Positions 1-50,429 are shown, counted from the first letter of the stretch. The stretch: DNA of 50,429 nt from Candidatus Saccharimonadota bacterium (GCA_016282495.1 JAEEKR010000005.1:1-50429); one strand, 5' to 3'. Notes: a model not told the origin generated them from the letters alone. A program made the numbers and translations.

Positions 1-48
1 TAAGTCGAGAATTATTTTAGCACGAATTTTATCTATAAGCAAGAGAAA

Positions 49-74
49 GGCCCGCGGATTTTTACCCGCGAGCC
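49..74 (-). terminator. Rho-independent terminator after the 89-residue hypothetical gene
   Basis: A 9-bp stem (49-57 with 66-74, one G-U pair) with an 8-base loop is followed on the minus strand by a U-rich stretch. It lies just past the stop of the gene at 79-348. Confidence 0.7.
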
Positions 75-78
75 AATT

Positions 79-348
79 TTAGAAATTCTCGGGAGATATT
101 ATGATTGTACATCTGCTTCGACTGCACTCCATTATAAATTTTTCTCCAGAGAATTCTCCATTCTCGAATACTCCCTTAAAAATGTAGTTGCTGCTCTTCG
201 CGGCCATTACAATTCGTATTTTGGCCTCTGTGCCGTCTGGCAAATCTATAGGCCTTTCTATGTACCCTTCTGCAGACTCTTTAAAATCAGCAACAACTTC
301 ATCAAGGAAGGTCTCGTCTAGTTCGTCCATGACGAACTTGCTCTCCAT
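79..348 (-). CDS. Small acidic hypothetical protein, 89 aa
   Basis: I do not recognise the family. The protein begins MESKFVMDELDETFLDEV, is acidic, and has no signal peptide or membrane segment, so it is probably cytosolic. A GTG lies three codons upstream, but I chose the ATG at 348 because a perfect AAGGAGGTG Shine-Dalgarno sits eight bases before it and overlaps the GTG. A good promoter (386-414) precedes it and a hairpin terminator (49-74) follows, so it is a complete single-gene transcription unit. Its strong Shine-Dalgarno matches that of the gene at 49014-50381 and contrasts with the leaderless housekeeping genes nearby. Confidence 0.7.
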   Translation of the reverse strand: MESKFVMDELDETFLDEVVADFKESAEGYIERPIDLPDGTEAKIRIVMAAKSSNYIFKGVFENGEFSGEKFIMECSRSRCTIIISPENF

Positions 349-385
349 CGTTTTCACCTCCTTAAAGCGTGATGGATGTTCCTTT

Positions 386-414
386 GTTATAGCATATTTA
401 AGCTAAAAAATCAA
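386..414 (-). promoter_or_regulatory. Promoter of the 89-residue hypothetical gene
   Basis: On the minus strand TTGATT (409-414) and TATAAC (386-391) are separated by 17 bases, with a TGC extended -10 element. The predicted leader is about 30 bases and contains a strong Shine-Dalgarno. Confidence 0.6.
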
Positions 415-418
415 TCTA

Positions 419-1495
419 TTATTTATCTTCCAAAGCATCTAAACCAGGGAGATTTTTACCTGATAGATATTCGAGGGCGGCGCCACCACCAGTGGAGATA
501 AGGGAGAATTTAAGGTTTGGATCAGCTGATACTAGGTTTTCACAAAAACCGCTGGTATCGCCACCACAAATAATGGAAGTAATATTTGGGTTTTCGCCTA
601 GGGTTTTGGCAAAAATAGTGGAAGAGGTGGCGTAGGCTGGATCTTCAGCTTTGCCAAGCAGACCATTCCAGAGTACGGTTTTGGAGTTTTTGGCGGTTTC
701 AGCGAAACGATGAGTAGAAAGTGGACCACAGTCTAGTTTGGCGCCAGTGCTATCTTCATCGAAATCTTCAGCGATGTAGATCTTATCACCATCTTTTTCG
801 ACTGCACCATCAGCGGCAATTTTGCCACCCACACAAATAGCGTCAGCAGTATCTTTGAAGGCTTCAATAAGAGGAGCCTTGTCATCGACTTTGGCACCAC
901 CGAGCATGAGCATAAATGGTCTTTCTGGGTTATTGAGCACTCCGGAGAGAGCGGATATTTCTTTTTCCAACAAGAATCCGGCAACGGATGGCAGACAATT
1001 AGTGATGGCGTCGGTAGAGGCGTGAGCGCGGTGCACGACGGCAAAACCATCCTGAACAAAGATGTCGGCATGAGTAGATTCGAAGATTTCTCTAGCAAAA
1101 TCTTCGGAATTTTTTTCTTCGCCCGGATAGAAGCGAAGGTTTTCGAGTACGATAATACCACCTGCTGGAGCTTTTTCGATTGCTTCTTCGACATCGGGGC
1201 CAGAGACATCGTTTATGAAGCTTACTTTGGCATCTGGCATAAGCTCGGCCAGCTTATCGGCGGCAGGTTTCAAAGATAAATCTGGGTTTTTTTGACCTTC
1301 TGGTCGACCAAGGTGGGAAATAACGATAATACGCTTGGCACCTTCGCTTTTAAGATATTCTAAAGTTGGCAAGCTGGCCTTAATGCGGAGGTCACTGGTG
1401 ATTTCGCCATTTTCGATTGGTACGTTGTAGTCGGTGCGAACAAGAACGATTTTGCCTTTAACATTTACATCTTTGACGGTTTTTTTCTGAAACAT
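419..1495 (-). CDS. pgk: Phosphoglycerate kinase
   Basis: This glycolytic enzyme interconverts 1,3-bisphosphoglycerate plus ADP with 3-phosphoglycerate plus ATP. Family motifs are visible in order: RTDYNVP near residue 21, SHLGRPEGQ near 60, ENLRFYPGEEKN near 117, HRAHAST, GGAKVDDKAPLI, LWNGLLGKAE, and the glycine-rich nucleotide end CGGDTSGF and STGGGAALEYL. At 358 residues it is somewhat shorter than the usual 390-400, but no core motif is missing, so it should be active. It starts 12 bases after the end of pyk with AAAGGGAA as Shine-Dalgarno, so the two lower-glycolysis ATP-forming kinases probably form one operon driven by the pyk promoter. Confidence 0.96.
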   Translation of the reverse strand: MFQKKTVKDVNVKGKIVLVRTDYNVPIENGEITSDLRIKASLPTLEYLKSEGAKRIIVISHLGRPEGQKNPDLSLKPAADKLAELMPDAKVSFINDVSGPDVEEAIEKAPAGGIIVLENLRFYPGEEKNSEDFAREIFESTHADIFVQDGFAVVHRAHASTDAITNCLPSVAGFLLEKEISALSGVLNNPERPFMLMLGGAKVDDKAPLIEAFKDTADAICVGGKIAADGAVEKDGDKIYIAEDFDEDSTGAKLDCGPLSTHRFAETAKNSKTVLWNGLLGKAEDPAYATSSTIFAKTLGENPNITSIICGGDTSGFCENLVSADPNLKFSLISTGGGAALEYLSGKNLPGLDALEDK

Positions 1496-1507
1496 GATTC
1501 CCTTTCT

Positions 1508-2941
1508 TTAAAATCTACGAATGCGGATAGTATTAGTACCGCTGTTTAAATCTTTAATACCTGATACAATGACAGCTAAGATTTCCTCTCGGCCTTCTTT
1601 TGGCATGAGATAACCTGACTCTTTAAGCTCGTAAACTAGCTTAGCACCATAATCTTCGCTATATGGGCGGACAAAAGCGGAGTTAGCGTAGGTTAAAGCG
1701 AGTTGGCCGGCCACGCGAGCATTGCTGGTAACGGTAAGGATCGGAAGATCTGGACGCTTAGCGGCAATAGCAGCGGCAGTGGCACCAGCACCGGTTTGGC
1801 AGACGATAATATCGGCGCCAATTTCTTCGGCAAGTTCAACGGTAGCACCGGCGATAGCATCATAAACTTTATCGTCGCCCACTTGTTTGAACTCTAGAGG
1901 AGCAACTGTGGAATTGTTTTGCGTATAAAGAATGATGCGCTTCATAGCTTTGACGGCCTCGAGCGGATATTTGCCGTTGGCGGTCTCGTCGGAGAGCATC
2001 ACGGCATCGGCGCCCTGAATCACGGCGTTAGCGACGTCGCTAGCTTCAGCGCGAGTTGGCTCTGGGTTCTCGACCATCGAGCCAAGCATTTGAGTAGCTA
2101 CGATACAAAGTTTGGCGTGTTTGCGACAAAGAGCCACGAGCTTGCGCTGAATGATTGGCACAACTTCGGCACCAGCCTCAACTGCCATGTCGCCACGAGC
2201 GACCATGATGCCATCGGTGGCTTTGACGATTTCTTCAAGTTTTTCGTCAGACTCGATAGCTTTTTTGGTTTCGATTTTGGCGATAATCTGAGCATTAGAA
2301 CCGTGAGAAAGTAAAATTTGGCGAAGTTTTTCAATATCGGCAGCAGATTGCACAAAAGAGAGCGCGACGTAATCAAAATCTCTCGAAGCGCCAAATTCAA
2401 TATCGGCCATATCCTTTTCGGTGATAATATCGCCACCAAAATCGGTATCTGGAAGATTGAGGCCTTTTTTACTCATTATGTAGCCATCGTTTTCAACTTC
2501 GACTTTAATGGCAGTTTTGGAGATAATTTCGGTAACGTGAGTTTTGATTTTGCCATCAAAAATGTAAATTGGCTCGTCTACCAAGGCTTTTTCAGCTAGA
2601 TTGTATTGAACAGGAAGGATGTTTGAACCATCGTGCTCAGTGATAGCGGCATCTAGAATAAGTTCATCGCCAGCGTGAACATCCATGTGATTATCCTTGA
2701 TTTCGCCAAGACGAATTTTTGGCCCCTGTAGATCTTGCAGGATTGCCACAGAGCGGCCTTTTTTGGCGGCGGCAGCTCGAATCCAGGCGATTTGCTGATC
2801 GCGTTCCATGTAATTGCCGTGCGAAAAATTAAGCCGGCAGCCATTCACCCCTGCCATTATTAAATCTGTAATCTTTTCTTCCGTAAAAACGGCTGGGCCG
2901 ATAGTGGCCAAAATTTTAGTACGCTTAAACAATTTACTCAT
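1508..2941 (-). CDS. pyk: Pyruvate kinase
   Basis: Pyruvate kinase makes pyruvate and ATP from phosphoenolpyruvate and ADP. Its 477 residues carry KILATIGPA near the N-terminus, LNFSHGNY, the substrate loop QDLQGPKIRLGE, the catalytic-lysine segment IIAKIETKKAIE, VARGDMAVE, and MLSDETANGKYP, which is the family signature around the metal-binding site. The C-terminal domain (about 350-477) is present. There is no Shine-Dalgarno; a TGC-TAAGAT -10 element ends six bases before the ATG, so the mRNA is predicted to be leaderless. It is the first gene of a pyk-pgk operon and diverges from yebC. Confidence 0.97.
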   Translation of the reverse strand: MSKLFKRTKILATIGPAVFTEEKITDLIMAGVNGCRLNFSHGNYMERDQQIAWIRAAAAKKGRSVAILQDLQGPKIRLGEIKDNHMDVHAGDELILDAAITEHDGSNILPVQYNLAEKALVDEPIYIFDGKIKTHVTEIISKTAIKVEVENDGYIMSKKGLNLPDTDFGGDIITEKDMADIEFGASRDFDYVALSFVQSAADIEKLRQILLSHGSNAQIIAKIETKKAIESDEKLEEIVKATDGIMVARGDMAVEAGAEVVPIIQRKLVALCRKHAKLCIVATQMLGSMVENPEPTRAEASDVANAVIQGADAVMLSDETANGKYPLEAVKAMKRIILYTQNNSTVAPLEFKQVGDDKVYDAIAGATVELAEEIGADIIVCQTGAGATAAAIAAKRPDLPILTVTSNARVAGQLALTYANSAFVRPYSEDYGAKLVYELKESGYLMPKEGREEILAVIVSGIKDLNSGTNTIRIRRF

Positions 2942-2947
2942 GCTTTA

Positions 2948-2956
2948 ATCTTAGCA
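2948..2956 (-). promoter_or_regulatory. Extended -10 promoter of pyk (leaderless)
   Basis: On the minus strand TGC precedes TAAGAT (2948-2953), then six bases, then the ATG. The predicted transcription start is the A of the start codon. Confidence 0.5.
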
Positions 2957-2980
2957 CAAAAAGAAATTCTTTGAAAATTA

Positions 2981-2989
2981 TGTTATAAT
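2981..2989 (+). promoter_or_regulatory. Extended -10 promoter of yebC
   Basis: TGT-TATAAT (TATAAT at 2984-2989) lies 22 bases before the yebC ATG. The short leader contains AGGAGA as Shine-Dalgarno. Confidence 0.6.
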
Positions 2990-3011
2990 TAAGGAAATTT
3001 AGGAGAAATTT

Positions 3012-3713
3012 ATGTCAGGACATAGTAAATGGGCTACAACCAAGCGACAAAAAGCAGTGGTCGACGCCAAAAGAGGGGCACTTTTTACAAAGATCGGTAA
3101 CCAAATCGCCATCGCAGCGCGTGCCGGCACCGATCCAGCTATGAATCCATCCCTTGCGATGGTGCTAGAAAAGGCTCGCCTCGCCAATATGCCAAAGGCC
3201 AACATCGAGCGCGCAATTGCTCGCGTAGCCGATAAAAACGCCGCGGCTTTGATTGAAGAAGTTTACGAAGCTTACGGCCCTGGTGGCGTAGGTATTATTA
3301 TCGAAGTTGCCACCGATAACAAAAACCGCACCATGCCAGAAGTGCGCCACACTCTAGATAAAAACGGTGGCCGCATGGCTGAGCCAGGTTCGGTGATGTT
3401 TCAGTTCACTAGAAAAGGCGTAATTTTCATCTCTGAAAAAGGCGATGATGCTTTGATGACGGCCCTTGATGCCGGCGCTGAAGACGTTTCCGATGAAGAA
3501 GATGGCACGGAAATTTATACTGCTGCTTCAGATTTAATGAAGGTTCGTCAGGCTTTGGTGGATGCTGGGCTCACCGTGACGAGCGCTGAGCTGCAGTATA
3601 TTGCAAATAACGGTATTGCCGTCGAAGGTGACACGGCCGATAAGCTCGAAAAATTACTTGATGCACTTGATGATTTAGACGACGTCGTAGCCGTTCATAC
3701 TAATGCTGAATAG
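3012..3713 (+). CDS. yebC: YebC/PmpR family regulator or translation factor
   Basis: The N-terminus MSGHSKWATTKRQKAVVDAK closely matches the family hallmark (SGHSKWxxIKxxKxxxDxKR). The remainder follows the three-domain YebC/TACO1 pattern, including YGPGGVG and NKNRTMPEVRHTL, at 233 residues against a usual 240-250. Members have been described as DNA-binding regulators and, more recently, as factors that relieve ribosome stalling on proline stretches. The proline-rich N-termini of several proteins in this window would fit the second role, but that is inference. AGGAGA precedes the ATG by five bases. Confidence 0.95.
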   Translation: MSGHSKWATTKRQKAVVDAKRGALFTKIGNQIAIAARAGTDPAMNPSLAMVLEKARLANMPKANIERAIARVADKNAAALIEEVYEAYGPGGVGIIIEVATDNKNRTMPEVRHTLDKNGGRMAEPGSVMFQFTRKGVIFISEKGDDALMTALDAGAEDVSDEEDGTEIYTAASDLMKVRQALVDAGLTVTSAELQYIANNGIAVEGDTADKLEKLLDALDDLDDVVAVHTNAE

Positions 3714-3811
3714 TCTATAAGAGATAGCCAACAAACTGACCGTTTGGTGACGGATTGTTTTTATTATAGCACAGCTTGTACTTTTTGTCAAGATATGTTA
3801 AAATTTCTCTT

Positions 3812-3898
3812 GGAAGGGTGGCCGAGTGGTTGATGGCACTGGTCTTGAAAACCAGCAAGTTAATAGCTTCGCAGGTTCGAATCCTGTCCCTTCCGCCA
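3812..3898 (+). tRNA. tRNA-Ser(TGA)
   Basis: The 87-nt gene has a 7-bp acceptor stem (GGAAGGG with CCCTTCC), a long variable arm typical of serine tRNA, anticodon loop CTTGAAA giving TGA, T-loop GGTTCGAATCC, and an encoded CCA. A TGT-TAAAAT extended -10 at 3796-3804 would start transcription right at the mature 5' end. Confidence 0.97.
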
Positions 3899-3926
3899 AA
3901 ATGCAAGCCAGGGGCTTGTTTTTTGT

Positions 3927-3955
3927 TTGCACTTTTTGTCTAAATCATATATAAT
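3927..3955 (+). promoter_or_regulatory. Promoter of the Pro/Ala-rich membrane protein gene
   Basis: TTGCAC (3927-3932) and TATAAT (3950-3955) are 17 bases apart. The predicted start near 3962 rules out the upstream TTG at 3959 and supports the ATG at 3992. Confidence 0.7.
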
Positions 3956-3991
3956 AGCTTGGACATAAACCATAAACGGAATAAATATAAA

Positions 3992-4672
3992 ATGGACGAA
4001 ACTCCTATTAATACAAATACAGCCCCTGCTCCAGAAGCTCCAGCTGCAGCGCCAATTGCACCAGCTCCAGCTCCTGAAAAGAAAAGCCACACCGGTTTGA
4101 TTATCGGTATCATTGTCGCTGTTCTACTAATTGTCGCAGGCGCAGTTGTTTGTGTAATTTTGCTAACTAGCAACAAAGACGGTGAAGGTAATAATGGTGG
4201 GAATACAACATCATCCAACCAAACCCCTACTAACCAAACTCCTCCAGAAGAAAAAGGAACTTCTCTGATTTCATGCGTGGCCGAAGGTGACGGCTGGGAG
4301 TATGGTAACTATCTAACTCTTGATACTAAAAAGCAACAAATTACAAAAATGAAATATGAACTTAAGACAGATGACGACTTTGACGGAGAGAATCTTACTG
4401 AAAATGAAAGGAACACGATTGCCGGCGCAGTGATGTTGATCCCAATGTTTGGACTAAAGGACGATCCTGGTATCAAACTTAACATTGTTAGTGAAGGCGA
4501 TGAAAATGGAGCTGGCGCCAATATGTCAGCAGAGCTCACTCGTTCTAAGCTCGAAGATGAAGATTTGATTAGCCAATTTGAAGAAGTCGATGGATATGAT
4601 GCAGAAGAAATTATTGAAATGATTGAGTCGAACAATCTTGAAGATGTAAAAATGTACTGCGAAGTTGAATAA
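3992..4672 (+). CDS. Single-pass membrane protein with Pro/Ala-rich N-terminus, 226 aa
   Basis: Family not recognised. Residues 1-30 are rich in Pro and Ala (PAPEAPAAAPIAPAPAPEKK), followed by one hydrophobic segment (about 34-57, GLIIGIIVAVLLIVAGAVV), a Gly/Asn/Thr-rich linker, and an acidic domain of about 150 residues that should lie outside the membrane. Two cysteines (SCVAEG and the terminal MYCEVE) could form a disulfide. The same plan recurs in the proteins at 14953 and 46485. I took the ATG because the promoter start falls after the only upstream candidate codon. A strong terminator follows. Confidence 0.8.
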   Translation: MDETPINTNTAPAPEAPAAAPIAPAPAPEKKSHTGLIIGIIVAVLLIVAGAVVCVILLTSNKDGEGNNGGNTTSSNQTPTNQTPPEEKGTSLISCVAEGDGWEYGNYLTLDTKKQQITKMKYELKTDDDFDGENLTENERNTIAGAVMLIPMFGLKDDPGIKLNIVSEGDENGAGANMSAELTRSKLEDEDLISQFEEVDGYDAEEIIEMIESNNLEDVKMYCEVE

Positions 4673-4683
4673 TTCGTTTTAAA

Positions 4684-4712
4684 AATAAGCGCCTACGGGC
4701 GCTTATTTTTTT
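4684..4712 (+). terminator. Bidirectional Rho-independent terminator
   Basis: A 10-bp stem AATAAGCGCC/GGCGCTTATT (4684-4693 with 4698-4707) has A-runs before and T-runs after, so it can serve both the gene ending at 4672 and the converging gene ending at 4727. Confidence 0.9.
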
Positions 4713-4726
4713 TGAAGTTTCGCTTT

Positions 4727-4909
4727 TTAGCGGCGAAACATGGGGGCATTGGAAGCTCTACGCATAGCCAATGCCCTCTTTTGCCTTTCCATTAAGTAGA
4801 GTTTATATTTGTGTGTTTTATACAGAAGATGCATGATGATCACAATTTCGATGCTAGACAAGACGACTAGTGCAAGTGCAATATCTCCTATATTCATATT
4901 TTCAAGCAT
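4727..4909 (-). CDS. Small membrane protein, 60 aa
   Basis: Unrecognised. The product has one hydrophobic helix (about residues 8-30, IALALVVLSSIEIVIIMHLL) followed by a basic tail rich in Lys and Arg that should stay in the cytoplasm. No Shine-Dalgarno is visible; TGC-TATTAA lies nine bases upstream of the ATG, overlapping a perfect 12-base palindrome GCTATTAATAGC. A second in-frame ATG at codon 5 is possible. It faces the shared terminator at 4684-4712. Hydrophobic profile and context support a real gene, but it is short. Confidence 0.5.
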   Translation of the reverse strand: MLENMNIGDIALALVVLSSIEIVIIMHLLYKTHKYKLYLMERQKRALAMRRASNAPMFRR

Positions 4910-4973
4910 ATTAAGCTATTAATAGCACAAACAGTTTGAAAAGTCCAGAAAGCGTGCTTTTTAGAGAAATCTA

Positions 4974-4982
4974 TGGTATAAT
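4974..4982 (+). promoter_or_regulatory. Extended -10 promoter of tRNA-Met
   Basis: TGG-TATAAT (TATAAT 4977-4982) lies ten bases upstream of the mature tRNA 5' end. Confidence 0.6.
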
Positions 4983-4992
4983 GATTTTAGTT

Positions 4993-5069
4993 GGTACCGT
5001 AGCTCAGATGGTTAGAGCGTGGGACTCATAAGCCCAAGGTCACTGGTTCGATCCCAGTCGGTACTACCA
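4993..5069 (+). tRNA. tRNA-Met(CAT), probably elongator type
   Basis: The 77-nt gene has acceptor strands GGTACCG/CGGTACT, anticodon loop CTCATAA (CAT), T-loop GGTTCGATCCC, and an encoded CCA. The anticodon stem lacks the three G-C pairs typical of initiators, so I favour elongator Met; a tRNA-Ile2 with modified CAT cannot be excluded. Confidence 0.93.
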
Positions 5070-5090
5070 TTTTTTTTGGCAAAAAAATGT

Positions 5091-5135
5091 CCGTACCGGA
5101 GCGTCCCAAGGGGCAAACGGTACTACCATTTTTTT
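5091..5135 (+). repeat. Truncated tRNA-like hairpin with duplicated tRNA-Met 3' end
   Basis: An 18-base direct repeat, CGGTACTACCATTTTTTT, occurs at the tRNA-Met 3' end (5059-5076) and again at 5118-5135, 59 bases later. Between them GTACCG (5093-5098) can pair with CGGTAC (5118-5123), with an inner short stem near 5103-5114. The result is a mini-helix ending in ACCA and a T-run. It could be a tRNA deletion relic, a terminator for tRNA-Met, or both. Confidence 0.6.
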
Positions 5136-5136
5136 A

Positions 5137-5145
5137 TGCTATAAT
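5137..5145 (+). promoter_or_regulatory. Extended -10 promoter of the pilin-like gene (leaderless)
   Basis: TGC-TATAAT (TATAAT 5140-5145) is six bases from the ATG at 5152, placing the transcription start on the start codon. Confidence 0.6.
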
Positions 5146-5151
5146 GATTAT

Positions 5152-5541
5152 ATGAAAACGAAAAAAGGTTTTACGGTTCCAGAAATATTTATCGTTTGTG
5201 CGTTCGCGACGCTAGCATTCATTTTATTCTTCCTTCAAAAATCCAATATGAATGCGATGGAGCGCGATGAAGATAGGAAAACTGCTATTAATGCAATGTA
5301 TTATGCTCTTGAGGAAGGCTACTATGTGGAGCATGGGTATTATCCAGAAAGCATATCAGAAGACGTATTAACCGTGATGGATCCTTCCCTATTTACCGAT
5401 CCTTTTGGTTTCAATCTGGGCGAGGAAGACAGTTCTTATTCCTATGAACCAGCCAACTGTGAAAACGGCAAGTGTAAAGAATATACTCTGAGAACAAAAC
5501 TCGAAAAAGAAGATGATTTTGTAAAAAGAAATCGTAATTAA
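5152..5541 (+). CDS. Type IV pilin-like / pseudopilin protein
   Basis: The 129-residue protein starts MKTKKG-FTVPEIFIV: a short basic leader ending in Gly, then Phe+1 and Glu+5, followed by a hydrophobic helix to about residue 28. This is the classic prepilin signature, so a prepilin peptidase should cleave after Gly6. The C-terminal part (HGYYPESI, DPFGFNLG, YSYEP, YTLRTKLE) resembles the small globular domain of type II/IV pseudopilins. No other pilus genes lie nearby. The mRNA is predicted leaderless. The gene ends back to back with the converging PH-domain gene. Confidence 0.85.
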   Translation: MKTKKGFTVPEIFIVCAFATLAFILFFLQKSNMNAMERDEDRKTAINAMYYALEEGYYVEHGYYPESISEDVLTVMDPSLFTDPFGFNLGEEDSSYSYEPANCENGKCKEYTLRTKLEKEDDFVKRNRN

Positions 5542-6120
5542 TTATTTCTTGCTTTTAACTGTGTGGACGAGATGTGTAATGGTGTCTAGTTCGTCGCGTG
5601 GCGTGTTTACATATTTGAAAGTATAGGTGGTTTCGTCACCAACAGTAGACATGCGGATTGTTCCAAGCTGAAAGATATGTTCAAAAACACCGTTTTGTTT
5701 GAAACTCACGTCTTCAATAGAAACTAAATCAATGACGTTAACTGATTTTGAAAAAAGAGAAGTCATGGACATTTGGATGGCGCGCTTATTCGTAATGAAT
5801 AGCTTGTTGCTAGCATAAGTAATTGTAGCTACAATACCTACTAATATTAGAATTGCATAAAGCGAAAAAACCATAATGTAAAGATAATGTTTTGATGCAG
5901 CCGTGATTTTAAAGATGGAGCTAGAAGTTGCTCCATGGGCAAAAAGAACTAGTACAAAAGTAAGTGCGACAAAGCCAAGCAAGACACCGAGCCAAATAAT
6001 AATTAGACCAATCTTAGAACGGCGGATGGCAAGTTCCACATATTCATCTTCTTCCAAAGTGATCTCTGGAAAATCTTTTTTGCTGCGAGCGTGCCTTAGC
6101 CTAACCAATTCTTTTTTCAT
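5542..6120 (-). CDS. Membrane protein with bacterial PH-like (YdbS/YdbT-type) domain
   Basis: The 192 residues hold two transmembrane segments (about 33-60 and 79-102) followed by a C-terminal stretch with YASNKLFITNKRAIQMSMTS and DLVSIEDVSFKQNGVFEHI. This is the pattern of bacterial PH domain family 2, where a strand-turn with TNKR follows paired helices. Function in the family is poorly defined. There is no Shine-Dalgarno; TGT-TATAAT ends six bases before the ATG, inside the last bases of ruvB, so it is transcribed separately and predicted leaderless. Confidence 0.8.
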   Translation of the reverse strand: MKKELVRLRHARSKKDFPEITLEEDEYVELAIRRSKIGLIIIWLGVLLGFVALTFVLVLFAHGATSSSIFKITAASKHYLYIMVFSLYAILILVGIVATITYASNKLFITNKRAIQMSMTSLFSKSVNVIDLVSIEDVSFKQNGVFEHIFQLGTIRMSTVGDETTYTFKYVNTPRDELDTITHLVHTVKSKK

Positions 6121-6126
6121 ATATAT

Positions 6127-6135
6127 ATTATAACA
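6127..6135 (-). promoter_or_regulatory. Extended -10 promoter of the PH-domain gene, inside ruvB
   Basis: On the minus strand TGT-TATAAT (6127-6132), six bases, then ATG at 6120. It overlaps the ruvB stop region. Confidence 0.55.
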
Positions 6136-7135
6136 TATTTAGGTGTTTTTTGGCTTTATTCGTGACCAGACGGCCTCTTGGGGTGCGTTCTAGGAGACCG
6201 AGCTGCAAGAGGTATGGTTCATAATAATCTTCGATCGTGGAAGGTTCGTCACCGGTGAGAGCGGCAATAGTGTTAAGCCCAACTGGACGATCATTATAAT
6301 TTTCAATCATGAGAGTAAGCATGTTACGGTCGGCTGGATCTAGACCGAGATCATCGATTTCCATGAGCTCTAGGGCGCTAGTGGCAATTTTAGTGTCAAC
6401 AATGCCGTCACCATTAACATCGGCGTAATCACGTACGCGTTTAAAAATGCGGTTAGCAATACGTGGGGTAAGTCGCGAACGTGTGGCGAGAAGCTTGGTG
6501 GCTTCGGGATTAATCTTTACATCTAAAATCTTGGCGGTACGGTTAATAATTTGCTCGATCTCTGGCTCTTTGTAGTATTCGAGACGGTGAATAATGCCGA
6601 AACGGTCACGCAATGGGCCTGCAAGCGAGCCAGTGCGAGTAGTGGCGCCAATTACAGTAAAATGCGGTAAATCTAGACGCACGGAGCGGGCGGCCGGGCC
6701 CTTGCCGATGACAATATCGAGTTTAAAATCTTCCATGGCAGAGTAGAGCATTTCTTCTACTGTGCGGCGCAAACGATGAATCTCGTCAATAAACAGAACG
6801 TCGCCATTTTGAAGATTAGTAAGAATGCTAGCAAGATCAGCAGCACGTTCAACGGCCGGGCCAGAAGTGACATGAAGATTAGCGCCAAGCTCGTGCGCAA
6901 TAACGTTGGCCATGGTGGTTTTGCCGAGACCTGGCGGGCCGTACAAAAGAACATGGTCTAGTGCGGTACCATCGTCTCTTTTTTTAACAGCATCAATAGC
7001 TAGTTTTAGATTGTTTTTTAATCTTTGTTGCCCAATATATTCAGCAAAATTAGTCGGCCGAAGAGTTTTTTCGATGATTTGCTCTTCTTGGTCGTCTTTA
7101 TGTGTGGTAGTATCGATAATTCTCTCTATACCCAT
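6128..7135 (-). CDS. ruvB: Holliday junction branch migration helicase RuvB
   Basis: RuvB is the AAA+ motor that, with RuvA, drives branch migration at Holliday junctions. The 335 residues show Walker [10 protein letters not shown] (about 66), Walker B FIDEIHRL (about 115), sensor and arginine-finger region [19 protein letters not shown], and the C-terminal winged-helix with [17 protein letters not shown]. All key residues are present and the length is normal. The start has no Shine-Dalgarno; a TGG-TATAAT lies eight bases upstream, giving at most a two-base leader. It is separate from ruvA and ruvC. Confidence 0.98.
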
Positions 7136-7143
7136 TAGCTTTG

Positions 7144-7152
7144 ATTATACCA
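7144..7152 (-). promoter_or_regulatory. Extended -10 promoter of ruvB
   Basis: On the minus strand TGG-TATAAT (7144-7149), eight bases before the ruvB ATG. Confidence 0.55.
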
Positions 7153-7168
7153 CGGCAACAGATGCGCG

Positions 7169-7177
7169 TGCTATAAT
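7169..7177 (+). promoter_or_regulatory. Extended -10 promoter of the rubrerythrin gene
   Basis: TGC-TATAAT (TATAAT 7172-7177) gives a short leader that includes AAGGAG before the ATG at 7196. It diverges from the ruvB promoter. Confidence 0.65.
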
Positions 7178-7195
7178 AATTGAAAAGGAGATGTT

Positions 7196-7741
7196 ATGAA
7201 AGAATTAAAAAAGAATAGTAAGACTTGGAAAAATCTTGAAGCAGCGTTTGCGGGCGAATCTCAAGCTTGCGTGAAATATCAATACTACGCTTCAAGAGCT
7301 AAAAAAGATGGTTTTGAACAAATGTCGGAAATTTTTCTTGAGACATCCGGCAACGAAAAAGAACATGCCAAACTTTGGTATAAATTGCTTCATGGCGGTA
7401 GTGTCGGTTCGACTGAAGAGAATTTAAAACTTGCAGCTGACGGTGAGAATTACGAATGGACTGATATGTATAAAAAGTTTGCCGAGGAAGCTCGCGCTGA
7501 AGGTTATGATGAAATCGCCGAAAAATTCGAAGGCGTAGCTGCAATCGAAAAGGAACATGAAGCACGTTATTTGAAACTACGCGAAAACATTGATAGCGAC
7601 GTCGTATTTAAGAGCGATAAAGTTACCGTCTGGAAATGTCGCAATTGTGGCAATATCTATGTTGGCGAAGAAGCGCCAGAGCTTTGCCCAGTTTGTGCAC
7701 ATCCACAATCGTATTACGAAATTCGCGCTACGAATTATTAG
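7196..7741 (+). CDS. Rubrerythrin
   Basis: A 181-residue non-haem di-iron protein that reduces hydrogen peroxide, giving oxidative-stress protection in anaerobes and microaerophiles. The ferritin-like domain (about 1-140) contains [33 protein letters not shown] and [11 protein letters not shown], supplying the carboxylate and histidine ligands. The C-terminal rubredoxin-type domain has CRNCGNIY and CPVCAHPQ, the two CxxC knuckles that bind one iron. It has a proper Shine-Dalgarno and is followed after six bases by a metallophosphoesterase gene, so they are probably co-transcribed. Confidence 0.97.
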
Positions 7742-7747
7742 AGGCTT

Positions 7748-8464
7748 ATGAGGCTTGCTGTTTTCTCGGATATTCATGGGAATTTGCCAGCTTTAATGGC
7801 GATTCTTGGTGATATTAAGACCGTCGAAAATATTGATGAAACAATTTCGCTTGGCGACGTCGTAAGTATTGGCCCTAAGCCAGCGGAATGCCTAAAATTA
7901 GTGAAAGATGCTGGTGTCACGGCGGTTATTGGTAATCATGAAGTGGAATGTTTAACCCGTAAACATAAGAAGCGACTCCTTGACTATAATGCATTTTTTG
8001 ATTGGCAGTGTAGTGTCCTATCGAATGAAGACTACAAATATATGGAGACGTGCAAGAGTGAAGTTATACGAAACGGTGTGAGATTCCAGCATTTTGTGAT
8101 AGATGGTATCATCGACGAAAAATACCCTGATTTTTGCCATGTGCATGATATAGGTAATGACGATAAAGGGTTTATTGACCTACTAAGTAGCTACCCAGAA
8201 AAAAATATCTTTATTGGGCACGAGCATCATGCCGTCACAAAAGTATATGGTGATAAGAATGTTTTTTGTATTGGTAGTAGTGGCTGCGTGCACGGTGATT
8301 CTACTTTTTATAAGTTGCTCGATATATCAGACGACGGCGATATCGTAAGCATCAAAAACAGGACTGTTAAATACGATCGAGAAAGATTAATTAAAGACTT
8401 CGCCAAAAGCGACTATCCTTATAGACAGTTTTTTGCAAAAGAATTTTTTAATATTGAAATCTAA
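7748..8464 (+). CDS. Calcineurin-like metallophosphoesterase
   Basis: The 238 residues carry the metallophosphoesterase metal-binding motifs in order: SDIHGN (about 8), GDVVSIGP (about 37), GNHEVE (about 62), and GHEHHAVTK (about 158). This layout matches the YfcE/MPP superfamily of small phosphodiesterases; the substrate is unknown. The start lies six bases after the rubrerythrin stop with AGAGG as Shine-Dalgarno, suggesting one operon. The stop overlaps by four bases the stop of the converging membrane gene. Confidence 0.9.
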   Translation: MRLAVFSDIHGNLPALMAILGDIKTVENIDETISLGDVVSIGPKPAECLKLVKDAGVTAVIGNHEVECLTRKHKKRLLDYNAFFDWQCSVLSNEDYKYMETCKSEVIRNGVRFQHFVIDGIIDEKYPDFCHVHDIGNDDKGFIDLLSSYPEKNIFIGHEHHAVTKVYGDKNVFCIGSSGCVHGDSTFYKLLDISDDGDIVSIKNRTVKYDRERLIKDFAKSDYPYRQFFAKEFFNIEI

Positions 8465-9063
8465 ATATCTAAGCGATCTTCTATTCGCTTGGACAATAAA
8501 ATGATATAGAAGAAAGCTAAAAATGTTGCTTCAAAAATAAAAATGTTTTGTACGAAAAGTTGAACGTTTAGCATATAAAGAGTAATAAATGTCAGGCCGT
8601 AAAAAGCATAAAGTAAACTTAATAAGAAAAACGGTTTTTCTGTATGAAATTTAAGCGCCATGAGTAAGACCAAGATAATCGAAAAACAGAACATCATTGA
8701 AGAGGTGATGCGGTGCACTATACTAACAAAACCAAAATCTCCATAAACTTCATCAAAATAGCCAATTGGGCAAAGACCCACGCCGAGTAGTGACACCATT
8801 GTAATAATGGCGATAGTCCACCAGACCGTATTCATTTTAAAAGTCTTTTTCAAGAACTCTAGATACTTCATAATATTAATAAAAATAAAAATACTAGTAG
8901 CAAAAAATAAAACTGCACTCCAAGTTTTTAGCCCAATGTAGCGACTAATTGTGTAGTCTAAATTAAAACCGTAGTTTTCAAGAAAGCTGTGCCCACCAAC
9001 AATAATTGTTGTGATTAAAATGTAGGTTAAAAGCGAAATTTTGACATGAGTTTTTGGCTGCAT
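8461..9063 (-). CDS. Polytopic membrane protein, DUF998-like
   Basis: This 200-residue protein has about six hydrophobic helices. The segment GLCPIGYF followed by VHRITSSMMF fits the DUF998 family, in which a conserved histidine-containing helix follows a short loop. Function in that family is unknown. Its ATG overlaps the aspS stop (TAATG), so it is translationally coupled to aspS. The family assignment is moderate; the membrane topology is clear from the sequence. Confidence 0.65.
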   Translation of the reverse strand: MQPKTHVKISLLTYILITTIIVGGHSFLENYGFNLDYTISRYIGLKTWSAVLFFATSIFIFINIMKYLEFLKKTFKMNTVWWTIAIITMVSLLGVGLCPIGYFDEVYGDFGFVSIVHRITSSMMFCFSIILVLLMALKFHTEKPFFLLSLLYAFYGLTFITLYMLNVQLFVQNIFIFEATFLAFFYIILLSKRIEDRLDI

Positions 9064-10865
9064 TAGTCTTCTTCCGGAATAATCGCAAGGTGTGATTCGT
9101 CTAGTTGAGATTGGTCAACTTCAGATGGAGAGTTCATCATAAGGTCTACACCAGAGCCGTTCTTTGGGAAAGCGACAATATCGCGGATGTTTTCAGTGTC
9201 TTCTAGAACCATAAAGATACGGTCAAGACCTGGAGCACAGCCGGCGTGTGGTGGAGCACCGAACTTAAATGCGTTTAGCATGCCGCCAAAGCGAGCTTCG
9301 ACATATTCGTTACTGTAGCCTAGAATATTGAAAACTTTGTACATGATGTCTGGGTTGTAATTGCGTACGGCGCCAGATGCAACTTCGTAGCCATTCATAA
9401 CCATATCATATTGGTCTGCAACAATAGCAAGTTTTTCTTCGTTGGTTTTGGCGGTGGTCAATGTTTCGAGTCCGCCTTTTGGCATCGAAAATGGGTTGTG
9501 ACCGAAGTCTAGTTTGTTGTTAGTCTCATCCCATTCATAAAATGGAAAATCAATAACCCAACAATAGGCAATTTCTTTTTTATCTTTTAGATCGAAGTGA
9601 TCGGCAAAGGCGATGCGGAGTTGGCCGAGGACCTTGTTAACCTTGGCACGTTCGTCGGCTCCGAAAAATACCGCGTCTCCATCCTTAGCACCAGTGAGTT
9701 TTTTGACGTCGTTGATTTCCTGCTCGGACATGAATTTTAGAATTGGAGATTTGGCTTCGCCGTTTTCATAAAGAATGTAAGCAAGACCGCCAGCGCCGAG
9801 TTTTTTAGCTTTGTCGGTGAACTCGTCAATCTTAGACCTGCTAAGTGTAGCGCCACCTTTTACCATGATAGCTTTAACACAAGGAGCTTTAAAGACTTTA
9901 AAATCAGTCTTGGCAAAAACTTCGGTGAGCTCAATAAGTTCCATGCCATAGCGAAGGTCTGGCTTATCAACGCCATAAGTTTCCATTGCAAAGTTGTATG
10001 GCAAACGTGGAACTAACCCACCAGCATTAATAAACTTTTTGGCTGGTTCAGAATTGATAACGAGTTTTTTCTTGGCAAACTTAGTAGCAAGATCAATGTA
10101 AAGTGGTTCAATTTCTTGGCGAACGACTTCGCCATCGTCCACAAATGCCATTTCCATATCAAGTTGGTAAAAGTCGCCGTAGAGACGATCAGCGCGTGGA
10201 TCTTCGTCGCGGAAACATGGTGCGATTTGGAAATACTTATCAAGACCACCAACCATCAACATTTGTTTAAATTGTTGTGGAGCTTGTGGAAGAGCATAAA
10301 ATTTGCCTGGGTGGATGCGGCTTGGCACGAGAAAGTCACGTGCGCCCTCTGGAGACGAGTTGGCTAGAATAGGCGTTGCGACTTCGGTGAAACCGTGATC
10401 ATACATATAATTTCTAATAAAGCGATTGTACTCTGAGCGGCGCTTTAAAATGTTTTGCATTGATGGACGGCGAAGATCAAGATAACGATATTTAAGACGG
10501 AGTTCTTCGCCGGATTCTGCGCCATCGTCATGAGTGTTGATCGGAAGAGGAAGTGAACGATTGAGAAGTTTCAAAGTGTCGACAACAAGCTCGATATCGC
10601 CAGTTTCAATATTTGGGTTTTTGAGTTCTGGTGCACGCTCGCGGATTTTGCCAGTGGCAGAAATTACAAATTCATCACGTAAAGATTCGGCAAGACTAAA
10701 AGCCTCGGCAGTTTCTGGAGTGATGACAAGCTGAATAATTCCCTCGTGATCGCGAAGATCAATAAAAATTAGTCCGCCATGGTCGCGACGAGAATTAACC
10801 CATCCGGACACAGTAACTGTTTTTGAAATTTGTTGTTTTAGTTCACTTGATAAACTTCTTCCCAT
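9063..10865 (-). CDS. aspS: Aspartyl-tRNA synthetase
   Basis: A class II synthetase of 600 residues that charges tRNA-Asp (or tRNA-Asp and tRNA-Asn in non-discriminating forms). Visible are the N-terminal OB fold (VSGWVNSRRDHGG, LRDHEGIIQLV), the active-site strand PQAPQQFKQMLMVGG, motif 2 CFRDEDPRADR, an inserted GAD-type domain (about 290-400), HNPFSMP, and motif 3 HAGCAPGLDRIFM. Whether it also serves Asn via a transamidation route cannot be told here. The ATG has a TGG-TATAAT eight bases upstream and no Shine-Dalgarno. A downstream membrane gene is coupled by a TAATG overlap. Confidence 0.98.
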   Translation of the reverse strand: MGRSLSSELKQQISKTVTVSGWVNSRRDHGGLIFIDLRDHEGIIQLVITPETAEAFSLAESLRDEFVISATGKIRERAPELKNPNIETGDIELVVDTLKLLNRSLPLPINTHDDGAESGEELRLKYRYLDLRRPSMQNILKRRSEYNRFIRNYMYDHGFTEVATPILANSSPEGARDFLVPSRIHPGKFYALPQAPQQFKQMLMVGGLDKYFQIAPCFRDEDPRADRLYGDFYQLDMEMAFVDDGEVVRQEIEPLYIDLATKFAKKKLVINSEPAKKFINAGGLVPRLPYNFAMETYGVDKPDLRYGMELIELTEVFAKTDFKVFKAPCVKAIMVKGGATLSRSKIDEFTDKAKKLGAGGLAYILYENGEAKSPILKFMSEQEINDVKKLTGAKDGDAVFFGADERAKVNKVLGQLRIAFADHFDLKDKKEIAYCWVIDFPFYEWDETNNKLDFGHNPFSMPKGGLETLTTAKTNEEKLAIVADQYDMVMNGYEVASGAVRNYNPDIMYKVFNILGYSNEYVEARFGGMLNAFKFGAPPHAGCAPGLDRIFMVLEDTENIRDIVAFPKNGSGVDLMMNSPSEVDQSQLDESHLAIIPEED

Positions 10866-10873
10866 ATCTGTAT

Positions 10874-10882
10874 ATTATACCA
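10874..10882 (-). promoter_or_regulatory. Extended -10 promoter of aspS
   Basis: On the minus strand TGG-TATAAT (10874-10879) lies eight bases before the aspS ATG. Confidence 0.55.
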
Positions 10883-10895
10883 TAAGATATAGGTA

Positions 10896-11471
10896 TTATC
10901 TAGATTTTAGAGCAAGCCTAACCCTTTCGGCGGTTGGAAGATTTTTATCGACATTTTCTAAAGCAGCGGTAGCTTCTTTTAATTGAAAACCGAGAGCAAT
11001 AAGCGCATCTAAAGCTTCGTCTGGTTCGGATGGTTTAGACACTTCTACAGTAGTTTTGCCAAAACTGGACGGCAGACCAACTTTGTCGCTAAGATCTACA
11101 ATAATTCTTTCGGCGGTTTTCTTGCCCACGCCAGCTGCTTTTGAAACGAAAGCTGAATCAGCATTGGCGATAGCGTTACGAACCTGCTCGGTGTTTCCTA
11201 AGGATAATATAGAAATACCGGCTTTTGGGCCAACACCTTGCACGGAAATTAAAAGCTCAAATAGTTTTTTGGCGGCGAGCGAAGAAAAGCCAAACAGTTC
11301 TTCGGAATTCTCACGGACAGCGTGATAGGTGTAAAACTTCACATCATCTCCAAGGGTGACATTTTCAAAATCTAGGGTTGGAATAGTTATTTCGTAACCA
11401 ATACCATGGACGTCAACGATAACGGTGTTATCAAATTTTTCAGCAAGTTTTCCAAAAACATGTGCAATCAT
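10896..11471 (-). CDS. ruvA: Holliday junction DNA helicase subunit RuvA
   Basis: RuvA binds four-way junctions and loads RuvB. I chose the ATG at 11471 (MIAHVFGKLAEKF), because RuvA proteins begin this way and a TATAAT ends six bases upstream; the longer reading frame adds 42 unrelated residues that cross the promoter. The 191-residue product has the OB domain (IVDVHGIGYEITIP), helix-hairpin-helix motifs SVQGVGPKAGISIL and AAGVGKKTAERIIVDL, and the C-terminal RuvB-binding helices (DALIALGFQLKEA). It diverges from yggU. Confidence 0.97.
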   Translation of the reverse strand: MIAHVFGKLAEKFDNTVIVDVHGIGYEITIPTLDFENVTLGDDVKFYTYHAVRENSEELFGFSSLAAKKLFELLISVQGVGPKAGISILSLGNTEQVRNAIANADSAFVSKAAGVGKKTAERIIVDLSDKVGLPSSFGKTTVEVSKPSEPDEALDALIALGFQLKEATAALENVDKNLPTAERVRLALKSR

Positions 11472-11477
11472 AGCTTG

Positions 11478-11483
11478 ATTATA
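11478..11483 (-). promoter_or_regulatory. -10 element of ruvA (leaderless)
   Basis: TATAAT on the minus strand, six bases before the ruvA ATG; it supports the shorter RuvA start. Confidence 0.5.
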
Positions 11484-11499
11484 CAACATTAAAAGGGCG

Positions 11500-11508
11500 T
11501 GATATGAT
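11500..11508 (+). promoter_or_regulatory. Extended -10 promoter of yggU (leaderless)
   Basis: TGA-TATGAT (TATGAT 11503-11508), six bases, then the ATG at 11515. Confidence 0.5.
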
Positions 11509-11514
11509 ATTTTT

Positions 11515-11733
11515 ATGAAATATAGCGTTCTAGTAAAGCCGGGCGGTTCGCGAAATTTGGTAGAAAAAACTGAAGATGGAAGTCTTATCGTACGCACTCA
11601 TGCTAAGGCTCATGATGGGGAGGCCAATAAAGCCGTAGTGGAACTCCTGGCTGATTATTTTGGTGTTAGTAAAAGTATGGTAAAGGTAGTGCGTGGCGAA
11701 AAAAGTCGCCAAAAAATAGTAGAAATTGAATAA
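11515..11733 (+). CDS. YggU/DUF167 family protein
   Basis: The 72-residue product has the DUF167 pattern: VKPGGSRN near the start, LIVRTHAKAHDGEANKAVVE in the middle, and VKVVRGEKSRQKIVEI at the end. The family is widely conserved and of unclear function. The mRNA is predicted leaderless. It diverges from ruvA and converges on ruvC with five bases between the stops. Confidence 0.9.
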   Translation: MKYSVLVKPGGSRNLVEKTEDGSLIVRTHAKAHDGEANKAVVELLADYFGVSKSMVKVVRGEKSRQKIVEIE

Positions 11734-11738
11734 AAATT

Positions 11739-12218
11739 TTATTGCATTCTCATCATCAAGGAATGCGTGATAGCGGCAGCTAAAGCGTCGGCAGCGTCGT
11801 CTGGTTTTGGCACATCTTTTAGCTTTAAGTGTAGTTTAACCATTTCTTGAACTTGGTTTTTCTTAGCATTACCGTAACCGGTCATTATTTTTTTGATTTC
11901 ATTTGGAGTGTATTCAAAAATTGGTAGGTTGTTTTGTCTTGCAACTAGCAATACGACACCGCGAGCTTCAGCCACGGAAATACCAGTTGTGATATTTTTG
12001 GTGAAAAAAAGTTTTTCTACAGAAATAACATCTGGCTTGTTAAGTTTAATTATCTCATGAAGTGAATCAAAAATATCAAGCAAACGATCTGGAAGTGGCG
12101 TGTGAGGCGGTGTAGCAATTACGCCATTGTCTAACATCCTTGGTTGATTCCCTTTGCCAACTTCAATTACGCCAAAACCACAAATACCAGTGCCAGGATC
12201 AATGCCTAGAATCTTCAT
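11739..12218 (-). CDS. ruvC: Crossover junction endodeoxyribonuclease RuvC
   Basis: RuvC resolves Holliday junctions by paired nicking. I took the ATG at 12218 (MKILGIDPG), preceded by AAGGAAT; the longer frame adds 15 residues overlapping the upstream gene. The four acidic catalytic residues are visible: Asp in LGIDPGTGICG, Glu in SVEKLFF, and the Asp pair in KPDDAADALA. At 159 residues it has the usual length. It overlaps the upstream uncharacterised gene by 20 bases, so radA, that gene and ruvC appear to be one repair operon. Confidence 0.97.
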   Translation of the reverse strand: MKILGIDPGTGICGFGVIEVGKGNQPRMLDNGVIATPPHTPLPDRLLDIFDSLHEIIKLNKPDVISVEKLFFTKNITTGISVAEARGVVLLVARQNNLPIFEYTPNEIKKIMTGYGNAKKNQVQEMVKLHLKLKDVPKPDDAADALAAAITHSLMMRMQ

Positions 12219-12966
12219 TTTTAATTCCTTTTTTGAGATTGTAGTTTTTGAGAATATCTTCACGTGATGTAAAATTCATTATGTGATTCTCTTTATCATT
12301 TTGGATAAAACCTAGAATGAATTCTGGCTTAATCATTGAGTATCCGGATTCATTATAGTTATAGACTTTGCTTTCCATACCTTTTTTGATACTACCTGTC
12401 TGATTAATGTATTCGCTAGGTATTTTTAGAATAACCGAACCTGAGGAATGTTTATAAGAAGATTTTGTATTGATTATCGTATGAAACATGTCTGGACAAA
12501 TTGTAACCGTTTTTGAAACTGGAGGGTCCTTATAAAAAGCCCCGCTCGATGCATCTCCGAGATTTAAAAGGCCGGTTTCCAAGATAGAATGAAGCACCTC
12601 ATCGGTTTCAAAATTTTGACCATCAATTGCATTAGAATGATGAGTACAAAGATAATAATTTGGATCGTCAATTATTTCTTCCAGCATTTTTCCAAGTGGC
12701 AGTGGAAGATTAAGATTAACCTCCTTATCCCATGTCTCACAAACTCCGCTCCACCAAGTCTTGGCGGCTTTTATATCCTTCTTGCTAGATGATCCCGGAC
12801 GGCCAAATGGAGTTTTAAATGGATCAATGCGCTCCGACATAAGGTAAAACTCAGAGTCTTTAGTCTCTTTGTTCTCGTTTTTTTTGATTATTTTTAAAAG
12901 ACGTCCACCAAATTTGCGCTTTTTTTCATTTTCTGGCTGTTCGTTATATTGTTTGAGTTTTTCCAT
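12199..12966 (-). CDS. Uncharacterised protein between radA and ruvC, 255 aa
   Basis: I do not recognise the family. Residues 1-60 are highly charged and lysine-rich, with no signal or membrane segment. The rest contains THHSNAIDGQNFETDEVLHS, ILETGLLNLGDASSG, SSGSVILKIPSEY, and IKPEFILGFIQND. A His-Ser pair followed by an 'IL..GL' helix and later 'SSG..' and 'KPEFILGFI' is faintly reminiscent of ADP-ribosyltransferase-type folds, but this is a weak impression. It begins one base after radA ends and overlaps ruvC by 20 bases, so translation is coupled to both repair genes. Confidence 0.8.
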   Translation of the reverse strand: MEKLKQYNEQPENEKKRKFGGRLLKIIKKNENKETKDSEFYLMSERIDPFKTPFGRPGSSSKKDIKAAKTWWSGVCETWDKEVNLNLPLPLGKMLEEIIDDPNYYLCTHHSNAIDGQNFETDEVLHSILETGLLNLGDASSGAFYKDPPVSKTVTICPDMFHTIINTKSSYKHSSGSVILKIPSEYINQTGSIKKGMESKVYNYNESGYSMIKPEFILGFIQNDKENHIMNFTSREDILKNYNLKKGIKNEDSRH

Positions 12967-12967
12967 A

Positions 12968-14317
12968 TTATTTTACGTAGTTGATTAATGTTTGGCGGAG
13001 GTCTTTGACTGGGATCACAAACTTATCCTTGATGGTGGCTGGAGCGATGGCACGCGTAAAACCAAGTTTTTTAGCTTCGGCAATGCGTTGATCTGGACGG
13101 AAGGCGGAGCGAATTTCGCCGCCAAGACCGACTTCACCAAAGACAACATAATCTTCAGATAATTTGCGGCCCGCCACCGCGCTAGCGATAGCGAGACAAA
13201 CGGCAAGATCTGCGGCGGAATCCTGAATTTTGAGACCGCCAACTACATTGATAAAAATGTCTTTGTCGCTAAGTTTTAACTTGGTGCGGCGTTCAATGAC
13301 AGCAATGAGAAGATTTAAACGGTTAAGATCAAAACCAGAAGCAGTGCGTTTTGGATAGCCGAAATTAGTGGGCGTTACAAGAGCCTGAATTTCGACCAAT
13401 ATTGGACGTGTGCCCTCAAGAGTTGCAAGTATGATCGAGCCATCGGTATTTTGACGCTCGGCAAGTAGGGCAGCGGACGGATTCTGGACTTCTTTTAGTC
13501 CTTTTTCGTTCATTTCAAAAATGGAAACTTCTGTGGTTGACCCAAAGCGGTTTTTGATGGCGCGAACGGTTTTAAAACCGCCATAGCGATCACCTTCAAA
13601 ATTCAGAACTACGTCGACGAGATGCTCTAGGACTTTTGGGCCAGCCAAAGTACCGTCTTTAGTAACATGGCCAACAATCACTACAGCAGTATCGGTAGAT
13701 TTGGCAGCACGGATGATTAAATTACCGCAGTTAGTGACCTGTGAAACGGTGCCTGGCGCAGAAGAAATTTCATCCATGGAAAGAGTTTGAATTGAATCTA
13801 CAACTACAAAATCAAATTCGCCCGATTCGATAGTTTTAGCGATATCGTTGCCAGATGTAGAGCTTGCAAAAGCGAGTGATTCCGAATCTGCGCCTAAGCG
13901 CCTAGCGCGAAGCTTTACCTGGCCAGCGGATTCCTCACCGGAGATATAAAGTACTTTTTTCTTTTTGGATATTTCGGCACAGATTTGCATAAGCAAAGTA
14001 GACTTACCGATACCAGGTTGGCCAGAAAGAAGCGACACGGAACCGAGCAAAAAACCGCCACCTAGAACCTCGTTTAGATCTTTGAATTCAGTTTTTAATC
14101 TTTCTTTAGAGTCAGAAGGAATAATAGTTTTAATGCTAACATAATCTAATTTTTTACCAGAAACCTGGCCTTTTGAGAGAGCAGTTTTTGACGAAGACTC
14201 TTCGACAATTTGTTCAACAAGTGTGTTCCATTCGCCGCAGTTTTCGCAAAGGCCAGCCCATTTCGAAAAACTAGCGCCGCAGCTTTGACAAACAAATTTA
14301 GATTTAGCTTTTGCCAT
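12968..14317 (-). CDS. radA: DNA repair protein RadA (Sms)
   Basis: RadA is a RecA-like hexameric helicase that helps branch migration during recombination. The 449 residues show the N-terminal zinc finger CQSCGASFSKWAGLCENCG, Walker A GQPGIGKST (about 91), the RadA-specific KNRFG motif (IKNRFGSTTEV, about 255), and a C-terminal Lon-like domain (FINVVGGLKIQDSAADLAV, GEVGLGGEIR). The ATG has no Shine-Dalgarno; TGC-TAAACT ends six bases upstream. It is the first gene of a radA-orf-ruvC operon. Confidence 0.98.
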   Translation of the reverse strand: MAKAKSKFVCQSCGASFSKWAGLCENCGEWNTLVEQIVEESSSKTALSKGQVSGKKLDYVSIKTIIPSDSKERLKTEFKDLNEVLGGGFLLGSVSLLSGQPGIGKSTLLMQICAEISKKKKVLYISGEESAGQVKLRARRLGADSESLAFASSTSGNDIAKTIESGEFDFVVVDSIQTLSMDEISSAPGTVSQVTNCGNLIIRAAKSTDTAVVIVGHVTKDGTLAGPKVLEHLVDVVLNFEGDRYGGFKTVRAIKNRFGSTTEVSIFEMNEKGLKEVQNPSAALLAERQNTDGSIILATLEGTRPILVEIQALVTPTNFGYPKRTASGFDLNRLNLLIAVIERRTKLKLSDKDIFINVVGGLKIQDSAADLAVCLAIASAVAGRKLSEDYVVFGEVGLGGEIRSAFRPDQRIAEAKKLGFTRAIAPATIKDKFVIPVKDLRQTLINYVK

Positions 14318-14323
14318 AACTCT

Positions 14324-14332
14324 AGTTTAGCA
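14324..14332 (-). promoter_or_regulatory. Extended -10 promoter of radA (leaderless)
   Basis: On the minus strand TGC-TAAACT (14324-14329), six bases, then the radA ATG. Confidence 0.5.
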
Positions 14333-14360
14333 CAAATAAATTCGGTGAAAAACGTAAGTG

Positions 14361-14942
14361 TTATTTGATAACTTTGTCGATGATGCCGTATGCTTTGGCT
14401 TCTTCAGCCGACATCCAGTTATCGCGGTCCATGTCTTTTTCAACTTGTGCAAGACTTTTGCCAGTGTTTTTAGCAAAAATTTCAGCTAAGCGTTTTTTGA
14501 GGAAAATACCTTCTTTTAGCATGATTTCTTGATCAGTAATTTTGCCTTCAGTTCCAGAAGATGGTTGATGAATCATAATACGAGCGTTTGGTAAACAATA
14601 TCTTTTGCCCTTAGCGCCAGAAGACAAGAGCATGGCACCCATGGAAGCCTGCAAACCAATGCCAATAGTCTCGACATCTGGCTCAATGTAATTCATAGTG
14701 TCGATAATAGCGAGGCCGTCATATACGCTACCACCCGGAGAATTAATATAAAGTTTGATAGATTTTTTACTATCTTCGTGTGCAAGATATAGGAGCTGTG
14801 CAATTACAATATTAGCAGTGTGTGGATTGACATCTTCGCCAAGAAAAACGATGCGTTCGGACAAAAGGCGTGAGTAAATATCGTAAGCACGCTCGCCGCG
14901 ATTGGTTTCTTCGATAATGGTTGGGACTAAAATATCTTTCAT
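14361..14942 (-). CDS. clpP: ATP-dependent Clp protease proteolytic subunit ClpP
   Basis: The 193-residue serine protease forms the barrel of the Clp protease. Catalytic Ser lies in [12 protein letters not shown], His in IMIHQPSSG, and Asp in the [12 protein letters not shown] segment. [16 protein letters not shown] forms the oxyanion region. AAAGGAA precedes the ATG. It follows the metallopeptidase gene by ten bases, and that gene overlaps clpC, so ClpC chaperone and ClpP protease should be made together under the CIRCE-controlled promoter. Confidence 0.98.
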
Positions 14943-14952
14943 GGTTTCCTTT

Positions 14953-16038
14953 CTATTTAATTATCTCGTCCGGGTCAGAATTGGAATTTATAACGTTTTC
15001 TAATTCTTTAGTACGAAGCAAATTATTATTGTACTTTTCGACTTTCTGATTATATGAATTGATATCTGAGCTAAGTTGTTCATATAAAGCGTCAATGGCA
15101 GATTGTTCGGCTAGGAGTTCGTTTCTACGTGTATTAAAAGCATATTGAGATGAGAAGCAATTAACGGTGTTGGCACAATTATTAAACTCATCAACTGCTG
15201 TTGATAAATTATTAGCGCGAGTTTCATATTCGGCTGTCTCTTGGTCAATTTTAACCCCGAGATCTTTCAGCTCCTTTTCTAGATCTTCCATTTCTTTTTC
15301 TAATTTTCTAAATGGCGTAATGTATGAATCATAATACGCCACAACTGCATCTTGATCATTGAAATATCTAGCATAGTGCTCTTCTAATTCTTTAGGAAGA
15401 TTTGCAATTTGAGTGGCTGCACGAACATAAAGCTCTTCATCCTGCTCAGATGCATTATATATTTCTAAATCCTTTGAAAGCAAATTAAAATTATCTTTAT
15501 AAACCTGGTCGAGTTTACTCTGGATGGTATTTTGCTCGGATGCTGATAGACGTTCCCAAATCGCATGAAGGAGTTCGTGTGCAGCAGTAGATTCTACAAC
15601 GCCAGGAAGTTCGTCAGTCTTAATATCGTAAAGATATATTTTACGATTTGTATAACAGCCAAGAATTGATATTTCTTTTTCGTGGCTCTCACAGTGTTTA
15701 TTAAAATCATCTTGTTGTTCTAAAACCGGTTCGGATGCATGGAAAATCAATTTACCATCATCGGTTAAATTAAGTTTTTCTTCAACTTTAGCTACTTCAG
15801 CGGATGGTTTAAAAGTCCAAGCCTTTAGACGATCCTTCATGAAATCTTGTTGCAAAAGAAGATATGCACCACAAGCCAAAATGATAACAATGCAAATAGC
15901 TGAAGCTATTTTTTTGTTATTCTTCTTTGGTTCATCTGGCAAAACTTCTGGAGTAACATTGAGTTGGTCTGGCGTATTAATAGGTTGAAGATTATTAGTA
16001 TTCTCTTGTTCGTTAATATTGGTTTGTTCGTTATTCAT
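14953..16038 (-). CDS. Membrane-anchored putative zinc metallopeptidase (HELLH)
   Basis: The 361-residue protein has an Asn/Gln/Pro-rich cytoplasmic N-terminus (1-42), one transmembrane helix (about 44-63, [19 protein letters not shown]), and an external domain. Near residue 150 the sequence [16 protein letters not shown] contains HExxH, the zinc-binding and catalytic motif of gluzincin and related peptidases; a third ligand may be a Glu in [12 protein letters not shown] or in [11 protein letters not shown]. Residues about 230-345 are a long heptad-rich coiled coil. Paired cysteines occur in [14 protein letters not shown] and NCANTVNC. Its ATG overlaps the clpC stop by eight bases and clpP follows, pointing to a protein-quality role at the membrane. 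Confidence 0.8.
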
Positions 16039-18508
16039 GTTCTACTACCAATTTTAAATGTTTTTTCTCAAGTTTCATAGTGGCAATATTGCCGGATGTG
16101 AGCGTGCCATCAATAATTGCTTCGGAAATTAACGATTCGATATTATCTTCAATTGCGCGTCGAAGCGGGCGAGCGCCATTTTTTGGATCGTAGCCTTGAT
16201 TTATGAGCCATTTTTTAACTTCAGGAGTAACTCTTAGACCAAGATTCTTGGTAGCAAGACGTTTTCTTAAATCTTCAATCAAATTATCGAAAATCTTTTC
16301 GACGTTAGCGCGAGTAAGGGCATGAAAGACAAGGATTGCGTCGAGGCGGTTGATAAGTTCTGGCCGCATAGATTTTTTCAAAGCTTTCATGGCCGCTTCT
16401 TTGTTTTCTTCGTATTCGGCGGCAAGGGCTTTTTTGTCTTTTGGAGTGTGCGCCGTAAAACCAAGTTCGGACTCGCGATACATGTCGCTGGAGCCGAGAT
16501 TGGAAGTTAAAATAACAATAGTATTGTTGAATTTGATTTTGTTGCCTTGACCATCGGTCAGGACGCCGTCTTCTAAAATCTGGAGAAGCATATTAAAGAC
16601 ATCTGGATGGGCTTTTTCAATTTCATCAAAGAGAACAACGGAATATGGGCGACGACGGACGGCTTCGGTTAGTTTACCACCGTCATCATAACCAACATAA
16701 CCAGCTGGTGCGCCAACAAGGCGAGATACGTTGTGCTTTTCGCCAAATTCAGACATATCGATTTTAATTAGCGCATTATCGCCGCCGAAAACTTCGCGTG
16801 CAATAACACGAGCAAGCTCGGTTTTACCAACACCGGTTGGACCCATAAAGAGGAAACTGCCAATTGGACGATTTGGATTTACAATACCGCTGCGACCACG
16901 ACGGATGGCTTTTGAAACTTTATCTACGGCTTCGTCTTGACCAATAATGGATTTTTTGAGATGAGTTTCTAGATTCATTAAAAGTTTCATTTCGGAACCA
17001 TGAACCTTAGATACTGGAATGCCAGTTTTTAGTGAAATGGCGCGAGCAAGGTTTTCTTCGGTAATAATAGGTTTAGTTTCTTTAGCAGCACCTTTTTTCT
17101 CGAGCTTTTTTAGCTCGGCTTCGAGCTTGGCGAGCTGAGTCTTATAAAGTGCGGCACGTTCGTAATCTTCTTTTTCGGCGGACTGCTCGATTTTTTCTTC
17201 TAATGTTCCCTTTTCGATCTTGAGTTTTTTATAAATTGAGCCACCTTTTTTGTCGGCATTGACTTTAGCAATGGCAGAAGCTTCGTCGATAACATCAATC
17301 ACTTTGTCTGGCATAAAGCGATCGTTGATATAACGGTTAGACATATTGATGGCGATTTCTAGAATGTCGTCTGGGATGGTGACACCGTGATATTTTTCGT
17401 AGTAGCTTTTAACTCCTTTTAAGATACGGAGCGTGACAGTGTTGGTTGGTTCTTCGACCATAACGGTTTGGAAACGGCGCGAAAGGGCTTTGTCTTTTTC
17501 GATGTTTTTGCGATATTCGTCTAGAGTTGTAGCACCAATGAGGTGGATTCTGCCACGAGCAAGAGCTGGCTTTAAGATGTTGGCGGCGTCCATGGAGCCT
17601 TCGGAAGAGCCAGCACCAGAAAGAAGATGGAGCTCATCGATAAAGAGAATTATGGATTCGTCACTAGTAGCGTCGTCAATTACACCCTTAATGCGTTCCT
17701 CAAATTCACCACGGAATTTTGTGCCAGCAACCATAGAAGAAAGGTCTACCTGGAAGATGCGTTTGCCGATAAGAAGCCCTGGGACTTCGTTTTTGACGAT
17801 ACGGGTAGCAAGGCCTTCAACAATGGCGGTTTTACCTACGCCAGCTTCACCGATTAAAACTGGGTTAGATTTAGTGCGGCGACAAAGCACAGTGACCATA
17901 CGCTCGATTTCTTGATCGCGGCCAATGACAGTGTCTAACTTTCCCTGACGAGCCATTTCGGTGAGGTCTTGGCCGTAACGAGAAAGCCATTTCATTGGAG
18001 CGCGATTTTTGGCGTATTTTTGCTTTTCTTTTTTAATCTTAGCCGTTTCAGCCTGTTTTTCGGCGAGCTTTTCGATGCTATCCGCTAGATTTTCTAGATC
18101 AACTTTTAGGTCGGAAAGAATTAATCCAGCACGAGAATTTGGTTGGTTAACTAGAGCATATAAAATATGTTCGGTGCCAATAACGTCAATTCCTTGTTCG
18201 TGAACAAAATTCATAGCCATACGGAGAGTGAGAACGGTGGCTTCAGAAAGAGACATCATTGCCATTTGTGCACCCGGAACGTCTACGGCGACTTTGTTGA
18301 GCTTTTTCTCAACAACATCCAACTCTACCCCTTCTTCGGCGAGCATTCTGGCGCCAGTAGAAGTATCTTGAGCGAGAATGCCAAGAAGAAGATGCTCAGT
18401 ACCCATGTAACCATTGTTGTATCTTTTGCTGTAATAATCGGCCTTCTGGAGCGCAAAACGCGCATTCTCAGAGAGACGATTCATAATCTCGCTAAATTCT
18501 TCTTGCAT
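16031..18508 (-). CDS. clpC: ATP-dependent Clp protease ATP-binding subunit ClpC
   Basis: An 825-residue Hsp100 unfoldase. It has the N-terminal double Clp repeat (about 1-145, with [12 protein letters not shown] and [12 protein letters not shown]), AAA domain 1 with GEAGVGKTA and FIDELHLL, a UVR-like coiled middle ([18 protein letters not shown]), AAA domain 2 with [10 protein letters not shown] and [11 protein letters not shown], and an ELGF loop typical of ClpP-binding partners. I start it at 18508 (MQEEFSEIM) because a perfect TTGACA-17-TACACT promoter ends six bases upstream; the longer frame would read through the promoter. A CIRCE operator overlaps the promoter, so repression by HrcA is expected. 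Confidence 0.97.
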
Positions 18509-18514
18509 ATATCT

Positions 18515-18543
18515 AGTGTAGTTTATTAGCACTCGTATGTCAA
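18515..18543 (-). promoter_or_regulatory. Sigma-A-type promoter of clpC (leaderless)
   Basis: On the minus strand TTGACA (18538-18543), 17 bases, TACACT (18515-18520), six bases, then ATG. The -35 sits in the CIRCE spacer. Confidence 0.8.
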
Positions 18544-18552
18544 GAGTGCTAA
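18526..18552. promoter_or_regulatory. CIRCE operator (HrcA-binding site)
   Basis: TTAGCACTC, a nine-base spacer, and GAGTGCTAA form a perfect match to the CIRCE heat-shock operator. It overlaps the clpC promoter, so HrcA binding would block transcription until heat or folding stress. The hrcA gene itself is not in the window. Confidence 0.95.
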
Positions 18553-18566
18553 TTCAGATACTAGAC

Positions 18567-18596
18567 AAAAATCCCCTTGGTGTTGAGGGGATTTTT
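18567..18596 (-). terminator. Terminator of the giant InlB-repeat gene
   Basis: An 11-bp stem (18567-18577 with 18586-18596) contains CCCC/GGGG and is flanked by A- and T-runs, so it works in either direction; it follows the stop at 18633 on the minus strand. Confidence 0.85.
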
Positions 18597-18632
18597 GCGG
18601 TGTTTATATTAGATTAGGGAAAATTGTGCTAA

Positions 18633-21600
18633 TTAATAGTAATATTCGTCGCCTGGACCACTATAATCATTTGTATCATTGTGGTTGTCGAATTTTACCT
18701 TGATCTCTTCAGCCGGCTTAACATCTTCTATTATTTTGGCTGGCTGTTCTTCGTTTTGAACTTGTGTTTGTTCCACAGGTTCGTTTGCAATCATAGTATT
18801 GTTGCCCGCTGTCTCAGTAGCCATCTCTTCTTCGTAACCATGTAGTCTTCGATAGAGATCAGCAATGATCATACCTTGTGCCATTACTGCGATGAATATT
18901 CCGCAAGCTAGACCAATGATTTGATAATCAATCGTATTTGGTACTGGAGGGACAACTGGGGCAACGTATGGATAGATATGGACAGCTGTTGCGGCATTGA
19001 TGATAGTCATTGCTTGCTCATCAAGTACCATTTTTCCACCGTTAGAGAAGCTAACAAAATGTAAGAACAGGTCAGTATCAATTTCGACGGCAAGCTTATC
19101 AATCGTAGTTCCATCTGGGTCCTGGACCATACCGTCAGCTACAGTGATTGCGTCTAATTCTTCGTCTTCAAAACTTAGAACTGCAGCGGATAGTAGTCCT
19201 GCTTTTAATTTCGTGTCGCCACCATTAAACTGGATGTAATTTCCTTCTACTAGATCAATATCTAGCATCTGTTTAGCGCCAGCGATAATCTCTGGCATCA
19301 TTTCTTTTTTAGAATAGCCAGTCATACCGCTGAGGTCTACGCAGACAGCAATGCTCGGTATTGGGTAGCCTTCATATTCCGAAGGCAATTCGATGTTTGT
19401 TTCGCCGTCGTTGAATATTGCGAACGCCGTAGAGAGACCACAGCTAATGCCTTCGCCGCCACCGGATAGACCTTCTATGTTTAGCGAACCGCCATCAACT
19501 TTGGTAATAAGGTTGTCGATAATCTCGGGTTCACCTGTTTGAGCTTGCGCATTGAAATCGCCGTCTTTGATCACGATAGCAGAGATGTAATAGTTAGCAT
19601 CATTCGTGTTGGTCAGATTAACGCTGCCGCCGTCTAGGGTAAAGGCCTCATTAACATGTAGAGCTTGCCCATCATCTGAACTCATGCCAGAGTTGAGGTT
19701 AAATACGCCATTTTCGACAGTGATGTTGTTAGCTGTCACTGGATTATCTGGGCTAGTGATATTTAGAGTGGAATCCTTTACCAGGATATCACCATTTTCA
19801 GTTGAAACTGCGTAAGCATCAACTGTGCTGCCGTTGGTGATATTAATGTTACCGCTTGTGCCGAGAACAACGTCTATTTCCGACTCATCAAAACCGCCTA
19901 CATTACTATTATCGATATTAATATCGCCGCTCTGGCTGCCCATCGATAAGGCAGTAACGTCGCTATCTTTGATATTGAGGTCGCCTTGAGGCACAATCAT
20001 AAGGGCCGTCAGGTTGGTATCTTCTATGGTCAGATCATCGCCTGTCGCTATCGTAATGGTAGTTAGAGTGCCATCGCCGGTAATAGTGAGTGGACCTTGG
20101 GATTCAATTGCAGCACCCAAGCCACCGCCGATGACGTTGTCATTCTTAACTACGATAGTTACTTCTTCATCAGTCTTGATTTCTATAGGATAGTTATTAT
20201 CAAACCCGTCAAGAGTAATAGTATTAGTGTCTTTGTCGAAGGAAATAGAATCAAGATTATCTGGGTTCTTCAATTCGAGACCGTCTTCACCTTCTTCGAT
20301 AGAAACTGTATGATTAATCCATCCACCATAAAGGGTAAATGATGAGTTGACTGGATCTGAGCCTTCACCAGGAGCTTTGTAGAGCTGGGTAAGTTCTTCG
20401 TCTGTATACCAGCCATTGAAAGTGTAGACACTTGAATTACTGCCGCTAGGGCTTGGGTTTGGCAAAGCGAAAGTGCTACCATAACTCATAGTTTGACTAC
20501 GAAAAGCATTGCTTGGGGAATAGCTCGCTGGATTGTCGGTAGACATTACTCGGAAAGATACAGTATTTTGGTCTTGGCCCCAACAACCAACAATTTTAAG
20601 ATGGCTTGTGACTGGGGTGTTGAAATTATATTCTGGATTACCACAGTTTTTTAGATGCCAGCCATTCCAAGTATAACCAGAGTAGGTACCTGGGTTTGGT
20701 GGTTGAGTTGCGAAGGAATCATGAGCTATGTGTTGAGTTGCTGGCAAAGTGGCACCACTTGGATAGACGTTGCTCCATGTGAATGAGACATCGTAGACAT
20801 TGCGATTCCATCTGGCGTAGAGGGTGGTGTCGGTTGATGGGCTGATGCTGTCTGGAGCTTTGTCGGTAAGACCGCTATCGGTGTACCATCCATTAAACGT
20901 AAATCCTGTAGCAGTTGGTTTTCTAGGAACAATAGATTGCCCCGCCTCAATGCTAGTTACTGCTGTGTCTGAGCTATTATTATTTGCATCGCATTTGTTA
21001 AGTGCTGGACCATCATTGGAAACCATTTCGTAGGTTATATCAGTATTTTCACCTACAGCATACCATTCCGTATAAACTCTAGTAAATTGTGCTGGCTTAA
21101 CATTAACTGAGCTAACTAAAACTTTGTCACCAGGAAGGGCTAATATATCTGAGCGACGAGCATCATCAGAATCGAATGAGCTAGGAAGACTAATTGGTAA
21201 ACTCTTTATAAGGGAGATCGTTCCATCTTGGATTTTATAAATAACATCAGTATTGTTGGCAAAGCCGCCCAGATCGCATTGACTATAACTTATGCCGCGA
21301 ACATAGGTTATAAATCCACCGTCCCAAAATGTTGTTACATCTACTACTTTAAATTTATCTGGTGACGGAAGAGCTATTTCGTCTCGCATAGTGCCGCCTC
21401 CATAGATACTGTATTCTTGGACCTTGTTGTCGCTAGTAACAACCACTATCCCGCCTTGACGAACTGTAGCGGCAATATAATTTCCATCCACATTAATAGA
21501 ACTACCGCCTGGTGCAGAATAACGGATATGCCCTGTCGTGATTACTGCCGTATCGTTTTGGACAGGCTCGGTCATCTCTAAAATATCTTCGCCACGTGAT

Positions 21601-22262
21601 TCAACCCAAACACCACTTTTAGTAATTGTTCCAGAAGTAGTTCCGTCCTTATCTGCGAACATATATGTTGTTTGACTATCAGATACCAAGAATTGATGAG
21701 TGTTGAGACCTAATTTACTTACATATTTATAGACGTTTTCGGTATCCGAAGTATAGCTATCCAGTAAATCACCGTTGTAATTGTAAAAATGGATAATACC
21801 TTTATTATTGATTTGGCCTACTACGACTATCAAAGAAGAATCGCCACCGTACGAGATACCATAATAAGGTGCGGCGTCGAAAAATTCACCTCTTGTCCCA
21901 GTTAACACTTTGTGCCAGGCAACTTCGTATTGGCCATCATTATCACTATCGGTATATTTAATCATGGCTGGTGCCGCATAAGCATCCATGTCGTCAGCTA
22001 ACTCTCGACCAACCAAGAGAAACCCATTGTCTTCTCTTGTTTCGATAATACTGTTGAATTCCGACCAGACAGTATAATCAAATTCGCGCAAAGCTCCTAC
22101 TTTGCCAACATCAGTGTCTATGTGTTGTGTTCTGACTAGATTAGTACTGGTCGCATAAACTGCGCCGGAATTAATAATTGATATTAAGCCGAGCATCAAA
22201 AAGCCGAAGAACGAAAACACCAGGGCTTTCACTGCTCTTATTTTTGTTATCTTGACTTTCAC
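18633..22262 (-). CDS. Giant cell-surface protein with InlB-type repeats, 1209 aa
   Basis: A secreted adhesin-like protein. An N-terminal signal or anchor (about 11-36, VKALVFSFFGFLMLGLISII) precedes about 380 residues of beta-rich sequence that may form a propeller. At least three Listeria-Bacteroides (InlB) repeats follow, marked by FTFNGWYTDSGL, YTWNGWHLKNCG and YTFNGWYTDEEL. Next is a repetitive right-handed beta-helix-like region (DLTIEDTNLTAL, DLNIKDSDVTAL, DINIDNSNVGGF). Near residue 1130 one membrane helix (IIGLACGIFIAVMAQGMII) is followed by an acidic cytoplasmic tail, so anchoring is by a membrane helix, not a sortase. The start is GTG with AAGGTG eight bases upstream, inside a small hairpin. 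Confidence 0.9.
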   Translation of the reverse strand: MKVKITKIRAVKALVFSFFGFLMLGLISIINSGAVYATSTNLVRTQHIDTDVGKVGALREFDYTVWSEFNSIIETREDNGFLLVGRELADDMDAYAAPAMIKYTDSDNDGQYEVAWHKVLTGTRGEFFDAAPYYGISYGGDSSLIVVVGQINNKGIIHFYNYNGDLLDSYTSDTENVYKYVSKLGLNTHQFLVSDSQTTYMFADKDGTTSGTITKSGVWVESRGEDILEMTEPVQNDTAVITTGHIRYSAPGGSSINVDGNYIAATVRQGGIVVVTSDNKVQEYSIYGGGTMRDEIALPSPDKFKVVDVTTFWDGGFITYVRGISYSQCDLGGFANNTDVIYKIQDGTISLIKSLPISLPSSFDSDDARRSDILALPGDKVLVSSVNVKPAQFTRVYTEWYAVGENTDITYEMVSNDGPALNKCDANNNSSDTAVTSIEAGQSIVPRKPTATGFTFNGWYTDSGLTDKAPDSISPSTDTTLYARWNRNVYDVSFTWSNVYPSGATLPATQHIAHDSFATQPPNPGTYSGYTWNGWHLKNCGNPEYNFNTPVTSHLKIVGCWGQDQNTVSFRVMSTDNPASYSPSNAFRSQTMSYGSTFALPNPSPSGSNSSVYTFNGWYTDEELTQLYKAPGEGSDPVNSSFTLYGGWINHTVSIEEGEDGLELKNPDNLDSISFDKDTNTITLDGFDNNYPIEIKTDEEVTIVVKNDNVIGGGLGAAIESQGPLTITGDGTLTTITIATGDDLTIEDTNLTALMIVPQGDLNIKDSDVTALSMGSQSGDINIDNSNVGGFDESEIDVVLGTSGNINITNGSTVDAYAVSTENGDILVKDSTLNITSPDNPVTANNITVENGVFNLNSGMSSDDGQALHVNEAFTLDGGSVNLTNTNDANYYISAIVIKDGDFNAQAQTGEPEIIDNLITKVDGGSLNIEGLSGGGEGISCGLSTAFAIFNDGETNIELPSEYEGYPIPSIAVCVDLSGMTGYSKKEMMPEIIAGAKQMLDIDLVEGNYIQFNGGDTKLKAGLLSAAVLSFEDEELDAITVADGMVQDPDGTTIDKLAVEIDTDLFLHFVSFSNGGKMVLDEQAMTIINAATAVHIYPYVAPVVPPVPNTIDYQIIGLACGIFIAVMAQGMIIADLYRRLHGYEEEMATETAGNNTMIANEPVEQTQVQNEEQPAKIIEDVKPAEEIKVKFDNHNDTNDYSGPGDEYYY

Positions 22263-22281
22263 GAGATAAACACCTTATCTC
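22263..22281 (-). promoter_or_regulatory. Hairpin over the ribosome-binding site of the giant InlB-repeat gene
   Basis: On the minus strand GAGATAA-GGTGT-TTATCTC forms a 7-bp stem that ends directly at the GTG start, with most of the Shine-Dalgarno in the loop and stem edge. It could tune translation. Confidence 0.4.
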
Positions 22282-22329
22282 TCGCAGTTTTATTGGTTTA
22301 TATTTTTTATGATCCTTCTCTTGATACGC

Positions 22330-22359
22330 ATTTTAACATAAGAATTTTTGATTTGTCAA
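22330..22359 (-). promoter_or_regulatory. Promoter of the giant InlB-repeat gene
   Basis: On the minus strand TTGACA (22354-22359) and TAAAAT (22330-22335) are 18 bases apart with a TGT extension; the leader is about 65 bases. Confidence 0.7.
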
Positions 22360-22430
22360 GAACTTTTTTTGACTTTTTATAATGCTTGTGGAAAAGTATA
22401 AAAAATACCCCTGTTTATGGGGCAAATAAT

Positions 22431-22507
22431 TGGTACACCCGGAGGGACTCGAACCCACGACCCTCTGTTCCGAAGACAGATGCTCTAATCCACTGAGCTA
22501 CGGGTGC
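22431..22507 (-). tRNA. tRNA-Arg(TCG)
   Basis: The minus strand has acceptor strands GCACCCG/CGGGTGT, D-arm GCTCAGTGGATTAGAGC, anticodon loop CTTCGGA (TCG), T-loop GGTTCGAGTCC and encoded CCA, 77 nt in all. Confidence 0.96.
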
Positions 22508-22574
22508 AAATTTACCCTTATATTTTATCATATTTTATTGGTAAAGATAAGTAGGATAGTGTATAATCATAACC

Positions 22575-22952
22575 ATGATGACATTTGTAATGCTGCAGTG
22601 GTGGTATACTCGTGGCTGGAAAATTTTTGTGATGAAGCTCGTCGATAAGCTGCGCGGCGCTGCGGACTTTTTTTCAATTAGTCTGCTTTTACGAACTCTA
22701 TTTGCCCCATTCAAACAAATTGATGCCGGCGGCGGCGGTAATTCCCTAGGTGACAGGATGCGCGCATTTGGCGACCGCTTAATTTCGCGCTTAGTGGGAG
22801 CAGTAATGCGTATTGGTATTCTAATATTCGGATTGATTTTATTAATACTGGAATCTGTGATAGGGCTTGCGCTAATCATTATTTGGCCATTTTTGCCCCT
22901 AGTTCCAATCGCAGGCATATATTTGACTTGCACGGGGTTTAGTATATGGTAG
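22575..22952 (+). CDS. Small membrane protein upstream of the Clp-like AAA+ gene, 125 aa
   Basis: Unrecognised. The N-terminal half is amphipathic and basic (LVDKLRGAADFFSISLLLRT, LFAPFKQIDAGGGGNSLGDR); the C-terminal half has two close hydrophobic segments (about 75-120, IGILIFGLILLILESVIGLA then PFLPLVPIAGIYL). A TATAAT ends seven bases before the first ATG and there is no Shine-Dalgarno, so the transcript is nearly leaderless. Its stop overlaps the start of the AAA+ gene by seven bases, so the two products are probably partners in a membrane complex. Confidence 0.8.
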   Translation: MMTFVMLQWWYTRGWKIFVMKLVDKLRGAADFFSISLLLRTLFAPFKQIDAGGGGNSLGDRMRAFGDRLISRLVGAVMRIGILIFGLILLILESVIGLALIIIWPFLPLVPIAGIYLTCTGFSIW

Positions 22953-25339
22953 CCGAATATCATTATCATAGTGTACGTGCTAGAGAAGCCAGACTTGCAA
23001 GGGCTCTTACGCACAGGGTTATACGCGCTTTGATCATTCTAATTGGAATTGGTTTGATCGGCTTTGGCGTAGCATTTTTGATTCTAAAAGATGCATTCTG
23101 TTGGGTATGTTTTGGTCTGGCGATAATCCCGTTTATGGTCTCGTTTTGGATTAAAAACGAACTTACGCGCATCCCAATTGGAAAGCACGAAACAATTAAT
23201 GATGTTTTATCCGGGAATTCTTTGTCGTTACTTGGTACCCATCCAACACCACAATCTTTAGTTTCTATGTTTAGAAAAACTAAGAGCGGTGTGTTTATGA
23301 TGGTAAGGTTTGGTATTCGCGAAGATGTTTTAGCTGGTATAGCTGGCCAGCTGACACAAGACATTAGCCCAGTATTTGAAAAAGCGCTCGAAATTCGTAA
23401 AAATACCAATTCTGAGCAAATAAATGGCGGAATTCTACTAGTGGCCCTTATCGAGAGCTATCCAGAGCACGAAAACATACTTAGACAAATGAAGCTTGAA
23501 GTTTCGGATCTTCATCAAGGTATTATTTGGTATAACTATCTCTACGGCTTAGTCGCCGGGGCAAAGGCACCACGCAGAAGTGGTGGTATTGCCAGAGATT
23601 TTTCGTTTGGGTTTATTCCGACTTTGCAAAGATATGGTAAAAATATCTCGAGAGAGCGTGAACTAGCAGCCAAGACACAGATCCTGCAAGGTGCTCGTCA
23701 AGAAATAATTAATAAAATGGTGGAAACCTTTTCGAAAGAAGGTCGCCAAAATATAGCTCTTGTTGGGCCTTATGGTAGCGGACGTACTACAATAGTTAAC
23801 GCTTTTGCTGAGATTTTGCTTGATGCGGACAGTAATATTCCGTCTAACTTAAAGTTTCGCCAGGTGTTTGCACTAGATGCCACGGCCTTAATCGGTTCAG
23901 CTAAAGAGCGTGGCGATCTTGAATCACTGGTCGTAAAACTATTTAATGAAGCCTACGCCGCAAAGAATATTATTATCTGTCTTGACAATGCGCATTTGTT
24001 CTTTGAAGATGGCACGGGCTCGGCGGATATTTCAAATGTGCTCTTGCCAATTCTCGAGGCTGGCAAAACTCGCATTATTCTAGAGATGGATCAGCAGAAA
24101 TTCTTAGAGATATCGGCTAAGAATGGCGCGCTTGCAAATGCACTAAATAAAATCATGGTTGAACCTGCCAATGAGGAAGAAACCTTAAAAATACTGCAAG
24201 ACCAAATTCCAGTACTAGAATATCAACATCACGTAACTTACACCTACCATTCTCTGGTTGAAGCATATCGCATGAGTGACAGGTATATCCACGATGTAGA
24301 GATGCCGGGTAAGGCTAAAATATTACTCGAATCAGCTGCGAGCTATGCCGAGGGCGGTCTAGTTACGGAAACGTCTGTACAAAAAGCGATCGAGAAAACC
24401 GAAGGTGTTAAGGTTCAAGTGGCAAGTAATGCAGCAGATACACAAAGATTATTAAATCTTGAGGAGTTAATCCACCAAAGGATGATTGATCAGGTTGAGG
24501 CTGTGAAAACCGTGAGCGATGCATTGCGCAGAGCGGCAGCTGGTGTGCGCAATACTAATCGCCCGATTGGGACTTTTCTGTTCCTTGGTCCAACCGGCGT
24601 TGGTAAAACCGAACTCGCAAAGGCGCTGAGTGAAGTCTATTTTAATGGAGAAAGTCAAATTGTGCGCCTGGATTTGAATGAATTCGTTTCAGAGTCAGAT
24701 GTTAATCGTTTGATTGCTGATGGCGCTAAAGACGCCCTCAGCCTTACGGCACAAGTAATGAAAAAACCATTTTCAGTGGTTCTTCTCGACGAAATTGAAA
24801 AAGCACATCCGCAAGTGCTTACTACCCTTCTTCAATTGCTTGATGAGGGTATCTTGCGTGATGAGAAAAACCGCGAGGTCAGCTTTAGAGATACGATTGT
24901 AATTGCTACCAGTAACGCTGGCGCAGATTTAATTCGTCACTATATTGAAAGTGGGCAGAATTTGGCTGATTTTAAAGATCAGTTTACAGACAATCTTATT
25001 AATTCAGGTCAATTTAAGCCAGAATTCTTGAACCGTTTTGATGAAATCTGCTTGTTTAAACCTTTATCTAAGGAGGATTTACTGCAAGTGGTTGGGCTTA
25101 TTATTAATTCGGTGAATAAAGAGCTTGCGCCACGCAAGATTAGCGTAAATCTGGCGGACGATGCAAAAGAGCTCTTAGTTGAGCGCGGTTTTGATCCAAG
25201 ATTGGGAGCTAGGCCAATGCGTCGTATCGTGCAAAAGACGGTTGAAAATTTGGTGGCTAGGGCTGTTCTTAGTGGTGAAATAGCTGCTGGATCCAATGTG
25301 AACATCACACGCGAACAAATTGAAGAGCAATTAAAATAA
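22946..25339 (+). CDS. Membrane-anchored Clp-like double AAA+ ATPase with degenerate first domain
   Basis: The 797 residues start with two transmembrane helices (about 25-75), then a Clp-N-like helical region (about 90-230) and two AAA+ domains. Domain 1 has GPYGSGRT (274-281), where the Walker A lysine is Arg280, and a Walker B of CLDNAH with Asn348 where the catalytic Glu is expected; it probably cannot hydrolyse ATP. Domain 2 is intact: GPTGVGKT (548-555) and LLDEIEKAH (D615, E616), followed by the Clp C-terminal domain (FDPRLGARPMRR). The LGF-type ClpP-docking loop of ClpC is not seen. It likely works as a membrane-bound disaggregase or remodeller coupled to the preceding small membrane protein. 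Confidence 0.9.
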   Translation: MVAEYHYHSVRAREARLARALTHRVIRALIILIGIGLIGFGVAFLILKDAFCWVCFGLAIIPFMVSFWIKNELTRIPIGKHETINDVLSGNSLSLLGTHPTPQSLVSMFRKTKSGVFMMVRFGIREDVLAGIAGQLTQDISPVFEKALEIRKNTNSEQINGGILLVALIESYPEHENILRQMKLEVSDLHQGIIWYNYLYGLVAGAKAPRRSGGIARDFSFGFIPTLQRYGKNISRERELAAKTQILQGARQEIINKMVETFSKEGRQNIALVGPYGSGRTTIVNAFAEILLDADSNIPSNLKFRQVFALDATALIGSAKERGDLESLVVKLFNEAYAAKNIIICLDNAHLFFEDGTGSADISNVLLPILEAGKTRIILEMDQQKFLEISAKNGALANALNKIMVEPANEEETLKILQDQIPVLEYQHHVTYTYHSLVEAYRMSDRYIHDVEMPGKAKILLESAASYAEGGLVTETSVQKAIEKTEGVKVQVASNAADTQRLLNLEELIHQRMIDQVEAVKTVSDALRRAAAGVRNTNRPIGTFLFLGPTGVGKTELAKALSEVYFNGESQIVRLDLNEFVSESDVNRLIADGAKDALSLTAQVMKKPFSVVLLDEIEKAHPQVLTTLLQLLDEGILRDEKNREVSFRDTIVIATSNAGADLIRHYIESGQNLADFKDQFTDNLINSGQFKPEFLNRFDEICLFKPLSKEDLLQVVGLIINSVNKELAPRKISVNLADDAKELLVERGFDPRLGARPMRRIVQKTVENLVARAVLSGEIAAGSNVNITREQIEEQLK

Positions 25340-25861
25340 TAATTTTATTGATTTTTGAAACCAGGGATGCTATTATAGGGAAACCTAGAGCAATCTAAGC
25401 ACTTTAATGGAATAGTTGATAAGCACGCGTAGGCTAAAATCTATGCTAGGGATTTTGCAGCCATAGTTTTACCTAGACCTTAGCCTCGCTGTTTATATAT
25501 GGGTTCCTCCCTCGGCGGGAAGCGTCGCATGTAAGTTTGGTAGAATCGGGTCACATGCAGCCCGAGGTCCTCCTACATTTTTTGCAAAGAGCCACAATTT
25601 TGCAAAGGACATACGTTTTTATCTAATCATTCCTTTCATCGACCTTCCTTAATAAAGCTTGTTTGTTTGTCGCACGAAGCCATCCAATTATAATCACATC
25701 TTACTGGGCAAACATCGCGGCGCTTTCCAACCTGGGACCCTTAGGAAGCTTGCAGTGGCTTTCAGCCATTTTGCATTTTTCCCGCCTTATTCCCTCGCAA
25801 AGCCCTGGTAGCCAATAGGCTGCCGGGGCAACCTTTTTATAGAGACGTTTAAGCTTATTTC
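25340..25861. other. Long non-coding interval with several strong potential RNA hairpins
   Basis: No convincing open reading frame lies here. Notable pairings: GCG(T)AGGCTAA near 25428-25438 with TTAGCCTCGC near 25480-25490, enclosing CTAGG/CCTAG; CCTCGG and GCATGT near 25511-25532 with ACATGC and CCGAGG near 25554-25568, followed after about 10 bases by a T-run; TGGC/GCCA near 25757-25773 within GCA/TGC and followed by T5; and the 11-bp hairpin at 25803-25828. I looked for tmRNA, RNase P and SRP RNA hallmarks and did not find them. This may be one or more unidentified structured RNAs. Confidence 0.5.
25803..25838 (+). terminator. Strong hairpin with T-run; related to a hairpin at 48962
   Basis: An 11-bp stem (25803-25813 with 25818-25828, two G-U pairs) around loop AATA is followed five bases later by TTTTT. 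It could end a transcript from the non-coding interval. A similar sequence occurs at 48962-48986. Confidence 0.6.
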
Positions 25862-25890
25862 TTGACTTTTTTATGTTTTTGTGCTATAAT
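25862..25890 (+). promoter_or_regulatory. Promoter of the 115-residue hypothetical gene
   Basis: TTGACT (25862-25867), 17 bases, TATAAT (25885-25890) with a TGC extension. The leader is about 66 bases and has no clear Shine-Dalgarno. Confidence 0.75.
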
Positions 25891-25962
25891 GAAAAGATAG
25901 ATCGTAGCCTTTGAGCTTCGGCGAGTTTATAGTCGTGTGGACTTTAAACATGTGGGTGGATA

Positions 25963-26310
25963 ATGCTCATTAATATGACAAGGTTAGTCGAAGACAGCGT
26001 CACAATCACTGACGGAATGACAATTCAGTATCCGGGGATAGGCGTAGAGACTAAACTCACTGGCATCAGCAAAATCATTGAATCTTTTCATAATAAGCGG
26101 GTGTATTGCGTTAAGGACGGTGTACTTGGCTTTATCGCCAATGACGATTTTCATGTTACGCCGCTTACGGGCAAGAAACTTGTTTATTTGGTTGAAAAGC
26201 AAAACTTCGAAAGAGCTGAATTCCCTATTCCCCTTTCTGATGGCGGAATGCCTAAAAATTACGGAGGCATATGGGAAGAGCTCATAGACGATGCCGAAAA
26301 CCCCGGTTAA
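25963..26310 (+). CDS. Hypothetical protein, 115 aa
   Basis: Unrecognised. The protein is soluble, without signal peptide, and contains VEDSVTITDGMTIQYPG, KRVYCVKDGVLGFIANDDF and PLSDGGMPKNYGGIWEELID. It is a complete unit with its own promoter and a terminator whose stem contains the TAA stop. The start is uncertain: ATG at 25963 is preceded by GGTGG three bases away, while a second ATG at 25975 gives a protein four residues shorter. The long leader could hold regulation. Confidence 0.65.
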   Translation: MLINMTRLVEDSVTITDGMTIQYPGIGVETKLTGISKIIESFHNKRVYCVKDGVLGFIANDDFHVTPLTGKKLVYLVEKQNFERAEFPIPLSDGGMPKNYGGIWEELIDDAENPG

Positions 26311-26323
26311 ACCGGGGATTTTT
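26301..26323 (+). terminator. Rho-independent terminator overlapping a stop codon
   Basis: An 8-bp stem CCCCGGTT/AACCGGGG with a one-base tip in the ideal pairing (in practice a slightly wider loop) and a T6 tail. The TAA stop of the 115-residue gene lies in the loop region. Confidence 0.9.
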
Positions 26324-26328
26324 TATAC

Positions 26329-26356
26329 TTGACAAAAAGCATAATCTTAATATAAT
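26329..26356 (+). promoter_or_regulatory. Promoter of the VWA/papain-like giant gene
   Basis: TTGACA (26329-26334), 16 bases, TATAAT (26351-26356). The leader of about 28 bases is A-rich and lacks a Shine-Dalgarno close to the ATG. Confidence 0.75.
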
Positions 26357-26390
26357 TGTGGTCATAAAGGTCATATAAAAAAACAAAAAC

Positions 26391-29300
26391 ATGAAAGAAA
26401 CTATACTAAGATTAACCGTTGGCAATGGCGACAATGGTTCCAACCAGGGTGACAACCAGGGTCAAAGTGGTAACCAAAGTCAGAATAGCAACCAAGGCCA
26501 ACAAGGCACCGACAGCGGCCAAAACGGACAACAAAATCAAAACGAACAACAGGGCCAAAATGAACAGCAAGGCCAAACTGGTGGCAGCTCGCAACAAAAT
26601 AGTGAGACCCAACAGGAGGGCCAAAGCGGATTAAATGTCCCAAATACTGGTTTTATGGGAGGGATCTCGGCACATGGGGCTGAGACTTTCTTTTTTGGAT
26701 TTGCTCTAATCATTGCTATTTCTGTTTTAATTATTAAACTTATTGCAAAGTCAAAAAAACGCGAAGAAAGCAAGGCTGTTAAACCACTGTCAATTTTGCT
26801 TCTGTTTTCTGTTTTTGGTGGCCTAGCCATAAAGGCTTGTAACAGTTTTGCTGATTCAACGAATCTTAGCATTTCAACTAAAGAGAATATCGATTTAGAG
26901 CTAAGCGAAGAGACTGATACATTTAATATTTATTGTGGTACGGACGAAATCGTGGTTGATGATCCCACAGAACATGGATATAAACTATTTCTCAAAACAA
27001 ACAATGATGGCAAGATGGTTTCTGGTAGTGGGAATGCGATTAATTCTGTAAGTGAATGGGGCGAGCTTTCGTCAAATACTTGGGGGTTCAATAGCAATAC
27101 TGAGTCCGAAAAACAAAACTTCGAATCAGCACCGATTGAAGACCGAATTATCATTAATAAAAATTACGAGACTGGAGATGATGATAAGGTTTACGCAAAT
27201 TATTGCGTAAAGACCGCGAAAGATTTGGCTGATGGCGTATACGAAGTGAAATTGTCTTATCTAGCAACAGCGAACAATCCAAGGCTCGGTATACCAGATC
27301 CAGAAAACTTGGATCCGTATGAAGATTCCGATAATGATGGTGTTTTGAACTGGGAGGAAGAAAAATATAACTTAAACTCTTTGTCTGCTGACAGCGATTT
27401 AGATAGCTTGTCTGATTATGATGAGCTCTTTATGCATGGCACTGATCCGCTGGTTGCTGATTCTGATGGAGATGGGATGACTGATTATTCGGAAGTTGAG
27501 CTGGCTGACCAGGGCTTTAGCCCTACAGAAATCAACAATACCGAAACACCTGTAACCTACACCGTTGAAGAAGGTGATGTGACGATGACAATTAGCGGAA
27601 CTGGGAATATTCCTGAATCTTCGTGTGCCATTATCCCGGCTAGCACGTTTTCAAATAGTGCTGGGGCAGTTCCAAAGCTTTACGATTTTTCTACTCCAGG
27701 CCAAATGACCGGTGCAGATGTTTCTATTAAAATCGCAACTGAAGATCTGGGCGATCTTAATGCTGAAGGTTTAACCCTTTATTATATTGATTATGAAAAC
27801 AAAACGCTTGAAACGATAGCGACAAATGTCACTACGATAGAAGATGGAGCAATTTTATCTGCTCATCTTGATCATTTTTCAGGGTTCTTTGCTGGCCTAA
27901 AAAACAAAATCCAAGATTTTGTTCATCGACTATTTCACAAAGATGAAGAACAACCGGAAAACCCACTTGACCCTAACGAGCCAATGGGGCCTTTCCCTAA
28001 ATTAGCCACTGTCAATATTGCGATTGATGACTCTTGGTCTATGTATAGCGAACAACAGGCTGAGGATATGGAAATGACATGCGCGGATGGTGAGGATGGG
28101 TGTTTAGCAAATGATCCAGAATTTAAGCGAATTGATTTTGTTAATGATCTTTTGAATAGACTTGAAAACGGAGGTGGTCTTGAAGAGCATGTTGCGGTTA
28201 GCTTCTTTTCTACAGGCAGTAGCTCTGCTAGTATGAACAAATATAACTGCGTGATAGCCCCAGGTCACGTTATAGATATCTACGACATGCCAAACTTTGA
28301 CGAATATTGTTATGACAAAACGTCCTACGAAAATGCAAAGCGGTTTATAAATGATTATCAAAATGGTATATGGCCAGCATCTTATTATAGTGTCCATGGT
28401 AGTGCAGATACTTGGCTCGATGAAGCAGTGAGTTCTGGTGATGCAGTTCATGAATTTGATGAAATAAATGGATCTGCTGACTACTACGTAAGGGGGAATA
28501 ACTATATCATAATACTTTCTGATGGATGGGATAATTCTGGTTTTGACGAAGAAGCTATTGAATATCTCATTTCAAACTACTTGGAATTTAAAGAAGATAC
28601 TACTGTTATTACTATTGGCGTCGGAAATAATATCAACGAGGGACTCTTAAGAAAAATTGCCGAGATTGGTAACGGAAAGTATTATCATATTAATGACGCC
28701 TCAGCGATTAATGAGATTGTAAACAATATAAAGCATGGCGATAAATTTATCCCTGGTGTAGATATTGATGGGGATGGAATACCTGACGTAGCCGAACTTA
28801 CTCGTACTAATTTTAGACCGGAAGTGGATGGTTTTTCATTCAAAAATTATAGATCGATCGAAACGGGGGGTCATTGTTACGGCATGGCAGCTTTTGCAGA
28901 GTTATATTACACACAAAGATTGCCTCAAAGCGTTGGAGAGATAGACCAGTTTGATGATTCTGGAATAGAAGTTTCATCTGGCGATATGACATCGCATTCT
29001 TATGCGTTCGATTTCCAAAATACTTACTTTTCAAATTTTGGCGCCTTATATAATTACAATCTGAATAATAGTACATTAGTCGATGTTATAAATGGTAAAT
29101 GGTATGATCATGTGCTAGATGAAACAACATATACTTTGAGGATGAGAGACGAGGACAAAAACGCACTGACTAGTACTGGCATTATAGATGTCGTTCCTAT
29201 GCCTTATACACCAACAAGTTATGAACAGATGTTAGAAGAATTTGGTTCGCCTATTAGCGCAATCGAACGACCTATATTAAATGAAGGAAAAATGCAAAGC

Positions 29301-29756
29301 GCGCAGACAACTATAGTTAATGATGAAGAAAAGCAATTATTAAATGCGCTTCTTGCTTTGCAAATTCAACAAGATGGGATAGAAATCATTTCGTCATCTG
29401 AAGACGCCCCACATAATTATGATAGGGATTTCCTCAATACTCTAATCGACAGGATTGATGATGACGTGCCAGCAGTAATATCGTCATACAACCACGCTGT
29501 AAACGCTATAAATATCATAGAAGATTTGCACGATCATAACCGTTATTACGTCGGGATATATAATAGCAATTTTCCTGGTCAAATTAGTATCTTTACTATG
29601 AGATGTAGCAAAATAAGCTGCTTGACTGAGGATTATGATTTTGGAGAAAGCGCGCTAAAGGACGGAAGCGATTTCTATATGGATGGTAGACCACTATTTA
29701 TGCCCAAATCTCTCGATGAAGAAGTAAACTATTTTAACCGAGCAAACAATAATTAG
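26391..29756 (+). CDS. Giant surface protein: TSP3-type Ca repeats, VWA domain, papain-like domain, 1121 aa
   Basis: Order of parts: a Gln/Asn/Gly-rich stretch (9-78); NVPNTGFMGG plus a hydrophobic helix and KSKKREE (about 82-128), which looks like a sortase tail; a second hydrophobic helix resembling a signal peptide (about 132-152); a beta-rich domain; calcium-binding thrombospondin-3-like repeats (DSDNDGVLNWEEE, DSDGDGMTDYSE, about 310-375); a VWA domain with MIDAS DDSWS (546-550) and LSDGWDNSG; another DIDGDGIPD repeat; and a C-terminal domain with GGHCYGMAAF (Cys829), HAVNAINII (His1035) and YNSNFPG, the spacing of a papain-like Cys-His-Asn triad. Probably a surface adhesin or transpeptidase-like enzyme. 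It is followed after 23 bases by the stand-alone Hint gene. Confidence 0.85.
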   Translation: MKETILRLTVGNGDNGSNQGDNQGQSGNQSQNSNQGQQGTDSGQNGQQNQNEQQGQNEQQGQTGGSSQQNSETQQEGQSGLNVPNTGFMGGISAHGAETFFFGFALIIAISVLIIKLIAKSKKREESKAVKPLSILLLFSVFGGLAIKACNSFADSTNLSISTKENIDLELSEETDTFNIYCGTDEIVVDDPTEHGYKLFLKTNNDGKMVSGSGNAINSVSEWGELSSNTWGFNSNTESEKQNFESAPIEDRIIINKNYETGDDDKVYANYCVKTAKDLADGVYEVKLSYLATANNPRLGIPDPENLDPYEDSDNDGVLNWEEEKYNLNSLSADSDLDSLSDYDELFMHGTDPLVADSDGDGMTDYSEVELADQGFSPTEINNTETPVTYTVEEGDVTMTISGTGNIPESSCAIIPASTFSNSAGAVPKLYDFSTPGQMTGADVSIKIATEDLGDLNAEGLTLYYIDYENKTLETIATNVTTIEDGAILSAHLDHFSGFFAGLKNKIQDFVHRLFHKDEEQPENPLDPNEPMGPFPKLATVNIAIDDSWSMYSEQQAEDMEMTCADGEDGCLANDPEFKRIDFVNDLLNRLENGGGLEEHVAVSFFSTGSSSASMNKYNCVIAPGHVIDIYDMPNFDEYCYDKTSYENAKRFINDYQNGIWPASYYSVHGSADTWLDEAVSSGDAVHEFDEINGSADYYVRGNNYIIILSDGWDNSGFDEEAIEYLISNYLEFKEDTTVITIGVGNNINEGLLRKIAEIGNGKYYHINDASAINEIVNNIKHGDKFIPGVDIDGDGIPDVAELTRTNFRPEVDGFSFKNYRSIETGGHCYGMAAFAELYYTQRLPQSVGEIDQFDDSGIEVSSGDMTSHSYAFDFQNTYFSNFGALYNYNLNNSTLVDVINGKWYDHVLDETTYTLRMRDEDKNALTSTGIIDVVPMPYTPTSYEQMLEEFGSPISAIERPILNEGKMQSAQTTIVNDEEKQLLNALLALQIQQDGIEIISSSEDAPHNYDRDFLNTLIDRIDDDVPAVISSYNHAVNAINIIEDLHDHNRYYVGIYNSNFPGQISIFTMRCSKISCLTEDYDFGESALKDGSDFYMDGRPLFMPKSLDEEVNYFNRANNN

Positions 29757-29779
29757 TTAATTAACAAGAAAGGAGAGAA

Positions 29780-30505
29780 ATGACAAAATTCAACGAATTC
29801 CCTGCTCTGGCTACTGGCGGATGTTTGCTTGAGGGGACAATGGTCAAGATGGCTGATGGGTCGGAAAGGCCAATCGAACAAATTACTTACCATGATTATC
29901 TACTAGTCTGGAGTTATGCCGAAGGAAAAGCCGTAGCAAGGCAACCAATTTGGATCGAAAAAGAAGCCACGGCGACGTCATATCAAGTGAGCGAATTTAG
30001 TGATGAGTCAAAGCTTGAGACAGTGATCGGTCACGGAGTCTTTAACGTTGATTTTAATCGTTTTGTTAATCTTGATAACGAAAAAGAATTTCATGTTGGA
30101 ACGCGGATTTATAAGCTTGGCGAAGATCAAAAATTAAAAGCGGTGGAGGTAACTAATATTTCCAAAGTTGAAAAGACCGTTAAGTACTATCATGTGGTTT
30201 CGACTGAATTTTACAATATTTTTGCAAACGGTTTTTTAACCACCGATGATGAAGTATTGCTCTCTAATCTTTATGGTTTTGACGATCAAGTGAGATGGTT
30301 ACCATCACGCAACGAAATTATAAAAGATAAAAATAATCTTTATGATTATGCGGATTTTACTTTTATGCCAAGATGGATGTTTGACGGGTTAAGAGTAGAA
30401 GAAGGTAAGTATTTGGATACTATTGGTATTTTGCCGAAAGATATTTTTATTGAATACCTAAAAAATAACCAAATGAATCCAGAATTGTATTTGCCAAGAG
30501 AATAA
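29780..30505 (+). CDS. Stand-alone Hint (hedgehog/intein-type) domain protein, 241 aa
   Basis: After only 14 residues comes Cys15 in GGCLLEGTMVKMADGSERPI, the block A of Hint autoprocessing domains. GHGVF supplies the block B His, and YYHVVSTEFYNIFANGFL matches block F. The usual C-terminal His-Asn is replaced by TTDD, so full splicing is not expected; an N-to-S acyl shift with N-terminal cleavage or transfer, as in hedgehog proteins, is possible. About 90 further residues (NEIIKDKNNLYDYADF, MFDGLRVEEGKYLD) are shared with the Hint end of the protein at 33494; both modules are exactly 227 residues from Cys to the C-terminus. AAAGGAGAG gives strong translation. No signal peptide is seen. Confidence 0.85.
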   Translation: MTKFNEFPALATGGCLLEGTMVKMADGSERPIEQITYHDYLLVWSYAEGKAVARQPIWIEKEATATSYQVSEFSDESKLETVIGHGVFNVDFNRFVNLDNEKEFHVGTRIYKLGEDQKLKAVEVTNISKVEKTVKYYHVVSTEFYNIFANGFLTTDDEVLLSNLYGFDDQVRWLPSRNEIIKDKNNLYDYADFTFMPRWMFDGLRVEEGKYLDTIGILPKDIFIEYLKNNQMNPELYLPRE

Positions 30506-30529
30506 TTGGGATATTTTTTAGCATAACCG

Positions 30530-30557
30530 TTGACAAATTTTAAAATGCGTGTATCAT
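30530..30557 (+). promoter_or_regulatory. Promoter of the TasA-like / SipW operon
   Basis: TTGACA (30530-30535), 16 bases, TATCAT (30552-30557), with a leader that contains AAAAGGAA before the ATG at 30596. Confidence 0.65.
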
Positions 30558-30595
30558 AATAAACATAAGTATATAAAAATAAAAAAGGAATTTTT

Positions 30596-31261
30596 ATGGC
30601 AACAAAGAAAAAAGCATCAACTAAGACTGCGAAAGTGGCTCGTCCTAAGGCCGCTGGATCAGCCAAGGGGGCCGCAAGGAAGACTGCGAAAAAACGCAAT
30701 CCTCAGAATATTGCCATCATTGCGCTTGCTGCAGCGTTGGTATTTATGGGCATTGGTTTCGCTGCCTATAGCGCCACTCTCACGATCGGTAGCGGTCTCA
30801 ACAACACTGACGTTATAGTCAGACCAGCTACTTGGGGCATTTGTTGGGAAGATACAACAATTACCGGAACGGGTAGCGGTACGGGAACAGGTCAAGTCTC
30901 TCGTGATAGTTGTACCGCCGTTACATTTAATGCTACGTTAAACAAACCTGGTGATTCTTACTCCTTTACGGTTAACGCTGAAAACACTGGTACTATCGAT
31001 GCAAAACTAACAGCGATTACGATGACTGCACTTACCGCAGATCAAGCTAAGTACCTAGAATACACAGTAAGTTACAATGGCACAACATATAACGCTTCGA
31101 CCAGCAATCTTAATATCGCTCTAAATGCGACCGCAAAAGCGCCGGTTATAGTGACTGTCAGATACAAAGCCGTCAGCGAAACGAACCAAGGCGATTATCC
31201 TAATACTCAGCAAGAAATAACATTAAGCGCCTCCTTTGATTACGCAGAAGCAGCTAACTAA
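30596..31261 (+). CDS. TasA/camelysin-like SipW-dependent surface subunit, 221 aa
   Basis: A very basic 34-residue N-terminus rich in Lys, Ala and Arg precedes one hydrophobic helix (about 37-56, IAIIALAAALVFMGIGFAAY) ending in the SipW-type cleavage context GFAAYSATLTIGS. The mature part is a Thr/Asn-rich beta-sandwich candidate with a single cysteine pair (WGICWED, SRDSCTAV). This matches TasA/CalY-type fibre subunits processed by SipW, whose gene follows 17 bases later. The long cationic leader is unusual. It opens an operon that runs to 35698. Confidence 0.75.
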   Translation: MATKKKASTKTAKVARPKAAGSAKGAARKTAKKRNPQNIAIIALAAALVFMGIGFAAYSATLTIGSGLNNTDVIVRPATWGICWEDTTITGTGSGTGTGQVSRDSCTAVTFNATLNKPGDSYSFTVNAENTGTIDAKLTAITMTALTADQAKYLEYTVSYNGTTYNASTSNLNIALNATAKAPVIVTVRYKAVSETNQGDYPNTQQEITLSASFDYAEAAN

Positions 31262-31278
31262 TAATACTTAGGAACTTT

Positions 31279-32433
31279 GTGAAGAGGAATGAGAAAACTA
31301 TTGTTATAATTAGTGCTTTGTTGACTATTTTGGCAACAATCATCCTCTTCACACCACATTTATCAAGCACATTAAAAACCATACTAGAAATAGGACTAAC
31401 TGCACTATTTGCAATTATTGCAAATAACCTATTAAAACCACATAAAGCTAACCGGTCATATGCCAGAATCGCAACTAAGACCGTGGCTATTATATTAATA
31501 GCGGCTTTAATTGTAAGCTTTAATGTTGGTCTAGTTGTCGGATTCACGCGTACGCTCTTCCCTCCAAGTTTTGAAAAAATCTTGTACGGGATATTGCCGA
31601 CTATAGGGATAATCATAGTTTCAGAGTTTTTGCGAAAGATCATCGTTGGTAGCGCATACGAAAACAAATTAATGCTAACACTGATTACGATTGCATTAAT
31701 TATAGTTGGGCTTTCCGTCGAGACACATTTAGCGACGATTAATTCTGTGGAATCAGCCTTTATCGTAACGTGTACCGCTATTTTACCAGTAGTGGCAGAG
31801 GGGCTGCTTTCAACTTACCTCATGAAACGAGCTGGCATGATGCCAGCGTTGGTTTATAGATTGACGAGAGGATTGTATTTATATCTCTTACCAATTGCGC
31901 CGGCTTTCAGCCAATATCTTTATTCGGTTTTGTGGTTAGTCATACCATATTTAGTTTATTACTTAGCAAGACATGATTTGCCGGACGAGATAGTAAAACA
32001 GGGTGGTAAAATTGATAAGTCTAAAAACAATGTCAAAAGAAACCTTTCGATCATCACCGTTCCAATTCTCGTTTTTCTAATAACTCTAACCGTGCTAGTC
32101 TCTGGGTTATTTCGTTACAAAATGATAGCGGTTGCTAGCGGTTCTATGTCGCCAATATTTGATCGTGGTGATGCCGTGATTTATGATAAAGAAAGCTCCC
32201 TTGAACCTGGTGACGTAATGGCATTTATGCATGGTGGCGAAATCATAACACACAGAATAATTGATATTAAGAAAGACGGCAAGAAAAAAGTATATTATAC
32301 TAAAGGTGATGCTAATCCTACTGCAGATAACTATGAAGTAATGGAAAGTCTAGTCCTCGGCAAGGTTACTTGCATCATCAAATATGTTGGCTTCCCAACA
32401 GTATGGTTTAACGAAGCTATAGGAAATCTATAA
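31279..32433 (+). CDS. SipW-type signal peptidase I fused to a polytopic membrane domain, 384 aa
   Basis: The C-terminal third is an S26 signal peptidase of the ER/archaeal/SipW type: ASGSMSPIFDRGDAVIY with catalytic Ser289, and GEIITHRIID with His325 in place of the bacterial Lys, then KGDANPTADNYEV. The first 230 residues carry about seven hydrophobic helices, far more than the usual SipW. The start is GTG with AGGA five bases upstream. It lies between the TasA-like gene and a DUF5305-like gene with almost no gaps, so it should process the SipW-type leaders encoded on both sides. The multi-helix part could be a transport or chaperone module; that is inference. Confidence 0.88.
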   Translation: MKRNEKTIVIISALLTILATIILFTPHLSSTLKTILEIGLTALFAIIANNLLKPHKANRSYARIATKTVAIILIAALIVSFNVGLVVGFTRTLFPPSFEKILYGILPTIGIIIVSEFLRKIIVGSAYENKLMLTLITIALIIVGLSVETHLATINSVESAFIVTCTAILPVVAEGLLSTYLMKRAGMMPALVYRLTRGLYLYLLPIAPAFSQYLYSVLWLVIPYLVYYLARHDLPDEIVKQGGKIDKSKNNVKRNLSIITVPILVFLITLTVLVSGLFRYKMIAVASGSMSPIFDRGDAVIYDKESSLEPGDVMAFMHGGEIITHRIIDIKKDGKKKVYYTKGDANPTADNYEVMESLVLGKVTCIIKYVGFPTVWFNEAIGNL

Positions 32434-32434
32434 C

Positions 32435-33493
32435 ATGAAAGAAGAATTAAACCCCCCAAAAAGAATAACAGTAAAACTGGTACTAATCAGTCTGCTTTTC
32501 GTATTTGGTGTTGTCGTATTTCTTATTGGCTTCAGAAATGACAATAACGAAATTATATTCAAATCGACTGGCAACAACTCGGTCGATTATCGAGTTTTTC
32601 TTAAGGAGAATGGCTTCTTCGACGAGCCTTTCCTAGGGCCAGGAAAAACATATATTACGAGTTTAATTGATCATATAGATGTTGATTTTAAATATACTGA
32701 GAGGTTTACAGAGGAAGCAAGTGGTTCAAGCACATATTACTTGAAAGCCGTCATTAGCGCAGACAAAACAGACAATCCAACTGAAACCGGAGAATACTGG
32801 TCAAAGGAGTATCGTTTAACTGACCCAGCAACAATTGAATTTGATAAATCCAATCAGTCTGATATTAATACGTCAATATCAATAGATTATTCCTACTATA
32901 ATTCAATTCTAGAAAGCTTCCGCAGCGAATATCCAGTGGCTTCGGACGGTACGATAAAGATTTCGCTTGTAGTAGAAAACTATGTTAATGCCGAATCGTT
33001 CAGCGAGCCACTAAAATTTGATTCGGAGCTCAATCTTAGCTTGCCGCTACTTGAAAAAGCCGTCGAAGCCAAAATTGATGTTGAAACTGGCAACCAATCA
33101 CATGAATTTAAAACAAATCCCAAAGCAACAAATCCGATTTACACATTTATTAAGATAATAGGTGGCGGAATAATGTTTGCCTCGGTTGCTTTAGCTATAG
33201 TCGTAGTTTTAAAAAGACGTTCTTTCATAAACCACCATCAGTATATTTCCACTTTAGAAAAAATACTTGATGCAAATGATAGTATTATTACGAATATCGA
33301 AAATATGCCAAATCTCAATAAATTCCAAAAGTTTGAGGTAAAAACATTTGAAGAGCTTCTCGATGCTTATAGTGAAATTAGATTACCAATTAACTTTTAC
33401 CAGAATAAAAACGGAACTGAGAGCACTTTCTTTATCACTAACGAAGGCATTGCTTGGATTTACCATCTTAAAAAACGTAATCTTGGATCTTAA
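32435..33493 (+). CDS. DUF5305-like membrane protein, 352 aa
   Basis: An N-terminal helix (about 13-33) and a second helix (about 237-258) bracket an external domain with VDYRVFLKENGFFDEPFLGP, KTYITSLIDHIDVDFKYT and EYWSKEYRL, which fits the DUF5305 family often found beside SipW-type peptidases. About 90 cytoplasmic residues follow. The gene starts one base after the peptidase stop and ends flush against the next gene, so it belongs to the same operon. A role in assembling or holding the surface subunit is likely by context. Confidence 0.7.
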   Translation: MKEELNPPKRITVKLVLISLLFVFGVVVFLIGFRNDNNEIIFKSTGNNSVDYRVFLKENGFFDEPFLGPGKTYITSLIDHIDVDFKYTERFTEEASGSSTYYLKAVISADKTDNPTETGEYWSKEYRLTDPATIEFDKSNQSDINTSISIDYSYYNSILESFRSEYPVASDGTIKISLVVENYVNAESFSEPLKFDSELNLSLPLLEKAVEAKIDVETGNQSHEFKTNPKATNPIYTFIKIIGGGIMFASVALAIVVVLKRRSFINHHQYISTLEKILDANDSIITNIENMPNLNKFQKFEVKTFEELLDAYSEIRLPINFYQNKNGTESTFFITNEGIAWIYHLKKRNLGS

Positions 33494-35698
33494 ATGAGAA
33501 AAAGCGCAAAAAAGAAAACAGCTTCAATAAAGGGTGAGCTTATAGTTTTTTTGTGTTTCATTTTCGTATTGACTGGCATGACAATTGGATTTGCAAGTTA
33601 TTCTGCCTTGATAAGAACTCAAGGTGTAATAACAGTAAAACCACAAGGGATTGTACATTTTACACAACTAGATTTAATTAGCTATTCTAATGTGGATACA
33701 AGTTATCAACCAAGCTTTACAGATACTGACCTAGATTTTAATCTTCATTTTGCCGAAGGTTCTTCGACCGATCCGTATAGTGCGACTTATCAAATAACTG
33801 TCCAAAATGATACTTTTTCCAACCAAACTTTTCTTGGAGTAAACTATAGTCCTACCATTATAGACGGACAAGGCTCGCCCGTGCCATCTACAAATTTTAG
33901 CTATACGATTGATGGGCTATCGGAAGGAGATGTCATTGCGGTAGGATCATCAGTCACTTTTACTGTAACTATGACAATGAATGTAAACAGTGGTGATTAC
34001 GTTGTGGATGGTGAGGCTACAATTACAACAGAAGAAAACGACGATGAACCTATCGGTAGCATCCTAGCCGCACTTAAAGGAGCTACTACCGGTGATCTAA
34101 GGGGAAGCAACATACGTGCTCCGTTCATTGCGCACGTCATAAACACTCACAACACTGCTCAAACATTTAATTTATTGCTAAATAGCAATGTCATGTCTCG
34201 ATATAAATTGACGGACGCAAACGGAAACGCTCTTGGCGCATTAAATATTCCCGCAAATGTCGAAGGTGATTTTGTTTTCTACATTGAACGTTTGAGTGGC
34301 GTAACTTTCTGTACGGACTCAGAAAGCACTATGGTTTCCCTTCTTTCCACTAATAATGAACGTACTAATGTTGGTATCACTACTCTTTTAGTGGACGAAA
34401 ATCCATCTTGCAATGATAATGAACCTCCTGTGATTTCTGGAGTTACTATAACTCAAAAAACTGGCTCAGGCTCGGACGGCAAAGCAGATGTTAGCTGGTC
34501 TGGAACAGACACTTCGGCAATAGTTAACTACACTGTTGCGATTTATGATTCGAATAACAATTTAGTTGGAAATCCGTATAATACCGGTGATGATAGTACT
34601 ACGATGACAATTACCGGTTTAAATGCAGGTACATACTATGCTAAGGTTTATGGCGAGGATGCAGTCGGTAACAAAGCGTCGTCTTCAGACATTAGTAGTT
34701 GCTCGACCGCGTCGGGATACTGTTCTCGTTCAAATAGCGTAGCGATGAAATGGAATTATAGTGTAACCTATAACCTGACCAATATCACCTCTTCCAATAC
34801 AACTAGAACGGTGTTGATTGGCACTACATATACAACAACTCTCAGTGCTAATAGCACCTTCACCGCTCAAAGAAGACTGCCAGACTCAATAACGGTGGTG
34901 ATGGGAGGTGCGACTTTGCCGACTAGCCAATATACCTATAATAGCTCGAGTGGAGCAGTATCAATTCCAAATGTTTCAGGAGATATTGAAATCACCGCGC
35001 AAGCGACTAGTACCTGCTTAATCGAAGGGACGATGATTAAAATGGCAGATGGATCAGAAAAACCAATTGAAGATATAACTTATGATGATTCCCTTTTGGT
35101 TTGGAGTTATGAAGAAGGTAAAACTGTTTCAAGAAAACCAGTTTGGATCGAAAAGAAAGCCGAAACAACAACCTATCAATTAAATGAGTTTAGCGATGGC
35201 ACGACGCTTAAAACTTTTGGTGGCCACGGCGTATTTAGTATAGAGCTAAATCGTTTCGTATCGGTCGATAATCGCGAAGAATTTTATGTTGGTATGCATA
35301 TTTATAAATTAAATGATGCTAATAAGCTCGAGCCAGTTGAAGTCACAAAGATATCCACTATTAAAGAATCTACTAAATACTACCATGTGGTTTCGACTGA
35401 GTTTTACAACATTATTGCGAACAGTTTACTCACGACCGATGATATGGTTATTCTTTCCAATTTGTATGGCTTTGACGAAGAAGTTAAATGGCCGTCTCTT
35501 CGAAATGAAATAATAAAAGATAAGAATAATCTTTATGATTATGCAGATTTTGATTTTATGCCAAAATGGATGTTTGACGGGCTTCGCGTGGAGGAGGGTA
35601 AGTATCTTGATATGTTAGGAATTATACCAAAGGAGTTATTTGTTGAATATCTTAAGACTAATCAATTAAATCCAGAGATGTATTTGCCGAAAGAATAA
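33494..35698 (+). CDS. Surface protein with SipW-type leader, Fn3-like domain and C-terminal Hint module, 734 aa
   Basis: A basic start and hydrophobic helix (about 14-35) end in IGFASYSA, the same SipW-type leader as the TasA-like subunit. Beta-rich domains follow (about 45-310), then a fibronectin-III-like domain (EPPVISGVTITQ, about 312-400), then a repeat-type domain (YSVTYNLTN, about 418-505). At Cys508 (TSTCLIEGTMIKMADGSEKP) a Hint domain starts, with GHGVF and YYHVVSTEFYNIIANSLL, and runs to the C-terminus for 227 residues, as in the stand-alone protein at 29780. The terminal His-Asn of inteins is absent, so cleavage or ligation at Cys508 is more plausible than splicing. It begins directly after the preceding stop. 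Confidence 0.85.
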   Translation: MRKSAKKKTASIKGELIVFLCFIFVLTGMTIGFASYSALIRTQGVITVKPQGIVHFTQLDLISYSNVDTSYQPSFTDTDLDFNLHFAEGSSTDPYSATYQITVQNDTFSNQTFLGVNYSPTIIDGQGSPVPSTNFSYTIDGLSEGDVIAVGSSVTFTVTMTMNVNSGDYVVDGEATITTEENDDEPIGSILAALKGATTGDLRGSNIRAPFIAHVINTHNTAQTFNLLLNSNVMSRYKLTDANGNALGALNIPANVEGDFVFYIERLSGVTFCTDSESTMVSLLSTNNERTNVGITTLLVDENPSCNDNEPPVISGVTITQKTGSGSDGKADVSWSGTDTSAIVNYTVAIYDSNNNLVGNPYNTGDDSTTMTITGLNAGTYYAKVYGEDAVGNKASSSDISSCSTASGYCSRSNSVAMKWNYSVTYNLTNITSSNTTRTVLIGTTYTTTLSANSTFTAQRRLPDSITVVMGGATLPTSQYTYNSSSGAVSIPNVSGDIEITAQATSTCLIEGTMIKMADGSEKPIEDITYDDSLLVWSYEEGKTVSRKPVWIEKKAETTTYQLNEFSDGTTLKTFGGHGVFSIELNRFVSVDNREEFYVGMHIYKLNDANKLEPVEVTKISTIKESTKYYHVVSTEFYNIIANSLLTTDDMVILSNLYGFDEEVKWPSLRNEIIKDKNNLYDYADFDFMPKWMFDGLRVEEGKYLDMLGIIPKELFVEYLKTNQLNPEMYLPKE

Positions 35699-35767
35699 AA
35701 CATTTTTTAAGAATAAACATGCTTAAAGCGCAAAATAAACAACAAAAAAGTCAACGAAAGGAGACTT

Positions 35768-36022
35768 ATGACAAAAAAATCAAATAAAAAAAGTTTATTG
35801 GTACCGACCATCGCTCTCGCTATCGCCTGTTTGGGCCTAGCCATTGGTCTTACCATCTGCCTTATCTCCAATATTAAACTACACGAAGAAAACAACAAAA
35901 TGGATGCGATTTTGGATGTAGCCTGTTATTATAGTGGCGATAAGAATACTTGCGATCGTGGCATCAAGGCACTCATGGGCATGGATCTCGATGATATTAA
36001 GAGTTTCCGTTGGGGATACTAG
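35768..36022 (+). CDS. Small bitopic membrane protein, 84 aa
   Basis: Unrecognised. A basic N-terminus (MTKKSNKKS) is followed by one helix (about 11-33, VPTIALAIACLGLAIGLTIC) and an external tail with VACYYSGDKNTCDRG that could form a disulfide. GAAAGGAGA is an excellent Shine-Dalgarno. It follows the Hint-bearing gene by 69 bases and may be the last gene of that operon. Confidence 0.75.
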   Translation: MTKKSNKKSLLVPTIALAIACLGLAIGLTICLISNIKLHEENNKMDAILDVACYYSGDKNTCDRGIKALMGMDLDDIKSFRWGY

Positions 36023-36030
36023 TTGCTCTA

Positions 36031-36060
36031 TTGACTTCAATCTTTGGCGCGTGCTATAAA
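36031..36060 (+). promoter_or_regulatory. Promoter of the 134-residue membrane protein gene
   Basis: TTGACT (36031-36036), 18 bases, TATAAA (36055-36060) with TGC extension. Confidence 0.6.
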
Positions 36061-36085
36061 TACATAAGTAATTATTGGAGTTTTT

Positions 36086-36490
36086 ATGTTAAGAACAACT
36101 TACACTAAAAAAATATCACAAAAAGACGAGGTAGTGTTGCAAACGAATCACAATTATTTCATTCGTGCTGCTATCGCAGCCGTGGCAAAAGTTTGTTTGG
36201 CTAGTTGCATCATGTTTGCGCTTACATTTGTCGTATCGTTAATTGTATTGCCATCTTCTACTTCTACAGCAAACGCTGCAAGTGATAGCGCCATGACACT
36301 GACTTTGATAACTCTAATTTTTAGTTTCGCCCTAGTCGTTTACATTATTGTCGTTGCGGCAAATCTTTTGTCCACATATAAGAAGTCGAATGAAATCGAG
36401 TCTTCAATTTTTGGCGATAAGATAATTAGTAAAAGTAGTAGTGTTGAGTATAAGGGCGCACAATCTGAAGATGACGAAGAAGAGTTCTAG
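36086..36490 (+). CDS. Membrane protein with two helices, 134 aa
   Basis: Unrecognised. Two transmembrane helices (about 30-56 and 69-93) are separated by a short external loop rich in Ser, Thr and Ala, and both ends should be cytoplasmic; the C-terminus is acidic (SEDDEEEF). GGAG precedes the ATG by five bases. It has its own promoter and a strong terminator, so it is a separate unit after the surface operon. Confidence 0.75.
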   Translation: MLRTTYTKKISQKDEVVLQTNHNYFIRAAIAAVAKVCLASCIMFALTFVVSLIVLPSSTSTANAASDSAMTLTLITLIFSFALVVYIIVVAANLLSTYKKSNEIESSIFGDKIISKSSSVEYKGAQSEDDEEEF

Positions 36491-36505
36491 CTAGTTGACA
36501 GTTTA

Positions 36506-36532
36506 AAAACGCGCTCTTGTGGCGCGTTTTTT
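36506..36532 (+). terminator. Rho-independent terminator
   Basis: Stem AAAACGCGC/GCGCGTTTT (36506-36514 with 36522-36530) plus further T residues, after the gene ending at 36490. Confidence 0.9.
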
Positions 36533-36554
36533 GTTGGTGGGCTTGTCTTTGAAT

Positions 36555-36574
36555 TAAAAAAGACCCACAGGGTC
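36555..36574 (-). terminator. Terminator of tRNA-Lys
   Basis: On the minus strand GACCC/GGGTC (36562-36566 with 36570-36574) is followed by a T6 run, directly downstream of the tRNA. Confidence 0.75.
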
Positions 36575-36588
36575 ATTTTTAATTATAG

Positions 36589-36665
36589 TGGTGATCCGGG
36601 TGGGGCTCGAACCCACGACACCAAGCTTAAGAGGCTCGTGCTCTAACCAACTGAGCTACCGGACC
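36589..36665 (-). tRNA. tRNA-Lys(CTT)
   Basis: The minus strand has acceptor strands GGTCCGG/CCGGATC, D-arm GCTCAGTTGGTTAGAGC, anticodon loop CTCTTAA (CTT), T-loop GGTTCGAGCCC and encoded CCA. TGG-TATAAT near 36685-36693 on the minus strand is a likely promoter. Confidence 0.95.
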
Positions 36666-36773
36666 AAACAGGGATTGGTTTTATATATTATACCACTTAT
36701 TGATGAAAAAATGAATAGGAATCGTCGAATACGCCTCTACTTGATGATTATTGAAAAAGTATTGAAAAATGCT

Positions 36774-36813
36774 TGACAAATTGAGTTGAATAATATACCA
36801 TAAGTGGTATAAA
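36774..36813 (+). promoter_or_regulatory. Promoter region with operator-like inverted repeat for the LRR-dockerin gene
   Basis: TTGACA (near 36774) with TACCAT 17 bases later, or TTGAAT with TGG-TATAAA (36808-36813), can drive the gene. The inverted repeat TATACCA-TAAG-TGGTATA (36794-36811) covers the -10 region and may be a repressor site. Confidence 0.55.
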
Positions 36814-36845
36814 AGGTCATTAAACAAAAACATAAGATAAAGATT

Positions 36846-39800
36846 ATGAGAATTAACGCGTTAAATTATTATGCACGAAGAAGATTGCTTTTTGCCGCAA
36901 TTGCATTTTTGACCTTAGGAGCAATTGGTTTTATTAACCTTACGGGTGGTCGTATTTGGGCGGACAGGACTGGAATGACAGAACTGTCATTTTCTAGCTC
37001 AATTTTTTGTTCGAGCGTGTCTCAAGCTATAAACGAAAGCTTAAGCGGAACAGACGAAACGGGAAGAGTAGATGGTGGCGATTGTACAAATAATAAGTTG
37101 TATGTGTCTAGCGATGATATCGAAAGCATATATACGTTAAATATTGCACCGCCACCAGACGGCTTCGGTGATATAAACTTTGATACACAATCTATATCAA
37201 TTGGAGGAGATTGGGTATGGGCATTTAGTAATCTGACTGAATTGTCAATCACTGGCATGTACGTAGATAATATTTCTCCTCTTCGAGGTATTAGTGGAAA
37301 TCTGGAGAAGCTAGACCTGTCTAACAACCGTATATCAGATATAACACCACTAATAGCGTTAAAAGATGAGCTGATCAGTTTGACTCTTTCTGGTAATCCT
37401 GTTGGCGCTGGTGACGGAATACGCGTTTTGAGCAGATTTACAAAGTTGCGTAAGTTAGAATTAGTAGATACGGGGCTAATCTCTATCGATGAGCTATTTC
37501 GACCAGCAGATATCGAAATAGAATACAATGAAGAGACTGGTGAAATATCTGGCATCTATGATTCTGAAACGAACGAACGTTTGGAAAAGGTTCCACGCAG
37601 TTCAAATTTGGCGAAAACATTGGAAATATTTAATATGAGCGATAATAAAGACTTATCAAGTGAGCGAGAGGAAGATGCCAGGACTGGTATGTGCGACGGC
37701 AATTTGATGCCATTCTTGAATTATCCGATAAGCAAAGAAGACACCGGATATCCAGAGTTGGCGGAAAATACAAATAAACTAGCGCTAAAAACTTTGTATG
37801 CTAACAATGATAATCTGAATTCAGATGATCTATTCTGCGTGACTAAACTTGATTTGGAAAAATTAACCGTAAATGCAAATCATATTGATGATTTTAGCCC
37901 AATCAGAAATAAAACATATCAAACACTAGATGCGGAAAGACAAGTTTATACAAGAAGAGTGTCCGGGTTGGACTACGGTCCGCTACCACAAATATTTTAC
38001 CAGGTGCGGCAACAAAATTTTATCCCTGGAGTACAAGGTGGTTCAAATCCATCGATTTCTAACTTCATGATAGGTAGTAATGCCCAGTTGAGGAATAATG
38101 GTACCACGGTGAGATTTAGAAATGCCGCAATTGCATCAGAATTAAATGAAGACCCACGGCCAGCCACAATCTCCTTGCCAGGTAATTCCGAAAACGGCGG
38201 TATTTTTTGGGGTTCGCGCTTAGAATTATACTTCACTGGGCAGGTAGTAACATTTAACGATTCTAACTTGTGTAATATGGTCTATAACCAAGGCGACACT
38301 CTAAGGGCGTTCATCGACGAAGATGGTGTTCAAACCGTAGATGAGCCAGTCGTATTAACAAATGCTTGTAACGAAACGAAAAAACAAATCGCAATGATAT
38401 CCGAGGGTTCATATAGGTTCTTGCGTCTAGAGTTGGACAACATAAATAACGGGCAATTAGTCGATTTAACTGGGTTAGAAGAATTTAACAATCTGCAAAT
38501 ATTGAAATTATCTGGTAATGGTTTGATTGATCTGGATAAAATATCGGGCGCTACCTCACTGCGCCAACTTGAGTTAAATGATAATAATTTGGGAAATGAC
38601 GATTGGCCAACTATCACAAACAACTTTACCAATCTAGGAATACTATATCTAAACAATAACCATATGAACGAAATCTCGACAAATATTTCAAACTTGAGTG
38701 TTCTCGGGAACCTTTATCTGGTAAACAATGGAATTAGTGATGTATCTCCGTTAGCTTATGCTTCTACCTTAACTGTGCTAGATTTAAGCGAAAATAGTTT
38801 GATTACAGATTTCTCCGGTTTAGTCCAAGAGAGTAGTTCATGTCGACCATCTCTTTTAAAGATTGAAAATGCAGGGATAACTAGATTACCAGATGCTAGC
38901 ACGACAAAGATAATGTTTTCGAATCTATTAAGTCTAAACCTGAATGGCAATTTCATCACTAGCGAAACAATTGCCAATCTAACAGCAGACACTGCGCCGA
39001 GATTAGGCGAACTATACTTGAATAACAACAGAATTAGCGACACATCGACTTTTAGTGGGATAACAACATTAAGAAAGCTCTTCTTGGATAACAACCAAAT
39101 CGAAAACGTGGCAGGGTTAATATCTTTGGATAGACTTGCAGAACTTCATTTAAATGGAAATAATATTAGCGATATAACTGGCCTTAATACTCTACCTTCT
39201 TTAGCGATACTAGATTTAAAAAACCAGACATTGACGGGTAGCCTAGGTGATAATTCAGATACATATGTCCTGCCAGATTTATTTTCACAGGCAACTGATA
39301 TGGAATTTCCAAGAATAAGCGGGTTCCAATCATCTGGTGATTACGACATAGATAATGGTCGCATAGGTTATTTAAATTTAAGTCTGGCAGCGATAATAGA
39401 TGACAACTCAAAGCCAATGATCGTGACAATACCAGATGGAGGTTTAGCTGGGACAAAACTAAAAGTTGTATACACCGGAGGTAGCAGTGGTGGCGGTGAT
39501 GAATGGGAGTTTGCGAACACCTTAATAGATAACACTAGAGGCGGAGCAACGATTATTCCAACCTCAACAAATACATTCACCGTTTCCAGTGATTTAACTT
39601 GCATGGCATTACTAACTCAGGATAACAGGACGACTTGGACACGACTTGCTTCAAACCCTCTTACTAATGGTCACGAGTTTAATACTAATCAAATTACTGG
39701 GGCCGAAATAGTTGTAGCGTATGCTGGAGACGTAAACTCTGATTATAGCGTCAATATAAGAGATGCTAGAAAAATTATAACTGTAATTTTGGGAAAAGAT

Positions 39801-39917
39801 TCTATAACTAGTCTTCAAGAAGAACTTGCCAATGTCGATGGTAAGGGTGGAATAAATATTAGAGATGTAAGAGCGTTAATAAAAAGTATCCTGGGGACAG
39901 GCGAAATAAATTGGTAA
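36846..39917 (+). CDS. Secreted leucine-rich-repeat protein with C-terminal dockerin, 1023 aa
   Basis: A signal peptide (about 11-38, RRRLLFAAIAFLTLGAIGFI) leads to two blocks of internalin-like LRRs, for example LEKLDLSNNRISDITPL (about 155) and a longer array from about 535 to 800 with LGILYLNNNHMNEIS, LTVLDLSENSLITD and LAELHLNGNNISDITGL. The last 65 residues hold a type I dockerin: GDVNSDYSVNIRDARKII and NVDGKGGINIRDVRALI, two Ca-binding loop-helix motifs. The 14-base gap to the cohesin-like gene suggests both are made together and bind each other. There is no strong Shine-Dalgarno; the leader is A-rich. Confidence 0.9.
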   Translation: MRINALNYYARRRLLFAAIAFLTLGAIGFINLTGGRIWADRTGMTELSFSSSIFCSSVSQAINESLSGTDETGRVDGGDCTNNKLYVSSDDIESIYTLNIAPPPDGFGDINFDTQSISIGGDWVWAFSNLTELSITGMYVDNISPLRGISGNLEKLDLSNNRISDITPLIALKDELISLTLSGNPVGAGDGIRVLSRFTKLRKLELVDTGLISIDELFRPADIEIEYNEETGEISGIYDSETNERLEKVPRSSNLAKTLEIFNMSDNKDLSSEREEDARTGMCDGNLMPFLNYPISKEDTGYPELAENTNKLALKTLYANNDNLNSDDLFCVTKLDLEKLTVNANHIDDFSPIRNKTYQTLDAERQVYTRRVSGLDYGPLPQIFYQVRQQNFIPGVQGGSNPSISNFMIGSNAQLRNNGTTVRFRNAAIASELNEDPRPATISLPGNSENGGIFWGSRLELYFTGQVVTFNDSNLCNMVYNQGDTLRAFIDEDGVQTVDEPVVLTNACNETKKQIAMISEGSYRFLRLELDNINNGQLVDLTGLEEFNNLQILKLSGNGLIDLDKISGATSLRQLELNDNNLGNDDWPTITNNFTNLGILYLNNNHMNEISTNISNLSVLGNLYLVNNGISDVSPLAYASTLTVLDLSENSLITDFSGLVQESSSCRPSLLKIENAGITRLPDASTTKIMFSNLLSLNLNGNFITSETIANLTADTAPRLGELYLNNNRISDTSTFSGITTLRKLFLDNNQIENVAGLISLDRLAELHLNGNNISDITGLNTLPSLAILDLKNQTLTGSLGDNSDTYVLPDLFSQATDMEFPRISGFQSSGDYDIDNGRIGYLNLSLAAIIDDNSKPMIVTIPDGGLAGTKLKVVYTGGSSGGGDEWEFANTLIDNTRGGATIIPTSTNTFTVSSDLTCMALLTQDNRTTWTRLASNPLTNGHEFNTNQITGAEIVVAYAGDVNSDYSVNIRDARKIITVILGKDSITSLQEELANVDGKGGINIRDVRALIKSILGTGEINW

Positions 39918-39930
39918 AAGAAAGGAAAAA

Positions 39931-40842
39931 ATGAAAATACAAAAACGCAAAACACATAAAATAATTAGAAAAATTCCGACTCGGATAGGTTTGGCCGTAT
40001 TAGGAACACTTTTCTTGGTCGGAAATATTTGGATGGTTTACCGCTTTACACAAGCGAGTGCATCTGATTATAGCCTGACGACGGCCAACGTTGTACTTGA
40101 TGGGACACATGATGGCTCTGCGACTATATATCTTAGGACGTCAACAGCCAGAACTTATGTTACGCTTCAGGGTACGTGGTCACCTAAAGAGGTTGGTTCA
40201 ACATCATATCTTAGTATAACAGGTCTGCAACGAGGTGAATCAATGACAAGTGTTACGGACTTTTACCCTACTACTGGGATTGGTGCATGGACGCCGACTG
40301 ATGATGTTGGTATGGCGGTGCCGGCAAACGGACGAGTGATGGCCGCCACCTATAAAGTTGACAAAAATACCCCGGCTGGGAACTATACCATTAGGTTCAA
40401 TAATGCAGTTTTCGACTATGATGTCAATGGGACCGATGTAGAGGAAACCGACGAGATAAACTTGACCACAACAGTCAGTGTAACGAGAAATACGTCTGGT
40501 GGAAATACTACAGGTGGTGGTAATACGACTGGCGGGAACAATACGACTGGCAGTAATGGCACTAGCGTAGATCCTGGTAACAATGGTGGAAGCACAGGTG
40601 GTAATGGCACTAGCGTAGATCCTGGTAACACTGGTGGAAGCACAGGTGGTAATGCAAATAATAGTACAGATGCCAGTGGTAAAAACGGAACTGCTGTACC
40701 AAATACGGGTATCGGCGAGAATGGCGATGATTCAAGCGCGACAGTAGTCTCAGTTGTATCGATTATCGCTGCAGCTATCTTACTACCAATGACAGTAGTC
40801 GAAATCAAGAGTCGTAAAAAGAAAGTTGGCTTTAACAAATAA
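39931..40842 (+). CDS. Cohesin-like protein with VPNTG sorting-type tail, 303 aa
   Basis: A basic N-terminus and helix (about 18-40) lead into a beta-rich domain (about 45-185) with STSYLSITGLQRGESM, GRVMAATYKVDKNTPAG and NYTIRFNNAVFDYDVNG; this ending resembles cohesin modules. A Gly/Asn/Thr-rich linker contains two near-identical 16-residue repeats. Then come AVPNTGIGENG, a helix (about 272-292) and a basic end (IKSRKKKVGF), the layout of a sortase substrate with VPNTG in place of LPXTG. It is probably the anchored receptor for the dockerin of the preceding LRR protein; cohesin identity is inference from pattern and neighbour. AAAGGA lies before the ATG. Confidence 0.75.
   Translation: MKIQKRKTHKIIRKIPTRIGLAVLGTLFLVGNIWMVYRFTQASASDYSLTTANVVLDGTHDGSATIYLRTSTARTYVTLQGTWSPKEVGSTSYLSITGLQRGESMTSVTDFYPTTGIGAWTPTDDVGMAVPANGRVMAATYKVDKNTPAGNYTIRFNNAVFDYDVNGTDVEETDEINLTTTVSVTRNTSGGNTTGGGNTTGGNNTTGSNGTSVDPGNNGGSTGGNGTSVDPGNTGGSTGGNANNSTDASGKNGTAVPNTGIGENGDDSSATVVSVVSIIAAAILLPMTVVEIKSRKKKVGFNK
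40558..40653 (+). repeat. Tandem 48-bp repeat in the cohesin-like gene linker
   Basis: Two adjacent 48-base units (40558-40605 and 40606-40653) differ at one base and each encodes GTSVDPGN(N/T)GGSTGGN. Unit number could vary between strains. Confidence 0.9.
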
Positions 40843-40860
40843 TAGTCATAAAAACAAAAA

Positions 40861-40884
40861 ATCACCCCATTTGGGGTGATTTTT
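40861..40884 (+). terminator. Bidirectional terminator
   Basis: Stem ATCACCCCA/TGGGGTGAT (40861-40869 with 40872-40880) has A-rich sequence before and TTTT after; it serves the cohesin-like gene and the converging 33-residue gene. Confidence 0.9.
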
Positions 40885-40984
40885 AACGGCCGTCTTTGTG
40901 ACGAGCGTGTTTGCGTTTGTCGCTGTGTTTATGGTTGTTGTTGCGGTTTAGTTTAGCAATAACTTTTTTTACTTTCTTAGCCAT
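40883..40984 (-). CDS. Tiny highly basic protein, 33 aa
   Basis: The product starts MAKKVKKVIAKLNRNNN and continues HKHSDKRKHARHKDGR, so about half of it is Lys, Arg or His. No hydrophobic segment is present; it is likely to bind RNA or DNA, perhaps the ribosome. I do not recognise it as a known ribosomal protein. The gene has a TGA-TATAAT ending six bases before its ATG, the same leaderless design as its neighbours, and a terminator at its stop, so it forms a complete unit despite its size. Confidence 0.7.
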   Translation of the reverse strand: MAKKVKKVIAKLNRNNNHKHSDKRKHARHKDGR

Positions 40985-40990
40985 ATGCAA

Positions 40991-40999
40991 ATTATATCA
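40991..40999 (-). promoter_or_regulatory. Extended -10 promoter of the 33-residue gene (leaderless)
   Basis: On the minus strand TGA-TATAAT (40991-40996), six bases, ATG. It diverges from the queH promoter. Confidence 0.55.
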
Positions 41000-41014
41000 C
41001 AAAATGGACATTTT

Positions 41015-41023
41015 TGCTATAAT
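41015..41023 (+). promoter_or_regulatory. Extended -10 promoter of queH (leaderless)
   Basis: TGC-TATAAT (TATAAT 41018-41023), six bases, then GTG at 41030. Confidence 0.6.
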
Positions 41024-41029
41024 AACAGT

Positions 41030-41674
41030 GTGAAACTACTGCTCCATACTTGCTGCGCACCGTGCAGCGTTTATTGTATTAAAAAGCTGCGCGAAGAAAA
41101 TATCGAGCCGACGCTTTTTTGGTATAATCCAAACATTCATCCATATGCTGAATATAAGGCGCGTCGCGATTGTCTAAAATCATACGCTAAAGAAAAGAAT
41201 GTGGAGCTAATTTTAGAAGATCAGTACGGCTTGGATGAATTTTTGTGTAGTGTACTCAAAGATGCTAACGATGATAATCTCACTGAAATACTTTTGAACC
41301 GTTGCCAAAACTATTGTTATCCTAAGAGACTTCGCAAAGTGTTTGAATACGCAAAAGAACACGACTTTGATACTGTTTCTACTACGCTTCTTTATAGTAT
41401 TTACCAAAAGCACGATATTATTAAAGATTTGATGGAGCAACTTTCAAAAGAGTTTGGGGTCGCGTTCTTGTACCGAGATTTTCGCGAGGGTTGGAAAGAG
41501 GGCCAAGGAGAGGCCAGGGCGGCTGGGCTTTATATGCAAAAGTATTGCGGCTGCGTTTTTTCGGAAGAAGAGTCGATGGTTGGACGTGAAATGGGGCGAA
41601 AACTAAAGAAACAAGGGATACTCCCTACCAATGAGAATGTCCGCAAAATTATCAGTAAAACTGATATAATATAG
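41030..41674 (+). CDS. queH: Epoxyqueuosine reductase QueH
   Basis: QueH performs the last step of queuosine formation in tRNA, reducing epoxyqueuosine. The 214 residues show LLLHTCCAPCSVYC near the start, YNPNIHPYAEY, RCQNYCYPKRL (about 87), TTLLYSIYQKHD, and KYCGCVFSEEES (about 180); the paired cysteines bind the iron-sulfur and metal centres. I chose the GTG at 41030 (VKLLLHTCCAPC), because a TATAAT ends six bases before it; an ATG 45 bases upstream would precede the promoter. No other queuosine genes are in the window. Confidence 0.93.
   Translation: MKLLLHTCCAPCSVYCIKKLREENIEPTLFWYNPNIHPYAEYKARRDCLKSYAKEKNVELILEDQYGLDEFLCSVLKDANDDNLTEILLNRCQNYCYPKRLRKVFEYAKEHDFDTVSTTLLYSIYQKHDIIKDLMEQLSKEFGVAFLYRDFREGWKEGQGEARAAGLYMQKYCGCVFSEEESMVGREMGRKLKKQGILPTNENVRKIISKTDII
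41662..41670 (+). promoter_or_regulatory. Extended -10 promoter of murB (leaderless), overlapping the end of queH
   Basis: TGA-TATAAT (TATAAT 41665-41670), six bases, ATG at 41677. The queH stop lies in the six-base gap. Confidence 0.6.
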
Positions 41675-41676
41675 AT

Positions 41677-42693
41677 ATGAAAATACGAGAAAATGTTCCT
41701 ATTTCTACACTAACTACCATGCGACTTGGCGGGGATGCACGCTTCGTAATAGATATTGAAAAAGTCGATGATATTAGTGAAGCTTATGAGTTTGCTCAGG
41801 ATAAGAATTTGCCTGTATATGTGCTTGGTGAAGGGGCAAATACGATTGGACGTGACGAAGGATTTACAGGGGTAATCTTGGTAAATAAGCTTAAAGGGAT
41901 AGAGGTTTTATCGGAAGATTCGAGCGCGCTTGTTATAAAAGGCATGGGTGGTGAAATTTGGGATGATTTTGTAGAACTTGCATGCAAAAAAGGATATTCT
42001 GGCATTGAGGCTATGAGCGCAATTCCGGGTACGCTTGGTGCGGCTCCAGTGCAAAATATTGGCGCCTACGGACAAGAAATGTCACAAACTATTGTTGAAG
42101 TAGAAGCGTTTGATTCCCTGCTTAACGAAATCCGCACGATCAAAAAAGAAGAGATGGGACTTTCTTATCGTAAATCGATTTTTAATTCTGGAAAAGATGC
42201 CGAAAGGTATTTTATTGTTTCGGTAACCGTAAAATTAGAACGAAAAGAACTTAAACCACCATTCTATACGTCTTTGCAACGCTATATCGAGGAACATAAT
42301 GAAACAGATTTTTCGCCAAACAATATTCGCAAAATGGTTACGGCTGTTAGAGCTGGGAAATTGCCTGATCCAAAGATAGAAGCTAGTGCGGGGAGTTTCT
42401 TTAAAAATGTTTATCTTAGCGATGAAGAAGCTGAAGAAGCTAAGAAGAATGGTATCTTGGTGTGGCGCGAGGACGGAAAAAATATCGTTAATTCTGGTTG
42501 GCTAATTGAAGAGGCCGGGCTAAAAGGCAAGACACTTCATGGCATGCGCGTGAGTGATAAAGCCTCTTTGATTTTGATTAACGATGCGGCAAAAAGTTAT
42601 GCCGATCTTGCAGCAGCACGTGCAGAAATTATCAAGGCCGTGAAAGATAAATTTGGCTACACGCTCGAGCAAGAGCCAGTGGAGATTGCATGA
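41677..42693 (+). CDS. murB: UDP-N-acetylenolpyruvoylglucosamine reductase
   Basis: MurB is the FAD enzyme that makes UDP-MurNAc for peptidoglycan. The 338 residues include the FAD region (LTTMRLGGDARFVIDI, VLGEGANTIG, AIPGTLGAAPVQNIGAYGQE), the catalytic Arg in LSYRKSIFNSG, Ser in EASAGSFFKNV, and Glu in LEQEPVEIA at the end. The longer, Tyr-loop-containing form is typical of type I MurB. It shows that the cell makes its own wall precursors. It ends overlapping folD by four bases (ATGA). Confidence 0.96.
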   Translation: MKIRENVPISTLTTMRLGGDARFVIDIEKVDDISEAYEFAQDKNLPVYVLGEGANTIGRDEGFTGVILVNKLKGIEVLSEDSSALVIKGMGGEIWDDFVELACKKGYSGIEAMSAIPGTLGAAPVQNIGAYGQEMSQTIVEVEAFDSLLNEIRTIKKEEMGLSYRKSIFNSGKDAERYFIVSVTVKLERKELKPPFYTSLQRYIEEHNETDFSPNNIRKMVTAVRAGKLPDPKIEASAGSFFKNVYLSDEEAEEAKKNGILVWREDGKNIVNSGWLIEEAGLKGKTLHGMRVSDKASLILINDAAKSYADLAAARAEIIKAVKDKFGYTLEQEPVEIA

Positions 42694-43484
42694 AAATTTT
42701 GAATGGCAAAGAGTTGGCTGGGTTTGTAAAAGAGCGCCAAGCGGGCTTAGTGCGTGGCATGACGAAAAAACCGAAACTTGTAATTATCCGTGATAGCGAT
42801 AATCCGGTGATTATGAAATATGTTGAGCTTAAGAAAAAATACGGTGAAGATATCGGCGTGGAAGTAGAAGACTTTCTAGCTTCTAGCGAGGATACTGTGC
42901 GAGAAAAGATTTTAGCTGCAAATAAGGATGTTGGAGTTTCTGGGATTATCGTGCAGCTTCCATTAAAAAGTAATGATAATCTAGACGAGATTCTTGGTTT
43001 AATTGCACCGGAAAAAGACGTGGACGGGCTAAGCGGCAAAGGTAGTTTTGATTCTGCTACGGCCACAGCAATTAATTGGCTCCTTGCTGGTTATGATATT
43101 AATCTTGCGGATAAAAAGATTGCTCTTGTTGGGCGCGGAAGACTAGTAGGTAAGCCGCTTTACAAGATGTGGATTAACTCTGGATATGATGTGGAAATTT
43201 TTCATCGTGGAAGCGACCTTGAAGAGCTTCGTAACTTTGATGTAATTGTGACAGCAACTGGCGAACCACATTTGATAAAAAACGTAATGATTAGACCAGG
43301 CACAGTAGTGGTTGACGCTGGCACGGCAAGCGAAGGCGGAGTTTTAGTAGGTGACATCGAAGAATCGATTCGCGAGCGCGAGGACCTCGCAGCAATTACG
43401 CCCAAGATAGGTGGCGTAGGGCCACTTACCGTGGGCGTGTTGTTTGAGAATGTGATTGCAGCGAGGCAGTATTTTAGGCTATAA
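42690..43484 (+). CDS. folD: Bifunctional methylenetetrahydrofolate dehydrogenase / cyclohydrolase
   Basis: FolD interconverts one-carbon tetrahydrofolate forms. The 264 residues have YVELKKKYGEDIGV with the expected Tyr and Lys, IIVQLPLKSN, PEKDVDGLSGKG, the nucleotide-binding loop VGRGRLVGKPL, and TPKIGGVGPLTVGVLFENV. This last motif has KI where most have VP, a mild variation. At 264 residues it is slightly shorter than the usual 280-290. It is translationally coupled to murB by an ATGA overlap. Confidence 0.95.
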   Translation: MKILNGKELAGFVKERQAGLVRGMTKKPKLVIIRDSDNPVIMKYVELKKKYGEDIGVEVEDFLASSEDTVREKILAANKDVGVSGIIVQLPLKSNDNLDEILGLIAPEKDVDGLSGKGSFDSATATAINWLLAGYDINLADKKIALVGRGRLVGKPLYKMWINSGYDVEIFHRGSDLEELRNFDVIVTATGEPHLIKNVMIRPGTVVVDAGTASEGGVLVGDIEESIREREDLAAITPKIGGVGPLTVGVLFENVIAARQYFRL

Positions 43485-43509
43485 TAATGCTTTTGACAAT
43501 AGTTTTGCT

Positions 43510-46488
43510 CTATGATGTTGATGGTGGTGGTACGTTTCTGACGTTCAAGACTCTAAGATCGTTAAATTCGCCGCTGAGGTCTGTCCTGCTGCCTTCGCTA
43601 CCATCAACACCCCTCTTGTTGTAGTAGTTTATGGCTGCCGACCTAGAGTCAGAATCAAGATTTTCAAATGATTTACTATTGGCCAGATCTTTAAAGTCAT
43701 TCTGGGACATAGAATCCATATACTCCGCTCTGGCCTCTGCGCTTTGGTCTACACCTGCAGCATGATCCTTAATACGGCAATTCTTGCCCACACGTGTTAC
43801 CTCCTTATATTCTTTAGTTTCTTTGAAGTTACCAAAATTTTCTGATGATGGCGCAGAAATAATACTACCGTTTTTGTCACGCTTTGCCCTGTATTTTCCA
43901 CCAGCAGTGAACTGCTCAACATAATAACTAGCACCAGTATCTTTGGCATTAAGCTTGGATTTGACGGTGGAATCCTTAGAATAAATATCACCCATAACTT
44001 CGAGGAAGCCTTGGTTTGCGCTGCCATCTGATAGTGTAGATTCATGCCTAATAACTTCTGCTAGTTTACTGCCTCCGCCTGTTTCTTGGGACAATCCTCT
44101 CGACAACGCAGCAACTTCACGTCTGTATCTGCTCAACTGTTCCTTGGAGTAGTTACTAGTGTCTTTACTGGACAGTTCTATTAGTCTTTTTTGCATATTG
44201 CCTATGTCATATGCAGCTACTTGACCATTATCCATAGTAATACCATTAGAACGCATAAGGCTAAGCGTGCTATTTACATCTTCGTCACGTTGTTTATCTT
44301 CTATGGCTGCTTTTTGGCTAGCAACATAGTCGGCATCGGTCATCTTGGCAAGATTACCTTGTTTTCTTTGTTGCTCAAGTGCAGCCATTTGATTCCTGGC
44401 ATACCTATTTCCGACTAAGGCCCGGCCTATACCACTTTTACCCGCAGCCTGTCCAATTTTTGACCTAATCCCGTTAGGTTTACCCGCAGCTAGGCTTGTT
44501 CTAGCACTTTGATAGCCTTCGGATTTGCGGATGCTCCCAGTGGCTCTGCTTCCAAGATTCTTGCCGACACCGGAGATTTTTGCGCCAATATTGCCCATTG
44601 CTGCAAAGGCGCCTTTAACTAATGATGGAACAGCAAAAATTGGAACAACACGAATAGCTAGCCCAGTTATCAATAAAAAGAATGTTCCTAAATCGCCTTC
44701 CGAAAAATCACTACTGACATCTTTTAAAATTATAGATGAGGCTAAAGACCCACCACCCATTAATAATCCGCAAATTGGGTAAACAACTAAGAGTGCTTTG
44801 AATACTTTAAGCCATTTATCAAATAATTTTTTAGTATTTGGGAGAGCATAACACGCAAAAGCTAAAGGAGCGAGCGCTACTAATATTACAACACCAGCCT
44901 GACGAATCCCGAGTAATATTAGGAAAAATACTAACGAAATAACTGCAGATAAGAGCGCTAAAAGAAGTGGCAAAAATGCAGCCCAACCAGACGTAAACAA
45001 CGTTACGGCTACAGTAGCACCACCAGCTAAACCAATGGTTCCAGCGAGAACACCTATGATAGCTTTAAAGCCATCTTTGATTCCAGCATAGGTGCCCCCA
45101 ACAGAGTTGGTGGCTATACTATCAAGCATATCCTTTGAACTAGTACCTACTATGTTTGAAAAGTCTACCAGGGCTTGACAAATGATGTACGAAAGGTTGA
45201 TAAGCAATACGGTTATGATGAGCTTCGGTAGAATTTTTTTGATGCCATAGTTATCTATACCAACGCCAGTGAGTTGGGAAAAAACTACTATTAGCAGCAG
45301 GATAATAAACATTATGTTTGCAATGGTTTGAAATACACTCCATGCTTCTCTTGTCCCACTATTGCCGTTAAATAATTCTGGTTTAAGATTCAAAAATTTA
45401 TCTTCTATAATGTCTTCGTAAACTCCAGACAGAAAAGAGCTCATGCTATCGCCAGCTGGACAGGCTATCCAGCTTAGTGATCCTTCTTCAGTGAGACAGG
45501 TTGGATCAGAAGTAGTAGAGGAGGACCCTGGTGAAAGGACGCCTCCCGGATCGTCCGGATCTTCCGTGGTACCTGGGTGAGCTGCGGCGGCTTTTTTTGT
45601 GGTTGAATATGCAGTAAATTCTTTTCCGCTATTCAATTTTGCAGCTAGCTCATTACATGACATTTTTTCGCTAAGTGTCACATAAAACTTTTGATCTGGC
45701 TCTATGTCCTTGTCTTTTTGGGTGTAGCCCAAAGTCACAAAATCGTTTGTTGCGCTGTCCCATGTTTTAACTTGATACAATAGTGAACTGTCCTTCTCTC
45801 CGGTTTTGGTGGCACACACTGAGAAAAAAGCGTCTTTATAAACGTAATACTTCTCTAGGTCAGTAAAAGAGCCGACTGAACCACCAGGAACGTCACCTCC
45901 AAAAGTTTTTTCTGCTACTAAACTCTTGATATAATCTGATCTGCCATCAGCAGGATCTAGTTTTTTAGCATTAGTTTCGCCTCTATATATTGCTGCACAC
46001 CCGGCCGCGCTTTTGTCTTCAGAAGCATAGATGCCAGGGCCACTACCATTGCAGAATAATTCTTCTTGAGAAAATCCCATCTCGAAAGCTGATAATGTCG
46101 AGTTAGAAGCCAGCTTTCCGCCCTTGTGGTTGCAATTTAATTTTCCGTCTTGCCAATCAGTAGTCGTTCCTTTGAAGTGCTGCTCTATGGCAACCCCATA
46201 TGCATAATATCCGCCCACAAAGAATGATTTTTTACCATCGTCCGCTCTAATATGAGATAAGTCTGAGGAGCCTATATTGACCTCTAGGTGTTCGGTGCAT
46301 TTAAGTAGTGCCTGGGCATATAATTTCTGTTGAGCAGTTTTTTCATTACCTTGGTTAGTGGTTTCAGCGCTAGCCTTGTGTTGGTCTAGAGATAAATTAG
46401 TAAATATAACGGTGAAAATAAAAAATATAATAGCGCAAAGCCTAACAATAATTCTTACGCGTTTATTATTGAATGTTTTTTTCATCAT
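43510..46488 (-). CDS. VirB6/TrbL-like polytopic protein of a type IV secretion system, 992 aa
   Basis: A signal-like helix (about 13-33) precedes a large external N-terminal domain (about 40-370) with many cysteines. Then come several helices (about 385-660): FQTIANIMFIILLLIVVFSQ, KLIITVLLINLSYIICQALV, FLPLLLALLSAVISLVFFLI, and VVILVALAPLAFACYALPN, the pattern of VirB6/TrbL channel proteins. The C-terminal 330 residues are soluble, charged and Gln/Ser-rich, starting with a basic stretch (GKNLGSRATGSIRKSEG). It overlaps the preceding gene by four bases (ATGA), so the two are coupled. No VirB4 or VirD4 is in the window. Confidence 0.8.
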   Translation of the reverse strand: MMKKTFNNKRVRIIVRLCAIIFFIFTVIFTNLSLDQHKASAETTNQGNEKTAQQKLYAQALLKCTEHLEVNIGSSDLSHIRADDGKKSFFVGGYYAYGVAIEQHFKGTTTDWQDGKLNCNHKGGKLASNSTLSAFEMGFSQEELFCNGSGPGIYASEDKSAAGCAAIYRGETNAKKLDPADGRSDYIKSLVAEKTFGGDVPGGSVGSFTDLEKYYVYKDAFFSVCATKTGEKDSSLLYQVKTWDSATNDFVTLGYTQKDKDIEPDQKFYVTLSEKMSCNELAAKLNSGKEFTAYSTTKKAAAAHPGTTEDPDDPGGVLSPGSSSTTSDPTCLTEEGSLSWIACPAGDSMSSFLSGVYEDIIEDKFLNLKPELFNGNSGTREAWSVFQTIANIMFIILLLIVVFSQLTGVGIDNYGIKKILPKLIITVLLINLSYIICQALVDFSNIVGTSSKDMLDSIATNSVGGTYAGIKDGFKAIIGVLAGTIGLAGGATVAVTLFTSGWAAFLPLLLALLSAVISLVFFLILLGIRQAGVVILVALAPLAFACYALPNTKKLFDKWLKVFKALLVVYPICGLLMGGGSLASSIILKDVSSDFSEGDLGTFFLLITGLAIRVVPIFAVPSLVKGAFAAMGNIGAKISGVGKNLGSRATGSIRKSEGYQSARTSLAAGKPNGIRSKIGQAAGKSGIGRALVGNRYARNQMAALEQQRKQGNLAKMTDADYVASQKAAIEDKQRDEDVNSTLSLMRSNGITMDNGQVAAYDIGNMQKRLIELSSKDTSNYSKEQLSRYRREVAALSRGLSQETGGGSKLAEVIRHESTLSDGSANQGFLEVMGDIYSKDSTVKSKLNAKDTGASYYVEQFTAGGKYRAKRDKNGSIISAPSSENFGNFKETKEYKEVTRVGKNCRIKDHAAGVDQSAEARAEYMDSMSQNDFKDLANSKSFENLDSDSRSAAINYYNKRGVDGSEGSRTDLSGEFNDLRVLNVRNVPPPSTS

Positions 46489-47462
46489 TTCTCGCTTTCA
46501 TCCTGATTTGATACGTTTTCTTCTGGTTTTGTTCCGTCGATTATAGTTTGAAGTTTTTCTACAACATCTTCTTTGAAGCCGCTAGGGATTGATTTGAAGT
46601 AAGATTTCAATGAGCTCACTATGTCATTTAATATATCCAGTGTGTTTTCGTCTACAGATACAGGGATAGATAGGACTTCTCCTTCTTCAAAAGTTACTTG
46701 AATATCATCACTACATGCTAATTGATCGTATTTTCTGGCAATAGAAGCTATTTTTTTATCTGAATTACTTAGAAGGGCCCGTGTTTCTGTACTAGAAATA
46801 CAGCCATCATATTTCCACCCTTCAGAATCTCGAATGGGCATGATAAATGCTTTGTTGAGTTGGGCCATGATGTCAGCATTGTATTTAATCGCCTCCATAT
46901 CACTCTGGATGCTGTCTATGATGTCATTTATTTCTTTCTCGTATTTGTGGATCTCGGAAGCATTTTGCTTGGCTTCTTGTAAAGAAGTCAGAATAAAATC
47001 GCTATAAGTATAGAGATTATAGTATGTATCATAAAAGCCGAACAGTATGGTTTCTGGATGCTTAGCTAAAATGTCGCCAGTTGGATTAATACCTATGGAA
47101 CTATCATACGCATCAATAACATACTTGTAATTTTCAAGTACCGCGACACTATTGTTATGTAGTTCTGTTTTTTGTTCGAGATTTACTTTTGAACTCCTGT
47201 TGAAAAATGGAATCATAATAAGTAAAGCAATGACTGCCACTACGGCGATGATCCCGCCAATGATGAGGGGTTTTTTGGAACGGGCGGATTTGCCGGAATA
47301 ATAATCGTCGCTAGGCTGTAAAATAATGTCGCCGCCACCTCTAGAAAATGGGTTTTTGGGACCTGTGCCGGAAGGCTCTGGAGTCATTGGTGGCTCTTCG
47401 GGAGCAGCGCCAGCCGAGAAAATCGGGCCAGGCGTACCAGATTGGTTTTGCGTTGGATCCAT
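46485..47462 (-). CDS. Single-pass membrane protein coupled to the VirB6-like gene, 325 aa
   Basis: Unrecognised. The N-terminus (1-65) is rich in Pro, Gly and Ser, followed by a basic KSARSKKP and one helix (about 67-88, LIIGGIIAVVAVIALLIMIP). The external part is helical (YEKEINDIIDSIQSDMEAIK) with two cysteines (DGCISST, QLACSDD). A TGC-TATAAT ends ten bases before the ATG, giving a nearly leaderless mRNA. Overlap with the next gene suggests the product is an accessory of the secretion channel. Confidence 0.75.
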   Translation of the reverse strand: MDPTQNQSGTPGPIFSAGAAPEEPPMTPEPSGTGPKNPFSRGGGDIILQPSDDYYSGKSARSKKPLIIGGIIAVVAVIALLIMIPFFNRSSKVNLEQKTELHNNSVAVLENYKYVIDAYDSSIGINPTGDILAKHPETILFGFYDTYYNLYTYSDFILTSLQEAKQNASEIHKYEKEINDIIDSIQSDMEAIKYNADIMAQLNKAFIMPIRDSEGWKYDGCISSTETRALLSNSDKKIASIARKYDQLACSDDIQVTFEEGEVLSIPVSVDENTLDILNDIVSSLKSYFKSIPSGFKEDVVEKLQTIIDGTKPEENVSNQDESEK

Positions 47463-47472
47463 ATATGCATTT

Positions 47473-47481
47473 ATTATAGCA
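47473..47481 (-). promoter_or_regulatory. Extended -10 promoter of the VirB6-like gene pair
   Basis: On the minus strand TGC-TATAAT (47473-47478) lies ten bases before the ATG. Confidence 0.5.
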
Positions 47482-47513
47482 TAAGCTTTTCAAATACAAT
47501 ACTTTTTGGCAAC

Positions 47514-47542
47514 AAAAATCCCCACATTAAGTGGGGATTTTT
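47514..47542 (-). terminator. Terminator of the LPSTG surface protein gene
   Basis: Stem AAAAATCCCCAC/GTGGGGATTTTT (47514-47525 with 47531-47542) is symmetrical and could work both ways; it follows the stop at 47576. Confidence 0.9.
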
Positions 47543-47575
47543 GCTTTGCCGTCCCTTTTTCGTGGAGCAGACAAA

Positions 47576-48823
47576 TTACATTAACTTTTTGCGGCTAGCA
47601 ATGTAGTAACCAGCGGCAGTGGTTAGAGAACCAAGGCCAATAACACCACCGACAATAGAGGCTGGACCAGTAGATGGGAGCTCTTTTTCTGGAGTGGTTG
47701 GGTTGCTACAAGCAACATTGACTAAAACATCTGCGGAATCTTGGGCAGTTTTGTCGCCGACACCAACTTGTCCCCAGTTGACCAACTTGTTTTGACCACA
47801 AGCAAGGTTTTTGTTGACAACTTTGGCGCTGAAGGTAACATAGCCGTCACCGTCTTTGGTATAACCGCCGATATTTACACCGGTTGTAGTAATAACATCG
47901 TCACGAGCGATACCATCTGGATTAGTTGCATTGTAAAGCTTGGTTGTACCAGCAACATATTCCATGTTGTTTGGCAAAACATCTTTGACCATGACATTTT
48001 CTACATCAGCATCAGTGGTGTTTTTGTAGTGAATACGATATTCAACAGTATCACCAACTTTTGCGTTAACAGATTCTTGCCATTTTTTGTCACCCTTGAT
48101 ACGAACTTGTTTTTCTACAAGATAATCAGTAGGTTGTGCAACAAAAGTAGCTTTAACCTTAATGGTTACATAAGAGGCATATTTGTAACAGCCAGGAATT
48201 TTACCATCAAGAGCATCATAACCAATGAGAGCACCTTTACTGGTGACAATGTCATCAGAAAGTTTGACGCCACCATTAGCACCAATACCATTGTTTTCTA
48301 GAAGAGCAGAACCCTCGACATAGTCAAGGTAAAATTCATGAGAGCTCTTGAAGACAACGTTATCCCAGTATGAAGTTGGGTTAGCATTGGTAGAATCGAT
48401 GAAACCGTTAACTTCTACGGAAGTACCGGTTGCAGTAGAAACGTTGAATGATGTAGTAACGCCTTCTGCAATAGCATCAGTATCTTTAGGGTTGTTGTTG
48501 TGTACGTAAAGACGTACGATATAGGTTTTGCCGTCTTCGACAGTAATTTCGTTACCGTTCCAGACATTGGCAGCACCGGCATTGATGCCAGTATCTTCAC
48601 GTGCGCCGACGAAGTTCTTTTCGTCGCCGATCACGCTATTTGAAATAGAGTTAAAGACGATCGTATCGCCAAGAACTCCTTGTTCGATTTGCTCACGAGT
48701 ATAACTTGTGCGACCACCTTTAGAGTTGTCACCCCAAGCAAATACTGCGATAGGAGCAAGATTGGCCCCGACGATAGCGGCAGCAGCGGCTACGCCGAGA
48801 GTAGTTTTAATAGCTTTTTTCAT
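47576..48823 (-). CDS. LPSTG-anchored surface protein with DUF11-type domain, 415 aa
   Basis: A signal peptide (1-29, ending PIAVFAWG) leads to beta-rich domains. The segment around 235-370 (VRIKGDKKWQESVNAKVGD, VEYRIHYKNTTDADVENVMV, KDVLPNNMEYVAGTTKLYN) is the DUF11 (conserved repeat) domain common in wall proteins. The C-terminus has KELPSTGPAS, a helix and SRKKLM, a canonical LPXTG sorting signal, so a sortase encoded elsewhere should attach it. AAAAGGAG is a strong Shine-Dalgarno. It is a single-gene unit with a strong terminator, as expected for an abundant surface protein. Confidence 0.92.
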   Translation of the reverse strand: MKKAIKTTLGVAAAAAIVGANLAPIAVFAWGDNSKGGRTSYTREQIEQGVLGDTIVFNSISNSVIGDEKNFVGAREDTGINAGAANVWNGNEITVEDGKTYIVRLYVHNNNPKDTDAIAEGVTTSFNVSTATGTSVEVNGFIDSTNANPTSYWDNVVFKSSHEFYLDYVEGSALLENNGIGANGGVKLSDDIVTSKGALIGYDALDGKIPGCYKYASYVTIKVKATFVAQPTDYLVEKQVRIKGDKKWQESVNAKVGDTVEYRIHYKNTTDADVENVMVKDVLPNNMEYVAGTTKLYNATNPDGIARDDVITTTGVNIGGYTKDGDGYVTFSAKVVNKNLACGQNKLVNWGQVGVGDKTAQDSADVLVNVACSNPTTPEKELPSTGPASIVGGVIGLGSLTTAAGYYIASRKKLM

Positions 48824-49013
48824 AAAAACTCCTTTTATAATTAATATAAAAATGATTATTCTTTAATAATTTGATGCTATTTTTTGCTAGCCGACTTGTT
48901 AATTTTCGTCTGGGTCCAAAGCCGAATCATCTCAGTTACAAATGGGTAATATCTCGGAGAGCCCCCGGCAGCTAGGCTGCCGAGGGAACCCGTTAGGTGT
49001 GAATAACCACTAC
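48824..49013. other. Intergenic interval with a GC-rich hairpin related to 25803
   Basis: The stem 48962-48972 with 48976-48986 (one mismatch) has no T-run on either side. Its sequence resembles the hairpin at 25803-25828, including TAGGCTGCCG. It could end the Thr-rich gene at 49014 or be part of a small RNA. Confidence 0.5.
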
Positions 49014-50381
49014 TTAGTCCATTGAGAACGCGCCATTGTTATTCCCTGCATTGCTGCTGGGAGTGTCGTGACTGTCGGTCACAACGGGAATGGGGTTCGT
49101 CGCAGGAGGAGTAGCATTGTCAAGATTGACGCCGCTATTCGTGGTTGTAGTAACCACCTTGGTAGTGGGGCTGGTTGTAGTAACCCTCTTGGTAGTGGTT
49201 TCAGGCGGCCTTTCAGCCGTGGGCTGATAGTCGCCAGCACCGTCGCCGGGCTGGTTTTTGCCACCACCAATAGGTGCGTTACCTTTGTTTGCGGGGTCCT
49301 CCGCGGGGTCCTTCTTGTACTTGGTAGAAGGTTGGGTTGTCTGCTTGGTTGACGGAATTGTTATCGTTATGTCTGGAATGGTTACTGTAAACGTGGGGAT
49401 GGTTATCTTCGGTATCGTAACCGTGGGCGGCGGGTTTGTGGTGTGCTGACGAGTAGTGTGCACGGAAGTAGTAGTAACTACTCGCTTAGTAGTGACCACT
49501 CGCTTAGTAGTAGGAGTAGGTCCACCGCCTTTGCCCTGAGTAGTGGTGGGCTTAGGAGCATAGTTCCTAAGGAGCTCAAAGCGTCGGTCATGCATGTTAA
49601 ATGCAATCTCGAACACTTTAGTACCATCCTTGCGGAAGTACTTCAGGACGAAAGCATCCCTATTCTCTTGCTTGTCGCCTTTCTCCACGCGACGTTCACA
49701 GTCTCTGACTTTATCGTTCAGAGGAAAGTGAAGGGTTGACTGCCTCGAAGAGATGCCAACTACAACCATACGGTCAATGATAGTTGCAAGACCGCAGGTG
49801 TAAGTGCGATACTCTTCGGTGACGTAATATTTGCCGTCGTCACCGCGGCATTCGAGCCATATCTCTATGCCTCTGGAACCTACTTCCTTGCTTTCAAATG
49901 CCTTATCGGTTTTAGCGATAAAGTCCCTTATCCAGGGGTTAATGTCAGCAAGGGTAGTTTCGCCATCCGAGAGCTTGACTTCACAGAAGCCCCGGGCAAC
50001 CATGTCGCCAAAGATGGGGTTACGGAGAATTTCCTCTCGAATTTCCTTTATCTTTGCTTCATCATCCATGCCCTTAAGCGGGAAGGACACGGCGTCGGAG
50101 AAACCGGCAGCCTTGGTACGGGCGCGGTCTTCCTTGGAGAGCGAATTCCAGAGCAGTTCTTCACTGACGTCGTCATAAGCATGACACTTAGACAAGTCAA
50201 CTACGAACTTACTGTCCTCTTCGTCTACGTCTACTTTTCCCTGTACTGTTTCCAGTGTAACGGTTTTTTCTTCGACGTTAGACTTTTTGAGAAGGCCCTT
50301 GTTGTGCAGCACGACGCCAGTAATGACAAGTGCAAGCACAAGCAGAGAAGCCACGATGGCTATTTTGTTAGACTTTGTCAT
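49014..50381 (-). CDS. Membrane-anchored protein with Thr/Pro-rich tail, 455 aa
   Basis: A single N-terminal helix (about 7-26, IAIVASLLVLALVITGVVLH) is followed by an external domain (about 40-270) with cysteines in SKCHAYDD, RGFCEVKL, WLECRGDD, YTCGLAT and RDCERRV. The rest is low complexity: repeated TTKRVVTT, VTIPKITIPTFTVTIPDITI, and GGGKNQPGDGAGDYQPT. Such a tail is likely extended and perhaps glycosylated. AAGGAGGTG precedes the ATG by eight bases. The gene is visibly richer in G+C than most of the window. I do not recognise a family for the folded part. Confidence 0.85.
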   Translation of the reverse strand: MTKSNKIAIVASLLVLALVITGVVLHNKGLLKKSNVEEKTVTLETVQGKVDVDEEDSKFVVDLSKCHAYDDVSEELLWNSLSKEDRARTKAAGFSDAVSFPLKGMDDEAKIKEIREEILRNPIFGDMVARGFCEVKLSDGETTLADINPWIRDFIAKTDKAFESKEVGSRGIEIWLECRGDDGKYYVTEEYRTYTCGLATIIDRMVVVGISSRQSTLHFPLNDKVRDCERRVEKGDKQENRDAFVLKYFRKDGTKVFEIAFNMHDRRFELLRNYAPKPTTTQGKGGGPTPTTKRVVTTKRVVTTTSVHTTRQHTTNPPPTVTIPKITIPTFTVTIPDITITIPSTKQTTQPSTKYKKDPAEDPANKGNAPIGGGKNQPGDGAGDYQPTAERPPETTTKRVTTTSPTTKVVTTTTNSGVNLDNATPPATNPIPVVTDSHDTPSSNAGNNNGAFSMD

Positions 50382-50429
50382 TTTAACAGCACCTCCTTGA
50401 TAAATGCTATAACGGCAATGACGGCCGCA

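Follow-up and report, generated by a model that had tools for sequence, protein, structure and literature searches.

What a Hint (autoprocessing) module does at the C-terminus of a bacterial surface protein, and why a second copy stands alone a few genes upstream, is the question raised by a 50,429-nt stretch of DNA from an uncultured gut Candidatus Saccharimonadota bacterium (GCA_016282495.1, JAEEKR010000005.1:1-50429; hereafter the window). A sequence-only reading had placed both copies in a SipW/TasA-like surface operon and proposed that they cleave or covalently attach surface ectodomains through a thioester, as an alternative to sortase. Both open reading frames stand as first described, one with its Cys at residue 15 and the other at residue 508, and the two modules are indeed homologous (69% identity), each running 227 residues from Cys to stop (Table 1). 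The 730-kb assembly contains no third copy, the window pair being the only one. In the longer protein, which is adhesin-like and secreted, a beta domain directly precedes the module; the proposed surface setting is supported.

Table 1. Features of the two Hint genes and their surroundings, in window coordinates.
Feature	Position	Strand	Remarks
vWA/TSP3 protein	26391..29756		
Shine-Dalgarno AAGGAG of the stand-alone Hint gene	29770..29775	+	4 bases before ATG; read in the sequence
Stand-alone Hint gene	29780..30505	+	241 aa; 14 residues ahead of Cys; no signal peptide or TM
Hint core, stand-alone protein	29822..30247	+	Cys codon 29822-29824; block-B His codon 30032-30034; aligned to the structure model
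Helical C-terminal extension, stand-alone protein	30248..30502	+	
Promoter-like site ahead of the four-gene cassette	30530..30557	+	TTGACA-16-TATCAT, 11/12 consensus matches; consensus match only
TasA-like secreted subunit	30596..31261	+	221 aa; weak assignment, only by resemblance in signal peptide and motif
Signal peptidase I, archaeal/SipW type	31279..32433	+	384-aa membrane protein; TIGR02228 90 bits vs cut-off 51.85
DUF5305 membrane protein	32435..33493	+	PF17231 42 bits vs cut-off 29
Surface protein	33494..35698	+	734 aa; N-terminal TM/signal (aa 16-34), string of beta domains including an fn3-like domain, C-terminal Hint module
Hint core, surface protein	35015..35440	+	Cys508 codon 35015-35017; Thr67 35213-35215; block-B His71 35225-35227
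Asp142 of the surface-protein Hint core	35438..35440	+	Position of the intein terminal Asn
Helical C-terminal extension, surface protein	35441..35695	+	Conserved Asn149, Tyr151, Arg191, Glu194 (module numbering)
Leucine-rich-repeat protein with dockerin, and the cohesin-like protein after it	36846..40842		

The assignment to the Hint superfamily, which a single-sequence Pfam search approached only weakly (Hom_end_hint, E 0.006, below cut-off), is borne out by profile and by predicted structure. A profile search matched Tetrahymena BIL2 (6y75, E 4.6e-8), the closest solved relative by this measure, and the DP2 intein (5bkh, E 3.8e-5). An AlphaFold model built from a 20-row alignment of the module (pLDDT 91.4, pTM 0.87) is all-beta over residues 1-141 and helical over residues 145-223; a horseshoe-shaped all-beta Hint fold is predicted with high confidence. 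The best Foldseek match is hedgehog (1at0, E 5e-10), and model residues 1-142, the whole Hint domain, score a Z of about 16 against hedgehog, BIL domains and inteins in VIA; BIL2 6y75, a RecA mini-intein and the Clostridium BIL 2lwy are among the structural relatives found by the two methods. Structure matches, together with profile matches obtained from sequence alone, therefore make the Hint assignment firm.

The module also has viral relatives. Hint core and extension together close tail-fibre-like proteins on 56 contigs of uncultured viruses, found by a DNA motif scan, a profile, and a second scan with alignment (E down to about 1e-35 over core plus extension); a scan of viral contigs with overly specific patterns had come back empty. 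Where the end lies on the contig (55 viral modules), the protein stops 197-227 residues past the Cys, and the domains recognised in these hosts are baseplate/tail-fibre connector, collagen and LamG. The tree parts viral from Saccharibacterial modules, each group on a side of its own, with support of 100/100. Searched against isolated-phage and plasmid collections, the window module gave chance-level matches only, and the viral-type module two weak Pseudoalteromonas matches. Three viral contig proteins (L136, L131, L134) carry two or three tandem Hint domains with HN-x-x-CF junctions, an arrangement different from that of the window module. Distant Hint domains are likewise found in other, mostly large Saccharibacterial and Patescibacterial proteins (L045, L046, L047, L074, L076-L085), for the most part without a match to the extension.

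Across an alignment of 79 modules the Cys1 nucleophile, the block-B His71 and Gly93 are each invariant (79/79). Block B reads TxxxH, as against the TxxH of the Hint superfamily: its Thr lies at -4 instead of -3 in 71 of the 79, and the block-B Thr of BIL2 pairs with module Thr67 in the profile alignment only if a gap of one residue is admitted. At the far end the His-Asn of inteins is missing, as first noted, with Thr-Asp in its place in both window modules; residue 142 is Asp in 18 Saccharibacterial modules and Asn in 3, viral copies mostly having Cys, Asn or Met there, and the downstream junction has neither a conserved His-Asn nor a conserved nucleophile. Because this ending is absent, splicing is unlikely and Asn cyclisation is not expected. 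The module differs here from type A BIL domains, from inteins, which have a penultimate His and a terminal Asn followed by Cys, Ser or Thr, and from Tetrahymena BUBL BIL2 (6y75, 6tmm), which retains its C-terminal Asn and lies within a ubiquitin-like polyprotein locus. A degenerate intein or splicing element would explain the Hint fold, but the module ends the protein, most members have no downstream extein, and the His-Asn, the conserved +1 nucleophile and any homing endonuclease are all missing; we rejected this reading on the anatomy of the module and give it very little credence.

What is left resembles BIL domains of type B, in the Hint fold, the N-terminal Cys, the block-B His, the lack of a C-terminal His-Asn and the occurrence in variable secreted bacterial proteins. 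Blocks A and B are present with altered spacing and the C-terminal motif is absent; the conserved helical extension, the usual position at the very end of the protein and the TxxxH block B set the module apart. B-type BIL domains, in which the C-terminal motif is missing, cleave at their own N-terminus (PMC7765530). Our preferred reading, to which we assign a probability of about 0.5, is that the Hint module and its helical extension are autocatalytic, with a thioester at the Cys, N-terminal self-cleavage as in type B BIL or Hog domains, and the extension as regulator. The module probably cuts the surface protein in front of it, attachment being less likely. By an N-S acyl shift in which His71 assists, the Hint core would turn the peptide bond before Cys508 into a thioester. 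Attack by water or some other small nucleophile would then resolve this thioester once the protein has folded and release the ectodomain immediately ahead of the Cys, with neither splicing nor a cut driven by Asn at the module's far end. The extension probably packs against the core, where it would control access to the thioester or its timing. For the window protein, cleavage would trim the module off the adhesin; where a relative has a membrane segment after the module, the ectodomain would be released from its anchorage at the C-terminus.

In inteins, a small residue before the Cys favours the N-S shift, Pro at this position blocks N-terminal cleavage, and beta-branched residues slow it. 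Most Saccharibacterial hosts have a small residue here (Gly, Ser, Thr or Ala), with Trp in one Saccharibacterial clade; the 37 distinct viral N-junctions have Ile in 17 cases, Pro in 9, Leu in 5 and Val in 3. Some members may therefore not cleave, and the wealth of Ile and Pro in viral junctions makes a non-cleaving structural cap the main rival. The module would then be a C-terminal end piece of fibres and adhesins, for assembly, trimerisation or protection, with Cys and His kept for structure or for a reversible thioester. Such a cap would fit the viral fibre proteins, as the module always terminates them 197-227 residues from the Cys and Ile or Pro precedes the Cys in most, and it also agrees with an extension that is retained as tightly as the core and, in the stand-alone copy, has changed less than the core. 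It fits less well with a Cys and a His that are invariant in all 79 modules although much of the core varies, or with the autocatalysis of well-studied Hint relatives. We regard a purely structural role as possible and on the whole somewhat unlikely.

The extension invites comparison with hedgehog. It comprises about 85 helical residues that form a single conserved unit together with the core, and its Asn149, Tyr151, Arg191 and Glu194 are retained in 75-77 of the 79 modules. The proposed conserved C-terminal extension, placed like the hedgehog adduct-recognition region, is supported. The module shares with Hog the arrangement of a secreted protein that closes with a Hint domain and, behind this, an extension. 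Unlike Hog, the module is prokaryotic and viral, a sterol partner is not expected, and the extension has no detected relation to the sterol-recognition region; fold comparison, in which the alignments scarcely pass residue 144, listed no known fold for it, which is not a sign that it has none. The alignment with a predicted Hint protein of a giant virus (Gaeavirus, BFVD) spans 207 columns and reaches into the extension. In hedgehog-like attachment the thioester would pass to a nucleophile bound by the extension (a cell-wall amine, a sugar, a lipid or some other protein), leaving the ectodomain covalently attached to it. The extension does occupy the position of the hedgehog sterol-recognition region behind Hint (PMC7906309), the conserved polar residues Asn149, Arg191 and Glu194, together with the surface setting of the host, suit such a role, and beta-branched viral junctions would make thioesters hydrolysis-resistant; no acceptor is known, however, the extension has no visible kinship with that region, the genome has three sortases of its own, and other copies of the cassette lack Hint. 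We consider attachment unlikely, and doubt still more a broader version in which the family is a prokaryotic and viral counterpart of hedgehog whose extension presents a nucleophile to the thioester, so that adhesins and tail fibres become joined C-terminally to a surface or particle component.

Conservation of the tail bears on one further reading, in which Hint cuts off what stands behind it, as a polymorphic-toxin releasing peptidase. Hint domains are so used just before toxin domains (PMC3482391), and in both cases they lie close to the C-terminus of big secreted proteins. Here, by contrast, nothing toxin-like follows the Hint domain, the tail is conserved and not variable, and an immunity-like neighbour was not seen; we rejected toxin release on this anatomy and hold it to be highly improbable.

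The stand-alone gene probably does not belong to the SipW operon in which it had been placed, since it begins 23 bp behind a vWA/TSP3 gene with its own Shine-Dalgarno and is parted from the cassette by a promoter-like site, one of a class no commoner in the region than chance (22 found, 21 expected). A tie to the upstream vWA gene was considered and rejected: five other genomes of the genus contain vWA relatives, and none of the five has a Hint host. In the vWA/TSP3 protein, which has matches on three further contigs of the same genome, a PNTG-like motif and a TM segment lie close to the N-terminus (about aa 84-118), not the C-terminus. The stand-alone module keeps 24 of the 26 positions invariant in other modules. 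Over the 227 codons of the paralogue pair, changes fall at third (118), first (56) and second positions (26), a pattern that indicates purifying selection; dN between the two is 0.20, with synonymous change saturated. Recent gene conversion between the two copies was considered and is not shown: third-position identity is uneven but low throughout (0.35-0.60). In the tree the copy joins a small clade with the hosts of the window, G261, G202 and G406 (100/99), on a longer branch and with the order within the clade left open, and no stand-alone copy was found in the other genomes searched. Judged by its sequence, it is an intact, old, selected paralogue and not a recent fragment. With only 14 residues ahead of the Cys it would have no exported substrate of its own, and it may act in the cytoplasm or via its extension, which has changed less than the core (amino acid identity to orthologues 0.72-0.80 vs 0.62-0.64).

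The SipW/TasA context holds in part. A signal peptidase and a DUF5305 protein do adjoin the Hint host, in the gene set of SipW/TasA-type export cassettes, but the peptidase scores 65 bits with the SipW model (NF046067), below its 190-bit cut-off, and the TasA-like subunit is so called by resemblance only, having no Pfam or NCBIfam match and, in a PDB profile search, AbpX at E 0.49. The cassette runs in the order TasA-like subunit, signal peptidase, DUF5305 protein and, last, Hint host. Of 174 genomes of the genus, 26 encode the ectodomain, and every one of these also has Hint, so the two make up one protein family. A general link of Hint to SipW/TasA is not upheld by this survey of related genomes: only 5 of the 26 Hint-host genomes have the cassette (window, G261, G202, G341 and G406), plus three in a sister genus (L036-L038), and the remaining hosts that were inspected lie by themselves and have what looks like an ordinary signal peptide. 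Conversely, cassettes in G283, G469 and a second locus of G202 are without Hint, their surface protein being about 430-450 aa. The Hint-less cassettes comprise four genes (TasA-like, signal peptidase, DUF5305, surface protein; L232, L233 and L235), and G202 has one cassette of each kind. Since cassettes exist without Hint and Hint hosts without cassettes, we take Hint to be an optional end module of one surface protein and not part of the export machinery. Some hosts continue past the module, with about 100 extra residues including a TM and charged tail (L029-L032, L034) or with a further beta-looking domain (the sister-genus hosts).

As for an alternative to sortase, the idea finds no support in a genome with three sortases and a window that itself contains PNTG-type sorting signals. 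Farther downstream, the window encodes a 1023-aa internalin-like leucine-rich-repeat protein ending in a type I dockerin, the sole one in the genome. Immediately after it comes a secreted protein of 303 aa, cohesin-like by eye and without a Pfam or PDB match, which carries a VPNTG-TM-KSRKKK sorting signal; it is possible that the two form a cohesin-dockerin pair on the Saccharibacterial surface.

Hint, BIL and Hog domains are already known. New is a Hint-plus-extension family with a C-terminal place, common to Saccharibacterial surface proteins and viral fibres and absent from Pfam, which has no model for it, and from the literature searched, in which we found no paper joining the Hint domain or SipW with Saccharibacteria and no report of a C-terminal Hint in tail fibres. 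Saccharibacteria live attached to other bacteria, and the finding bears on how such episymbionts anchor or shed their adhesins; the family would give adhesins and phage fibres alike a C-terminus that cuts or attaches itself.
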